This document shows, piece by piece, positions 1 to 47,812 of a stretch of 47,812 nt of DNA. Source of the DNA: Clostridia bacterium. GTDB lineage: Bacteria; Bacillota; Clostridia; Oscillospirales; Acutalibacteraceae. The stretch is from positions 1-47,812 of the forward strand of contig JAFSEF010000079.1 of assembly GCA_017435865.1 (NCBI GenBank). The letters run 5' to 3'. Below the pieces are notes generated by a model that was not told the origin of the DNA, did no database searches, and worked only from the letters and a program-made list of their open reading frames with translations. Numbering within the stretch: position 1 is the stretch's first letter; every line of letters begins with the position of its first letter. The position numbers and the translations under genes were made by a program.

Positions 1-13
1 AGGTGCAACTCCA

Positions 14-202
14 ATGGCAAAATGCGAGATCTGCAACAAGGAACTGAAGTTCGGTATTCAGGTTTCCCACTCCCACAGACGTTCCAACAGAACCTGGAAG
101 CCCAACGTTAAGAGAGTTAAGGCTATCGTCAACGGCACTCCTTGCAGAGTGAACGTTTGCACCCGTTGCCTTCGTTCCGGCAAGGTCACAAGAGCTGTCT
201 GA
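14..202 (+). CDS. rpmB: 50S ribosomal protein L28
   Basis: L28 is a structural protein of the large ribosomal subunit. The 62-residue product is the usual length for the family and begins MAKCEICNK, with paired Cys residues near the start (C4, C7) and again near the end (CTRCLRSGKV), the zinc-ribbon form of L28. It is very basic, as expected for rRNA binding. An AGGTG ribosome binding site lies at bases 1-5, just inside the window edge, so the promoter is not visible. The gene stands alone and is followed by a strong hairpin terminator shared with the convergent toxin gene. Confidence 0.97.
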   Translation: MAKCEICNKELKFGIQVSHSHRRSNRTWKPNVKRVKAIVNGTPCRVNVCTRCLRSGKVTRAV

Positions 203-232
203 GTTTAACACAAAACAAAAAACAGTATAAAG

Positions 233-265
233 AATCCGTCCTCAACATAAGGACGGATTTTTTAT
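233..265 (+). terminator. Rho-independent terminator of rpmB
   Basis: A perfect 9-bp stem (AATCCGTCC at 233-241 with GGACGGATT at 251-259) is followed by a T-rich run. It lies between rpmB and the convergent toxin gene, whose stop codon begins immediately after it. Confidence 0.9.
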
Positions 266-598
266 TTATTCAAATTTTTCAACGAGTCCTTTTACTCTGT
301 GTTCTGCTTCCTTATAAACAAGCTCATCATCCCTGACGGATATCACAATGATTTTCATTGTTTCATTCTGTCGCACCAGACCGTATACCACACGGTATCC
401 GAGATTGCGTAGTTTGATCTTATACAAACCACTTAAATTTGCAACAGCATGATTACCGAGTGGCTTGCCGATTCCGTCCGGCGGCGGCAAAGGACGTTCT
501 GCAGTTTTTTCAATTGCTTTAAGCACCAACTTGCGATTATAAGGATCCAATCGTTTCAGATCTTTCTGTGCTTCTTTTAAATACTCAATCGTCCACAT
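266..598 (-). CDS. RelE/ParE-family toxin of a type II toxin-antitoxin pair
   Basis: Probable mRNA-interferase-like toxin of 110 residues. It starts MWTIEYLKEAQKDLKRLD, continues through the basic KIKLRNLGYRVVYGL strand region and ends in IIVISVRDDELVYKEAEHR, the layout of small RelE-fold toxins. The gene follows its antitoxin by 11 bp on the same strand, with GAGGA just before the ATG. The antitoxin promoter should drive both genes. RelE-type toxins cut mRNA on the ribosome; the exact subfamily (YoeB/Txe or RelE) cannot be settled here. The 3' end abuts the rpmB terminator hairpin. Confidence 0.85.
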   Translation of the reverse strand: MWTIEYLKEAQKDLKRLDPYNRKLVLKAIEKTAERPLPPPDGIGKPLGNHAVANLSGLYKIKLRNLGYRVVYGLVRQNETMKIIVISVRDDELVYKEAEHRVKGLVEKFE

Positions 599-609
599 AT
601 CCTCAGTCC

Positions 610-936
610 TTATTCAATATCCACATCAACATCGGCGAGGTCCTCTTCGGAAATACCCAAAGATTTGAGTATCTGTGCATGAGACAGCGTTTCGGTGGCA
701 TCTTCTTTCGCAAGGCGTTCCTGTGCTTCGTTCAACAGCATATAATCCGCCAACATTTCCATCAGCGATTCATATTGTGCCGGCGACAGGAGCACGCAGG
801 CAGGTTTGTTGTTTTTCATCACAATTTTTGTACCTGTCGATTCCACTTCGTCAAAAATCTTATTTGCTTCCCCTTTATTAAAACGACTGATGGGAACAAT
901 TGTTTTCATCAGCCCCATAACGGACATCTGTTCCAT
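610..936 (-). CDS. Phd/YefM-like antitoxin
   Basis: The 108-residue protein has a Phd/YefM-like N-terminal DNA-binding domain (IVPISRFNKGEANKIFDEV, then IVMKNNKPACVLLSPAQYE at about residues 38-56). Its acidic C-terminal half is of the kind that wraps the partner toxin. It is the first gene of the pair and begins at an ATG preceded by AAAGGAG at 8 bp spacing. Antitoxins of this family repress their own promoter. Here a consensus promoter lies about 45 bp upstream in very AT-rich DNA, but I could not single out an operator with confidence. Confidence 0.85.
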   Translation of the reverse strand: MEQMSVMGLMKTIVPISRFNKGEANKIFDEVESTGTKIVMKNNKPACVLLSPAQYESLMEMLADYMLLNEAQERLAKEDATETLSHAQILKSLGISEEDLADVDVDIE

Positions 937-979
937 ATAAAAACTCCTTTCTTCGTCTTTCTTTATGATCTCCTATTTT

Positions 980-1008
980 ATTATATCCAATATTAATAAA
1001 TATGTCAA
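980..1008 (-). promoter_or_regulatory. Sigma-A promoter of the toxin-antitoxin pair
   Basis: On the minus strand TTGACA (1003-1008), a 17-bp spacer and TATAAT (980-985) form a perfect consensus promoter reading into the antitoxin gene. Confidence 0.85.
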
Positions 1009-1046
1009 TAATTTTGTTGATATATTTATAGATATATTTTCCATAA

Positions 1047-1088
1047 TACAAAAAATAACTGCTGTACCGTTCTCACAGTACAGCAGTT
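1047..1088 (-). terminator. Terminator of the proBA operon
   Basis: An 11-bp perfect stem (1057-1067 with 1078-1088) with a 10-nt loop lies just after the proA stop codon and is followed on the minus strand by a T-rich tract. Confidence 0.9.
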
Positions 1089-1091
1089 TAT

Positions 1092-2336
1092 TTACCTGAC
1101 CTGTCCGTTTCCGCGGATGACAAATTTATAGCTTGTCAATTCCGGCAGACCAACGGGACCTCTTGCATGGAGTTTTTGAGTAGAAATACCGATTTCCGCA
1201 CCGAAACCGAACTCACCGCCATCGGTGAAACGGGTACTTGCGTTTACGTATACGGCAGCGGAATCCACAAGTCGGGTGAACTTTTCGGCATCCGTGATTG
1301 AATTGGTAATGATTGCCTCGCTGTGTCCCGTGGAATATTCCGCAATATGTGCAATGGCTTCGTCGGTACTGTCAACCACCTTGACGGAAATTTTGTAATC
1401 AAGATATTCCGTTGCCCAGTCTTCTTCGCTTGCAGGGAGTGCATCGGCGAGAATGCCGCAAGCGGTTTCGTCACCGTACATAATCACATTCTTCTCTGCC
1501 AGTTTTGCAGCAATGGCAGGAAGCACGGTGTTGACTGCATCACGGTGAATAAGCAGGCTTTCGCAGGCGTTGCAGACAGAAACACGCGAGCATTTTGCGT
1601 TGAACACAATGTCCGTCGCCATCTGCACATCGGCACTTGCATCCACATAAACATGGCAGTTGCCAACACCTGTCTGAATCACAGGTACGCTTGCATTTTC
1701 AACAACGGAACGGATGAGTCCCGCACCGCCACGGGGAAGAAGTACGTCTACATAGTCATTCATACGCATCAGCTGTGTGGCGGTTTCACGGGAAGTGTCT
1801 TCGACAAGCTGAATACAATCTGCAGGCAAGCCTGCACTTTCCACACTTTTACGCATGGAATTGACAATGGCAGTGTTGGAGAAAATAGCTTCCTTGCCGC
1901 CTCTGAGAATAACAGTATTGCCCGATTTCAGGCAAAGTGCTGCGGCATCCGCGGTAACATTGGGTCTTGCCTCAAAAATAACGGCAATAACACCAAGCGG
2001 CACGCTGACCCTTGTCAGCTGCAAGCCGTTGGGAAGCAAAGTGCCGTCGCTGACTTTGCCGACGGGATCATCAAGGTTGATGATTTTCTCGACCGCTGCA
2101 GCAATGCCTTCAATGCGTTGTTCATTGAGTGCCAGACGGTCAAGCATGGATTCGCTCATGCCGTTGGCTTTGGCATTTTCAAGATCTTTTTTATTTTCGG
2201 CAATGATCATTTCGCAATCCGTACGCAATCCTTTTGCAACAGCTGCGAGGGCTTTGTTCTTGTCGCTGCTGCCTGCCGCACCGAGAAGAACAGCCGCTTT
2301 TTTTGCATTTTTACCGAGTTGAATAAGTTCAGTCAT
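1092..2336 (-). CDS. proA: Gamma-glutamyl phosphate reductase
   Basis: ProA reduces gamma-glutamyl phosphate to glutamate semialdehyde with NADPH, the second step of proline synthesis in the cytosol. The 414-residue protein has the family's full length. It shows the nucleotide-site stretch VIFEARPNVTADAAALCLKS, the glycine loop LPRGGAGLI and the catalytic-cysteine region SVCNACESLL. The C-terminal HARGPVGLPELTSYK motif is diagnostic for ProA. It follows proB by 9 bp on the same strand and the pair ends at a strong terminator. Nothing is missing or unusual. Confidence 0.97.
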   Translation of the reverse strand: MTELIQLGKNAKKAAVLLGAAGSSDKNKALAAVAKGLRTDCEMIIAENKKDLENAKANGMSESMLDRLALNEQRIEGIAAAVEKIINLDDPVGKVSDGTLLPNGLQLTRVSVPLGVIAVIFEARPNVTADAAALCLKSGNTVILRGGKEAIFSNTAIVNSMRKSVESAGLPADCIQLVEDTSRETATQLMRMNDYVDVLLPRGGAGLIRSVVENASVPVIQTGVGNCHVYVDASADVQMATDIVFNAKCSRVSVCNACESLLIHRDAVNTVLPAIAAKLAEKNVIMYGDETACGILADALPASEEDWATEYLDYKISVKVVDSTDEAIAHIAEYSTGHSEAIITNSITDAEKFTRLVDSAAVYVNASTRFTDGGEFGFGAEIGISTQKLHARGPVGLPELTSYKFVIRGNGQVR

Positions 2337-2345
2337 ACGTTCACC

Positions 2346-3134
2346 TTATTTCTGTGCTTTGAAAAGTGTACCGATGGAATGTCCGTCGGTCAGTTTGTAA
2401 AGGTCGGTCGGATCGGCACCATTCATTATGACAGTGTTGATACCGGCTTCGGTGGTCAGCTTTGCAGCGGCAATTTTGGTAGCCATACCGCCCGTACCGC
2501 GTTTTGTACCCGAACCGCCCGCCACCGCTTCGATTTCGGGTGTGATAACGGGCACGACGGGAATGAGCATTGCATCTTCATCCGTCTGGGGATTCGCGGA
2601 AAACAGACCGTCAATATCCGACAGAATAACAAGTGCATCCGCACCGATGAGCTTTGCAACAATGGCAGAGAGCATATCGTTGTCGCCGTAAACAATTTCT
2701 TCAACAGCCACCGAGTCATTCTCGTTGACAATGGGAATGGCACCGAAGTCGAGCAGCTTACGGAATGTGTTGATCAGATTTTCTCTGCGTTCATCGTTTT
2801 CGACATCGCTCTTTGTAATCAGAAGCTGTCCAATGGTGTGACCGTATTCGGAAAACAGCTTGTCATACATAAACATCAGCTCACACTGACCGACACAGGC
2901 GGCTGCCTGTCTGCCGGGTGTGTCTGCAGGTTTTTCGGCAAGTCCGAGCTTACCGACCCCGACACCGATGGCCCCTGAAGACACAAGCACAATCTGCCTG
3001 CCTGCATTCTGCAGATCGCTGAGCACACTTGCAAGCTTTGCCATGCGGCGGATGTTGGTTTTACCCGTATCATAGGTCAACGTGGATGTTCCGACCTTGA
3101 TAACAATACATTTTGCATCTTTCAATGAAGTCAT
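2346..3134 (-). CDS. proB: Glutamate 5-kinase, short form without PUA domain
   Basis: ProB phosphorylates glutamate to gamma-glutamyl phosphate, the first step of proline synthesis. The chosen ATG (MTSLKDAKCIVIKVGTSTLT) follows AGAGGAG at about 7 bp. A 16-residue upstream extension is possible but has no ribosome binding site. The 262 residues cover only the amino-acid kinase domain: KVGTSTL phosphate loop, VSSGAIGVGVGKL, NENDSVA and GTGGMATKIAAA. The C-terminal PUA domain of the E. coli enzyme is absent, as in many Firmicutes. ProB is usually feedback-inhibited by proline. It is the first gene of the proBA operon. Confidence 0.95.
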   Translation of the reverse strand: MTSLKDAKCIVIKVGTSTLTYDTGKTNIRRMAKLASVLSDLQNAGRQIVLVSSGAIGVGVGKLGLAEKPADTPGRQAAACVGQCELMFMYDKLFSEYGHTIGQLLITKSDVENDERRENLINTFRKLLDFGAIPIVNENDSVAVEEIVYGDNDMLSAIVAKLIGADALVILSDIDGLFSANPQTDEDAMLIPVVPVITPEIEAVAGGSGTKRGTGGMATKIAAAKLTTEAGINTVIMNGADPTDLYKLTDGHSIGTLFKAQK

Positions 3135-3172
3135 GATTACTCCTCTTTCTGACTGCATCATTATAATTAAGT

Positions 3173-3201
3173 AATATATCATGATTCTTTTTATAATGCA
3201 A
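3173..3201 (-). promoter_or_regulatory. Candidate proBA promoter
   Basis: On the minus strand TTGCAT (3196-3201), a 17-bp spacer and TATATT (3173-3178) sit about 40 bp upstream of proB. A second TATAAT (3160-3165) is closer but has no good -35 box. Confidence 0.5.
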
Positions 3202-3228
3202 GAAAAATATAATATTACCGTTCCCCTA

Positions 3229-3257
3229 TTGCAAATAAAGAAATAAATTGATATAAT
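3229..3257 (+). promoter_or_regulatory. Promoter of the exonuclease III operon
   Basis: TTGCAA (3229-3234), a 17-bp spacer and TATAAT (3252-3257) lie 21 bp upstream of the exonuclease start codon. Confidence 0.75.
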
Positions 3258-3278
3258 GTTTTTCTCAGGAGGTGTATT

Positions 3279-4046
3279 ATGCTTAAGTTTATTTCGTGGA
3301 ATGTCAACGGTTTGCGTGCCGTTGTAGGTAAAGATATTTTTGTCCCCGCTTTCAATGAACTTGATGCGGATTTTTTCTGTCTGCAGGAAACCAAAATGCA
3401 GGCAGGTCAGCTCGATTTAAGCTTTGACGGTTACACTTCATATTGGAATTATGCGGAAAAAAAGGGATATTCGGGTACTGCCATATTTGCAAAAGTGCCC
3501 GCCTTGTCCGTCACCTACGGATTGGGTATTGAGGAACACGACAAGGAAGGCAGAGTCATCACCCTCGAATATGAAAACTTTTACCTTGTGACCGTATATA
3601 CCCCCAATGCCAAGGAAGATCTTTCAAGACTTGCTTACCGTCAGGAATGGGAGGATGCCTTCCGTACCCACATCATGGCACTCGACAGCAAAAAGCCCGT
3701 CATTTTCTGTGGCGACCTGAACGTTGCACACAAGGAAATTGACCTGAAGAATCCGAAACCCAACCGCGGTAAAGCAGGTTTTACGGATGAAGAAAGAGAA
3801 AAGTTCTCGGTGCTGCTTGACAGCGGATTTACCGACACCTTCCGTTATTTTGAACCCGAAACCACGGGAGCCTATTCCTGGTGGAGTTACCGTTACAAAG
3901 CAAGAGAAAACAACGCTGGATGGAGAATTGACTATTTTGTCACATCCGACCGTCTGCGTGACAAGCTCTGCGGAGCATCCATACACAACGAAATATTCGG
4001 TTCCGACCATTGCCCGGTGGAACTGCTTGTGAATATTGATTATTAA
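3279..4046 (+). CDS. exoA: Exodeoxyribonuclease III / AP endonuclease
   Basis: This is a base-excision-repair nuclease that cuts 5' of abasic sites and trims 3' ends. The 255-residue length fits the ExoIII/ExoA family. The active-site landmarks appear in order: WNVNGLR, CLQETKMQ (metal-binding Glu), YTPNA, FCGDLNVAH (catalytic DLN) and a C-terminal FGSDHCPVEL (catalytic SDH). The start ATG has CAGGAGG at 8 bp. It is the first gene of a plus-strand run with plsC and an amidohydrolase, 18 bp and 25 bp apart; the three functions are not obviously linked. Confidence 0.95.
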   Translation: MLKFISWNVNGLRAVVGKDIFVPAFNELDADFFCLQETKMQAGQLDLSFDGYTSYWNYAEKKGYSGTAIFAKVPALSVTYGLGIEEHDKEGRVITLEYENFYLVTVYTPNAKEDLSRLAYRQEWEDAFRTHIMALDSKKPVIFCGDLNVAHKEIDLKNPKPNRGKAGFTDEEREKFSVLLDSGFTDTFRYFEPETTGAYSWWSYRYKARENNAGWRIDYFVTSDRLRDKLCGASIHNEIFGSDHCPVELLVNIDY

Positions 4047-4064
4047 TGCAGGAGTGAACAAAAC

Positions 4065-4820
4065 ATGACAAAAAAAACATTTGGCTGGATGGTCGGTCTT
4101 TGCACCTGGCTGTTCAAATTCGAGGGCTATTCTTACAAAGCAAGAGCTCTTCGCAACGCAGGAAAGAAAAAAGAATTTGACGATTATGTTGAAAAAAAGG
4201 TCAACATGCTTTCCGATGCAGTCGAAAAAAAAGCAGGCCTTACTTACACCGTTGAAGGCATTGAAAACATTCCCTCCTCGGGTCCTGTTGTGTATGCCTG
4301 TAACCATCAGAGCATTTTTGACACCACCGTCGTGGTTCGCGTATCCCGCGATCTCCCCGGCTTCATCATGAAACATCAGCTTCGCATGATTCCGCTGACA
4401 AGGCTGTGGTTCTCCTTCTTTGACTGCGTGTATGTCAACCGCAAAGACAAGGAATCTTCGCACAAGGCCTATGAAACCAGCGTTGAAAATTTAAAGAACG
4501 GCAGAAGCATGGCAATCTTCATGGAAGGCACACGCAGCCGTGACGAAAAACACAAGCTCGGCAAATTCAAGACCGGTGCATTCCGCATGGCTATGGAAGC
4601 CGGTGTTCCGATTGTTCCCGTTATCATCTGCGGCACATCCAAAGCATTTGAAGACACAGGCGAAATTGAATCCTGTATCGGCAAGGTCAAGGTCCTCAAA
4701 CCCGTGAGCGTTCCGAAGATGGACTTTGACGATCTGGAAGACTTCATTGAAGATTTCAGAGAGAAGTATGAAGACGAATACGAAGACATTTTTGAGGAAG
4801 TCGAAAAGCTGAACAAATAA
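4065..4820 (+). CDS. plsC: 1-acyl-sn-glycerol-3-phosphate acyltransferase
   Basis: PlsC acylates lysophosphatidate to phosphatidate in phospholipid synthesis at the cytoplasmic membrane. The 251-residue protein has the acyltransferase HX4D motif (NHQSIFD, H81 and D86), the second block PLTRLWFSFFDCVYVNR, the glycerophosphate-binding FMEGTRSRD (E154-R157) and VPIVPVIICGT. A short hydrophobic N-terminal stretch (FGWMVGLCTWLFKF) may anchor it to the membrane. The C-terminal end is strongly acidic with many Asp and Glu. AGGAGTG lies upstream of the ATG. Confidence 0.93.
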   Translation: MTKKTFGWMVGLCTWLFKFEGYSYKARALRNAGKKKEFDDYVEKKVNMLSDAVEKKAGLTYTVEGIENIPSSGPVVYACNHQSIFDTTVVVRVSRDLPGFIMKHQLRMIPLTRLWFSFFDCVYVNRKDKESSHKAYETSVENLKNGRSMAIFMEGTRSRDEKHKLGKFKTGAFRMAMEAGVPIVPVIICGTSKAFEDTGEIESCIGKVKVLKPVSVPKMDFDDLEDFIEDFREKYEDEYEDIFEEVEKLNK

Positions 4821-4845
4821 ATTTTTCATTCAAGGAGGCAGTAAC

Positions 4846-5670
4846 ATGGCTTACAAACTCTTTGCAAACCATTGTCATGTGTTCCCCGACGGAGCCAAGG
4901 ACAACGCACAGATCCGCAACTTAAAAAAGCTCATGGCTGACTGCGGCATTGAAAAGGCTGTCTGCTTTACCTGTTTTCAGGATCAGTATGACCGCTGCGG
5001 TGTCCCGGGTGATCCGAACACATGGCTGTATAACGAAATCAAGGACGATCCGTCCCTGATCGGTTTCGGAACGGTCAATTTTGAACGCGACGACATCACC
5101 GAACAGGTCGAATACATCGCATCCCTCGGATTCAAGGGCATCAAGATCCATCCTGCCTATCAGGAAGTCAACATCATGGGCGAAAAAGCCTGTCTTGTTT
5201 ATGAAAAAGCACAGGAGCTCGGTCTGTTCCTTTCGTTCCACACGGGATTGCACTGGCACCGTCTTGCCGACTACAATGTGCTTTTGTTTGACGAAGTGGC
5301 ATGGCATTATCCGCGTCTTCGGTTCAGCATGGAACACATCGGCGGCTATCATTTTTTCCGTGATGCACTTGCTGTTATCTGCAACAACCGTCGTGCTGCC
5401 GAATATCCGACCGTTTATGCAGGCTGGACGAGTGTCGGCGAAGAAGATGAAGAAATTCAGGGCGGCTGGCACCTGTCCGACATCGAACTGCGTACGGTTA
5501 TCAAGCAAACAGGCAACGAACGCAGCACATTCGGTCTTGATTTTCCTTATAATGATACGGAAGACACAAAGCGGTTCATCAACCGCATCCTGAATATGGA
5601 CATTCCCGAAGAAGCAAAAGAAGGTATTCTCGGCAAAAACCTTGCCGATGCACTGGGAATCGAACTGTAG
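4846..5670 (+). CDS. Amidohydrolase-2 family metal-dependent hydrolase
   Basis: This is a TIM-barrel hydrolase of 274 residues, probably metal-dependent. The N-terminal FANHCHVFPD supplies an HxH pair (H9, H11). Later come GIKIHPAY, FHTGLHWH and MEHIGGYHFF, with further candidate histidine ligands, and GLDFPYNDTEDT near the C-terminus with the Asp expected in the PF04909 family. Members hydrolyse or decarboxylate many substrates, so the reaction cannot be assigned. It is the last gene of the exonuclease-plsC run, with AAGGAGG before the ATG and a strong terminator after the stop. Confidence 0.82.
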   Translation: MAYKLFANHCHVFPDGAKDNAQIRNLKKLMADCGIEKAVCFTCFQDQYDRCGVPGDPNTWLYNEIKDDPSLIGFGTVNFERDDITEQVEYIASLGFKGIKIHPAYQEVNIMGEKACLVYEKAQELGLFLSFHTGLHWHRLADYNVLLFDEVAWHYPRLRFSMEHIGGYHFFRDALAVICNNRRAAEYPTVYAGWTSVGEEDEEIQGGWHLSDIELRTVIKQTGNERSTFGLDFPYNDTEDTKRFINRILNMDIPEEAKEGILGKNLADALGIEL

Positions 5671-5680
5671 ACACAAAATA

Positions 5681-5721
5681 AAAAGTGCTTTCACCTGCTC
5701 AAAAAGGGTGAAAGCACTTTT
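5681..5721. terminator. Bidirectional terminator with 15-bp stem
   Basis: A perfect 15-bp stem (5681-5695 with 5707-5721) has T-runs on both strands and separates the convergent amidohydrolase and SGNH hydrolase genes. The stem core GTGCTTTCAC recurs almost unchanged in two other terminators in this window (near 36.28 and 37.17 kb). Confidence 0.93.
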
Positions 5722-5736
5722 GTTTTTCAGTCTGTC

Positions 5737-6597
5737 TTACAGCGGCATAACAAGACGGGATGCCACAAAATCATACAGCATTCCGAGGAAGTTGAAAATC
5801 TCTGCATAGACGTGCAGGATGCCGGAGAAGAATGCGGAAATCTGAAAATCCTGTCCGGCAGTGGTGATCACAGGTTCAGCAGTTTCGCCAAGAGAAAGAC
5901 CTACGAGTGTTTCCAGAACGGCAACGGCGATTTTTTCATTTCCCAAAGCGGAAGGATGAATACCGTCATCGGCAAAATTGTCCATGGTATCACTCAGAGC
6001 CGTTGCAACATCGACGATCACGATTTCGCCGGGATTTTCCTGTGCATAGCGGTACATCTGGTCATTCAGGCGGTCAGCTCCCTGCTGATAGACATCTCTG
6101 AGATGCCCTGTCTGCGGATTGTAAATGGTCTGCATAAGCACCACAGCATCAGCATTGTTCTCATTGATAATATCCATGACAGCGGAAAATTCGGTATAGA
6201 AATTGTCGGCAATGGCATCAAATTCGGAATAATCCTTTTTGACAAGTGCTTCAAACATCAGACCGATGAGATTGTTGGTCAGAAAGTTGTTGCCGCCGAT
6301 GGAAATGCTGATAACATCCGCATTTTTCACATCGTTGAGAACGGATTCGTCTGCAAGACGGTTGAGCAGATTGCGTGTGGTGTGACCGGGAACGGAATGG
6401 TTTGCATAGGTATAGCCGTTGGTATCGGCAACGATTTTGCCGTAGCAGGCATCAACGGGATTCACAAGACCCGAACCGTATGCAATGGAGTCACCCAGAA
6501 CCACATAGTGAAGACTCGTTTCTTCCGCTGCAGCTCCGACAGCAAAACAGCTGCAAAGAAGCAAAACACTCAACAATACCGACAATACTTTTTTCAT
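5737..6597 (-). CDS. Secreted SGNH/GDSL-family hydrolase
   Basis: This is a predicted exported esterase or lipase of 286 residues. Residues 1-24 form a signal peptide (KK, long hydrophobic core, then VGAAAEE). A Cys pair in LLCSC could act as a weak lipobox, so a lipoprotein is possible. The SGNH blocks are present: VLGDSIAYG (nucleophile S37), GGNN (G101, N103) and DDGIHPS (D211, H214). The C-terminal 30 residues are hydrophobic. It has its own consensus promoter and CGGAGGA ribosome binding site and is monocistronic. The substrate is unknown; acyl groups on polysaccharide or lipid are typical targets. Confidence 0.88.
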   Translation of the reverse strand: MKKVLSVLLSVLLLCSCFAVGAAAEETSLHYVVLGDSIAYGSGLVNPVDACYGKIVADTNGYTYANHSVPGHTTRNLLNRLADESVLNDVKNADVISISIGGNNFLTNNLIGLMFEALVKKDYSEFDAIADNFYTEFSAVMDIINENNADAVVLMQTIYNPQTGHLRDVYQQGADRLNDQMYRYAQENPGEIVIVDVATALSDTMDNFADDGIHPSALGNEKIAVAVLETLVGLSLGETAEPVITTAGQDFQISAFFSGILHVYAEIFNFLGMLYDFVASRLVMPL

Positions 6598-6624
6598 ATC
6601 TTTGTTCCTCCGTTTTTTTGTTTT

Positions 6625-6653
6625 ATTATACTGCTCATTTTTCCGAATTGCAA
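6625..6653 (-). promoter_or_regulatory. Promoter of the SGNH hydrolase gene
   Basis: On the minus strand TTGCAA (6648-6653), a 17-bp spacer and TATAAT (6625-6630) lie 27 bp upstream of the start codon. Confidence 0.8.
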
Positions 6654-6699
6654 TAATAAATCTGTATAAATTTTAATTTTTACTTGCAGACAAAAGCGG

Positions 6700-6728
6700 T
6701 TGCACTTCCGAAATAAAACTGTTATAAT
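6700..6728 (+). promoter_or_regulatory. Promoter of the nucleotidase-peptidase operon
   Basis: TTGCAC (6700-6705), a 17-bp spacer and TATAAT (6723-6728) lie 32 bp upstream of the first gene of a five-gene plus-strand run. Confidence 0.8.
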
Positions 6729-6760
6729 ATTTTAATATTCTTTTTAAGGAGACTTGATTT

Positions 6761-7342
6761 ATGGCAAGCAAGTTTTTTGCTCTGTTTTCAAGAATGAAAT
6801 ACATCAACCGTTGGGCACTCATGCGTAACACCGCCCCCGAGAGTCTTTCGCAGCATTCTCTGGAAGTGGCAGCGTTTGCACACGCACTGGCAATCATCGG
6901 CAACCGTCGCCTCGGCAAAAATTATAATGCCGAACGTGCGGCACTGCTCGGTATTTACCACGATATGCCCGAAATCATCACGGGTGATATGCCCACCCCT
7001 GTCAAATATTTCAGCAAAGAAATCCGTTCTGCATTCGGTGCTGTGGAAAAAGTATCACAAGAACGCCTGCTTTCTGCTTTGCCCGAAGACCTCAGGAATG
7101 ATTTTTACCCGCTTCTTACGGAGGATGATGACCGCGATCTTCTGAAACTGGTCAAAGCGGCAGACAAGCTTTCTGCCCTTGTCAAATGTATTGAAGAACG
7201 CAAAGCCGGCAACTCGGAATTTTCGGGAGCAGAAAAAAGCACCCTTGCGGCCATTGAAAAAATGGATGTACCGGAAGTCAGAATTTTCATGGACGAATTT
7301 ATGGATGCTTATGAACATACACTGGATGAACTGAGCGAATAA
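6761..7342 (+). CDS. YfbR-like HD-domain 5'-deoxynucleotidase
   Basis: Members of this HD phosphohydrolase family dephosphorylate deoxynucleoside 5'-monophosphates. The 193-residue protein carries all metal ligands in the spacing of E. coli YfbR: H32 in SQHSLEVA, H67-D68 in GIYHDMPEI and D135 in KAADKLSAL. The GDMPTPVKY stretch is typical of YfbR. AAGGAGA precedes the ATG. It heads a plus-strand operon and ends 14 bp before the first M42 peptidase gene. A role in nucleotide-pool cleaning is likely by family, not shown here. Confidence 0.9.
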   Translation: MASKFFALFSRMKYINRWALMRNTAPESLSQHSLEVAAFAHALAIIGNRRLGKNYNAERAALLGIYHDMPEIITGDMPTPVKYFSKEIRSAFGAVEKVSQERLLSALPEDLRNDFYPLLTEDDDRDLLKLVKAADKLSALVKCIEERKAGNSEFSGAEKSTLAAIEKMDVPEVRIFMDEFMDAYEHTLDELSE

Positions 7343-7356
7343 GGAGGTAAAAACAG

Positions 7357-8385
7357 ATGGATATGATTCATTCTCTTCGCCGCCTTTGCACCGCTGTCGG
7401 TGTTTCGGGCGACGAATCGCAGGCAGCAGCAGTTGCAAAAGAGCTGCTGAGTGAATATACAAATGATATTACGACCGATGCACTCGGCAGCGTCATCGGC
7501 AGAATCGGTAACAGCGGACCGCGTATCATGCTCGAAGCACATCTTGACCAGATCGGACTCATCGTCACGGCGGTGGACGAAAAAACAGGTTTTGTCCGCT
7601 TTGACCGTTGCGGCGGTTCGGATATCCGTGTCATGGCAGCAGAGCGTGTGACAATCCACGGCACAAAGGACATTCCTGCGGTCATTGTCAGTACCCCTCC
7701 GCATCTGCTCGACAAAGCAGACGAAAACAAGGCACTGCCTTTTGACAAGCTGACCGCCGACACGGGACTTTCCCCCGAAAAAGTCATGCAATACATTCAT
7801 CCCGGTGACCGCATCACCGTCAATCCCCGTTTTGAAACACTTCGCAATGACCGCGTCTGTGCTTCGTTTTCTGATGACAGAGGAGGTGTGCTTGCGGTTC
7901 TGCGTGCACTGGATATTCTCAAAGATAAGAATCACGGTTGTCAGATCGTTGCCGTGTTTGCTTCGCAGGAAGAAACAGGCGGCAGCGGTGCAAAGACCGC
8001 CGCATTCGGTGTGCAGGCAGAAGAAGCCATTGCCGTGGATGTCAGTTTTGCGGCTGCACCCGACACTTCGGGCATTTACTGTAAGCTCGGAAAAGGCACA
8101 ACGATCTGCTTTGCACCGGGTCTGAGCAAAGAAATGAGCAACACCCTTGTTTCGCTTGCCAAAGAAAATGATATTTCCTATCAGGTCGAAGTGGCAGGCA
8201 GAAGCACGGGTACGGATGCCGACGACATCGCTGTTTCCCGTTGCGGTGTCAGAACGGCACTTCTGAGTCTGCCGCAGAGAAATATGCACACGGCAGTTGA
8301 AATGGTTGACATGAAAGACATTGAAGCCACAGCACAGCTGATGGCAGCGTATGTAATGAAGAAAGGAGATGCAAGCAATGACTGA
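7357..8385 (+). CDS. M42-family metallo-aminopeptidase (first of two)
   Basis: This is a cytosolic di-metal aminopeptidase or related deacylase of 342 residues. Metal-site motifs: MLEAHLDQIG (H62, D64), SDDRGG (D173-D174), SQEETGG (E205, E206), AIAVDVS (D228) and RNMHTAVE (H311). The M42 family forms tetrahedral dodecamers that trim peptides. It overlaps the next gene, a paralogue, by 8 bp. Compared with the second copy it keeps Asp at the fourth ligand and has MHTAVE instead of IHSGSS at the last, so the two probably differ in specificity. Confidence 0.9.
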   Translation: MDMIHSLRRLCTAVGVSGDESQAAAVAKELLSEYTNDITTDALGSVIGRIGNSGPRIMLEAHLDQIGLIVTAVDEKTGFVRFDRCGGSDIRVMAAERVTIHGTKDIPAVIVSTPPHLLDKADENKALPFDKLTADTGLSPEKVMQYIHPGDRITVNPRFETLRNDRVCASFSDDRGGVLAVLRALDILKDKNHGCQIVAVFASQEETGGSGAKTAAFGVQAEEAIAVDVSFAAAPDTSGIYCKLGKGTTICFAPGLSKEMSNTLVSLAKENDISYQVEVAGRSTGTDADDIAVSRCGVRTALLSLPQRNMHTAVEMVDMKDIEATAQLMAAYVMKKGDASND

Positions 8386-9394
8386 GACACTCAGAACCCT
8401 TTGCACATTGGACGGCACTTCGGGACATGAAGATAAAATCCGCGACTACATCATTGCCAATCTCCCCCAAGACTGCGAACACAGAACGGATGCCCTCGGA
8501 AATCTCATCGTGTTCAAAAAAGGCAAAACCGAAGCAAAAAACAAAGTCATGCTTGCCGCACACATGGATGAGGTGGGTATTATCGTCACCCACATCGACG
8601 CGGACGGCTATCTGAAATTCACCACCGTCGGCGGCATTGTCCCCGGTGTACTGGCAGGCAGAACGGTGCGTTTTGAAAACGGTACGATCGGTGTACTCGG
8701 ACTCAAACCGATTCACCTTTGCGAAAAAAGCGAAGAAGGCAACCTGCCTTCCGTTGATAAAATGTATATTGATATCGGTGCGACTGACCGTGAGGATGCC
8801 GAAAAGGCAGTATCCCTCGGTGATGTTGCCGTATTCAACGAAGAATTCATCCCCCTCGGCGAACACAAGGTCTGTTCCAAAGCACTCGACGACCGCATGG
8901 GCTGTCTTGCCTTGCTGACACTGCTCAAAGAAGACATCGCGGCGGATGCATATTTTGTATTCACGGTGCAGGAAGAAATCGGTCTTCGCGGTGCAGGCAC
9001 GGCAGCATTTCAGGTAGCACCCGATTACGCGATCGTGCTCGAAGGTACAACGGCTGCCGATCTGCCCGATGCACAAGAACAGAAAAAAGTATGCATACAG
9101 GGCAAAGGTGCCGCCATCTCGTTCATGGACAGATCGACACTGTATCCCCCGAAGCTTTACAACCGTGCCATGGCACTTGCCAAAGAGCACAACATCCCCG
9201 TACAGACCAAAACCATGGTCGCAGGCGGCAACGATGCAGGTGCCATCCACAAAGCAGGCGCAGGTGTGCAGGTGCTCACCGTTAACGTGCCCTGCCGCTA
9301 TATCCATTCGGGCTCATCTGTGGCAGATATGCGCGACTTTGACAGCCTGCTGCAGATCGTAAGACTTCTGATCGGAGAGCTGGCAGGTGTTTAA
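8378..9394 (+). CDS. M42-family metallo-aminopeptidase (second of two)
   Basis: This paralogue of the preceding gene has 338 residues. Motifs: AAHMDEVG, LDDRMGC, QEEIGLRGA, IVLEGTTAAD (Glu where the first copy has Asp) and IHSGSSVADMRD. The start was placed at the ATG 9 bp after AGGAG; an ATG three codons earlier directly abuts the ribosome binding site and is unlikely. The stop overlaps the next gene's GTG start by 8 bp, which suggests translational coupling. Two adjacent M42 genes may form mixed complexes, but that is only an inference. Confidence 0.9.
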   Translation: MTETLRTLCTLDGTSGHEDKIRDYIIANLPQDCEHRTDALGNLIVFKKGKTEAKNKVMLAAHMDEVGIIVTHIDADGYLKFTTVGGIVPGVLAGRTVRFENGTIGVLGLKPIHLCEKSEEGNLPSVDKMYIDIGATDREDAEKAVSLGDVAVFNEEFIPLGEHKVCSKALDDRMGCLALLTLLKEDIAADAYFVFTVQEEIGLRGAGTAAFQVAPDYAIVLEGTTAADLPDAQEQKKVCIQGKGAAISFMDRSTLYPPKLYNRAMALAKEHNIPVQTKTMVAGGNDAGAIHKAGAGVQVLTVNVPCRYIHSGSSVADMRDFDSLLQIVRLLIGELAGV

Positions 9395-10151
9395 ACTCGT
9401 ACAATCAGATAAGGAAATCAAAAGAGTGCGTGCTTTTTGTGCCAACGGCTTTTTCGGTGCACGCATCAACACCACCATTGCTGCATACGGAACGGATGAC
9501 CGCTTTGTACGCACATGGTATGCTGAAAATGACAACAAAATAACGGCAGCCGTGCAGCTCACACAGACTGCTGCTGTCATACAGTGTACATCCGATGCGG
9601 ATTTTGATTCACTTACGGTTCTGCTGCAGTTTGCAGGTGCAAAAACCGTCACGGGCGAAAAAGAATGCATGAAAAAACTCGGTCTGCCACTGCACCGACA
9701 AGGGGTTCTGATGTCAGCTGCCTCCCTGCCTGCGTTACAAAAAACAGCAGAAAACGCAGACAGCGAACAACTTGCCCGCTTGCATCCTGTTCTGTTCGGT
9801 GAAACGGCAAGAAACGAGAATCCGACCGATTTTGCAGCCTGGTTCGCAGATGTTTCACACCGCACACGTCACGGTCTGAGCGAATATTTTGCCATCTTCG
9901 AAAACGGCAAAGCTGTGTCCTGTGCAGGCACATTGTACTCCAATGCACAATACGGCTGTATCGGTGCCGTTGCCACCTTACCGGATTACAGAAAACGCGG
10001 GTTCGGCAGAGATTGCACCCTCACCGCAGCCCACAGCGTGCTTGCAAACGGACAAACTCCTTGTCTTGCCTGTGCCGACAACGGCATTCAGAAGTGGTAT
10101 GAAACAATGGGATTCGCAATCTGCGGTGCTTGGGCAGAATCGGAATTCTGA
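9387..10151 (+). CDS. GNAT-family N-acetyltransferase
   Basis: This is a probable acetyl-CoA-dependent acetyltransferase of 254 residues. The C-terminal third holds the GNAT core: IGAVATLPDYRKRGFGRD (acetyl-CoA pyrophosphate-binding R-x-x-G-x-G region), followed by CLACADNGIQKWYETMGF, a typical motif B. The N-terminal 130 residues are less conserved and may be a second, degenerate GNAT half. The GTG start overlaps the stop of the M42 peptidase gene. The substrate is unknown. Confidence 0.82.
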   Translation: MFKLVQSDKEIKRVRAFCANGFFGARINTTIAAYGTDDRFVRTWYAENDNKITAAVQLTQTAAVIQCTSDADFDSLTVLLQFAGAKTVTGEKECMKKLGLPLHRQGVLMSAASLPALQKTAENADSEQLARLHPVLFGETARNENPTDFAAWFADVSHRTRHGLSEYFAIFENGKAVSCAGTLYSNAQYGCIGAVATLPDYRKRGFGRDCTLTAAHSVLANGQTPCLACADNGIQKWYETMGFAICGAWAESEF

Positions 10152-10191
10152 TATATTAAATTTACGGTTTATTTTTTTGGAGAATACAAAC

Positions 10192-11451
10192 ATGGCTTTT
10201 TTTGATTTTAACGAAAACCTGCTGACCCTTGCGGACAAGGCACTTGCGAAATGTGCCGACAAGTTCGCAGAGATTGACAGCATTACAGAATACAACCAGC
10301 AGAAGGTGCTTCGTGCGTTCATCGACAACCGCGTCTGTGAAGCCGATTTCGGTGCCACCACAGGCTACGGCTACGGCGACAGAGGCCGTGAGACCGCTGA
10401 CCGTGTCTGTGCACAGGTTTACGGTGCCGAGGATGCCCTCATCCGCACCTCATTTGCAAGCGGTACCCACACCCTTGCTACCATGCTGTTCGGTGTGCTT
10501 CGTCCGGGTGACATCATGCTTTCTGTCACCGGTACACCCTATGACACCATCCGTCCCGTCATCGGTCTGAAAGGTCCCGACGGACAGGGTTCCCTCAAGG
10601 ATTTCGGTGTTACATACAAGGAAGTGGATCTGCTGCCAGACGGCACAGTCGACTATGACGGCATTGCAAAGGCTGTCGCAGAGCTGAAGCCGAAATGCGT
10701 TTACATTCAGCGTTCACGCGGTTATACGCTTCGTGCAAGCCTCGGTGTGGATGAAATCGACCGCATTGCAGTTCTGACCAAAGAAATTTCCCCTGAAACC
10801 CTTGTGCTTGTCGATAACTGCTACGGTGAATTTGTCGAAAAGGACGAGCCTGTTGCCCGTCACGCAGACCTTATGGGCGGCTCGCTCATCAAAAACCCCG
10901 GTGCGGGCATTGCACGTTGCGGCGGCTACATCTGCGGCAGAGCTGACCTTGTCGAGCTTGTGTCCTACCGCATGACAACCCCCGGTACGGGCCGTGAGAT
11001 CGGTGCTTCCCTCGGCACGAACCGTGAACTGCTCATGGGTCTTTTCAGTGCTCCGCACGTCACGGGTGAAGCTCTCAAAACTGCCGTGTTCACTGCCGCA
11101 CTGTTTGAGGAAATGGGCTACACCGCATCCCCGACCGCACAGGAAGCAAGACACGACATCATTCAGTCGCTGTGCCTTGAAACTCCCGAAAAGCTTTGTG
11201 CATTCTGCCGCGGATTGCAATCCGGCTCCCCTGTTGACTCTTTTGTCACACCCGAACCCTGGGATATGCCCGGCTATGACAATCAGGTTATCATGGCAGC
11301 AGGCGCATTCACAAACGGCTCATCCATCGAGCTGTCCGCAGACGCGCCGCTTCGCGAACCCTATGCCGTCTGGCTGCAGGGCGGATTGAACTTCCACTCC
11401 GCAAAACTCGGCGTCATGCTCGGTGCAAGGGAAGTTCAAAAAGTTGAATAA
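10192..11451 (+). CDS. PLP-dependent methionine gamma-lyase-like (aluminium resistance family) protein
   Basis: This is a PLP enzyme of about 419 residues resembling the Bacillus YnbB/aluminium-resistance family (fold type I). GYGYGDRGRETAD and the SFASGTHTLATMLFG cofactor loop sit in the N-terminal third. VLVDNCYGEF (D208, pyridine-ring Asp) and GGSLIKNPGAGIA (K234, Schiff-base Lys) follow. The start is the ATG after GGAG at 10 bp; a much longer reading upstream overlaps the acetyltransferase gene and is rejected. It is the last gene of the nucleotidase-peptidase-GNAT run. The true substrate of this family is poorly known. Confidence 0.88.
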   Translation: MAFFDFNENLLTLADKALAKCADKFAEIDSITEYNQQKVLRAFIDNRVCEADFGATTGYGYGDRGRETADRVCAQVYGAEDALIRTSFASGTHTLATMLFGVLRPGDIMLSVTGTPYDTIRPVIGLKGPDGQGSLKDFGVTYKEVDLLPDGTVDYDGIAKAVAELKPKCVYIQRSRGYTLRASLGVDEIDRIAVLTKEISPETLVLVDNCYGEFVEKDEPVARHADLMGGSLIKNPGAGIARCGGYICGRADLVELVSYRMTTPGTGREIGASLGTNRELLMGLFSAPHVTGEALKTAVFTAALFEEMGYTASPTAQEARHDIIQSLCLETPEKLCAFCRGLQSGSPVDSFVTPEPWDMPGYDNQVIMAAGAFTNGSSIELSADAPLREPYAVWLQGGLNFHSAKLGVMLGAREVQKVE

Positions 11452-11460
11452 AAACAACAC

Positions 11461-11497
11461 ACCGCCGCAGGTCCCGTGACCCACGGCGGTATTGTTT
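11461..11497 (+). terminator. Possible terminator after the PLP-enzyme gene
   Basis: A GC-rich 7-bp stem (ACCGCCG 11461-11467 with CGGCGGT 11484-11490) with weak AT-rich extension is followed by ATTGTTT. The T-run is poor, so leaky termination is possible. Confidence 0.5.
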
Positions 11498-11500
11498 CAC

Positions 11501-11529
11501 TTGCAAATTTTGTCGGAATATATTATAAT
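11501..11529 (+). promoter_or_regulatory. Promoter of the 35-aa holin-like toxin transcript
   Basis: TTGCAA (11501-11506), a 17-bp spacer and TATAAT (11524-11529). Transcription should begin near 11536, giving an untranslated leader of about 84 nt. Confidence 0.8.
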
Positions 11530-11539
11530 GTCAATCGGG

Positions 11540-11613
11540 CAAGGCAGACCTTAAACGGTAGGCGGTTACCTTCCGACTTCGGAGGGTGTCTTTTTCCCTC
11601 CGGAAAGGAGGGG
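11540..11613 (+). promoter_or_regulatory. Structured toxin-mRNA leader that can hide or free the ribosome binding site
   Basis: Three short blocks can pair in two exclusive ways. GGAGGG (11581-11586) pairs with CCCTCC (11596-11601), which leaves the ribosome binding site free. Alternatively CCCTCC pairs with GGAGGG (11607-11612), which is the Shine-Dalgarno itself and would be masked. The leader also begins with CAAGGCAGACC, which is complementary to the 3' part of the same transcript (11794-11804). Confidence 0.6.
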
Positions 11614-11619
11614 ATGCAC

Positions 11620-11727
11620 ATGGTAACTTATGAAGCGCTTTTTATGTTATTGAGCCTTCTTGTTGCAGTCATTGCAATTGTTATCAATATGATGAATTTC
11701 ATCATAAACATAACAAAAAAGAAATAA
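11620..11727 (+). CDS. 35-aa holin-like hydrophobic toxin (type I TA type)
   Basis: This small membrane peptide starts MVTYEALFMLL, has a single hydrophobic segment (about residues 7-31) and ends in the basic tail ITKKK. That is the pattern of the putative holin-like toxin (Hol-Tox) peptides related to Bacillus TxpA/BsrG. An ATG six bases upstream also fits, but it touches the very strong AAAGGAGGGG ribosome binding site. Longer in-frame readings start before the leader and are unlikely. A consensus promoter faces the gene from the other side, and its RNA would cover the last codons and 3' end. When overexpressed such peptides usually depolarise the membrane; that is family knowledge, not shown here. 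Confidence 0.75.
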   Translation: MVTYEALFMLLSLLVAVIAIVINMMNFIINITKKK

Positions 11728-11807
11728 CCGCCCCCAATCTTCCAAATTAGTGCGGTTATTTCTTATCTAACATTGGAAGGCTAACCGTCTATCGGTCTGC
11801 CTTGTTC
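11713..11807 (-). ncRNA. Predicted convergent antisense RNA (antitoxin) to the holin-like toxin mRNA
   Basis: A roughly 95-nt RNA is predicted from a perfect consensus minus-strand promoter to a terminator hairpin with a 12-bp stem (11720-11731 with 11752-11763), followed on that strand by CTTTTTTG. It would be fully complementary to the toxin mRNA from its last codons into its 3' part. This matches the tail-to-tail layout of txpA/ratA and bsrG/SR4 in Bacillus. No small ORF with a ribosome binding site is seen in it. Confidence 0.7.
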
Positions 11808-11813
11808 ACTTAT

Positions 11814-11842
11814 ATTATATCAGCATTGTTTTATTCTGTCAA
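11814..11842 (-). promoter_or_regulatory. Consensus promoter of the antisense RNA
   Basis: On the minus strand TTGACA (11837-11842), a 17-bp spacer and TATAAT (11814-11819): a perfect match to the sigma-A consensus, stronger on paper than the toxin promoter (TTGCAA). Confidence 0.88.
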
Positions 11843-11867
11843 CACCCGATTCGGGTGTTTTTTTACT
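11841..11867 (+). terminator. Terminator of the long toxin mRNA
   Basis: A compact hairpin (AACACCCGA 11841-11849 with TCGGGTGTT 11851-11859) is followed by seven T. It would end a toxin transcript of about 330 nt that includes the 3' fold-back sequence. It overlaps the -35 box of the antisense promoter. Confidence 0.75.
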
Positions 11868-11869
11868 TT

Positions 11870-11989
11870 ATAGGAAACTGCGTTTCCATAAAGTAAAAAA
11901 TATTGTATGTCCCTCCGAACGCACGCTTCACGTGCTCGGAGATGGACGAATCGAAAACGGTCGCCGCGTTACGGCGAAGCCGTTTTCTT
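11870..11989. repeat. Left 120-bp inverted repeat of a small cassette
   Basis: It is nearly identical, in inverse orientation, to 12442-12562; the only difference seen is CCCTCCGAAC against CCCTGGCGAAC. The repeat is itself made of three palindromes: GGAAAC/GTTTCC near its outer end, GCACG/CGTGC in the middle and GAAAACGG/CCGTTTTC at the inner end. It starts 3 bp after the toxin-transcript terminator. Confidence 0.9.
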
Positions 11990-12383
11990 ATTCTGTTTTT
12001 AAAAGCTTCAGCATTGGCACCTGTGCAATCAAGGTCAGGGAAATCAGCAGTCCGACCACTGAAAAATACTCCAATCCGAACAGCAGCGGTCCGAATGAAA
12101 GAATACAGGCAACAAGCAGCACATATTTTGCGGCAGTACGAAGCTTATCTTTTCCCGTCAGGCAAAATACCAGCAGCAACAAGAACACAACTACTGTCAG
12201 CACCGCTGTAATAAAGGGAGTGAAGTTAGCATAACCGTAAGGTGTCAGGCTGAAATAAGAAAATGTTTCACGCCACGGCTCACCCTCGGCATTTGCAAAC
12301 CTGCAGACTGCACCATAGGGCAGAATCTCAAGCACCAGTGTCACAAGCGGCAACAAAAGAAGCAGAAAACTTTTCTTTTTCAT
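11988..12383 (-). CDS. Small integral membrane protein inside an inverted-repeat cassette
   Basis: Unrecognised membrane protein of 131 residues with about four hydrophobic segments (residues 5-23, 54-76, 83-102, 104-124). Between the first two lies an outside-type loop rich in aromatic residues (EGEPWRETFSYFSLTPYGYANF). The start ATG has AAAGGAG at 9 bp; longer in-frame readings run into the repeat and lack a ribosome binding site. The stop codon overlaps the inner end of the left inverted repeat. No consensus promoter is visible between the right repeat and the gene. Function unknown. Confidence 0.75.
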   Translation of the reverse strand: MKKKSFLLLLLPLVTLVLEILPYGAVCRFANAEGEPWRETFSYFSLTPYGYANFTPFITAVLTVVVFLLLLVFCLTGKDKLRTAAKYVLLVACILSFGPLLFGLEYFSVVGLLISLTLIAQVPMLKLLKTE

Positions 12384-12441
12384 GGCAGAGTTCTCCTTTT
12401 TTTTCAGTATATATGCCGTTCTTGTATTTTTCCTGAAAGAC

Positions 12442-12562
12442 AAGAAAACGGCTTCGCCGTAACGCGGCGACCGTTTTCGATTCGTCCATCTCCGAGCACG
12501 TGAAGCGTGCGTTCGCCAGGGACATACAATATTTTTTACTTTATGGAAACGCAGTTTCCTAT
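12442..12562. repeat. Right 121-bp inverted repeat of the small cassette
   Basis: This is the reverse-complement partner of 11870-11989, with the same three nested palindromes. Together with the left copy it encloses about 450 bp containing one gene, and it ends 5 bp from the terminator of the next small gene. No target-site duplication is obvious just outside the repeats. Confidence 0.9.
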
Positions 12563-12567
12563 ATAAT

Positions 12568-12600
12568 AAAAAAACAACACGGCTGCCCGTGCTGTTTTTT
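12568..12600 (-). terminator. Terminator of the 51-aa ORF
   Basis: A 10-bp stem with one G-T pair (12573-12582 with 12587-12596) and a 4-nt loop, followed on the minus strand by seven T. Confidence 0.88.
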
Positions 12601-12613
12601 ATCAAAAATCTGA

Positions 12614-12769
12614 TTATTCTGTTTCGTTTTCTTCGCCGACATTGGTGCCTTCGTGGCTGGGATATTTGATAATGCCCAGGTATTCAAGCACAGAGCCGAA
12701 AATAACTTCCAGCCAGGAAAGAAGTACGTGAACAAAATCGGGGATCGCATTCATCATATCGTTATACAT
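12614..12769 (-). CDS. 51-aa small protein of unknown function
   Basis: Small ORF starting MYNDMMNAIPDFVHVLLSWL. It has an amphipathic hydrophobic middle (about residues 9-33) and an acidic tail ending GEENETE. It has a good AAAGGAG ribosome binding site 9 bp before the ATG, a perfect consensus promoter and a clean terminator, so a dedicated transcript of about 230 nt is likely. An ATG ten codons upstream is possible but lies before the ribosome binding site. I do not recognise the family. Confidence 0.65.
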   Translation of the reverse strand: MYNDMMNAIPDFVHVLLSWLEVIFGSVLEYLGIIKYPSHEGTNVGEENETE

Positions 12770-12831
12770 GGATCTGAACTCCTTTCGTAGTATGTACATG
12801 ATTGAAAAAATTTTTCCAACCTTCCGTATTT

Positions 12832-12860
12832 ATTATAAACTAAAAATGTGCAAATGTCAA
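12832..12860 (-). promoter_or_regulatory. Consensus promoter of the 51-aa ORF
   Basis: On the minus strand TTGACA (12855-12860), a 17-bp spacer and TATAAT (12832-12837): perfect consensus, about 63 bp upstream of the start codon. Confidence 0.88.
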
Positions 12861-12994
12861 ATACTGTTTTGGTGATTTGTTCTTTTTTTGCTTTCCTGTG
12901 CCGAAAAATTTTTTATTTGCTGTCTTTTCTTTTTTTGTTTTTGTGATAAAATGAGTGTGTATTTTTATTTTGTAAGAACGGAAGAGGAACATAT

Positions 12995-14353
12995 ATGAAG
13001 TTTTTCAAAAAAACGGATTCCTATTTTTACAACACCTTTTTCAGCCTTGCAGGCATCATCGCATTGCAGAACGTTATTGTTTTCAGTGTCAACCTTGCTG
13101 ACAACATCATGCTCGGTCGTTTTTCGGAAACGGCCATGAGCGGTGTCAGTCTTGCCAATCAGATTCAGTTTTTGCTGCAGATGCTTGTCAACGGTGCTGC
13201 CAACGGTGTGGCTGTCATCGCTTCCCAATATTGGGGGAAACGTCACATTGAACCGATTCGCAAAGTCTTTTCCGCAGGCTTTCTGTTGGCATCGGGACTG
13301 AGCCTGCTATTGGGTGTGCTTGTAATTGCGTTTCCGCAGCAGGTGTTGTTTTTACTGTCTGACGAAGCCGCCATTGTGCAGGCAGGTGCCGAATATCTGC
13401 GGATTATGGGATTCTCCTACATCGTTTTTGCCGCAACAAATCTGCTCGTTGCACTGATGCGGTCGGTCGAAAGTGTACGCATCGGTTTTGCGGTATCACT
13501 GGTCGCACTGGTGGTCAACATTTTCCTCAATTACTGCCTGATTTTCGGTCATCTCGGTTTTCCTCAACTCGGCGTTAAAGGGGCTGCGTATGCCACCGTC
13601 ACGGCAAGAATTGCCGAGTTGCTGACCGTGCTTGTGTATGTGCTGTTCATTGATAAAAAACTGCACATCCGCCCGAAAGACTTTTTCAGTGTTGAAAAAC
13701 AATACATGAAGGACTACATAAAAACAGGTGTACCGATCATTCTGTCGGGCAGCTCATGGGGCATTGCCATGACCGTGCAGACCGCCATCATCGGCAGACT
13801 CGGTGAAGCTGCCATCGGTGCGAATGCCATTGCGGCACCTGTGTATCAGGTGGTCAGCGTTCTGTATTCCTCCACTTCCAACGCAGCAAGCGTACTCATC
13901 GGTAAAACCGTCGGTGAAGGCGATATCAACAGAGTCAAAAAATACGCAAAAAAACTGCAGATCCTGTTTCTTATTGTCGGTCTGCTTTCCTGCGGAATCC
14001 TGCTTGCCGGCAAAGGACTCATTCTCTCCTTTTATGAAGTATCCGAAGCGACCTTTGCACTTGCAAACACCTTCCTTATCATTCTTTCGGTCACGGTCAT
14101 CGGCTCATCTTATGAAGCACCCTGCCTGTGCGGCATTGTTTCGGGCGGCGGCGACACAAAATTCGTGCTCAAAAATGATCTGATCTTCATGTGGGGTATT
14201 GTGCTGCCGTTGTCATTTCTGTCGGCATTCGTTTTCAAGTGGCCCATTCCCGTCACATTTTTCCTGCTCAAAAGCGACCAGATCACAAAATGTGCCGTTG
14301 CCGTTGTCAAGGTCAATCGTTTCAAATGGATCCGGCAGCTGACACATTCATAA
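12995..14353 (+). CDS. MATE-family multidrug/toxin efflux transporter
   Basis: This is a cation-coupled exporter of 452 residues with about twelve membrane segments, in the NorM/DinF/MatE group. The N-terminal half begins with the membrane stretch FSLAGIIALQNVIVFSVNLAD, followed by NIMLGRFSETAMSGVSLANQ, typical of MATE proteins; the second half repeats this pattern after GVPIILSGSSWGIAM. AGAGGAA precedes the ATG. The upstream region shows only a weak promoter (TGTGATAAAAT). It is separated by about 185 bp from the two-component genes, so shared control is not implied. Substrate unknown. Confidence 0.92.
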   Translation: MKFFKKTDSYFYNTFFSLAGIIALQNVIVFSVNLADNIMLGRFSETAMSGVSLANQIQFLLQMLVNGAANGVAVIASQYWGKRHIEPIRKVFSAGFLLASGLSLLLGVLVIAFPQQVLFLLSDEAAIVQAGAEYLRIMGFSYIVFAATNLLVALMRSVESVRIGFAVSLVALVVNIFLNYCLIFGHLGFPQLGVKGAAYATVTARIAELLTVLVYVLFIDKKLHIRPKDFFSVEKQYMKDYIKTGVPIILSGSSWGIAMTVQTAIIGRLGEAAIGANAIAAPVYQVVSVLYSSTSNAASVLIGKTVGEGDINRVKKYAKKLQILFLIVGLLSCGILLAGKGLILSFYEVSEATFALANTFLIILSVTVIGSSYEAPCLCGIVSGGGDTKFVLKNDLIFMWGIVLPLSFLSAFVFKWPIPVTFFLLKSDQITKCAVAVVKVNRFKWIRQLTHS

Positions 14354-14450
14354 CATCAAAAGGACGGTTCAATCCTATTTTCAATGATGCACTTTCACAT
14401 ACAGACAGAATGATTTTACAAAAATTCAGAAAAAAGCTTCGATTTACCTA

Positions 14451-14479
14451 TTTCTATTTTCAGCATGATGTGATATAAT
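14451..14479 (+). promoter_or_regulatory. Extended -10 promoter of the two-component operon
   Basis: TGATATAAT (TG at 14471-14472, TATAAT at 14474-14479) forms an extended -10 element. The -35 position (14451-14456, TTTCTA) is weak, which may leave room for an activator. Confidence 0.5.
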
Positions 14480-14538
14480 TTATTATCAGACTAAAATAAA
14501 CAACATTATTAATAATAATCAATACGGAGGAGATTATT

Positions 14539-15240
14539 TTGATTCATTCCGGCAAAATTCTGGTTGTCGATGACAGCAGCGACATCCGTGATATCATCGG
14601 CATTATGCTTGAAAGTGAAGGATATCGGGTTACATTTGCGGCAGATGGTCTGAGTGCCATCCGTGAACTGCACGAACAAAAGGATTTTGATCTGGTATTG
14701 CTTGACATTATGTTGCCTGACATCAGCGGCATTTCTGTCTGTAATGAACTGCGTAAGTTTTCGTCGGTTCCTGTTTTGTTCCTCTCTGCCCTTTCGGGGG
14801 ATGAAGACAAAATGAATGCCTATGCAACAGGCGGAGACGATTACATTGTAAAACCCTTTTCCGCAAACGAACTGCGTATGAAAGTGGCATCGATGCTGCG
14901 CAGATACAAAGTGTACAAAGGCAAAGAAAACACAAGCGACGAAATCCGCGTACAGTCCCTGTTTATCCGTCCGAAGGAAGGTTCCGTCATCCGCGATAAC
15001 GTGCAGATCGCTCTGACCGACAAAGAACTTGCCATTCTGCTGTTTCTGGTCGAAAAACGCGGAACGGTTGTTTCCACACAGGAACTCTTTGAAGGCGTCT
15101 GGAAAGACAAATACCTTTCCACTTCCGCCAATTCCGTTATGGTTCATATCATGAATCTGCGCAGAAAAATTGAAGAAGATCCCAATCACCCCAAAGTCGT
15201 CAAGACCGTCTGGGGAAGGGGGTATACACTTGGGGCATAA
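14539..15240 (+). CDS. OmpR/PhoB-family response regulator
   Basis: This DNA-binding response regulator of 233 residues has a receiver domain with acidic pocket D11-D12, phospho-acceptor D56 (LVLLDIMLP) and K105 (DYIVKPF). A C-terminal winged helix ends VKTVWGRGYTLG. The start is a TTG preceded by GGAGGAG; no ATG fits as well. The TTG may limit translation. The gene overlaps the sensor kinase, its likely partner. Target genes are unknown. Confidence 0.93.
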   Translation: MIHSGKILVVDDSSDIRDIIGIMLESEGYRVTFAADGLSAIRELHEQKDFDLVLLDIMLPDISGISVCNELRKFSSVPVLFLSALSGDEDKMNAYATGGDDYIVKPFSANELRMKVASMLRRYKVYKGKENTSDEIRVQSLFIRPKEGSVIRDNVQIALTDKELAILLFLVEKRGTVVSTQELFEGVWKDKYLSTSANSVMVHIMNLRRKIEEDPNHPKVVKTVWGRGYTLGA

Positions 15241-16822
15241 CAACAAAAGAATCCCCGTCCTGTCGTTGCGTGTCAAAATGGGATTGGTGATTCTCATTGG
15301 CATTGTCACGGGATTGCTTGTGGCAACCATGACCAATATCATTGCCAACAACATTGCAGAAAAATATGTTTTTTCTGAAGAAAAAATGCAGGAAACCATG
15401 AAAAGCAGGCAAAGTGCTTTTCAGGAGTATGTCACACAACGAAATCTCAGTTCACTGGATTCATCCGTCATCAATGCCTGGGCGGAAGAAAACGGCGGTA
15501 TTTCGCTGATGATTTACAAAGAGAACAAGCTGATTCTCAAAACAGGTGAAACCGCAACGACTGTTCCGACTACACAGGTCCCTACAACTGAAATCGATGA
15601 AGAATATCCGTGGGCGGATGATGACAGGCGTCCTCCGCATCCTGAGGATGACCGCAGAGATCCCTATCGTCCCGGTTGGGAGTACTATTGGAATGATCCC
15701 ACTACTGAGGAACCCACTGAAACACCAACGGAAGTCTCCACCGAACCGACAACCGTGGTCTATGAAGTGTTTACCGGGGATGAAAATGACATTGTCTATG
15801 TACAGGAGCCGACACGTTCTGCACTGGAGACCCTGCTGCTGACCAAAGACAGCGGTTATGTTGAAGTGCAGTTCAGCGACGGCAAAGCCATTGTCTGCTT
15901 CATCGACAACACGGCAAAACAGGCAGACGGTATTATCACACTTGTCTCCCTGCTGACATCATTTATTACATTCGCAGTTCTGATTCTCATATACTATACA
16001 AAAAAGGTCAATCAGGTCGTCTCACTTGCCCATACGGTGCACCGTGTCGGTGACGGTGAACTTGATCTTCCCGTACACGCACAAGGCAGTGACGAAATCG
16101 CTCTGCTTGCTGACGAAGTGGATGCAATGCGTTGTTCGGTTGCCGAAAAAATAGAAAACGAAAAACAGGCATCCGCTGCGGCAAATGAACTGGTCACAAC
16201 CATGTCACATGATATCCGCACACCTCTGACAGCATTAATCGGATATCTCGATCTGCTGGAAGAAAACAACGCAGCCAAAAACAATGACGACAAAAAATAC
16301 ATTGAAGCCTGCCGTTCAAAAGCACAGCAGCTCAAAAATCTGTCTGACCGTTTGTTCAATTATTTCCTTGTATACGGTCACACCATGACCACACAGCCAC
16401 CCGAATACATTGATGCACAGATTTTCCTTGCACAGGTACTGGGTGAACAGGCACAGTATTTGTTGAGCAACGGCTTGTCGGTACAATATACACCGTATGA
16501 AAAAAGCGGTCTGTTTTATATTGATGCCAATGAAGTCTGCCGCGTATTTGACAATGTATTTTCAAATATTGTCCGCTATGCTGACCGTGACTATCCTGTC
16601 TTTATTTCCACACAACTGCATAAAGATTCTCTTGTTATCGGCATTGAAAACAGAATCAATGAACATGCGGAACACAACGAAAGCAGCGGACTGGGACTGA
16701 AAATCTGTTCACGTGTCATGCAGCAGTGCGGCGGTTCGTTTGCCGCAAGTCAGGACGATGGTGCGTTCAGTGCCACCCTGATGCTGCCGTTGTACAAAGA
16801 CGAAAACAGAAAAAATACCTGA
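15230..16822 (+). CDS. Sensor histidine kinase with Thr/Pro-rich outer domain
   Basis: Membrane sensor partner of the preceding regulator. The suggested start is a TTG after GGAAGGGGG, 11 bp inside the regulator gene (530 residues). An ATG 60 bp earlier is an alternative without a clear ribosome binding site. TM1 covers about 18-38, the outer region 39-234 and TM2 235-257. HAMP follows, then HisKA with H327 (MSHDIRTPL), an N-box near N442 and the G-box SSGLGL at 485-490. The outer region contains a low-complexity stretch (about 106-180) rich in Thr, Pro, Glu and Asp with PTT repeats, probably a flexible spacer in the cell wall. The signal is unknown. Confidence 0.9.
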   Translation: MGHNNKRIPVLSLRVKMGLVILIGIVTGLLVATMTNIIANNIAEKYVFSEEKMQETMKSRQSAFQEYVTQRNLSSLDSSVINAWAEENGGISLMIYKENKLILKTGETATTVPTTQVPTTEIDEEYPWADDDRRPPHPEDDRRDPYRPGWEYYWNDPTTEEPTETPTEVSTEPTTVVYEVFTGDENDIVYVQEPTRSALETLLLTKDSGYVEVQFSDGKAIVCFIDNTAKQADGIITLVSLLTSFITFAVLILIYYTKKVNQVVSLAHTVHRVGDGELDLPVHAQGSDEIALLADEVDAMRCSVAEKIENEKQASAAANELVTTMSHDIRTPLTALIGYLDLLEENNAAKNNDDKKYIEACRSKAQQLKNLSDRLFNYFLVYGHTMTTQPPEYIDAQIFLAQVLGEQAQYLLSNGLSVQYTPYEKSGLFYIDANEVCRVFDNVFSNIVRYADRDYPVFISTQLHKDSLVIGIENRINEHAEHNESSGLGLKICSRVMQQCGGSFAASQDDGAFSATLMLPLYKDENRKNT

Positions 16823-16861
16823 TCTGACTTTCTATTTCAACATTACAAAGGAGTATATTCC

Positions 16862-17368
16862 ATGCTTTGCCGAAACTGTTCAAAAAAAGAAGCCACCACA
16901 CACATCAGAAGTATAATTGCAGGTGAAACTGCCGAAACTCATTTGTGTGCAGAATGTGCTGCTGCCCTCGGCTATACAAACGTATTTCCGTTTTTCGGCG
17001 GTTCCGTGGGTGATCTTGTTTTCGGCACGCTCCGCAATGCTTCCGCGGTCAGCACGCTCAGTAGCAAGGTTTTGCGCTGCGAACACTGCGGCTGCTCTTT
17101 TGAAGACATCGCAAACAGCGGCTCGCCCGGCTGTCCGGATTGCTACAGAGTTTTTTATGATAAGCTGCTGCCGGGGATTCAACGTATTCACGGCAAAGCA
17201 CCGTATGTCGGCAAAGTGGCAGGCGGTGCAGGTGAAGATGTGAAGCTTGCACACCGCAAAGCGTTGCTCAAAGACCTTCTCAACCGTGCCATTGACGATC
17301 AGAACTTTGAACGGGCAGCACAGCTTCGTGACGAAATAAGAGAACTGGAGGCACGCAAAAATGGCTGA
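16862..17368 (+). CDS. mcsA: McsA-like zinc protein, activator of McsB
   Basis: In Bacillus, McsA activates the protein-arginine kinase McsB. This 168-residue version has two four-Cys zinc sites (C3, C6, C29, C32 and C73, C76, C91, C94) and a C-terminal UVR motif (about 133-166, NFERAAQLRDEIREL). The layout matches McsA. CAAAGGAG precedes the ATG. It overlaps mcsB by 8 bp (ATGGCTGA). CtsR, the usual first gene of this operon in Bacillus, is absent: the sensor kinase gene lies directly upstream. No CtsR-type tandem operator is seen in front. Confidence 0.92.
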   Translation: MLCRNCSKKEATTHIRSIIAGETAETHLCAECAAALGYTNVFPFFGGSVGDLVFGTLRNASAVSTLSSKVLRCEHCGCSFEDIANSGSPGCPDCYRVFYDKLLPGIQRIHGKAPYVGKVAGGAGEDVKLAHRKALLKDLLNRAIDDQNFERAAQLRDEIRELEARKNG

Positions 17369-18380
17369 GACAAGAAAATGGTTTACAGACACAGGCAGCC
17401 ACGGAGACGTAGTGCTTTCCACACGCGTGCGTCTTGCCCGTAACTTTGCAGGTGTTCCGTTTCCGTCCAGATTGCCGGAAGATATGATTGCACAACTCAA
17501 TGCGGCCGTTTGGGCAACGGCACAAAAAATGAATGACTTTGATTTTTCTGTCATTCAGATGGATTCCCTGCAGGCATATGAAGCGGTTGCACTGGCAGAA
17601 AGACATCTTATCAGTGCCGATTTTGCCGCCGCAAGAGACAACCGCGTGCTTTTGCTGACACCCGATGAATCCGTCGCAGTAATGGTCAACGAAAGCGACC
17701 ACCTGCGTATGCAGGTTCTCAACGGCGGTCTTTCACTGGAACGCACATACAGGACTGCAGATCAGCTGGATGATGCTTTTGATGCAGCTTTTCCGTTTGC
17801 CTTTGATGAACGGCTCGGCTTTCTGACAAAAAATCCCGCCGACCTCGGAACAGGCATGAGAGCTTCGGTGCTGCTGCACCTGCCTGCTCTTTCCGCCCAG
17901 GGGAGCATGATCCGTTTTTCATCCACCGCATCCAAACTCGGTCTTTCCGTACGCGGTGTGTTCGGTGAAGGCGGTCCTGCAAGAGGAGACCTGTATTTGC
18001 TGAGCAATCAGGTCACCATGGGATTGCCCGAACAGACGGCATTGCAGAATCTGGAAACCATTGCATTGCAGCTTGCAACCCGCGAACGTACAGCTGCAGA
18101 ACAGTATGTAACAGACCTGACAGTACAGGATCGCATCCGTCGTGCACACGGTGTGCTGCTGAATGCCATGCTGCTGCCGACCGATGAAATGCTGGATGCT
18201 CTTTCACTGGTTCGCCTGGGTACATTGTACGGTTTGCTGTCTGTTTCCACGGAAGCCGTGAACGAAATGTTCATTTCCATGCAACCCGCCAATATAAATG
18301 TTATGGCAGGCATGAGTCTGCCGAAAACGGAACGTGATGTGCTGCGTGCTCGCATCGTCCGTGCAAAACTCGGAGCATAA
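17361..18380 (+). CDS. mcsB: McsB-like protein-arginine kinase with altered catalytic residues
   Basis: McsB phosphorylates arginines on proteins to mark them for ClpCP. The 339-residue protein aligns by motif with phosphagen kinases. ATP-phosphate arginines are kept: STRVRLAR (R22, R24), DHLR (R116), GTGMRASV (R167) and VRG (R198). E203 (FGEG) is also kept. Two key guanidino-site residues differ, however: NEEDH reads NESDH (catalytic Glu replaced by S112) and CPTN reads NPAD (catalytic Cys replaced by N158). The C-terminal RDVLRA (325-330) matches the RDxxRA phosphoarginine-pocket motif. It may therefore bind phosphoarginine or ClpC without being an active kinase. The gene name reflects homology and context. 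Confidence 0.9.
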   Translation: MAETRKWFTDTGSHGDVVLSTRVRLARNFAGVPFPSRLPEDMIAQLNAAVWATAQKMNDFDFSVIQMDSLQAYEAVALAERHLISADFAAARDNRVLLLTPDESVAVMVNESDHLRMQVLNGGLSLERTYRTADQLDDAFDAAFPFAFDERLGFLTKNPADLGTGMRASVLLHLPALSAQGSMIRFSSTASKLGLSVRGVFGEGGPARGDLYLLSNQVTMGLPEQTALQNLETIALQLATRERTAAEQYVTDLTVQDRIRRAHGVLLNAMLLPTDEMLDALSLVRLGTLYGLLSVSTEAVNEMFISMQPANINVMAGMSLPKTERDVLRARIVRAKLGA

Positions 18381-18417
18381 AATCAACGGAAACAACCAAA
18401 AGTAAAGAAGTGTACAT

Positions 18418-18457
18418 AGTCCGTCCGAAGGGATTCGCCGTCGGATGGACTCTTTTT
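18418..18457 (+). terminator. Terminator or attenuator between mcsB and clpC
   Basis: An 11-bp stem with one G-T pair (18418-18428 with 18441-18451) and a 12-nt loop is followed by CTTTTT. Only 35 bp separate it from clpC, too short for another promoter downstream. Transcripts starting in mcsA or mcsB must therefore read through it to reach clpC. Confidence 0.8.
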
Positions 18458-18485
18458 AACCTCAAACGAAAAAGGAGCCGAAGCT

Positions 18486-20933
18486 ATGTACAAATTTTCA
18501 GGTTTTTCCGAAAAGGCAAATGTTGCCCTGAACAACGCTGTCCATGCCGCCGAAGATATGGGACACACCTACATCGGAAGCGAGCACATTCTCATGGGGA
18601 TGCTCAAGGATCCGTCAAGTCCTGCCGCCGTTGTGCTGTTGCGGTACCGTATCACCGCACAACGTGCATCCGACCACATCCGGTCATCCATCGGCATGGG
18701 TGTGCCGACACAGCTTACAGGTGAAGATTTTACCCCGAAAGCACGCAGAATTGTTGAAAACGCACTGCACGCTGCCTCCTGTGCAGGTCATTCGCTTGCA
18801 GGTACGGAGCATATTTTAGGTGCCATATTGCGTGATCCACAGTGTTTTGCCTGCCTTGTCATCACGTCCCTCGGAGCACAGCCGTCCGAACTTGCCTCGG
18901 CACTTGCAGGCGAAGGTGAAACGGAACACACCGCCACAACAAACGCAAAAACCGCAAAACCGCACTGTCCGCAGCCGATGCTCGAAAAATACGGCAAAGA
19001 TCTGACCGCTGTTGCCATGCGTGGAGAAATCGATCCCGTCATCGGCAGACAAAGTGAAATTGAACGCATGACAGGCATTCTTTGCCGCCGCAGCAAAAAC
19101 AATCCATGCCTGATCGGAGAACCCGGTGTCGGCAAAACCGCCGTGGCAGAAGGTCTTGCAAGCCGCATTGCAAAGGGGGATGTGCCTGATCTTCTGCGTG
19201 AAAAGAGAATTGTTTCTCTCGACCTGACCGCCATGGTGGCAGGTGCAAAATACAGGGGTGATTTTGAAGAACGCATCAAAACGGTCATTCAGGAGGTCAT
19301 TGCCGACACAAATGTCATTCTGTTCATTGATGAACTGCACAATATTGTCGGTGCAGGCTCCGCTGAAGGTGCAGTCGATGCCGCAAACATTCTCAAACCC
19401 ATGCTGGCAAGAGGTGAATTGCAGATCATTGGTGCAACGACGGTGGAAGAATACAGAAAAAACATCGAAAAGGATGCCGCTCTTGAACGCAGATTTCAAC
19501 CCATTCTCGTCAATGAGCCGTCTGAAGAACAGACTTTGCAGATTCTGTGCGGACTACGTGAGCGTTATGAACAGCATCACCGTGTACGCATTACCGATGA
19601 AGCGTTACAAGCAGCTGTCCGTTATTCCGTGCGGTATATTGCAGACCGTTTTCTGCCCGACAAGGCAGTGGATCTGATGGATGAAGCAGCGGCACGTGTC
19701 AGAATGAAAACTGCAGCACGTACAGACAGCGTAACCACACTCGAACAACAAATCATGCAGACCGCACAGGCAAAAAATGAAGCCGTCAGAGCACAGGATT
19801 TTGAAAAAGCAACACGTCTTCGCACCGAAGAAAAACAGCTGCAGCATCGTCTTCATGCCGAAAAAATGCGGTACAACGAAAACAAAGCACCCGTCACAAG
19901 ATCCGTCAATGTACAGGACATTGAACGGGTGGTATCGCTGTGGACGGGGATTCCCGTCAATCGTCTGAGCATAGCGGAAAGCAATCACCTGCTGCAACTG
20001 GAAGCAAAGCTGCACGAACGTCTTGTCGGACAGGAAAAAGCGGTGGAAAGCATTGCTGCTGCCATCCGCAGAAGCCGCACGGGATTGAGAAGTCCCAACA
20101 GACCCGTCGGCACATTTTTGTTCTGCGGTCCGTCCGGTGTCGGCAAAACAGAGCTCTGCAAAGCACTTGCTGAGGTTTTGTTCGGAGAAGAAAAGGCATT
20201 GATCCGCATGGATATGTCCGAATTTTCCGAGCAACATGCCGTGTCAAGGCTCATCGGATCTCCGCCCGGCTATGTGGGATTTGAAGAAGCAGGACAACTG
20301 ACCGAGCAAATCCGCCGCAGACCCTACAGCGTGGTTCTGTTTGATGAGATTGAAAAAGGCCATCCCGAAATCTTCAATCTGCTGCTGCAGATTATGGAGG
20401 ACGGCATTCTGACGGATATGCACGGCAGAACGGTTTCTTTCCGCAATGCCGTGGTGATTATGACAAGCAACATCGGTACCAACTCGCTTACAGGCGGCAG
20501 TATCGGATTCGGGGCAGACAACAAAGAGGATGACAATGCAGGTATTGACCTCGCAGCGGACGCACTGCTCAAAAGCAGTTTCCGCCCTGAGTTCATCAAC
20601 CGTATTGACGAAATCATTGTATTTGAAAAACTGACCCGCGAAGATTGTGAAGCCATCACACAACGGCTTCTGTCACAGCTTACAAAACGGATTGAAGAAA
20701 TCGGCATCAACCTGCGGTTTGACCCGTCAGTGTGTACGATGGTGACGGACAAAGGATTTGACCGACGGTACGGGGCAAGAAATCTGCGTCGCACTGTTGC
20801 AAAAGAGATCGAAGATCCGCTGTCCAATCTTTTGCTGCAGAATACCTTGTCAAAACAGCAGCAATACCTGTGTTTTTATAAAGACGGTCAACTGCAGACC
20901 GAAGCCGTCAAAGAGCCTGTAACCGCCGAATAA
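18486..20933 (+). CDS. clpC: ClpC AAA+ unfoldase subunit of ClpCP protease
   Basis: ClpC unfolds proteins for degradation by ClpP. The 815-residue protein has two N-terminal Clp_N repeats (about 1-145) and a first AAA+ domain with Walker A GEPGVGKT (211-218). A middle domain holds a UVR motif ([14 protein letters not shown]). The second AAA+ domain has Walker A GPSGVGKT (548-555). An IGF tripeptide (673-675) lies where ClpC carries its ClpP-docking loop. AAAGGAG precedes the ATG. It follows mcsA-mcsB, as in the Bacillus clpC operon, but across an intrinsic terminator hairpin. Length and motifs are normal. Confidence 0.96.
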
Positions 20934-20941
20934 AAGAAAAA

Positions 20942-20978
20942 AAGAACCTCTCCGTAACAGGAAAGGTTCTTGTTGTTT
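20942..20978. terminator. Shared terminator of clpC and murA
   Basis: A 12-bp stem with one mismatch (20942-20953 with 20960-20971) lies between convergent genes. The minus strand has a long T-run and the plus strand TGTTGTTTTG. Confidence 0.88.
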
Positions 20979-20984
20979 TGTTGC

Positions 20985-22271
20985 TTATTCTTCGTCAGGG
21001 AATTCCTTGCGGCAGATATCTGCTCCGCAAGCCTGCAGTTTTTCGACAATGTCTTCATAACCGCGGTCGATATGATAAATATCACCGATGCAGGTTTCGC
21101 CCTCTGCACACAAGCCTGCAATCACCATAGCGGCACCTGCACGCAGGTCATTTGCAATGACAGAAGCACCGTAGAGCTTTTCCACGCCATGAACAATGGC
21201 ATGTTTTCCTTCGATTTCAACTTCCGCTTTCATGCGGCGAAGCTGATTGAGGTAGTTAAAACGGTTGTCCCATACGCTTTCCGTCACAACCGACATACCG
21301 TCGCACATGGCAAGCAGTGTTGTGAACTGCGGCTGCATATCAGTCGGAAAACCGGGATGCGGCAATGTTTTCAGGTTGCAGGGTTTGAGTCTGCCTTCAG
21401 CACAGATACGCACAGAATCATCAAATTCTTCAACCGTAACACCACATTCACGGAGCTTGACGGTAATGGTATCAAGATGCTTGGGGATTACGTTGCGAAT
21501 CAGTACATCACCCTTTGTTGCAGCAGCGGCGACCATGTATGTGCCGGCTTCAATCTGATCGGGAATGATGGAATAATTTGTGCCATGCAGATCCTGTCTG
21601 CCTTCAATGCGGATGGAATTGGTGCCTGCACCCATTACTTTGCATCCCATAAGGTTCAGGAAGTTGGCAAGGTCAACAATATGCGGTTCTCTGGCAGCGT
21701 TTTCAATCACGGTAATGCCGCGTGCACGAACAGCAGCGAGCATGACATTGATGGTAGCACCAACAGAAACTTTGTCAAAATAAATGTAGGACCCGATCAG
21801 CTTATCAGCTTTTGCTTCAATCTTTTCGGGATCAAGAGGCACATTTGCGGGCGGAACCATTGCACCGAGTTCCATAAAACCTTTGATGTGCATATCCATC
21901 GGTCTGGTGCCGCCGAAAACACAGCCACCGGGAGTTGCAACAGATGCATAATTAAAACGACCCAACAATGAACCTGCAAAATAATAAGATGCACGCAAGC
22001 ATTTGGTCAGAGCACTTGACAGGGGTCTGGACTGCACATTGCGGGTATCAATTTCAAGTGTCGATTTATTCAAAAACTTGCAGGTTGCACCTAATTCTTC
22101 CAGGATTTGCACCATCGCAAAAATATCACTGATGCGCGGGACGTTTTCGATAACAAAAACATCACTGGCAAGTACGGTTGCAGGAAGGATGGCAACGGCA
22201 GCATTTTTTGCGCCGCTGATATCAATGGTTCCCGTCAAACGTTTGCCACCGTGAATACAATACTTTTCCAC
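20985..22271 (-). CDS. murA: UDP-N-acetylglucosamine 1-carboxyvinyltransferase
   Basis: MurA transfers enolpyruvate from PEP to UDP-GlcNAc, the first committed step of peptidoglycan synthesis and the fosfomycin target. The 428-residue protein has K22-N23 (SGAKNAAVAILPA), R93 (CLRASYY) and the catalytic C117 in TPGGCVFGGTRPMDMH. The start is a GTG with AAAGGAG at 8 bp. Cys at the catalytic position predicts a fosfomycin-sensitive form by family knowledge. It is monocistronic and ends at the terminator shared with clpC. Confidence 0.96.
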   Translation of the reverse strand: MEKYCIHGGKRLTGTIDISGAKNAAVAILPATVLASDVFVIENVPRISDIFAMVQILEELGATCKFLNKSTLEIDTRNVQSRPLSSALTKCLRASYYFAGSLLGRFNYASVATPGGCVFGGTRPMDMHIKGFMELGAMVPPANVPLDPEKIEAKADKLIGSYIYFDKVSVGATINVMLAAVRARGITVIENAAREPHIVDLANFLNLMGCKVMGAGTNSIRIEGRQDLHGTNYSIIPDQIEAGTYMVAAAATKGDVLIRNVIPKHLDTITVKLRECGVTVEEFDDSVRICAEGRLKPCNLKTLPHPGFPTDMQPQFTTLLAMCDGMSVVTESVWDNRFNYLNQLRRMKAEVEIEGKHAIVHGVEKLYGASVIANDLRAGAAMVIAGLCAEGETCIGDIYHIDRGYEDIVEKLQACGADICRKEFPDEE

Positions 22272-22362
22272 AGCGGTACTCCTTTAAATCTTCATCCATA
22301 TATTCCAAAATAAACTGAACGATCAAAATCATTTGCCTGAAAAGCGACAAAAAACTTTTATT

Positions 22363-22391
22363 ATTATACCATCTATTCAGGAAAAAGAAAA
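22363..22391 (-). promoter_or_regulatory. Weak candidate murA promoter
   Basis: TATAAT on the minus strand (22363-22368) has only a poor -35 (TTTTCT, 22386-22391) at 17 bp. It would give a leader of about 85 nt. Confidence 0.35.
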
Positions 22392-22415
22392 GGGCTTTTT
22401 AAGAAAAATTCAGAG

Positions 22416-22450
22416 AATACGCAAAAAAAAGCGACGATTTTTTGCGTATT
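22416..22450 (-). terminator. Hairpin downstream of luxS, probable terminator
   Basis: A 13-bp perfect stem (22416-22428 with 22438-22450) has A- and T-runs inside the stem rather than after it, so terminator strength is uncertain. Confidence 0.55.
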
Positions 22451-22477
22451 GCGACACTTGTTTATTGGGCAAGCTGC

Positions 22478-22933
22478 TCAATATGTCAGTTTTTGTGTAT
22501 TCCAGTCGGAAATAACGGGCAAAAATGCAGCGGCTTCTGCCTTTGCACCCTGCAGGGAATGATCACGGTAATTGCCGCATTCGACGGCACTGACACCGGG
22601 TATTTCGCCTTCATAATCAGCAATGAAAGCAAACGCATCCGCAGTCATGCGAATAGCCTGTTCATGGGAAATTTTGTCACGCACAAGAAAATAAAATCCC
22701 GTGCGGCAACCCATGGGACCGAAATAAATGACATGGTCCTTGTATTCGGTGTTGCGTACAAATGTAGCAAAAAGATGTTCAACGGTGTGAATGGATGCAT
22801 TGTCCATGACTTCTTCCGTGTTGGGTCTGCGTGTGCGGATGTCGTACGTCACGACATCGCCATCGACACGGGAAATGTACATTCCCTTCTGTAAAACGGT
22901 ATGATCTACCTGAAAGCTTGCAATTTTTTCCAT
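22478..22933 (-). CDS. luxS: S-ribosylhomocysteine lyase (AI-2 synthase)
   Basis: LuxS cleaves S-ribosylhomocysteine to homocysteine and the precursor of autoinducer-2, in the activated methyl cycle. The 151-residue protein carries metal ligands H49 and H53 (IHTVEHLFATF) and C119 (VECGNYRDH), with catalytic E52 and C76 (MGCRTGFY). All active-site residues are present. It lies 11 bp after recG on the same strand and is likely cotranscribed with it. No partner gene (mtnN/pfs) is nearby. Confidence 0.97.
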   Translation of the reverse strand: MEKIASFQVDHTVLQKGMYISRVDGDVVTYDIRTRRPNTEEVMDNASIHTVEHLFATFVRNTEYKDHVIYFGPMGCRTGFYFLVRDKISHEQAIRMTADAFAFIADYEGEIPGVSAVECGNYRDHSLQGAKAEAAAFLPVISDWNTQKLTY

Positions 22934-22944
22934 TGTTTTTCTCC

Positions 22945-24969
22945 TTATGAAATATCGGTAAACAACGCGGCAACCGCTGTTCGCAGTGCGGCGTGTTCTT
23001 TTTTGTCAAGACCGGGGTCGGTTTGCAGAATCTGTTTTGCATCCTGCTGTGCGATGTGAAGAATACGGCTGTCTGTGGTCAGATCCGCAATCTGCAATGT
23101 CGGCAGACCGTGCTGCCTTGCTCCGAAAAAGTCACCGGGACCGCGCAGATGCAGATCTTCGTCGGCAACACGGAAACCGTCATTGGTTTCACAAAGCACC
23201 TTAAAACGGTTGCGTGCGGTTTCGTTGCGGGCATCCGACACAAGCACACAGTGGGATTGCCGCGAACCTCTGCCGATGCGACCACGTAACTGATGCAACT
23301 GTGAAAGACCGAAGCATTCGGCATTTTCTATAACCATCACACTGGAGTTCGGCACGTCAATACCGACTTCCACCACCACCGTACACACAAGCAGCTGAAT
23401 TTCACCGCTTGCAAAACGGCGCATGACATCTTCTTTTTCTTTTGGTTTGATTTTTCCGTGCAAAAGACCGACACGATAGTCCCTGAATTCCTTTTTCTGC
23501 AGGTTTTCATACAATACCTGTGCCGAGACACGTTCGGTTTCCCCTTCTTCAACAAGCGGACAGACAATGTAACCCTGACCGCCATCATCGAGGTGCTTTT
23601 TGATAAAATTATAAAGCCGCGGACGGTAGGAAGTATCCACCGCATAGGTTCTGACGGGTTTTCTGCCTTTTGGCAGCTCGTCCAGAACGCTGATATCCAG
23701 ATCTCCGTAAATGACCAGAGCAACGGTCCGCGGAATGGGTGTCGCAGACATAACGAGTGTATGCGGAGAACAACCTTTGGCACGCAGTTTTGCACGTTGT
23801 TCAACACCGAAACGGTGCTGTTCGTCCGTGATGACAAGTGCAAGGGATGAAAACTCCACATCACTTTGCAGAATAGCATGTGTGCCGATAAGCAGGTCAA
23901 TCTCCCCTGCTGCAAGGGCGGTTTTGATGTTCCGTTTCTGTGCCGCCGTCAGCGTTCCCGTCAGCAAAGCACAACGGATGGGTGTATCTTTAAAGAAGGC
24001 TGCAAATGATTTTGCGTGTTGTTCGGCAAGCACTTCCGTGGGAGCCATAACGGCAGCCTGAAAACCGTTTTTGACGGCAGAATACACAAGTGCAGCCGCA
24101 ACAGCGGTTTTACCCGACCCGACATCACCCTGTAAAAGTCGGTTCATGGGTTTTGTGTGCTTCATATCCTCAACGCACTGTGCAATGGCATTCTGTTGGG
24201 CATTGGTCAGCGTAAAAGGCAGCATGGCAAAAAACTCTTTTGTAAAATCCGTTTGCAGGCTGTTTGCCGTTCCTTCGTTCTTTTCCTGACGGATCTGCAG
24301 CAATCCGAGCTGCAGCACCAGCAGCTCTTCATAAATCAGTCGTCTTCTTGCTGCGGTGATATCATCTTCCGACTGCGGAAAATGGATTTTTTCAATCGCA
24401 TCCCGCAGCGAAAGCAATCTGTATTGTGTCAACAGGCGTTCGGGCAACGTCTCCTGCAGCAGGGACGGGTAGGTATCCAGTGCCGTGCGGACACATTTTG
24501 CGATTGCTTTTGCATTGAGCGAGGGTGTCTGCCGATACACGGGATGCAGCCCCGTACCGCCTTCCGCTTTTACAAAACGCGGTGAAAGCATTTCACGTCC
24601 GCCGTAAACATTGTCCTGCACTTTACCGAAAAACAGATACTCCTGCCCTTCCTCAAGCTGATTCTTCACAAAACGGTTATTGAAAAAAGTGAGTGTCATA
24701 ACCCACGCTCCGTCGGTTACGGTGGTCTTTGTCAGCAATTTGCCGCTGCGTGTACGCATTTCTTCGGGCGGTTGTGCAACAATGGCTTTGATGCAGACCT
24801 GTGTGTCGGGCGGTGCTTCAAAAACAGATACCGTATCTTTCCAGTTTTCGTAGGTACGCGGAAAAAAACGCAGCAAAGAACCGACCGTCTCAACACCGAG
24901 CTTGCTGAACAGCTTGGCTCTTGCCGGTCCGACACCTTTGAGATATTGAATGTGCACGTCTTTTTCCAT
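22945..24969 (-). CDS. recG: ATP-dependent DNA helicase RecG
   Basis: RecG remodels stalled replication forks and Holliday junctions. The 674-residue protein has a helix-hairpin-like start (YLKGVGPARAKLFSKLGV), a wedge OB domain (about 50-140), the Walker A GDVGSGKT (K287), DEQH box (382-385), and helicase motifs V-VI such as QLRGRIGRGSRQS. GAGGAA precedes the ATG. It has its own promoter and is followed closely by luxS. Confidence 0.96.
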   Translation of the reverse strand: MEKDVHIQYLKGVGPARAKLFSKLGVETVGSLLRFFPRTYENWKDTVSVFEAPPDTQVCIKAIVAQPPEEMRTRSGKLLTKTTVTDGAWVMTLTFFNNRFVKNQLEEGQEYLFFGKVQDNVYGGREMLSPRFVKAEGGTGLHPVYRQTPSLNAKAIAKCVRTALDTYPSLLQETLPERLLTQYRLLSLRDAIEKIHFPQSEDDITAARRRLIYEELLVLQLGLLQIRQEKNEGTANSLQTDFTKEFFAMLPFTLTNAQQNAIAQCVEDMKHTKPMNRLLQGDVGSGKTAVAAALVYSAVKNGFQAAVMAPTEVLAEQHAKSFAAFFKDTPIRCALLTGTLTAAQKRNIKTALAAGEIDLLIGTHAILQSDVEFSSLALVITDEQHRFGVEQRAKLRAKGCSPHTLVMSATPIPRTVALVIYGDLDISVLDELPKGRKPVRTYAVDTSYRPRLYNFIKKHLDDGGQGYIVCPLVEEGETERVSAQVLYENLQKKEFRDYRVGLLHGKIKPKEKEDVMRRFASGEIQLLVCTVVVEVGIDVPNSSVMVIENAECFGLSQLHQLRGRIGRGSRQSHCVLVSDARNETARNRFKVLCETNDGFRVADEDLHLRGPGDFFGARQHGLPTLQIADLTTDSRILHIAQQDAKQILQTDPGLDKKEHAALRTAVAALFTDIS

Positions 24970-24998
24970 TGTTTTTCCTCACAGACTTCTCTTTTTTA

Positions 24999-25027
24999 AT
25001 TGTAACAAATTCAAAACCAAATTGCAA
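24999..25027 (-). promoter_or_regulatory. Promoter of recG-luxS
   Basis: On the minus strand TTGCAA (25022-25027), a 17-bp spacer and TACAAT (24999-25004), 30 bp upstream of the recG start. Confidence 0.7.
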
Positions 25028-25097
25028 GAATACCGCACTGTGTTCAACAAAAAAAGAAAGATAAAAAATACTTTACACATGCTTTTACAGAAAATGC

Positions 25098-25126
25098 TTG
25101 TTTTCTATGTTACATTGTGTTATACT
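25098..25126 (+). promoter_or_regulatory. Promoter of the 607-aa membrane protein gene
   Basis: TTGTTT (25098-25103), a 17-bp spacer and TATACT (25121-25126), 33 bp upstream of the chosen start. Confidence 0.65.
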
Positions 25127-25159
25127 TTTAAATATTATTATTATCGGGAGTTGAAAATA

Positions 25160-26983
25160 ATGGATCCTATCAAAGTTGACTTTTCCGACAGCGGTAAGAA
25201 AAAGAGCGTCAAAGAAGTTCTGATTCCACCCGAAAAAGCCGGACTGAAAATCGCAATCAACATCATTCTCACCCTCATTGCAGCTGTGGTTATTTATTAC
25301 TTCATGCTGCCGCCCATGAATCCGAAAGCATATGAATTTTACATTTACTTTGCTTCGATTTTCGGCGTATATGTAGCAAGTGCTTTCCTCACCAGCGGTG
25401 CATTCGCCAAACCCGAATACATCCCCTATGCAAGACGTCAGTCCATTGCACCCATCGCAGTGGTTCTTGTCATCGGCCTTGTGGCAGGTATCGGTTACCT
25501 TGTATCTTCTCCGTTCTTCCGTGCCAAGGATTACAGCCAGATCCTGCAGTTCGAAGAAAGTGACGACATTTCCGATGTTATCACCATCATCTCCGACACC
25601 GAAGAAGCATTCAAGAACATTCCCCTGATCGACAAGGCTTCCGCAGAAGCTCTTGCCGACAAGCAGCTCGGTGACTTTGCAAAGCTGAGTGCAGGTTATG
25701 AATCTCAGTTTGAACTGCTCACCAACGATTCCACACAGATCAACTATCACGGTGTTCCCTACCGTGTATATCCGCTGCAGTATGCTGACCTTTTCAAGTG
25801 GTTCCTCAACTCTGTGGTTGACACTGATGAATACGAAGGTATTCCCGGTTATGTCCTTGTCAACATGAACAGCCAGGAAGCTGAACTTGTTACGGCATAT
25901 GACATCAAGTACTCCACTGCAGAACACTTCAACGAATTCCTTGCAAGAAAACTCCGTTTTGAATATCCGACCTATCTGTTCGGTGAAATTTCTTTCGAAG
26001 TTGACGAAGAAGGCTATCCCTACTGGATCGTTGAATGCCTTGACAAGACCATCGGTCTGTTTGGCGGTGAAGATGTTATCGGCATTCTCAAGGTCGACGC
26101 ACAGACCGGTGAATGCGTGGAATACGGTCTTGAAGAGCTCACGGCTGACAATTCCGAAATTTCCTGGATCGACCAGGCATACGATGCAGACCTGCTTGTC
26201 AAGCAGTACAACTACTACGGTAACTACAACGGCGGTTTCTGGAACTCCCTGATCGGTCAGTCCAACGTCCGCAAGTCCAGTGACGGTTATTCTTTCCTTG
26301 CCAACGAAGATGACGTGTATCTGTATACAGGTGTTACATCCGTTACAGGTGACCAGTCCATTCTCGGCTTCCTGCTGATCAACCAGCGTACCAAGGATGC
26401 TTACTTCTACCCCACCACCGGTGCTACCGAAAAGAGTGCACAGGCTTCCGCAAACGGTAAAGTTTCGGATAAGGGCTGGCTGGCAACCTTCCCGCTGCTG
26501 CTGAACATCGACGGCGAACCGACTTACTTCATGTCCCTGAAAGACTCTTCACAGCTCGTTAAGACCTTTGCCATGGTTAACGTACAGCAGTACTCCGTTG
26601 TGGCTATTTCTCCCAACGAAGATGCTGACCTCGGTGATTGCCTGCAGGCTTACATCAGCGAAATGGCAAAGAACGGTGTCGAACTTGACATCAGCGGCAA
26701 CTTTGAAGACATCGGCAACGGCACCGATTCCGACAACGAACCTGTAACGGGTGAAACAGTCAGCGGTGTACTGACCGATATCCGCACACAGACCGTTGCG
26801 GGCACAACCTACTACTACCTGTCCTTCGACAACACCGTTTATTACAGAGTCAGTGCAAGCCTCAACGGTGAAGCTGTTCTTTTCAATATCGGCGACACCA
26901 TCACCCTGACTGCCGCCACGGAAACAGAAGACACCATCATTCCTGCCGACGATGCAGCTTTCGCTGCCGCCGCAGCAGAATAA
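25160..26983 (+). CDS. Membrane-anchored protein of 607 aa with large outer domain, function unknown
   Basis: I do not recognise this protein. After a short basic-acidic N-terminus come three membrane segments (about 29-50, 58-78, 98-117). A region of nearly 490 residues follows that should face outside by the positive-inside rule (ARRQ lies between TM2 and TM3). Patches such as GILKVDAQTGECVEYG resemble PepSY-type strands, but this is weak. The tail is rich in Ala, Thr and acidic residues. The start ATG has GGGAG at 9 bp; longer upstream readings lack a site. It has its own promoter and terminator. Codons are strongly C-ended, suggesting high expression. Confidence 0.85.
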   Translation: MDPIKVDFSDSGKKKSVKEVLIPPEKAGLKIAINIILTLIAAVVIYYFMLPPMNPKAYEFYIYFASIFGVYVASAFLTSGAFAKPEYIPYARRQSIAPIAVVLVIGLVAGIGYLVSSPFFRAKDYSQILQFEESDDISDVITIISDTEEAFKNIPLIDKASAEALADKQLGDFAKLSAGYESQFELLTNDSTQINYHGVPYRVYPLQYADLFKWFLNSVVDTDEYEGIPGYVLVNMNSQEAELVTAYDIKYSTAEHFNEFLARKLRFEYPTYLFGEISFEVDEEGYPYWIVECLDKTIGLFGGEDVIGILKVDAQTGECVEYGLEELTADNSEISWIDQAYDADLLVKQYNYYGNYNGGFWNSLIGQSNVRKSSDGYSFLANEDDVYLYTGVTSVTGDQSILGFLLINQRTKDAYFYPTTGATEKSAQASANGKVSDKGWLATFPLLLNIDGEPTYFMSLKDSSQLVKTFAMVNVQQYSVVAISPNEDADLGDCLQAYISEMAKNGVELDISGNFEDIGNGTDSDNEPVTGETVSGVLTDIRTQTVAGTTYYYLSFDNTVYYRVSASLNGEAVLFNIGDTITLTAATETEDTIIPADDAAFAAAAAE

Positions 26984-27004
26984 ACACAAGCGAATAACAA
27001 CACA

Positions 27005-27045
27005 CCGGAGACACTTTTTTGCAGAAGTTGTCTCCGGTTTTTTTC
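27005..27045 (+). terminator. Terminator of the 607-aa membrane protein gene
   Basis: A perfect 9-bp stem (CCGGAGACA 27005-27013 with its complement 27029-27037) is followed by seven T and more. Confidence 0.92.
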
Positions 27046-27072
27046 ATTCATTCCACAACTTTTTGTAAAATA

Positions 27073-27109
27073 CAAAAAATGACACCTTCAACATTTGAAA
27101 GTGTCATAG
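27073..27109 (-). terminator. Terminator of the pyk-EcsC-like genes
   Basis: A stem ATGACAC/GTGTCAT with one internal mismatch and a TTC/GAA inner pair (27080-27108) is followed on the minus strand by TTTTTTG. Confidence 0.8.
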
Positions 27110-27112
27110 TGA

Positions 27113-27961
27113 TTATTTTCTTTTGAACATTCCGGCAAGTTTTTCTTTGATGACCTGTTCTTCCGTATGTTCGATCTCCACGGTGAAATTCATGTGTTCG
27201 ATAGTGTCGAGATCTCTTCTGAATTCTTCATCCGTATACGAAAAACAAGCCTTATCAAGCACACCCTGCAATCGGTTTGCCATCGGCAGCATAGAAGCAA
27301 AATTCATGCCGCCTGCAATCACACCGCCGATAACGGGGATGATCTTTGTGATTCCCTTTGCAACCGTGGATTTTGTGACCTTTGCTCCCATGACTTTGCC
27401 GATCTGCCAGATCATCGGGTACCAGAATGTTTTTGACAATGCTTTCTGCGGCAGTGCTTTCACAACACCTTTTGTTGCCTGCGAAGCAATGACTCTCACA
27501 CCTGCAGCGGCATCGGGCACCTCAAACATGACACCGCAATACAACAGCAGTCTGCTTTTGCCTTCCTCGTCAATGAAGCCGTTTTTCTGCAGGTCCTTTG
27601 CACCGTACAGGTAAGACAACTCCTGTGCAAGACGTAGTGCCATACCGAAGAACTGCAGAATATCGGCAGGAACCATGGCTGCCATCGCAAGACCGCCCGG
27701 AATCCCTGCAACAAAAGAAGCAGCCGATGACTGGCTTGTTCTTTTCAGAATTTGTTTTCCTGCAAGCTGCGTAAGCATTTTCTTGGGTACATTTGCCTGC
27801 ACGGGACCATAGTCAAAAATGTCCTGCAGAACAACATTTTCACCTGCGAAGACTTCCGTAAGAAACTTCTTTCTGTCAACCGGAACCCCCGGAATCTGCA
27901 ATGCGGTTGTGATGATCTTATCTAAAGAGAGATCTTTTCCGCTTTTTACTTCATGATTCAT
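27113..27961 (-). CDS. EcsC-like hypothetical protein
   Basis: Protein of 282 residues. Its middle (FVAGIPGGLAMAAMVPADIL, then FFGMALRLAQELSYLYGA) resembles EcsC-family proteins, which are poorly understood and often peripheral to membranes. A second Gly-rich hydrophobic stretch (GITKIIPVIGGVIAGGMNFA) lies near residues 205-230. The tail is charged. The start is the ATG after AGAGG; a GTG six codons earlier is possible. It follows pyruvate kinase by about 33 bp and is probably read from the same transcript. Family assignment is from memory of the motif style only. Confidence 0.7.
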   Translation of the reverse strand: MNHEVKSGKDLSLDKIITTALQIPGVPVDRKKFLTEVFAGENVVLQDIFDYGPVQANVPKKMLTQLAGKQILKRTSQSSAASFVAGIPGGLAMAAMVPADILQFFGMALRLAQELSYLYGAKDLQKNGFIDEEGKSRLLLYCGVMFEVPDAAAGVRVIASQATKGVVKALPQKALSKTFWYPMIWQIGKVMGAKVTKSTVAKGITKIIPVIGGVIAGGMNFASMLPMANRLQGVLDKACFSYTDEEFRRDLDTIEHMNFTVEIEHTEEQVIKEKLAGMFKRK

Positions 27962-27994
27962 TTTTACCTCTTGTCTCACTGCCGGGCGAAAAAT

Positions 27995-29407
27995 TTATAC
28001 TGTGAACACTCTCAGAGTGTTGGTATGATCGGTGATGGGCATACCTGCAACAATAACAACACGGTCACCACGGGTAACAAGGTCATTCTGTTTTGCACAG
28101 TCAATGGCATGTTGGAACAGACGATCGTTGTCGACCTGATTGAGAGCCAGCACAGGTTCAATACCCCAGGAAAGAGAAAGCTGATGGAAGGTCTTGTCCT
28201 CGGGTGTTGCAGCGACAATAACTTCAGCAGGACGGAACTTGGAAACGCGACGTGCGGTTCTGCCTGTTTTGGTAACAACCAGGATGGCTCTTGCGGTCAT
28301 ATCTCTTGCCGTGGTGCAGGCTGCATCACAGATGGCATTGGAAATATCCGTAAAATCAATTTCGTGTTTCAGTCCGCGGAACACATTCAGTTCTGCAGCT
28401 TCCATGTCTGCCTGACGAACGATCTTTGCCATGTATTTGACAACATGGGCAGGATCGACACCCATTGCGGTTTCGCCCGAAAGCATAACCGCGGACGTAC
28501 CGTCAAACACGGCATTTGCAACGTCACTGATTTCTGCACGGGTGGGCATCGGGCTTTCGATCATGGATTCAAGCATCTGCGTTGCGGTGATGACCATTTT
28601 GCCGGACTGATAACATTTGCGGATGAAACGCTTCTGGATACCGGGCAGTTTTTCAAAATCAACTTCAACACCCATATCACCGCGTGCAACCATGATACCG
28701 TCTGCTTCACGCAGAATCTCATCAAAATTGTTGACACCCTCAATGTTTTCGATTTTTGCAATGATGCGGATGGAATGTCCGCCGTAGTAGTCAAGCAGCT
28801 TACGCAGTGCAATGACATCGTCTGCACGACGCACAAAAGAAGCGGCAATAAAATCAACATCCTTTTCAATGCCGAAAAGAATATCCTTTTTGTCCTGTTC
28901 ACTGATATAAGGCATATCGAGCGATACCATCGGGACGTTGATGCTCTTGCGTGAACGAAGATCGCCGCCTGCAAGAACGGTGCAATGAATTTCGGTTTCT
29001 TCGGTGCTCTCAACGCGAAGCTGAATTTTTCCGTCATCAATCAGAATGCGATAACCGGGCTGCATCTGACGGGGCAGGTCGGCATATGTAACGGAAACAA
29101 TTTCACTTGTGCCTTCGATATCTCTTGTTGTCAGCGTAAATGCGTCTCCGTTTTTCAGCTCCACACAATCATCCTTTACAAGGCGGATGCGGATTTCGGG
29201 GCCTTTTGTATCAAGCAGGACAGCGGCAGGCAGGTTGAGTCTGTCGCGGACCTTGCGAAAGCGGTCGATCATGGCAGCGTGCTGCTCATGCGATCCGTGT
29301 GAAAAATTCAGTCTTGCAACATTCATGCCGTTTTTCAGCATTTCCTCCATAACAGCTTCGCTGCTGCTTGCAGGACCGAGTGTACATACAATTTTTGTTC
29401 TGCGCAT
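27995..29407 (-). CDS. pyk: Pyruvate kinase
   Basis: Pyruvate kinase makes pyruvate and ATP from PEP in the last step of glycolysis. The 470-residue protein has the N-terminal RRTKIVCTLGPAS, NFSHGSHEQH, LLDTKGPEIRI and the active-site region IMVARGDMGVEV, plus MLSGETAMG. It lacks the extra C-terminal PEP-utiliser domain found in Bacillus Pyk. AAAGGAG lies 11 bp before the ATG. The downstream EcsC-like gene is likely cotranscribed. Confidence 0.97.
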   Translation of the reverse strand: MRRTKIVCTLGPASSSEAVMEEMLKNGMNVARLNFSHGSHEQHAAMIDRFRKVRDRLNLPAAVLLDTKGPEIRIRLVKDDCVELKNGDAFTLTTRDIEGTSEIVSVTYADLPRQMQPGYRILIDDGKIQLRVESTEETEIHCTVLAGGDLRSRKSINVPMVSLDMPYISEQDKKDILFGIEKDVDFIAASFVRRADDVIALRKLLDYYGGHSIRIIAKIENIEGVNNFDEILREADGIMVARGDMGVEVDFEKLPGIQKRFIRKCYQSGKMVITATQMLESMIESPMPTRAEISDVANAVFDGTSAVMLSGETAMGVDPAHVVKYMAKIVRQADMEAAELNVFRGLKHEIDFTDISNAICDAACTTARDMTARAILVVTKTGRTARRVSKFRPAEVIVAATPEDKTFHQLSLSWGIEPVLALNQVDNDRLFQHAIDCAKQNDLVTRGDRVVIVAGMPITDHTNTLRVFTV

Positions 29408-29477
29408 AAAAAAAGTTCTCCTTTATTTAAAAAGCCGATAAAAACACGTCCGTAGATTTATAAAAACGGATCACAAC

Positions 29478-30134
29478 TTATTTTATTCTTTTAAGAAATG
29501 CATCTGCTGTATTATGACGTGCAAAAACGATGATATGATCATCCTTTCTGAACATATACTGTGCACCGGGCATGGTCAGCACACTGCCGTCCGGCTCTTT
29601 GATACCCAGTATATTCAGGCCGTAAGCATTACGCATATCAAGTTCACGGACGGTCTTGCCGACCCATGCACTCATGATGGGCATTTCATAAACGCCTGCA
29701 TCATCACAAATGCTGAAATAGTCGTACAGGTTGTTTGCACTGTAGCGAACGGCAAGTTTGGCTGCCAGTTCCCGTTCGGGATTCCAGACTTCATCAGCCC
29801 CGTTGCGTAACAGGAATTTTTCCTGAATGGCACTGCCGCACTTGCTGACAACCCACTTGGCACCGAGTTCTTTGAGCAGAAGGGTAACTTCGAGGCTACT
29901 CTGAAACTCTTCACCCATACAGACAAAACAGACATCAAAGTCCTCCACCCCCAGCGAACGCAAAACTTCTTCGTTGCGGCAATCCCCGATCTGCGCTTCA
30001 TCGGCATAGGGCAATGCCTGCTGTACATTATTTTCGTTGCGGTCTATGATCATGACTTCGTCCCCCAGCTCGTGGAACTTGCGTGCGAGCTGCGTTCCGA
30101 AGCGTCCCAGACCGACGATCAGAATTGATTTCAT
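29478..30134 (-). CDS. KtrA/TrkA-type potassium uptake regulatory subunit
   Basis: This cytosolic gating subunit of a Ktr/Trk potassium channel has 218 residues. The RCK_N (TrkA-N) Rossmann domain starts ILIVGLGRFGTQLA with the GxGxxG loop and D31 (MIIDRN). A C-terminal RCK_C domain (about 135-218) follows. It lies 37 bp downstream of the trkH-type gene with AAAGGAGAG before the ATG, and the pair encodes a full uptake system. Nucleotide binding (ATP/ADP or NAD) usually controls the channel. c-di-AMP control is common in Firmicutes but cannot be read here. Confidence 0.93.
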   Translation of the reverse strand: MKSILIVGLGRFGTQLARKFHELGDEVMIIDRNENNVQQALPYADEAQIGDCRNEEVLRSLGVEDFDVCFVCMGEEFQSSLEVTLLLKELGAKWVVSKCGSAIQEKFLLRNGADEVWNPERELAAKLAVRYSANNLYDYFSICDDAGVYEMPIMSAWVGKTVRELDMRNAYGLNILGIKEPDGSVLTMPGAQYMFRKDDHIIVFARHNTADAFLKRIK

Positions 30135-30171
30135 GGAAATGATTCTCTCCTTTCGGGAGTTGATTTAAAAC

Positions 30172-31527
30172 TTAACCGACCAATACTTCCTCTTCGGGCT
30201 TTATGATCGCAGAGGGAATTTTCTTTTCGGTAAACAGCAGCACGAAGGACATACTGCCCACTCTGCCGCAGAACATCAGAAACGCCAGCAACAACTGACT
30301 TGCGGGCAACAGCGTTTCCCCGATGGTAAAGACGGACAAACCGACCGTTGCGATCGCGGAAATGACCGTAAAGAGTGCATCCGACAGCGACAGCTCCGGC
30401 TGCAAAAGCAGAATGGCTGTCAGCACCCCAACGGCAAGCGTGATATTGACCATCACGACCGATACCGCTTTTTTGACGGCTTCTTCAGGCAAACGTCTGC
30501 CGAAGACATTGCGGCTGCCGGAATTGGTGAGGTTTGCGCGTGCGGCAATAAACAAAACGGCAACGGTGACGGTCTTGATACCGCCTGCTGTGGATCCGGG
30601 GCTGCCGCCGATGAACATCAGCAGATCCGTCATCAGAATCCCCGCGGGGGACATGGCTGCAAGGTCTACACTGTTCATGCCTGCCGTACGCGGTGACACG
30701 GAACAGAAAAAGGAATTGAGCAACCGCTGTCCGATGTGCATATGCTGCATACTCGCGTTCTTTTCGGAGAAGAAAAACAAAACCGTTCCGCCGATCAGCA
30801 AAAAAGCGGAAAAGGTCAGTGCGAGTTTTGCGTGCAACGAATATTTTTTGAAATTCTTTTTGTTTTCTATAATGTCCTGCCATACAAAAAAACCGATTCC
30901 GCCGATGATAACAAGGGCACTGAGTGTCAGCAGCACAAGCGGATTGTCATAGTACCCCGTCACGGAAGCATAGGCACCAAAGTCTTTGCCGAGGATATCA
31001 AACCCTGCATTGCAGAACGCAGATACCGCATGAAAGACGGCATACCATATCCCCTTTGCCCCGAACTGCGGCACAAACACAAAGGACAACAGCAAGGCCC
31101 CTGCGGCTTCCGTCAGCAAAGAACCGAACAGAAGGGTACGGAACAGTTTTGCAACACCGCCGAGTTTTGCAGCATTGACACTGTCACGCAAAAGTCCCCT
31201 TGCACGCAGGCTCATGTGTTTGCCGCTGACAATGGAAAAAAGGGCAAAAACGGACATGAATCCCAGACCGCCGATCTGAATCAGGCACAGGATCACACTC
31301 TGTCCGAACAAAGACCATCCCGTTGCCGTATCCACAGTAACAAGACCCGTCACACAGGTGGCGGAAACAGCCGTGAACAATGCGGTCAGAGGATCATTTG
31401 CTTCCCCCGTTGCACTTGCCATCGGCGTACACAGCAAAAGTGTTCCCAGCGATATGATTGCAAGATAACCGCCTGCAATCAACCGTGAACAACTCATTTT
31501 ACGAAAAACTGAAAAAAACTTTTTCAT
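30172..31527 (-). CDS. KtrB/TrkH-type potassium channel subunit
   Basis: This integral membrane potassium transporter of 451 residues has four pore loops carrying the selectivity-filter glycines: TCVTGLVTVD, CNAGFDILG, PRTAGMNSVD and the last filter region. The conserved GGSPGSTAGGIKT stretch also follows. The start is the ATG overlapping the stop of the upstream protease gene by one base (TGATG), so translation is probably coupled; a longer reading lacks a ribosome binding site. The last gene of the run encodes its regulatory subunit. Confidence 0.93.
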   Translation of the reverse strand: MKKFFSVFRKMSCSRLIAGGYLAIISLGTLLLCTPMASATGEANDPLTALFTAVSATCVTGLVTVDTATGWSLFGQSVILCLIQIGGLGFMSVFALFSIVSGKHMSLRARGLLRDSVNAAKLGGVAKLFRTLLFGSLLTEAAGALLLSFVFVPQFGAKGIWYAVFHAVSAFCNAGFDILGKDFGAYASVTGYYDNPLVLLTLSALVIIGGIGFFVWQDIIENKKNFKKYSLHAKLALTFSAFLLIGGTVLFFFSEKNASMQHMHIGQRLLNSFFCSVSPRTAGMNSVDLAAMSPAGILMTDLLMFIGGSPGSTAGGIKTVTVAVLFIAARANLTNSGSRNVFGRRLPEEAVKKAVSVVMVNITLAVGVLTAILLLQPELSLSDALFTVISAIATVGLSVFTIGETLLPASQLLLAFLMFCGRVGSMSFVLLFTEKKIPSAIIKPEEEVLVG

Positions 31528-32591
31528 CAGTACATAGTCCCGCTTGAAAAATAATAAAACAGATTGCCGACCGATTCGGAAAACCACTCATAAAAGCCGA
31601 CAATATCCATCAGAATGGCATATACATAATATCCCAACGAGATAAAAACAGGCGGTGCACACAACACAAGAGAGGTCTTGTGCATCATAAAACGGAATTT
31701 TGACGGACGCAGACGGAAGAATGCACGGTTGCGGCTGACATACACAATCAGACAAATCGCACCGACAATCATGGAAACGTTCATAATCACCGTCAGGTAT
31801 ATCGTTGCGGCAGTTTCACCTGCAGCAGACTGCACAACCGATTGCAGCAGGGCAAAAAAGTTATTCAGAAAATGAATACCGATGCTGCACCACATGGAAC
31901 CCGTCACAATCGTACAATAACCGAGAATGATTCCCACAAGGAATGCAAACGGCACCTGCAGCATATTGCCGTGGATCATGCCGAACAAAAAGGCACTGAC
32001 AAGAATGGCAAACCAGTCACCGTAACGGCGAAGAGACTGCATGACAACACCACGGTAAGCAAATTCTTCGAACAAGGCAGGCAGTACCGCAGATCGCAGC
32101 ACCTGCAATAAAAGAATGGAAGGTGTAAGCGTAATAAGCTCCGTTTCCTGCTGCATGGAATAAAAATCGAGTCCGAAACTCGACATGATGATATACAGAT
32201 AAGAAACAATGCTGTTTACAACATAACAAAGTCCCAGTCCGCCGAACAGCAGCAGGGATGTATTGACGGGATCATACACCGACCCCAACGGAAGACTTTT
32301 GAGAATCCCTTTCTTGTGCATCACAAAAAAGACAAGCACAAAAGGCAGAAATACACAAAAAGAAGTATAGACCATATCAATGACAAGCCCGAACAGCTCG
32401 TCATTGATATAGCGATTATAAATGTCTGTATTATAAGAAAGCAAAGTGGACAACAGGCTGCTGCCGCAAATCTGCAACAGCATCCCGACACCGATGAGCA
32501 AAGCAACAACAAAAAGTCGCTTCTGTTCCTTTGCATAGGGACGCAAAGGTCTTATCGGCTGATTCATTTCTGCAACGGTATAACCGTTCAC
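31527..32591 (-). CDS. CPBP-family intramembrane metalloprotease
   Basis: This multi-pass membrane protein of 354 residues has the CPBP/Abi motifs in order: FEEFAYRG (EExxxR), FGMIHGN (FxxxH) and HFLNN (HxxxN). Family members process prenylated or bacteriocin-type substrates or scaffold complexes. The start is a GTG with GGAGGAA at 8 bp. It sits 39 bp after secA and overlaps trkH by one base. Its place between secretion and potassium uptake genes gives no clear clue to its substrate. Confidence 0.9.
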   Translation of the reverse strand: MNGYTVAEMNQPIRPLRPYAKEQKRLFVVALLIGVGMLLQICGSSLLSTLLSYNTDIYNRYINDELFGLVIDMVYTSFCVFLPFVLVFFVMHKKGILKSLPLGSVYDPVNTSLLLFGGLGLCYVVNSIVSYLYIIMSSFGLDFYSMQQETELITLTPSILLLQVLRSAVLPALFEEFAYRGVVMQSLRRYGDWFAILVSAFLFGMIHGNMLQVPFAFLVGIILGYCTIVTGSMWCSIGIHFLNNFFALLQSVVQSAAGETAATIYLTVIMNVSMIVGAICLIVYVSRNRAFFRLRPSKFRFMMHKTSLVLCAPPVFISLGYYVYAILMDIVGFYEWFSESVGNLFYYFSSGTMY

Positions 32592-32630
32592 TTGTGTTCC
32601 TCCATTTCGGAAACTGACGAAAAAGATAGC

Positions 32631-35348
32631 TTATCTTCCGCAGCAGAATTTGTATTTCTTACCCGATCCGCAGGGGCAGGGTTTGTTTCTGCCGATCTTT
32701 TCATCTGCACGGACGGGACGTTTTTTATCACTGTCATCACCACCGGAAGTGCCGGTGATTTTGACGGTCTGTTTACGCTTGACATCTTCTTCGGAACGGA
32801 TCTGTGCAGTCAGCAGCATCTGTACTGTTCCCTCACGGATGCCCGTGGTCATTTCGTCAAACATATCATAGCTTTCCATACGGAACTGCACAACAGGATC
32901 GCGGTGTGCATATCCCTGCATACCGATGCTGCGACGCAGCTGATCCATGGCATCAATATGATCCATCCAACGCATATCGACATTGGAAATGAGAATCTTG
33001 TGCTCAAGACGCATGACAAGTTCGTGACCGTAGGCTGCATCCATTTCATCAAGACGTGCAAGTGCCTTTTCGGTCATCCAGTCCGTATAAACGGAAATGG
33101 AGTGCTGTTCGGGCAGTGTATCTTCCCCGATGAGCCATGCATATTTCATCTGCAGACCTGTCAGGTTCCATTCTTCGGGAGAATTTTCGGGACGGCAATA
33201 GAAAGCAACCGCATCTGCAATGCTTTCGGTGATCATCTTACGGATGGTTGCATCAATGTCTTCACCGTCAAGCACCTGATTTCTCTGCTTGTAAATGAGT
33301 TCACGCTGCTTGTTCATGACATCGTCATACTGCAGCACGTTACGGCGGGCTGCAAAGTGGTTGCCTTCAACCTTTTTCTGTGCACCCTCAACGGTCTTGG
33401 AGAAGAGCTTTGCTTCGATTGCCATGCTGTCGTCTGCCTTGACCATGTCCATGGTACGCTGAATACGGTCACCTGCAAAAATACGCAGCAGATCATCTTC
33501 TGCAGACAGGTAGAAACGGCTTTCACCGGGGTCACCCTGACGGCCTGCACGGCCACGCAGCTGGTTGTCGATACGGCGAGCTTCATGACGGACGGAACCG
33601 ATGATATAAAGACCGCCTGCTTTGCGGACCGCTTCTGCTTCGGGAGCAAGCTGATCCTTGTATTTCTGTTCGAGTTTTTTGAACATGGCACGTGCTTCAA
33701 GAATATCGGTATTGTCGGTTTCGGCAAAACCCGTAGCCTCGGAAATGAGTTCTTCGGGGTATTCCATGCGACGCATTTCAGCCTTTGCCATGTACTCGGC
33801 ATTACCGCCGAGAATGATGTCCGTACCACGGCCTGCCATGTTGGTGGCAATGGTAACGGCACCGAGTCTGCCTGCCTGGGCAACGATTTCGGCTTCGCGT
33901 TCATGCTGCTTGGCATTGAGGACTTCGTGCTTGATGCCTGTGCGTTTGAGTGCCTTGCTGAAGAGTTCACTCTTTTCGATGCTGACCGTACCGACAAGAA
34001 CGGGCTGTCCTTTTTCGTGACAGATTTTGATCTGTTCGATGATGGCTGCAAATTTTGCCTGTTCGGTGCGATACATCACATCGTCCCAGTCCTTACGGGC
34101 AAGCGGACGGTTGGTAGGAATTTCAACAACGTCAAGAGAATAAATCTCTTCAAATTCTTCCTTTTCGGTCAGAGCCGTACCGGTCATACCGGACAGCTTG
34201 CTGTAAAGACGGAAATAGTTCTGGAATGTAATGGTGGCAAGGGTCTTGCTTTCCTGACGGACATTGACCCCTTCTTTGGCTTCGATTGCCTGGTGCAGAC
34301 CTTCATTGAAACGTCTGCCGGGCATTTTACGGCCCGTAAATTCGTCAACAATGACAACTTCACCGTTTTCAACAACGTAGTCAACGTCGTTTTTCATGAT
34401 ACCGCGTGCCTTGATTGCCTGGTTGATGTGATGCTGCAGGGAAAGATTCTCCGCATCCATCAGGTTTTCGACACCGAAATGCTCTTCTGCCTTGCGGATA
34501 CCGTTTTTGGTGAGCTGTGCACTCTTGGCTTTTTCGTCAACAATGTAATCGCAGTCTTCGTCCATAATATCTTCGACATCGACCTTGGAATCCACTTCGG
34601 TAATACGCTGCACTTTCAGTCTGCGTGCAAAATCATCGGCAAGCTTGTAAAGATCGGAGGACTTGTCGCCTCTGCCGGAAATGATAAGGGGGGTTCTGGC
34701 TTCGTCGATGAGGATGGAGTCCACTTCGTCCACGATGGCAAAATGATGACCTCTCTGCACACGCTGTTCAGAGTACAGCACCATGTTGTCACGCAGATAG
34801 TCAAAGCCCATTTCATTGTTTGTGCCGTAGGTGATGTCGGCAGCATAAGCTGCTTTTCTCTGTTCGTTGTCAAGGTCATGTACAATCAGACCGACCGTCA
34901 GACCGAGATAACGGTATACTTTACCCATCCATTCCGAGTCACGGCGGGCAAGATAATCGTTGACGGTAACAATGTGTACACCTTTTCCTTCGAGTGCACA
35001 CAGGTAAGCAGGCAGGGTTGCCACAAGGGTCTTACCTTCACCTGTTTTCATTTCGGCAATTCTGCCCTGATACAGGATGATACCGCACAGCACCTGTACG
35101 GGATAGTGCTTCATATTCAGCACACGCCATGCTGCTTCACGGCAGACGGCAAATGCTTCGGGAAGAATATCGTCCATGGTTTCACCATTGGCAAGACGGG
35201 ACTTGAACTCGGCAGTTTTGCCCTTGAGTTCTTCTTCACTGAGTTTTGAATAGGCTTCTTCATAAGAGAGCACTTTTTCCTGTGTTTTTCTGACTTTTTT
35301 GATTTCCTTGGCGGAATAGTCGCCGAAAATTTTTGTAAGTATAGACAT
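32631..35348 (-). CDS. secA: Protein translocase ATPase SecA
   Basis: SecA drives preproteins through SecYEG. The 905-residue protein has Walker A MKTGEGKT (100-107), the DEVD box (AIVDEVDSILIDEARTPL), the preprotein cross-linking domain, the helical scaffold and the C-terminal zinc motif CPCGSGKKYKFCC. It is of full length with no break. The ribosome binding site is AGAAAGGA. A short AT-rich hairpin (AAGATA/TATCTT with TTT) just after the stop could weakly attenuate the following protease and potassium genes. Confidence 0.98.
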   Translation of the reverse strand: MSILTKIFGDYSAKEIKKVRKTQEKVLSYEEAYSKLSEEELKGKTAEFKSRLANGETMDDILPEAFAVCREAAWRVLNMKHYPVQVLCGIILYQGRIAEMKTGEGKTLVATLPAYLCALEGKGVHIVTVNDYLARRDSEWMGKVYRYLGLTVGLIVHDLDNEQRKAAYAADITYGTNNEMGFDYLRDNMVLYSEQRVQRGHHFAIVDEVDSILIDEARTPLIISGRGDKSSDLYKLADDFARRLKVQRITEVDSKVDVEDIMDEDCDYIVDEKAKSAQLTKNGIRKAEEHFGVENLMDAENLSLQHHINQAIKARGIMKNDVDYVVENGEVVIVDEFTGRKMPGRRFNEGLHQAIEAKEGVNVRQESKTLATITFQNYFRLYSKLSGMTGTALTEKEEFEEIYSLDVVEIPTNRPLARKDWDDVMYRTEQAKFAAIIEQIKICHEKGQPVLVGTVSIEKSELFSKALKRTGIKHEVLNAKQHEREAEIVAQAGRLGAVTIATNMAGRGTDIILGGNAEYMAKAEMRRMEYPEELISEATGFAETDNTDILEARAMFKKLEQKYKDQLAPEAEAVRKAGGLYIIGSVRHEARRIDNQLRGRAGRQGDPGESRFYLSAEDDLLRIFAGDRIQRTMDMVKADDSMAIEAKLFSKTVEGAQKKVEGNHFAARRNVLQYDDVMNKQRELIYKQRNQVLDGEDIDATIRKMITESIADAVAFYCRPENSPEEWNLTGLQMKYAWLIGEDTLPEQHSISVYTDWMTEKALARLDEMDAAYGHELVMRLEHKILISNVDMRWMDHIDAMDQLRRSIGMQGYAHRDPVVQFRMESYDMFDEMTTGIREGTVQMLLTAQIRSEEDVKRKQTVKITGTSGGDDSDKKRPVRADEKIGRNKPCPCGSGKKYKFCCGR

Positions 35349-35431
35349 TTCTCTTTGTCCTTTCTGTAAGCTGCAAAAAGCTTATGTATCTATTTTACCC
35401 CGAAAGATGAATTTAACTTAAAAAAAGCAGA

Positions 35432-36061
35432 TTATTCCGTTTTTCCCATACAGAAGTCTGCCATGGGACAGGCATTGCATTTCGGTTTGCGTGCATCACA
35501 CACATCCCTGCCGAACAACACGACTCTGTGACAGGTGTCACCGCTGGTTTCGGGTGTGAGCAGCTCTCGCAGAGCCAACTCCACTTTGTAGGGATCTTTG
35601 GTCGCAACCAGTCCGAGACGGTTGGCAATGCGGATCATGTGCGTATCACACACATAAGACGGCTGCCCGTAGACATCCCCGAGAATGAGGTTGGCGGTCT
35701 TTCTGCCGACCCCCGGCAATGCAGTCAGTGCCTCCATGGTGTCGGGCACCTTGCCGCCGTGTTCCTGCAGAATGATCTGTGCACTGCGGACAATATCCGA
35801 AGCTTTCTGCCGATAGAATCCGCAGGAATGAACAATCTCCTCAACATCCCTGATATCTGCATTTGCAAACGCTTCCACGGTCGGGTATTTTGCAAACAAG
35901 GCCGGAGTGACAAGGTTCACACGTGCATCTGTGCACTGTGCTGAAAGCCGCACGGCTACCAGAAGATGAAACGCATTTTCCGCTTCCAATGAGCACAACG
36001 CATCGGGATACAATGCAGCAAGCACCTGTTCTGCTTTTTTTGCAATCTCTTTCTTTTTCAT
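35432..36061 (-). CDS. nth: Endonuclease III
   Basis: Nth removes oxidised pyrimidines from DNA and nicks the abasic site. The 209-residue protein has the helix-hairpin-helix LPGVGRKTAN with catalytic K121 and D139 (VCDTHMIR), and the 4Fe-4S cluster cysteines C188, C195, C198 and C204. The start was chosen at MKKKEIAKKA; a nine-residue longer form has no ribosome binding site. The ribosome binding site is a modest GGTGG. It lies 83 bp upstream of secA on the same strand. Confidence 0.95.
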   Translation of the reverse strand: MKKKEIAKKAEQVLAALYPDALCSLEAENAFHLLVAVRLSAQCTDARVNLVTPALFAKYPTVEAFANADIRDVEEIVHSCGFYRQKASDIVRSAQIILQEHGGKVPDTMEALTALPGVGRKTANLILGDVYGQPSYVCDTHMIRIANRLGLVATKDPYKVELALRELLTPETSGDTCHRVVLFGRDVCDARKPKCNACPMADFCMGKTE

Positions 36062-36079
36062 ATATACCACCAGTATATA

Positions 36080-36108
36080 ATTATACACTTATTATTTTAA
36101 TAATGCAA
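36080..36108 (-). promoter_or_regulatory. Promoter of nth
   Basis: On the minus strand TTGCAT (36103-36108), a 17-bp spacer and TATAAT (36080-36085). A 19-bp palindrome (GATTGCAT-GAT-ATGCAATC, 36124-36142) lies just upstream of the -35 box and could be a regulator site. Confidence 0.75.
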
Positions 36109-36142
36109 GAAGAAAATGCGTATGATTGCATGATATGCAATC

Positions 36143-36260
36143 GTAAGCAAACCGCCTGAGCCATTTTGACGTCTCTCTTGTTGTATTCATTATACCGCAC
36201 CGAGACAGAAAAGAAAATCACAAAAAATGCAGAATCCGACTCCCTTTACAACAGTTTGTG
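36143..36260. other. Intergenic stretch without a gene
   Basis: Between the nth promoter region and the terminator of the RelBE-type pair I see no ORF with a ribosome binding site, RNA gene or repeat. Confidence 0.5.
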
Positions 36261-36261
36261 A

Positions 36262-36302
36262 AAAAACAAAAGTGCTCTCACTTTTTTTGTGAAAGCACTT
36301 TC
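36262..36302 (-). terminator. Terminator of the RelBE-type pair
   Basis: A 13-bp stem with one mismatch (36269-36281 with 36289-36301) overlaps the toxin stop codon and is followed on the minus strand by TTTTGTTTTTT. The stem is nearly the same as at 5681-5721 and 37150-37183. Confidence 0.88.
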
Positions 36303-36612
36303 ATTCTGCAAAAAGAATACACATATAGTCTGTCCGCAAATCAAGAATTCTGACAATTCTGATTTCCTCGTCTTCAAACGGCAAATAAAAAACTCCGTAA
36401 TTACCGCAGATAAGACATCTGTAATCTGTATCCCTGTTGACTTTTTCACGCAATCCGATACCAAGATTAGGCTGCTGTGCAAGCAGATGTGCACTTCGGA
36501 CAATACGGTCCGTCAGTTTTTGTGCAGCTTGCGGATTTTGCAGATTCTCTGCAATATATTGCCGTACTTCCTGCAAATCTACACGAGCCTGCGGTGAATA
36601 TACAATTCTCAT
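36301..36612 (-). CDS. RelE/ParE-family toxin
   Basis: Toxin of 103 residues, start MRIVYSPQARVDLQEVRQYI, middle LREKVNRDTDYRCLICGNYG and end EEIRIVRILDLRTDY, the usual RelE/ParE fold pattern. It overlaps its antitoxin by the ATGA quartet, so the two are translated together. ParE members poison gyrase and RelE members cut mRNA; the ParE-like ending (VRILDLRTDY) slightly favours ParE. The stop codon lies in the terminator stem. Confidence 0.87.
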   Translation of the reverse strand: MRIVYSPQARVDLQEVRQYIAENLQNPQAAQKLTDRIVRSAHLLAQQPNLGIGLREKVNRDTDYRCLICGNYGVFYLPFEDEEIRIVRILDLRTDYMCILFAE

Positions 36613-36929
36613 TCTGCAAATCCGAACTCTGCAAGAATTTCCGATTCATCAAGCCAACCGCCGTCAAGTGCCGAGTCTTCCCCTTTTTTCAGTTCTTGCA
36701 TAAGAATTGCTACCGCCTGTTCCCGCATGGCTTCTTTGCTGTTCTGCGTGACAATCAGCGGAAGGCCTTCCACATTCAGCGATTGCTGAATAAACACATT
36801 GATGGCATCTGTCAGTGTCATTCCGCAACGTGCATAAATTTTTTCGACTCGTTCCTTGATTTCAGGATTAATCCGCATCTGAAAGGTTGCATTTTTGGGT
36901 GCATTTGCAACTGAAAGATATTCTGCCAT
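36609..36929 (-). CDS. RelB/DinJ-family antitoxin
   Basis: Antitoxin of 106 residues. The N-terminal part (ATFQMRINPEIKERVEKIYARCGM, broken here as ATFQMRINPEIKERVEK plus IYARCGM) followed by TLTDAINVFIQQSL is the ribbon-helix-helix pattern of RelB/DinJ. The C-terminal half is acidic and should bind the toxin. CGGAGA precedes the ATG. A consensus promoter with an overlapping palindrome suggests self-repression. A shorter start is not needed. Confidence 0.88.
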   Translation of the reverse strand: MAEYLSVANAPKNATFQMRINPEIKERVEKIYARCGMTLTDAINVFIQQSLNVEGLPLIVTQNSKEAMREQAVAILMQELKKGEDSALDGGWLDESEILAEFGFAE

Positions 36930-36957
36930 TTCATCATCTCCGATTCATTCCGGTTTT

Positions 36958-36992
36958 ATTATACCCAAAAAACGAACTATTGTCAATACAAT
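36958..36992 (-). promoter_or_regulatory. Promoter and probable operator of the RelBE-type pair
   Basis: On the minus strand TTGACA (36981-36986), a 17-bp spacer and TATAAT (36958-36963). A palindrome ATTGT-CAAT-ACAAT (36979-36992) covers the -35 box, a good place for the antitoxin to bind. Confidence 0.78.
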
Positions 36993-37146
36993 GTCACTAC
37001 AAGAAGGTATATAACCCCAAAAAGTACAAACTATTATTTTTACATAATCAGTCTGCAAACGGGCAGATTTTGTACCTGATCCGCCATGAAGAAGAACACG
37101 GAGAAATTATTCTGCCTCAAAACTAAAAATACAACATCAGTAAAGC
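36993..37146. other. Intergenic stretch without a clear gene
   Basis: Only a short plus-strand reading is open here (ending HEEEHGEIILPQN). It has no ribosome binding site or start of its own. It may be a decayed remnant, but I cannot support a gene. Confidence 0.4.
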
Positions 37147-37186
37147 AAAAAAGTGCTCTCACTTTTTTGGTGAAAGCACTTTTTTT
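37147..37186 (-). terminator. Terminator of the dockerin-peptidase gene
   Basis: A stem of about 16 bp with one mismatch (37147-37162 with 37170-37186) has A/T runs on both sides. It is another copy of the GTGCTYTCAC terminator type. Confidence 0.85.
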
Positions 37187-37192
37187 GATCAA

Positions 37193-38068
37193 TCAATCGG
37201 CATACACCGACGTAAGTCCGTAATACTCTTCCAGACACAGGCCGCTGTTGAATATTTTGGTTGCCTTTTCCACACCGACATAACGGATGTGCCACGGCTC
37301 ATAAATATAGCCGGTCTGATCGGTTTTGCCCTTGGGATAGCGGATAATGAATCCGTACTTGTGTGCATTCGCAGCAAGCCACCTACCCTCTGCGGTGTCA
37401 GCAAAGCTTTCATACAACGAATTGACATCCAATGCCAGTCCCGTCTGGTGTTCCGAATGTCCGGGACGTGCCGAATAGGTATCGGCTTCGGCTTTTCCGT
37501 CTGTCGCCACATAACGGTCATAAAGATTCTGCTGTGTTTCGTAAGAACGAAAACCGGATATTTCATACAAATACAATCCTGCCCCGTACCACGCATCCGT
37601 CTGCATTTTGTCAAATGCGTCATAACACTCATTCAGCAAAGCACCCGGATTGTAAGAGGACGGAAGTGCATAGGTTTTGTTGGCAATCAGAAGACCGTCA
37701 ACATAGGTCATACCGTTTTTGACATAAATGCGGTACCCTTTTTGGGAAATGCCGACAAGAGTTGCACCGTCCATACCGTTCATGCACGAATCGTCCGTAT
37801 TGCCGAGACCGACACACAGCCGCAATATATTCCTTGCATCCGCAGCGGTGATTGCCTTGTCACAATCCGTATCGGCAGCTTTTTTCTGTTCTTCGCTCAA
37901 TGTTACAAGATTCACGCTTGCACGCAGAACCATGCGTGCATCCGCAGCCAGAAGCCGTCCGTCACCGTCAACATCACCGAATGCAAGTGCCGAAGCAGGC
38001 ACGCAACAAGCAACTGCCGACATTGCAAGCAACAGCAATAAACAAATTATTTTATGCGTTTTTTTCAT
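37193..38068 (-). CDS. Secreted VanY-type D-Ala-D-Ala carboxypeptidase with N-terminal dockerin
   Basis: Exported cell-wall peptidase of 291 residues. Signal peptide 1-29. Two dockerin-like calcium loops follow (D32-D43, DVDGDGRLLAAD, and D66-D77, DTDCDKAITAAD), each trailed by an AR-x-x-LR helix. The catalytic domain is M15/VanY: SGFRSYETQQ, SEHQTGLALD (zinc ligands H207 and D214) and EPWH (H260). It should trim D-Ala or D-Asp ends of peptidoglycan stems. The dockerin implies docking to a cohesin protein on a cellulosome-like scaffold or to a substitute partner. The start is the ATG after GGGGGA; longer forms lack a ribosome binding site. Confidence 0.9.
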   Translation of the reverse strand: MKKTHKIICLLLLLAMSAVACCVPASALAFGDVDGDGRLLAADARMVLRASVNLVTLSEEQKKAADTDCDKAITAADARNILRLCVGLGNTDDSCMNGMDGATLVGISQKGYRIYVKNGMTYVDGLLIANKTYALPSSYNPGALLNECYDAFDKMQTDAWYGAGLYLYEISGFRSYETQQNLYDRYVATDGKAEADTYSARPGHSEHQTGLALDVNSLYESFADTAEGRWLAANAHKYGFIIRYPKGKTDQTGYIYEPWHIRYVGVEKATKIFNSGLCLEEYYGLTSVYAD

Positions 38069-38092
38069 TTTCTGTCCCCCGTTCATTGAAAC

Positions 38093-38121
38093 AGTATACA
38101 CTGAAAAGCAGTATTTTTCAA
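38093..38121 (-). promoter_or_regulatory. Promoter of the dockerin-peptidase gene
   Basis: On the minus strand TTGAAA (38116-38121), a 17-bp spacer and TATACT (38093-38098), 24 bp upstream of the start codon. Confidence 0.7.
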
Positions 38122-38164
38122 TAGCGTTCTTGTTAATAAACGAGCACTTCGGTGAGCAGAAATA

Positions 38165-38199
38165 CAAAAAACAGGGTCTGCAGCAGCTGCAAACCCTGT
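38165..38199 (-). terminator. Terminator behind the folD tail fragment
   Basis: A 7-bp plus 5-bp stem with a single mismatch between (38171-38199) is followed on the minus strand by TTTTTTG. It probably once ended folD. Confidence 0.8.
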
Positions 38200-38212
38200 C
38201 TGAAAGATTTAC

Positions 38213-38278
38213 TTATACAACACCGTTCTGCTTTTTGGCAGCAAGTACGGTATTCTGCATGAGCATGGCAACAGCTGT
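38213..38278 (-). pseudogene. 3'-end fragment of folD (last ~21 codons)
   Basis: Read on the minus strand it gives AMLMQNTVLAAKKQNGVV and a stop. Intact folD, 2.25 kb away, ends AMLMQNTVIAAKKQNGIV. Homology stops abruptly upstream of this tail. DNA identity with intact folD is only moderate, so it is either an old duplication or the original tail displaced by an insertion that brought its own folD end. It keeps a stop codon and a terminator. Confidence 0.85.
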
Positions 38279-38305
38279 GCAATGGTGAGTGGGTTATAAA
38301 TTCAA

Positions 38306-39391
38306 TCAGATAATCTTTCTCAAAAGCTCATGAATAAAATCTTGTACTGTTGTAAAAATGGTTCCCAATAGTTGAAATATCGGGGTTGCGACCGGTATGG
38401 CCTTGCTTGCTGATTCAACAAAGGACGGCTCTGTGAAAAAAGTAAATCCCAAAGCAAGCAAAATTAAGAGCAAGAACAGCACGATCGGAAGATGATTTTT
38501 TTTCTTTTTGTTGCCTTTGCTGACAACTTTTACTTTTGGCTCATTTTTATATTGCATTGCAATGAGCTTGTAGTATTCCTGTGGCACAACAGTTTGAACA
38601 TCGCCGATTTTTATTCGTAATGCTTTCAAGAAGCGCGGAAAAACACGAAGCATATCTGCTGCATAGGTGTCAAATTCAGCATTTTTGAATATATTGGGAT
38701 CATAATCCGTGATAGCATAAGTTAGAGTGTAGTTCGGATCCTTTTTCTTGTGACGATAGTGGTATGTTTGTAAAAATTCTTCTATGATGCTTCTGTGGAT
38801 TACAACCAGTGCAACACTCGGAAATCTTTTACCGATATCAACCATTCTGTGATAATCGTAATTGTAAAATTCAACAGTTTTATCATGCACCAGATCATGC
38901 AGAAGGATGCCCAATGATTCAATGACATACTGCTCGATTGATTTGTTTTGCGGACAGCCTGCTGCGGATACCTTTTCGGCTTCCTCCAATGCTTCAATTA
39001 CATAAACAAATTTGTTTCTGCATATTTCTGCAAAGCATTTTTCATTGAGATACGAATAAGCAGTAAAAAGCTTTGTGTACTCATCTTTTCTGAAATCATC
39101 AGCAGTTTTTTCGCAATATTGAATGTATTGCTTGATCTGCTCAAATTGTTTGATGGTTGCTCTTTTTTCCAACAGGTCAACTTTTGTAAAATCAAGCGAA
39201 AGAACTCTCGCAAGTCCAAACCAACCGCAAGGGGATTCCGGATGCTTATCAGCCAACTCGGAAAATATTTCTTCTGCTCTGTCCCACTTGTCCAGTTGGA
39301 TAAATGCTTGCGCCCGGTTGACCTCATTTTTGATTTCAGCGGTGTTTGATAAGTCATCTCCTAAAAAGAGAATATCGTTTGTATACAGCAT
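38306..39391 (-). CDS. TPR-like protein with C-terminal membrane anchor, islet gene
   Basis: Unknown protein of 361 residues. The N-terminal 60 residues look like tetratricopeptide helices (FIQLDKWDRAEEIFSELADK, then GWFGLARVL). The middle is a mixed helical domain. A single membrane segment (about 300-319) follows a very basic KGNKKKKNH stretch, so most of the protein should be in the cytosol. The start ATG has AGGTG; a GTG three codons earlier is less likely. Base composition is AT-richer than the flanking core genes. A promoter overlapping a 38-bp palindrome controls it. Confidence 0.8.
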   Translation of the reverse strand: MLYTNDILFLGDDLSNTAEIKNEVNRAQAFIQLDKWDRAEEIFSELADKHPESPCGWFGLARVLSLDFTKVDLLEKRATIKQFEQIKQYIQYCEKTADDFRKDEYTKLFTAYSYLNEKCFAEICRNKFVYVIEALEEAEKVSAAGCPQNKSIEQYVIESLGILLHDLVHDKTVEFYNYDYHRMVDIGKRFPSVALVVIHRSIIEEFLQTYHYRHKKKDPNYTLTYAITDYDPNIFKNAEFDTYAADMLRVFPRFLKALRIKIGDVQTVVPQEYYKLIAMQYKNEPKVKVVSKGNKKKKNHLPIVLFLLLILLALGFTFFTEPSFVESASKAIPVATPIFQLLGTIFTTVQDFIHELLRKII

Positions 39392-39422
39392 AGACAGCAC
39401 CTCATATTATATTGATAAAACA

Positions 39423-39466
39423 AATATACTCTATATGTTGACAATTGTCAATATATAGAGTATGAT
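39423..39466. promoter_or_regulatory. 38-bp palindromic operator with promoters in both directions
   Basis: A near-perfect palindrome (39426-39463) is centred on TTGACAATTGTCAA. It contains two -35 boxes. The leftward one has TTGACA at 39446-39451, 17 bp and TATATT (39423-39428), for the TPR gene. The rightward one has TTGACA at 39438-39443, 17 bp and TATGAT (39461-39466), and would make an RNA antisense to the HTH gene. Confidence 0.8.
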
Positions 39467-39496
39467 ATCATGCAAATAAATATCCAATTACAGTGC

Positions 39497-39697
39497 TTAA
39501 TCTTTAATGAATTCTACAATGTCTGTTATTTCGCAGTCAAGGATGTTGCACAGATCGTTCAATGTTGAGGTAGTCATCGGTTTGTTATGCTTGATGCGGT
39601 CAAGCAGGCTTCTGCTGATACCGTATTGATTGATCAAACGGTAGGTTGATATATTTTTTTTCTTTAAAGTTTCATAAAAAGGAGCAAAACTAATCAT
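39497..39697 (-). CDS. Small Cro/CI-type HTH regulator of the islet
   Basis: This 66-residue protein is almost entirely an HTH_3 fold (helix-turn-helix about residues 13-45: NISTYRLINQYGISRSLLDR, then MTTSTLNDLCNILDC). It has no added domain. It lies between two control regions that share the TTGACAATTGTC core, which makes it the prime candidate for binding them. The ATG was chosen by domain length; the ribosome binding site (GGAATGG) is weak and a start ten codons upstream is possible. Confidence 0.85.
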   Translation of the reverse strand: MISFAPFYETLKKKNISTYRLINQYGISRSLLDRIKHNKPMTTSTLNDLCNILDCEITDIVEFIKD

Positions 39698-39727
39698 ATA
39701 ACACCATTCCAAATATTTTATAACCAA

Positions 39728-39778
39728 ATTATAAAATATGCCAAATGTATTGACAATTGTCTACAAATAGTGTATGCT
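39728..39778. promoter_or_regulatory. Divergent promoters sharing the TTGACAATTGTC operator
   Basis: Rightward: TTGACA (39750-39755), 17 bp, TATGCT (39773-39778), for the Cys-rich and 157-aa genes. Leftward: TTGTCA (39751-39756), 17 bp, TATAAT (39728-39733), for the HTH gene. Both -35 boxes lie within one copy of the core also found at 39438-39449. Confidence 0.8.
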
Positions 39779-39834
39779 CATTATATCGAGCATATTCATT
39801 GCATTATGCCGACAATAAAGAAAGGAGTTTTATT

Positions 39835-39957
39835 ATGAAAGCTTGTCTTACGTGTATGTATTTTTGCAAAAAGGGCGGCATACCCTGGTGCCTGTATCAC
39901 GATTACTCCACAAAGCCTGACGGTGGGTCATTCTGTCCTTATTACAGAATGCCGTAA
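39835..39957 (+). CDS. 40-aa Cys-rich small protein
   Basis: Small ORF with AAAGGAG at 8 bp before the ATG. Five cysteines are arranged CLTCMYFC, WCLYH and SFCPYY (C4, C7, C11, C19, C31), with H22 nearby, suggesting a metal-binding knuckle. Small proteins with a CxxC...C..H...C pattern are common in phages and mobile DNA. It is the first gene after the rightward islet promoter and ends directly before the ribosome binding site of the next gene. Function unknown. Confidence 0.7.
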   Translation: MKACLTCMYFCKKGGIPWCLYHDYSTKPDGGSFCPYYRMP

Positions 39958-39981
39958 ATGCTTCACAAGGAGAAAAAAAGT

Positions 39982-40455
39982 ATGGGAAAATTAGAAATCA
40001 GTATAAAAAAAGATATCAGCTATTATTTGCACAATCCGTTCAGTAAAAATGTTTTCTATGTCATTGTAGATGGTGAGGTGCATGAAGTCAGCACAAAAGA
40101 AAACGGAAAAACATTTGAACTGAGCAATGAGCAGCATGAAATTACCGTTATGTGCCCGACTGCTTTTGGTGCATATGCGGTTAATAATTTGCCTGACGGA
40201 CATCCGTTGAAGAAAAAATATGCCAAACTCCTTAAAACAACTGCACGAGCAAATGAGGTTGGCAAAAATGCTGCAATGAATTTAGGCGGCAGTGCGCTTT
40301 CTGCTGCTATGATCGGCATGGCTTATGATAAAATATCTGCAAAACCTGCTAATGGTCTTGTTGAATCTGGAATGATTGATTTTGCAGGTAAATCACACAC
40401 GCTGACGGTTAACATCAAGAAAAAAGCGAAAATTAAAAAATTTATTATTGAATAA
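39982..40455 (+). CDS. 157-aa islet protein of unknown function
   Basis: Unrecognised protein. Residues 1-65 look like a small beta domain (VFYVIVDGEVHEV and GKTFELSNEQHEITVMCPT, in the style of PEGA-like modules). A basic helix follows, then a Gly/Ala-rich hydrophobic stretch (NLGGSALSAAMIGMAYDKI, about 98-116), then a basic Lys-rich tail. The hydrophobic stretch could cross or touch a membrane. AAGGAGA precedes the chosen ATG; an ATG eight codons upstream overlaps the site. It ends before a strong terminator shared with folD. Confidence 0.75.
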   Translation: MGKLEISIKKDISYYLHNPFSKNVFYVIVDGEVHEVSTKENGKTFELSNEQHEITVMCPTAFGAYAVNNLPDGHPLKKKYAKLLKTTARANEVGKNAAMNLGGSALSAAMIGMAYDKISAKPANGLVESGMIDFAGKSHTLTVNIKKKAKIKKFIIE

Positions 40456-40470
40456 TTAACGCAAATATAA

Positions 40471-40508
40471 ACGCAATGCAACGATGATGCTGCATTGCGT
40501 TTTTTTTG
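40471..40508. terminator. Terminator between the islet and folD
   Basis: A perfect 10-bp stem (40471-40480 with 40491-40500) is followed by eight T on the plus strand; the minus strand has a weaker T-rich tail. Confidence 0.9.
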
Positions 40509-40524
40509 TTATGCCTGAATCTGA

Positions 40525-41376
40525 TTATACGATTCCGTTCTGTTTTTTTGCGGCGATGACCGTGTTTTGCATGAGCATGGCAATGGTCATCGGGCCGACA
40601 CCGCCGGGAACGGGGGTGATAGCACTTGCCTTTTCGCTGACCGCTGCAAAATCCACGTCACCGCAGAGTTTCCCGTTTTCAAGGCGATTGATGCCGACGT
40701 CAATGACCACAGCACCGTCTTTGACCATGTCGGCTGTGACAAAATTGGGTCTGCCGACAGCCGCAATGATGATATCCGCTTGTTTTACAACCTCATTGAG
40801 GTTCGCGGTTCTTGAATGACACACCGTGACCGTGGCATCCGCAGCAAGCATCAGCAAAGCTGCAGGTTTGCCGACGATGTTGCTTCTGCCGATGACAACG
40901 CAGTTCTTGCCCTTGCAGTCGATGTTTTCGTATTTGAGCATCTCCATAATGCCTGCAGGGGTACAGGGCAGAAAACTCTCTTTGCCCGACAACAGCAGAC
41001 CTGCATTGACGGGATGGAAGCCGTCCACATCCTTTTCGGGCAGGATGGCACTTGTTACCGCATCTTCATCAAGATGCTTCGGCAGCGGCAGCTGACACAG
41101 AATACCGTTGACAGATTTGTCTGCATTCAGCGTATCAATGAGCTGCATGAGTTCTTCCTGCTTTGTGTCGGCAGGAAGACGGTATTCCAATGAACGCATA
41201 CCGCACGCCTCGCAGGCCTTTTTCTTGTTGCCGACATACACCTGCGATGCAGGGTCGTCACCGACTAAAATAACTGCAAGGCAGACTTCAATGCCTTTTT
41301 CTTTTAATGTTGCAACCTCTGCAGCGGCTCTTTCCTTGACCGCTGCGGATATTTCTTTACCGTTGATGAGTTTCAT
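40525..41376 (-). CDS. folD: Methylenetetrahydrofolate dehydrogenase / cyclohydrolase
   Basis: This bifunctional one-carbon enzyme interconverts methylene-, methenyl- and formyl-tetrahydrofolate. The 283-residue protein has VGDDPASQVYVGNKKKAC (catalytic Lys region), GILCQLPLPKHLDE, the NADP loop VVIGRSNIVGKPAA and the C-terminal PVPGGVGPMT. The start is the ATG with GGAGGT at 6 bp. Its 3' end is duplicated in decayed form on the far side of a 2.2-kb islet. A dense hairpin array lies in its 5' untranslated region. Confidence 0.97.
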   Translation of the reverse strand: MKLINGKEISAAVKERAAAEVATLKEKGIEVCLAVILVGDDPASQVYVGNKKKACEACGMRSLEYRLPADTKQEELMQLIDTLNADKSVNGILCQLPLPKHLDEDAVTSAILPEKDVDGFHPVNAGLLLSGKESFLPCTPAGIMEMLKYENIDCKGKNCVVIGRSNIVGKPAALLMLAADATVTVCHSRTANLNEVVKQADIIIAAVGRPNFVTADMVKDGAVVIDVGINRLENGKLCGDVDFAAVSEKASAITPVPGGVGPMTIAMLMQNTVIAAKKQNGIV

Positions 41377-41397
41377 GATACCTCCGAAATGAATGGT

Positions 41398-41654
41398 ATA
41401 TTGGCTTTCGCCAATATGATATTGCTTTCGCAATGATATATTTTGTGTGTCACAAAATATGAGATATTTTCCTTGCGGAAAATATTTCGGAACTGCGTTG
41501 GCATTGTAAAAAAAGGGGGAATTTTGATTTTATCCTTGCGGTTCATCCTCAAAATTCCCCTGATTTTAATAGCGACAGCTATATCATATTTGCACGGCAA
41601 ATATATCATTCATCATTTGCCGCAGGCAAATATCATTGTGTTGCAAGGCAACAC
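41398..41654. repeat. Array of nine consecutive short hairpins
   Basis: Perfect or near-perfect hairpins follow each other with almost no gap: 41398-41417, 41421-41434, 41438-41460, 41464-41485, 41516-41560 (12-bp stem, long loop), 41569-41582, 41586-41604, 41615-41631 and 41638-41654. Most loops are 3-4 nt (TTTC, TGT, TTGC, ACG, GCA, AAG). Stem sequences differ from each other. The ends carry GGTATA and TATACC (41395-41400 and 41656-41661). The array fills the gap between the isomerase stop codon and folD. Confidence 0.9.
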
Positions 41655-42620
41655 TTATACCCACCACATAGCAGCAGCGTCTTCGGTGATCAGCACGTTT
41701 TTCAGTGTGCCGACAGCCTTGGACAGACCTTCGTTCTGGCTCATGAGGGAATCTTCATGCTCGATCGACAGAACGTGATCGTAGCCGACAAGACGCAGGT
41801 TGCTGACGATGTCCTTCCAATACAGCTCATCGTTGCCGTAACCGACCGAACGGAAGCTCCATGCACGGTTCATAACATCAGCATAGGGAGTCATGTCAAG
41901 CACACCTGTGCGTGCGGTGTTGTATTTGTCCACTCTCGTGTCCTTTGCATGGACGTGGAAAATGGCATCCTTGAGAGTACGGATGACCACAACGGGATCC
42001 ATACCCTGCCAGATAAGGTGCGACGGATCGAAGTTGGCACCGATTTCGGGACCGACGGCTTCACGCAGACGCAGCAGCGACTGGGTGTTATAAACACAGA
42101 AACCGGGATGCAGTTCGAGAGCAATTTTGTCCACACCGTGTGCCTTTGCGAAAGCGACTGTATCTTTCCAATAAGGAATGAGCACTTCGTTCCACTGCCA
42201 TTCAAGCACTTCCGAGAAGTCATTCGGCCAGGGGCAGGTGACCCAGTTGGGATATTTTGCGGTTTCGCAGTCACCGGGACAACCCGAGAAGGTATTGATC
42301 TGGTGAATGTCCAGCTTTTCTGCAAGCAGGATGGTGTCCTTGATGACCTTGTCAAACTTTGCGGCAATTTCCTTGTTGGGATGCACGGGGTTTGCATGAC
42401 AGGACAGTGCACTGATCTCAACGTTGTATTTTTTGATGAGAGCCTTGAATTCCTCAAGTGCCTTGTCGTCATTGAGCAGGATATCGGGATTTGCGTGTGC
42501 ATTGCCGGGATATCCGCCGCAGCCGATTTCGACCATTTCAATGCCGAGGGATGTGAAATATTTGAGAGCTTCTTCCAACGGAAGGTTGCTCAGAAGAGTT
42601 GTGAATACACCTAATTTCAT
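41655..42620 (-). CDS. Sugar phosphate isomerase/epimerase-like TIM-barrel protein (321 aa)
   Basis: AP-endonuclease-2/xylose-isomerase-like barrel. Typical elements: EMVEIGCGGYPG, SALSCHANPVHP (conserved His), KIALELHPGF (metal-binding Glu and His), IGANFDPSHL (Asp-x-x-His), IFHVHAKDT (His) and LSIEHEDS (Glu). These residues form the usual divalent-metal site. The substrate is unknown. It is the third gene of a minus-strand operon after a Gfo/Idh/MocA oxidoreductase and a second isomerase-like gene, 13 bp away. AAGGAG precedes the ATG. Confidence 0.9.
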   Translation of the reverse strand: MKLGVFTTLLSNLPLEEALKYFTSLGIEMVEIGCGGYPGNAHANPDILLNDDKALEEFKALIKKYNVEISALSCHANPVHPNKEIAAKFDKVIKDTILLAEKLDIHQINTFSGCPGDCETAKYPNWVTCPWPNDFSEVLEWQWNEVLIPYWKDTVAFAKAHGVDKIALELHPGFCVYNTQSLLRLREAVGPEIGANFDPSHLIWQGMDPVVVIRTLKDAIFHVHAKDTRVDKYNTARTGVLDMTPYADVMNRAWSFRSVGYGNDELYWKDIVSNLRLVGYDHVLSIEHEDSLMSQNEGLSKAVGTLKNVLITEDAAAMWWV

Positions 42621-42633
42621 GTTGTTTTACTCC

Positions 42634-43347
42634 TTATACATTGGCTTTGAGCCACTTCATGCTTCTGCCGATATCGGAAAGTCCGTCCGGTACGGGATCG
42701 TCATTTTCAAGCACGAGCCATTCAATGCCTGCATCCTTTGCACCTTTGACAACGGCTGCAAGGTCGTTGTTGCCTTCACCGAGTGCCATCGGCTTGCGGT
42801 CGATGCCGTCCTTGATATGCAGAAGAATGATGTCTTCTTTGTTCTTGGTGATGTAGTCATAGTTGTCAACGCCTGCACAGAAGCTCCAATAGGTGTCGAG
42901 CTCCAGCTTGCAGTATTCTGCCATGACCTGCATAGCGGTCTTACCGTTGCGGAAGACCTTGAATTCCTCAGTATGGTTGTGGTAATAGGTCGGGATGCCG
43001 AGCTTTTCGGCGGCCTTGCCGAGAATCTTGGCGGTTTTGGTGGATTCTGCACAAGTGCCGTGCGGTGCTCCGCCGACACCGGCATACATCAAACCGAGTG
43101 TTTTGACATATTCGGCAGTTTTCTTAATGTTGACAGGCAGATAATCCTGTAACCCCATGTGCGTACCGACGGCAACAAGTCCGCATTCGTCAAGTTTTGC
43201 CTTGAGAACGTCAGCCTCCACACCGTGGTAGCCTGCAAATTCAACACCGTCAAAACCAAGTTCCTTGATTTTTGGGAGAATATTCAGAAGATCATCACCG
43301 CATTTGATATGATCGCGTACGGAATAAAGCTGTACGGCAAGTTTCAT
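42634..43347 (-). CDS. Sugar phosphate isomerase/epimerase-like TIM-barrel protein (237 aa)
   Basis: Shorter barrel of the same superfamily. It starts MKLAVQLYSVRDHIK, then GFDGVEFAGYHG (Glu), AVGTHMG (His), YYHNHTEEF (His-Asn-His-Thr), LDTYWSFCAGVD (Asp), ILLHIKDG (His) and LVLENDD (Glu near the end). The QLYSVRD opening and YHNH motif are common in inositol- and keto-sugar-processing isomerases. GGAGGAA precedes the ATG. It lies between the oxidoreductase and the longer isomerase gene. Confidence 0.9.
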   Translation of the reverse strand: MKLAVQLYSVRDHIKCGDDLLNILPKIKELGFDGVEFAGYHGVEADVLKAKLDECGLVAVGTHMGLQDYLPVNIKKTAEYVKTLGLMYAGVGGAPHGTCAESTKTAKILGKAAEKLGIPTYYHNHTEEFKVFRNGKTAMQVMAEYCKLELDTYWSFCAGVDNYDYITKNKEDIILLHIKDGIDRKPMALGEGNNDLAAVVKGAKDAGIEWLVLENDDPVPDGLSDIGRSMKWLKANV

Positions 43348-43364
43348 GGTATGTTCCTCCGTTA

Positions 43365-44465
43365 TCAGTCAAAATAGACGGGCTGACCGGTCTTTGCGGA
43401 TGTGTAAATGGCTTCGAGAATGCGTGTAACGGTAGCAGCCTGTTCGGGAAGGACACAAGGATCGGTGTCGGTTTCGATGGCTTTGAGCCAACGACCCATA
43501 TCAACCACGGATGCATCGGAGCTCGAATTGCCTTCATAGAATGCAACGCCGCCTGCATCAAGGTTGGGCTTTTCGATGGTCTGTCTGCCGTGTTTTACAT
43601 AATTGAGCTTGACTTCGCCGACCGTATCGATGCCGCCGTTGACACCGCAAAGCATATAGGAAGCTTCGATGGGATGGGAGATGTTGAGTGCCCAGCTGGA
43701 TTCAAGAACAACAACTGCTCCGTTCTTCATGACGATGTAGCCGAATGCGGAATCTTCAACCGTGAACTTTTCGGGATCCCAGTCACCCCATGCGTTGCCG
43801 GTGTTGGTCTGATCACGCAGCTTTGCAAAGGTGTTACCGACGACCATCTTGGGTTCGTAGTTGTTCATCATCCACAGTGTCAGGTCGAGTGCATGGGTGC
43901 CGATGTCGATCAGCGGACCGCCGCCCTGTTCATATTCATTGAGGAATACGCCCCAGGTGGGAACCGCTCTGCGACGGATGGCAAGTGCCTTACCGTAGTA
44001 GATTTCACCGAGCACACCGCTTTCGATGACGCTTCTTGCATAGATGTTTTCGGGAGTCTGACGGTTCTGATAGCCGATGGCAAGCTTCTTGCCGGTGCGT
44101 TTTGCAGCTTCGCACATGGCGACTGCTTCCGCATAGGTCTTTGCCATGGGCTTTTCACACATGACGTGCTTGCCGGATTCAAGGGCATCTATGGTAATAA
44201 AAGAGTGAGAACGGTTGGGAGTACAGACATGAACGATGTCAATGGTCTTGTCTTCAAGCAGTTCTTTGTAAGCGGTTTCGCTGCCGTAGAAAACCTTTGC
44301 ATCCTCTGTGCCGTATTTTTCGGCAGCAGCCTTTGCTTTTGCTTCATCGATGTCGCAGAATGCAACCATTTCGCATTTTTCACTGAACTTTGCAAGGGAG
44401 GGCATATGTTTGCCGTTGGCGATGCCGCCGCAGCCGATGATACCGATACGCAGTTTTTCACTCAT
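43365..44465 (-). CDS. Gfo/Idh/MocA-family oxidoreductase
   Basis: NAD(P)-dependent sugar dehydrogenase-like protein of 366 residues. The Rossmann loop is GIIGCGGIANGKH. The family EKP motif is at 104-106 (MCEKPMAKT). IDIGTHALDLTLWMM carries the catalytic-site His. The C-terminal domain is the usual open beta sheet. It is the first gene of an operon with two isomerase-like genes and has AGGAGG before the ATG. Such trios oxidise a sugar ring, then rearrange or split it; the sugar cannot be named from sequence. Confidence 0.92.
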   Translation of the reverse strand: MSEKLRIGIIGCGGIANGKHMPSLAKFSEKCEMVAFCDIDEAKAKAAAEKYGTEDAKVFYGSETAYKELLEDKTIDIVHVCTPNRSHSFITIDALESGKHVMCEKPMAKTYAEAVAMCEAAKRTGKKLAIGYQNRQTPENIYARSVIESGVLGEIYYGKALAIRRRAVPTWGVFLNEYEQGGGPLIDIGTHALDLTLWMMNNYEPKMVVGNTFAKLRDQTNTGNAWGDWDPEKFTVEDSAFGYIVMKNGAVVVLESSWALNISHPIEASYMLCGVNGGIDTVGEVKLNYVKHGRQTIEKPNLDAGGVAFYEGNSSSDASVVDMGRWLKAIETDTDPCVLPEQAATVTRILEAIYTSAKTGQPVYFD

Positions 44466-44535
44466 AAGAAAATCCTCCTGTTTTTTTTACATACGTAAAA
44501 TAAATGTTTATAGAAACCTATGGTCCTACATTTTA

Positions 44536-44563
44536 ATTATATAAAATATTTCCAATATTTCAA
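44536..44563 (-). promoter_or_regulatory. Promoter of the oxidoreductase-isomerase operon
   Basis: On the minus strand TTGAAA (44558-44563), a 16-bp spacer and TATAAT (44536-44541), with a leader of about 65 nt. Confidence 0.6.
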
Positions 44564-44655
44564 TCATATAAAATGCTGCCGGGAGTAAAAATTATTTCTC
44601 GATATTTGTGCACAATGACCAAATTTCATCTTGCAAAAAAACATCCCGCGGACAG

Positions 44656-44684
44656 TTGACAATTGACGGAAAATTGTATATAAT
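44656..44684 (+). promoter_or_regulatory. Consensus promoter of tRNA-Pro
   Basis: TTGACA (44656-44661), a 17-bp spacer and TATAAT (44679-44684): perfect consensus. The transcript would have a 5' leader of about 88 nt before the tRNA, containing a GATGCC/GGCATT hairpin. Confidence 0.85.
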
Positions 44685-44778
44685 ATTTATCCGTTCGATC
44701 ATTCCGCTTCGAAACAAAGCAAGGATGCCGGGGAGGCATTCTGCAAGTCACAAAGGCATAATACAATTTTATATTCTT

Positions 44779-44854
44779 CGGGGTGTAGCGCAGTTGGTAG
44801 CGCGCCTGCTTTGGGAGCAGGATGCCGGGGGTTCAAGTCCCTCCACTCCGACCA
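44779..44854 (+). tRNA. tRNA-Pro (UGG)
   Basis: A full cloverleaf is visible. The acceptor stem CGGGGTG pairs with CACTCCG (one G-T). The D arm has GTAGCGCAGTTGGTAGCGC. The anticodon stem CCTGC/GCAGG encloses loop TTTGGGA with anticodon TGG. The T arm has GGGGGTTCAAGTCCCTC, and CCA is encoded. A terminator follows within 7 bp. Confidence 0.95.
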
Positions 44855-45014
44855 CAACAAGAGGACAGGTACAATTGTATCTGTTTTCTTTTTTTTCGTA
44901 AAACCAGGTGAGGACTTGAAGCACGAGCGGTACAGAGAAACAGTCCGGGGGACTGTTTCGACCGCGAGCGACCAAGCACCGTAGTGCGCGAGTCGAGTCC
45001 CTCCACTCCGACCA
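44836..45014. repeat. Direct repeat of the tRNA-Pro 3' end bracketing a 160-bp insert
   Basis: The 19-bp tRNA end AGTCCCTCCACTCCGACCA occurs at 44836-44854 and again at 44996-45014, exactly 160 bp apart. Between them lie the tRNA terminator and a GC-rich block with a 10-bp perfect hairpin (GAAACAGTCC 44937-44946 with 44950-44959), framed further by GCGGT/ACCGC. This resembles an att-site scar of integration or a broken tandem tRNA. Confidence 0.8.
44861..44896 (+). terminator. Terminator of tRNA-Pro
   Basis: A 12-bp stem with three G-T pairs (44861-44872 with 44877-44888) and loop AATT is followed by eight T. Confidence 0.85.
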
Positions 45015-45017
45015 TAT

Positions 45018-45058
45018 TGAGCATTCATAAGAGATTTTCTTGTGAATGCTCATTTTTT
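45018..45058 (+). terminator. Strong terminator behind the second tRNA-end copy
   Basis: A 14-bp stem with one G-T pair (45018-45031 with 45039-45052) is followed by six T. It probably was the original tRNA terminator before the 160-bp insert. Confidence 0.88.
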
Positions 45059-45060
45059 AT

Positions 45061-45103
45061 GCAATCAAAAAACAACCGCAAGTCATACAGACCTGCAGTT
45101 GTT
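45061..45103 (-). terminator. Terminator of the rRNA methyltransferase operon
   Basis: A stem AACAAC/GTTGTT plus GCA/TGC with one mismatch (45071-45103) is followed on the minus strand by a TTTTTTGATT tail. Confidence 0.75.
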
Positions 45104-45109
45104 GCAGTG

Positions 45110-46471
45110 TTATATTTTCAGTTTCCGCAAACCTTTCGGATAATGATTTTTGGCTCTGCCGTTGGTCACTTTTGCACCGCCGACGGTACAGCCGCAGGTG
45201 GTGACAACCGCCCAGCCGTTTTCGCAATCCACTGCAATTTCTTCACCGTGCAGATATTTTTCAAGTTCTTCGCTGTCGGGAGCAAGGTCAATCTGCCGCT
45301 TGAACTGTTTTCCCAATGCCATAAAAAACTGGTGATGCGGCTGGATATAATTTTTGCGAACCTCCCCGATGGTGACTCCACAGGAAAATGCAGCCTTTTC
45401 GGGCACAAATACAGGTGCAGCATACACGGGGTTACCGTTGTAAACAGACACCTGCTGCGGATCAAAAAAGGCAAGTGTTTCGTTCAGAAAATCCATGACA
45501 ACGCGGTCGGGTTTTGCTGTTGGCCTTTTTGCCTGCATTGCATAAGACACACTCTCACGCGTGTCATGCAGCACCGCCATGAACTGTCCTTCACCACGGC
45601 TTCGGTGCGGATAAAACCTACGTGCATGGCTGATGTTTTTGCATCGACAACCCTCAAAACGGATACCGTCTGCGGTATGTTGTCTGACAACGTCACGCAC
45701 AGGCAGCAGCTCAAAATGAGGATATTGCTGCAGAAAGGCATCAACCATCATTTCATTTTCTTCCAACGAAAACGTACAGGTGGAATACACAATGTATCCG
45801 CCCGGTTTCAGGGCAAGAACAGCATTGTCCAGAATCATCTGCTGCCGTTCGGCACAGTGCCGTACGTTGTCTTCGCTCCACTCGGTGATTGCAATATCAT
45901 CCTTACGGAACATTCCCTCCCCGGAACAGGGTGCATCCACCATAACCATATCAAAGGTTTCGGGGAAAAGCTGTGCAATACGGGCAGGATCCAGACAGGT
46001 GGTTGCGGTGTTGCAAAAACCGAGCCGTTCCATATTGCCCGTGAGGATTTTGCAACGGGAACGAATGATTTCATTGGAAATCAGCACACCGTTTTCCCCG
46101 AGTTTATTACGCAGCTGACTGCTTTTGCCGCCGGGTGCGGCGCACATATCAAGAATGCACCAATCAGGTTGCACTTCCACGCATTCCGCCGGTGCCATGG
46201 CTCCGGGGTCCTGCACATAGATCATGCCTGCATGGTGAAAGGGGTGATTGCCGATTTTGTCAAAATCAAGATAAAAACCGGTTTGTGTATAGGGAATGCG
46301 TTCGGTTGCAAACGGTGCAATGGCAGCAAAGCGGTCAACCGATATCTTTTGCGTATTCACACGGAATGCACGCACTGCATTTTCGTTGAAAGAATCCTCA
46401 TAAAGACGATATTCTTCTTCCCCCAACAACCGTTTCATTCTTGTTGTAAAAGCAAGCGGTAATTCTTTCAT
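45110..46471 (-). CDS. NOL1/NOP2/Sun-family rRNA cytosine-C5 methyltransferase (RsmF-like)
   Basis: SAM-dependent methyltransferase of 453 residues, probably acting on 16S rRNA. Motif I ILDMCAAPGGKSSQL binds SAM. VDAPCSGEGMFRK and YIVYSTCTFS carry the two cysteines used by m5C RNA methyltransferases. The C-terminal 150 residues look like the RsmF extension, with a PUA-like end (VVTTCGCTVGGAKVTNGRAK, then NHYPKGLR). The ATG overlaps the rsmE stop as ATGA, so the two genes are coupled. The exact target base is not deducible. Confidence 0.9.
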   Translation of the reverse strand: MKELPLAFTTRMKRLLGEEEYRLYEDSFNENAVRAFRVNTQKISVDRFAAIAPFATERIPYTQTGFYLDFDKIGNHPFHHAGMIYVQDPGAMAPAECVEVQPDWCILDMCAAPGGKSSQLRNKLGENGVLISNEIIRSRCKILTGNMERLGFCNTATTCLDPARIAQLFPETFDMVMVDAPCSGEGMFRKDDIAITEWSEDNVRHCAERQQMILDNAVLALKPGGYIVYSTCTFSLEENEMMVDAFLQQYPHFELLPVRDVVRQHTADGIRFEGCRCKNISHARRFYPHRSRGEGQFMAVLHDTRESVSYAMQAKRPTAKPDRVVMDFLNETLAFFDPQQVSVYNGNPVYAAPVFVPEKAAFSCGVTIGEVRKNYIQPHHQFFMALGKQFKRQIDLAPDSEELEKYLHGEEIAVDCENGWAVVTTCGCTVGGAKVTNGRAKNHYPKGLRKLKI

Positions 46472-47223
46472 GACTCTTTACCGTCCGCATTCATTTCCAC
46501 GTGCAGCATACCCATGGCAACTGCGGTGATGGCAGCCGTTTCGGCACGCAGAATGCGTTCTCCCAAAGAAATAATCACACCGCCTGCCGCACGGGCAAGC
46601 TCGACTTCCCTGTTATCGAATCCGCCTTCGGGACCGATGAGAATACCGACGGTCATGCCGGGTCTGATCTGTTCAAGTGCTTCACGGGTCGCAAGCATAC
46701 CGCGTTCGTTTTCATACGGTACAAGGAACAGATCCATTTCAGCTGCTTTCTGCATGGCCTGTTTGTATGTCAGCACATCCGTTACGGTCGGAATCACATT
46801 GCGTTTGCTCTGCTTTGCGGCACTTTCTGCAATGGACTGCCAGCGTTCTTTACGTGATTTCTTCTTTTTTTCATCCAGTTTCACAACACTGCGGCTCATT
46901 TCAACAGGAATAATCTCTGATACACCGAGTTCCACGGTTTTCTGAATGATAAGTTCAAGCTTGTCGGACTTGGGCAAGCCCTGCAACAGACAAAAACGGA
47001 CAGGAAGCTCCGTATTGCGGTAATTTTCCTCTGTAATTTCTGCCACAATCTCGTCTTTGTCGATCTGCGACAATCTGCACAGATGGCTGCTGCCCTCACA
47101 GCTTACAAGAAATGTTTCACCGATCTGCATACGCAGAACATTACAGATGTGATTGTAATCCTTGCCGCTGATCGTGAATGTGTTTTCCGTACGGGCAGAA
47201 GCTTCAACAAAAAAATTATACAT
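46468..47223 (-). CDS. rsmE: 16S rRNA m3U1498 methyltransferase
   Basis: RsmE methylates U1498 of 16S rRNA. The 251-residue protein has a small N-terminal PUA-like domain. The SPOUT fold follows, with LPKSDKLELIIQKTVELGV, IGPEGGFDNREVELA and ISLGERILRAETAAITAVAM, all hallmark motifs of RsmE including the knot. GGAGGTGG precedes the ATG. It overlaps the RsmF-like gene by four bases. The length fits the family. Confidence 0.95.
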   Translation of the reverse strand: MYNFFVEASARTENTFTISGKDYNHICNVLRMQIGETFLVSCEGSSHLCRLSQIDKDEIVAEITEENYRNTELPVRFCLLQGLPKSDKLELIIQKTVELGVSEIIPVEMSRSVVKLDEKKKKSRKERWQSIAESAAKQSKRNVIPTVTDVLTYKQAMQKAAEMDLFLVPYENERGMLATREALEQIRPGMTVGILIGPEGGFDNREVELARAAGGVIISLGERILRAETAAITAVAMGMLHVEMNADGKES

Positions 47224-47262
47224 ACCGTACCACCTCCGGTACTTTATTAAAAATATTTTTTT

Positions 47263-47291
47263 ATTTTATCATACACCGTATGATTTTGCAA
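47263..47291 (-). promoter_or_regulatory. Promoter of rsmE operon
   Basis: On the minus strand TTGCAA (47286-47291), a 17-bp spacer and TAAAAT (47263-47268), 40 bp upstream of rsmE. Confidence 0.65.
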
Positions 47292-47325
47292 GCAGACCGT
47301 GCATTGCAAAGGTGTAACAGAGGCA

Positions 47326-47646
47326 TCATTTTTTCTCTTGTGCGGTTATCGGAGCAAATCCGTATTGCTGCAGATCCACCTTTCCGTTCACCACCGCAAT
47401 GCCGTCTGCTTCCAGACGTCGTGTTTGTTCTTCGATGCCACCGAACGCATAGGCATGACTGAGCTCCCCTTTTGCATTCACCGCTTTGTAGCAGGGATAT
47501 TTGTCTGCATCGGGATTCTTGTGCAATGCATTGCCGACCGCACGGGCAAGTTTTTTGTTACCGAGCAGTTGTGCAAGTCCGCCATAGGTGATGACCTTCC
47601 CCTTCGGAACGGTTGTCAACAGATCATATACCTTTTGCGTATCCAT
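47326..47646 (-). CDS. MGMT-family (Ogt/Atl-like) protein
   Basis: Short member of the methylguanine-DNA methyltransferase DNA-binding domain family, 106 residues. It starts VYDLLTTVPKGKVITYGGLAQLLG and has ARAVGNALHKNPD (recognition helix with the Arg finger). The active-site region reads PCYKAVNAKG, where classical enzymes have PCHRV. The Cys is present but the neighbouring His is Tyr and Arg is Lys. It may repair, or only sense, alkylated bases like Atl proteins. AAAGGAT precedes the ATG. Confidence 0.85.
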   Translation of the reverse strand: MDTQKVYDLLTTVPKGKVITYGGLAQLLGNKKLARAVGNALHKNPDADKYPCYKAVNAKGELSHAYAFGGIEEQTRRLEADGIAVVNGKVDLQQYGFAPITAQEKK

Positions 47647-47812
47647 TGCGGCACATCCTTTCTTTTCTGCTTAGGGTGACGGATATAATCCGAACCCGTT
47701 TTTTACAGGCAGATTTCCGCCGATACTTCGTTAAAATCCTCGAAAATCCACAAAGGATTTTCTGCGTTTTGTGCCTCGTCTCGTCAAAAATCCTCACTGT
47801 AAAAAATCTTCG
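47647..47812. other. Right edge without a supported gene
   Basis: This stretch holds an AAAATCCT/AGGATTTT hairpin (47733-47761) and repeats of AAAATCC-like words. No ORF with a start and ribosome binding site is seen. It may be a dispersed repeat cut by the window end. Confidence 0.4.

What the first reader, a model, noticed from the sequence alone, without database searches (positions are those of the whole stretch)
11494..11867. Complete type I toxin-antitoxin-like locus with a holin-like peptide and convergent antisense RNA
Seen: a 35-codon hydrophobic ORF with a very strong ribosome binding site, a 17-bp-spaced promoter on the plus strand, a perfect consensus promoter on the minus strand, and a shared 12-bp hairpin with a T-run on the antisense side. 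Known: Hol-Tox/TxpA/BsrG peptides are controlled by tail-to-tail antisense RNAs. Inference: this is a chromosomal type I system of that kind. Such loci are often missed because the ORF is short and the RNA unannotated.
Basis: partly seen in the sequence, partly recalled or inferred. Interest (0 to 1): 0.8.

Follow-up and report, generated by a model that had tools for sequence, protein, structure and literature searches.

The report
Widespread antisense-controlled membrane-peptide toxin cassette
A gut bacterium carries a 370-base gene pair, a tiny membrane peptide that is probably toxic and a small RNA that probably keeps it silent, which belongs to a large family in related bacteria and whose messenger appears to fold so that its own tail influences whether it is read.

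Summary
Window 11501-11866 is one cassette: a 35-aa membrane-peptide ORF, a plus-strand promoter, a consensus minus-strand promoter, and an antisense terminator whose U-tract overlaps the last codons. It recurs: 28 credible antisense loci in 5 of 26 genomes of the genus (22 with an intact peptide ORF), and matches in 100 of 394 genomes sampled in the order. So the type I toxin-antitoxin reading holds as an inference from sequence; no transcript or toxicity was measured. The peptide scores below the Hol_Tox cut-off (11.3 against 23.3 bits) and the RNA below Rfam BsrG (27.7 against 55). Yet a relative's peptide on the same RNA frame reaches the Hol_Tox cut-off, and four readable Hol_Tox loci show similar leader/3'UTR pairing. 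The antisense 5' end therefore resembles the leader and should compete for the 3'UTR. Folding predicts that the free mRNA opens its Shine-Dalgarno site cheaply (2.4 kcal/mol) and that antisense cover locks it (9.6); the shift holds in most relatives tested. It works like bsrG/SR4: a compact, nested variant.

The parts
11501..11529 (+). toxin promoter, TTGCAA-17-TATAAT; start predicted near 11536
   Evidence: 10 of 12; a -10-like box is recognisable by reading in most of the 20 aligned copies, not in L048 and L059
11537..11574 (+). mRNA leader, 5' strand of the long-range helix (11537-11550 and 11557-11574); its end, 11569-11574, is the pyrimidine element Y1
   Evidence: predicted fold; covariation
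11580..11586 (+). purine element R1, which can pair with Y1 or with Y2 (anti-SD)
   Evidence: forcing R1 single-stranded raises the SD opening cost by more than 1 kcal/mol in 32 of 33 cassettes with an R1
11594..11614 (+). hairpin hiding the Shine-Dalgarno site: Y2 (11594-11601) pairs with 11607-11614
   Evidence: 83.4% of cells paired on A1 (helix 3)
11620..11727 (+). 35-aa hydrophobic peptide ORF with C-terminal KKK, proposed toxin; last codons and stop overlap the antisense terminator
11713..11807 (-). antisense RNA, about 95 nt (ends inferred); 5' hairpin, terminator hairpin 11719-11764, U-tract
   Evidence: relatives
11719..11764 (-). antisense intrinsic terminator, 13-bp stem (11719-11731 with 11752-11764)
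11775..11807 (+). 3'UTR strand of the long-range helix in the toxin mRNA; also the target of the antisense 5' half; 11775-11780 (GGAAGG) is the R3 element that pairs with Y1
11814..11842 (-). antisense promoter TTGACA-17-TATAAT with extended TG
   Evidence: 12 of 12; -35 found in 26 of 28 genus loci
11841..11866 (+). toxin mRNA terminator; overlaps the antisense -35
   Evidence: recognisable by reading in most of the 20 aligned copies

Best explanation
A type I toxin-antitoxin cassette. The plus-strand mRNA (about 330 nt, inferred) encodes a 35-aa membrane peptide, presumably toxic when overproduced. The minus-strand RNA (about 95 nt, inferred) is complementary to the last codons and the 3'UTR of that mRNA and keeps it silent. 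Control works at a distance. The mRNA leader pairs with its own 3'UTR (supported by covariation). This ties up the pyrimidine stretch Y1, which leaves the purine stretch R1 free to compete for the anti-SD stretch Y2, so the Shine-Dalgarno site can open (predicted by folding). The antisense RNA starts with nearly the same sequence as the leader and takes the 3'UTR away (inferred). Y1 then pairs with R1, Y2 stays on the Shine-Dalgarno site, and translation is locked. The duplex is probably also cut by RNase III, as in bsrG/SR4 (inferred by analogy). The nascent leader, before the 3'UTR is made, is in the locked state too (predicted), which would give the antisense time to act. Rough step probabilities: type I TA-like silencing 0.85; long-range mRNA helix 0.9; SD relay 0.45 (lowered from 0.5 on re-check, because the Y1:R3 part of the helix is its least conserved part); peptide toxic at high dose 0.8.
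For: Conserved cassette and antisense promoter. Of 26 peptide-found loci scanned, 20 gave an RBS and a peptide, and all 20 have the antisense motif; L043 has a diverged version by reading. Cognate leader/3'UTR duplexes are far stronger than non-cognate ones: median -46.8 against -32.2 kcal/mol; 68 of 84 loci in the best 5%. Mismatches outside the core: 78 G.U against 38 A.C (p = 2.6e-4); in the core 110 against 1; by genome 27 against 9, 14 equal. Pair counts on 46 rows: 19 of 53 pairs with both sides changed (12 of the 32 leader/3'UTR pairs), against 13.1 in shuffles and at most 12 when slid. SD opening cost: window 2.4 free, 9.6 covered; 43 cassettes median 5.9 against 9.6, 40 up and 2 down by more than 0.5; second set of 77 loci, 6.6 against 9.0, 61 up and 7 down, 41 of 46 genomes. 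Controls: shuffled 3'UTR 9.3 (higher than natural in 39 of 41), swapped 8.1 (35 of 41), R1 blocked 11.0. Decay is lopsided: 6 of 28 antisense loci have neither intact toxin ORF nor leader, 5 of these keep the antisense -35; no toxin-only locus among the 21 readable ones.
Against: No transcript, toxicity or structure was measured. The minimum-energy fold keeps the SD hairpin closed both with and without antisense cover, so the relay rests on opening costs, not on a switch of the best fold. The Y1:R3 pairs are the worst kept part of the helix in the A1 register: unpaired in 10 to 29 of 46 rows per pair (columns 52-57). About nine of the 46 A1 rows lack a Y1/R1 hairpin by reading. L046 (8.9 to 8.0) and one L115 cassette (6.2 to 3.5) move the wrong way, and so do 7 of 77 in the second set. 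139 mismatches outside the core are transversions, which fit neither reading. 51 of 155 model-selected loci had no leader by my motif and 20 no anchor, and were not tested. The A1 columns fixed by the search motif cannot vary. Two genus cassettes with an intact peptide lack the leader (L304, L314). Loss of toxin but not of antitoxin could also reflect weaker detection of decayed toxin halves.
Confidence: 0.7

Rival explanations
1. Degradation only, as reported for RatA/txpA and SR5/bsrE: the antisense pairs with the 3' end, RNase III cuts, and the RBS structure is not changed.
For: The predicted antisense is complementary to about 95 nt of the mRNA 3' half. PMC6562991 (passages) reports no conformational change for RatA and SR5. 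The RBS hairpin stays closed in the best fold in both states, and the Y1:R3 pairs are poorly kept.
Against: The cognate 3'UTR lowers the SD opening cost, shuffled and swapped ones mostly do not; that would be unneeded here.
Confidence: 0.35
2. Hok-like: the 5'-3' helix makes the full-length mRNA inert and shields it from the antisense; 3' processing activates it.
For: The helix is very strong and includes the extreme 5' end. 5'-3' closure as an inert state is known from hok (recalled; no call).
Against: Folding predicts that loss of the 3'UTR makes the SD harder to open (nascent leader median 9.2 against 5.9 for the full mRNA).
Confidence: 0.15
3. The inverted repeat is the terminal repeat of a small mobile DNA element, not an RNA structure.
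For: Multicopy, tandem and patchy: 5 of 26 genomes of the genus, 13 antisense hits (12 credible) in one.
Against: Conservation runs outside the repeat into the promoters and the terminator (by reading). Mismatches are biased to G.U on the sense strand, which a DNA repeat would not show.
Confidence: 0.05
4. A regulated small membrane protein that is not a toxin, silenced by an antisense RNA.
For: Peptide sequences vary widely on one RNA frame, and toxicity is untested.
Against: Hol_Tox-like members, predicted multi-layer silencing, presence in phage gene clusters, and antisense-only remnants.
Confidence: 0.15

Closest known systems
bsrG/SR4 (B. subtilis; Rfam RF01412)
   Same: Short membrane toxin; SD held in a hairpin; antisense bound at the mRNA 3' half, including the 3' part of helix P1; the antisense strengthens the SD helix (PMC6562991 and PMC7430163, passages). 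The Rfam model also pairs the 5' and 3' ends and has the lowest E-value of the sub-threshold hits (7.6e-5).
   Different: 27.7 bits against a gathering score of 55. Antisense about 95 nt (inferred) against 180 nt, and nested in the mRNA. bsrG extends the SD helix from 4 to 8 bp; here an 8-bp hairpin exists in both states and its opening cost changes.
bsrE/SR5, bsrH/as-bsrH and Hol_Tox (PF16935)
   Same: About 30-aa peptides with a C-terminal basic tail. A relative's peptide on this RNA frame reaches the Hol_Tox cut-off. In four readable loci with Hol_Tox matches over the cut-off the cognate leader/3'UTR duplex is the strongest in each row, 4 of 4, narrowly for L346 (-36.7 against -35.0) (L346, L349, L350, L361).
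   Different: The window peptide scores 11.3 bits against 23.3. SR5 is 163 nt (PMC7430163). That BsrE/BsrH themselves are Hol_Tox is recalled; the search shows only that Hol_Tox rings in B. subtilis.
Fst/par (pAD1)
   Same: Short membrane toxin, antisense from a facing promoter, SD and 5' end hidden in the mRNA (PMC7472228, passages).
   Different: par uses direct repeats crossed by both RNAs and a two-way terminator; here the repeat is inverted, the only direct repeat found inside the cassette has one copy outside the antisense, and the shared hairpin has a T-run on one side only. No PXXXG motif in the peptide.

Membership tests
Hol_Tox (PF16935) | peptide reaches the curated score | tested here: not met
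   11.3 bits against 23.3, aligned over residues 1-34; relative L069 23.3 = cut-off; 24 of 71 chosen scaffold peptides at E <= 0.1
bsrG/SR4 RNA family (RF01412) | covariance-model score at or above gathering | tested here: not met
   27.7 bits against 55, E 7.6e-5; 0 of 26 genus genomes over the cut-off
bsrG/SR4-like type I TA | facing antisense gene over the 3' half of the toxin mRNA, with its own promoter and terminator | tested here: met
   (sequence only)
bsrG/SR4-like type I TA | SD sequestered in the mRNA, held more firmly when the antisense binds | tested here: inconclusive
   supported by opening costs; the best fold shows the same SD hairpin in both states; not probed
type I TA | peptide toxic, antisense transcribed and neutralising | not testable with these tools
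   needs expression and RNA data
Fst/par | direct repeats crossed by both RNAs | tested here: not met
   one direct repeat of 8 nt or more inside 11530-11866, with one copy (11853-11864) outside the antisense; the main repeat is inverted
Fst/par | PXXXG motif in the toxin | tested here: not met
   the window peptide has no proline

The most novel reading that the evidence does not exclude
One conserved RNA frame, common in the order and sparse beyond it, carries many dissimilar small membrane peptides. In it the 3'UTR is a built-in activator that opens the Shine-Dalgarno site through a Y1-R1-Y2 relay, and the antitoxin is a leader mimic that removes the activator, so silencing acts from the far end of the mRNA and the toxin part can be exchanged freely.
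Probability: 0.4. Interest if true: 0.7.

Novelty: new variant of a known kind. Interest (0 to 1): 0.5.

Why it matters
Genes this short are easily missed by annotation; here one genome has 12 credible antisense loci, and matches occur in a quarter of the sampled genomes of the order. The covariation gives a concrete model, testable with in vitro RNA alone, of how an antisense RNA at the 3' end of an mRNA can influence a ribosome binding site about 170 nt upstream, and it links Hol_Tox loci with bsrG-like control.

Tried and rejected
First switch model: I expected the best fold itself to open the SD when leader and 3'UTR pair; it does not, so I fell back on opening costs. DNA terminal-repeat reading: rejected on the G.U/A.C bias. 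Fst/par: repeats and motif do not fit. PSM-alpha (NCBIfam 15.4 against 33 bits), MHYT (13.2 against 21) and holin (PHROGs, 5 of 71 members, best 4.6e-4) were weak. PADLOC: 1 of 71 members. Phages and plasmids by tblastn, with the L069 peptide only: no match; three IMG/VR contigs do carry the antisense motif. Empty-site comparison: two close relatives lack the cassette beside the same upstream gene, but the downstream sequence also differs, so there is no clean insertion boundary. Literature: searches of the held library listed no paper that, by title and start of abstract, describes this family in these bacteria; one search was swamped by its second term and tells nothing. PMC10903887, which holds the words holin-like toxin, was not read. 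The library lacks most subscription journals, and two key bsrG/bsrE papers were not held. Papers were seen as passages or single sections only.

Rows dropped: from the pattern scan, one search left out the matches without an A-run (L066, L070, L072, L075, L081, L082, L093, L111 and one in L126; some of these are real cassettes by reading, such as L081); L106 and L118 were dropped and L113. Own-genome loci were not among the 155 model-selected loci, and those 155 are part of the matches; the list was itself cut. Some of them look like chance terminators by reading (L166, L178, L179). Two of the 84 testable loci are also in the first, pattern-selected set (L136 = L035, L137 = L097).

Full report
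What is there. Window 11501-11866 reads as a closed unit: a plus-strand promoter, a leader, a hairpin over a strong ribosome site, a 35-aa hydrophobic peptide ending in KKK, an antisense gene on the minus strand with a full-consensus promoter, and a plus-strand terminator that overlaps the antisense -35. The last codons and stop of the peptide lie in the U-tract and stem of the antisense terminator. The upstream gene is a methionine gamma-lyase family gene (PF06838).

Conservation. In the same genome the nearly full unit recurs at 76-78% identity on three contigs, and one of these has a second, truncated copy in tandem. A peptide search found matches in 15 of 98 genomes at E <= 1; of 26 of its loci that I scanned, 20 gave an RBS and a peptide ending in K, and all 20 have the antisense motif. 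They align over the unit, but two (L048, L059) have a replaced or diverged leader. A pattern of 18 fixed bases from the antisense 5' end occurs in 71 stretches of the named genome collection, mostly Clostridia and Oscillospiraceae MAGs, many from ruminant guts, with a few chance hits in other phyla, and in 3 viral contigs. A covariance model of the antisense RNA has matches at E <= 0.01 in 100 of 394 genomes of the order (54 of 169 genera), in 16 of 299 of the phylum sample, and in 5 of 26 of the genus. Some weak matches are chance terminators by reading; of 155 loci taken from the first two lists, 84 in 50 genomes have both an antisense anchor and a leader by motif, and 105 in 60 genomes a peptide ORF.

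The peptide. It is far from constant: 141 distinct peptides were read on this RNA frame, 21 to 44 aa (a few carry a wrong start or may be wrong frames). 140 of 141 have at least two K or R in the last five residues, which is partly built in, because my filter wanted the stop inside the A-rich antisense terminator. Coding is real: median dN/dS 0.22. 24 of 71 chosen peptides match Hol_Tox at E <= 0.1. The window peptide does not reach the cut-off; that of L069 just does. Two 23-aa peptides of another group show no Pfam match at E <= 1. That one RNA frame can carry different toxins is known for bsrG loci (PMC6562991, section 2.9).

The RNA. In the predicted fold, 32 pairs join the leader to the 3'UTR. 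I tested this without using the pairing to find the partners: for 84 of 155 model-selected loci (51 had no leader by motif, 20 no anchor) the cognate duplex was -46.8 kcal/mol at the median against -32.2 for partners from other genomes, and 68 of 84 were in the best 5%. Mismatches lean to G.U over A.C, outside the core 78 to 38 and inside it 110 to 1; there are also 139 and 10 transversions. The bias places the selection in the plus-strand RNA rather than in a DNA repeat. Two G.U pairs in the core are kept in 46 and 45 of 46 rows; they make the leader a slightly weaker partner than the antisense, whose 5' end otherwise resembles it. On alignment A1, 19 of 53 pairs have changes on both sides (12 of them among the 32 leader/3'UTR pairs), against 13.1 in shuffles and at most 12 when slid; the 5'-terminal helix has 95.7% of cells paired, but the Y1:R3 end is unpaired in 10 to 29 of 46 rows per pair. 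A1 was collected by a motif, so some of its columns are fixed by construction.

The switch. By eye the leader holds Y1, R1, Y2 and the SD in series, with R3 in the 3'UTR complementary to Y1; about nine of 46 rows lack the Y1/R1 hairpin. The best fold keeps Y2 on the SD in both states, against my first model. But the cost of opening the SD differs: window 2.4 kcal/mol free, 9.6 with the 3'UTR covered, 9.1 for the nascent leader. Over 43 of the 46 cassettes with a leader the medians are 5.9, 9.6 and 9.2; 40 rise by more than 0.5 and 2 fall, L046 and one L115. With shuffled 3'UTRs the cost is 9.3 (higher than natural in 39 of 41), with swapped ones 8.1 (35 of 41), with R1 kept single-stranded 11.0 (33 with an R1). 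In a second set, 77 of the 84 model-selected loci, 61 rise and 7 fall, shuffles are higher in 66, and 41 of 46 genomes go the predicted way. Two of those 84 loci also occur in the first set. This is the same outcome as SR4 strengthening the SD helix of bsrG (PMC6562991; PMC7430163), with a proposed route for it. On re-check I lowered the relay step from 0.5 to 0.45 because of the Y1:R3 counts.

Decay and mobility. In the genus 28 of 29 antisense hits look real; 22 have an intact toxin ORF (two of them without the leader) and 6 do not, and 5 of the 6 keep the antisense -35. No toxin without antisense was seen among 21 readable loci. This is what one expects if the toxin half is the dangerous one, though decayed toxins are harder to see. 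On viral contig L134 a cassette lies between the portal and the major head genes, and on L132 one lies two ORFs upstream of a tape-measure-like gene.

Comparison with known systems. It works like bsrG/SR4. It is not a member of RF01412 by score (27.7 against 55 bits), nor is the peptide a member of PF16935 by score. Of eight chosen loci with Hol_Tox matches over the cut-off, four could be read (the others end at contig ends); in all four the cognate leader/3'UTR duplex is the strongest of its row, clearly in three and narrowly in L346. So Hol_Tox loci and this family probably share the RNA frame. What sets this variant apart is the short antisense nested within the mRNA, with its promoter overlapped by the toxin terminator. 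Transcript ends are inferred, so that geometry is too.

Noticed in passing
window 11862-11992 and 12442-12570: A roughly 130-bp interspersed repeat, with 29 copies at 88-100% identity over at least 115 bases in this genome. One copy abuts the toxin terminator T-run; another (C51:16111-16238) lies just after the C51 cassette. It has short inverted ends.
   Followed up: partly
window 12617-12769, minus strand: A 51-aa ORF downstream of a full-consensus promoter (12860-12832), found at 73-84% identity in three other genomes of the genus; these three also carry the cassette. Function unknown.
   Followed up: partly
L326 (G014), downstream of the cassette: The end of the methionine gamma-lyase gene and its terminator is repeated just after the cassette (82% over 61 bases), as if the cassette sat inside a local duplication.
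   Followed up: partly
L090, L115, L158 and contig C86 of the own genome: Cassettes in tandem a few hundred bases apart; contigs C76 and C86 begin inside cassettes, probably because repeats break the assembly.
   Followed up: no
L088 and L117: The cassette leader directly follows a sequence resembling the 3' end of a tRNA or tmRNA gene, a possible integration site; resemblance by eye only.
   Followed up: no
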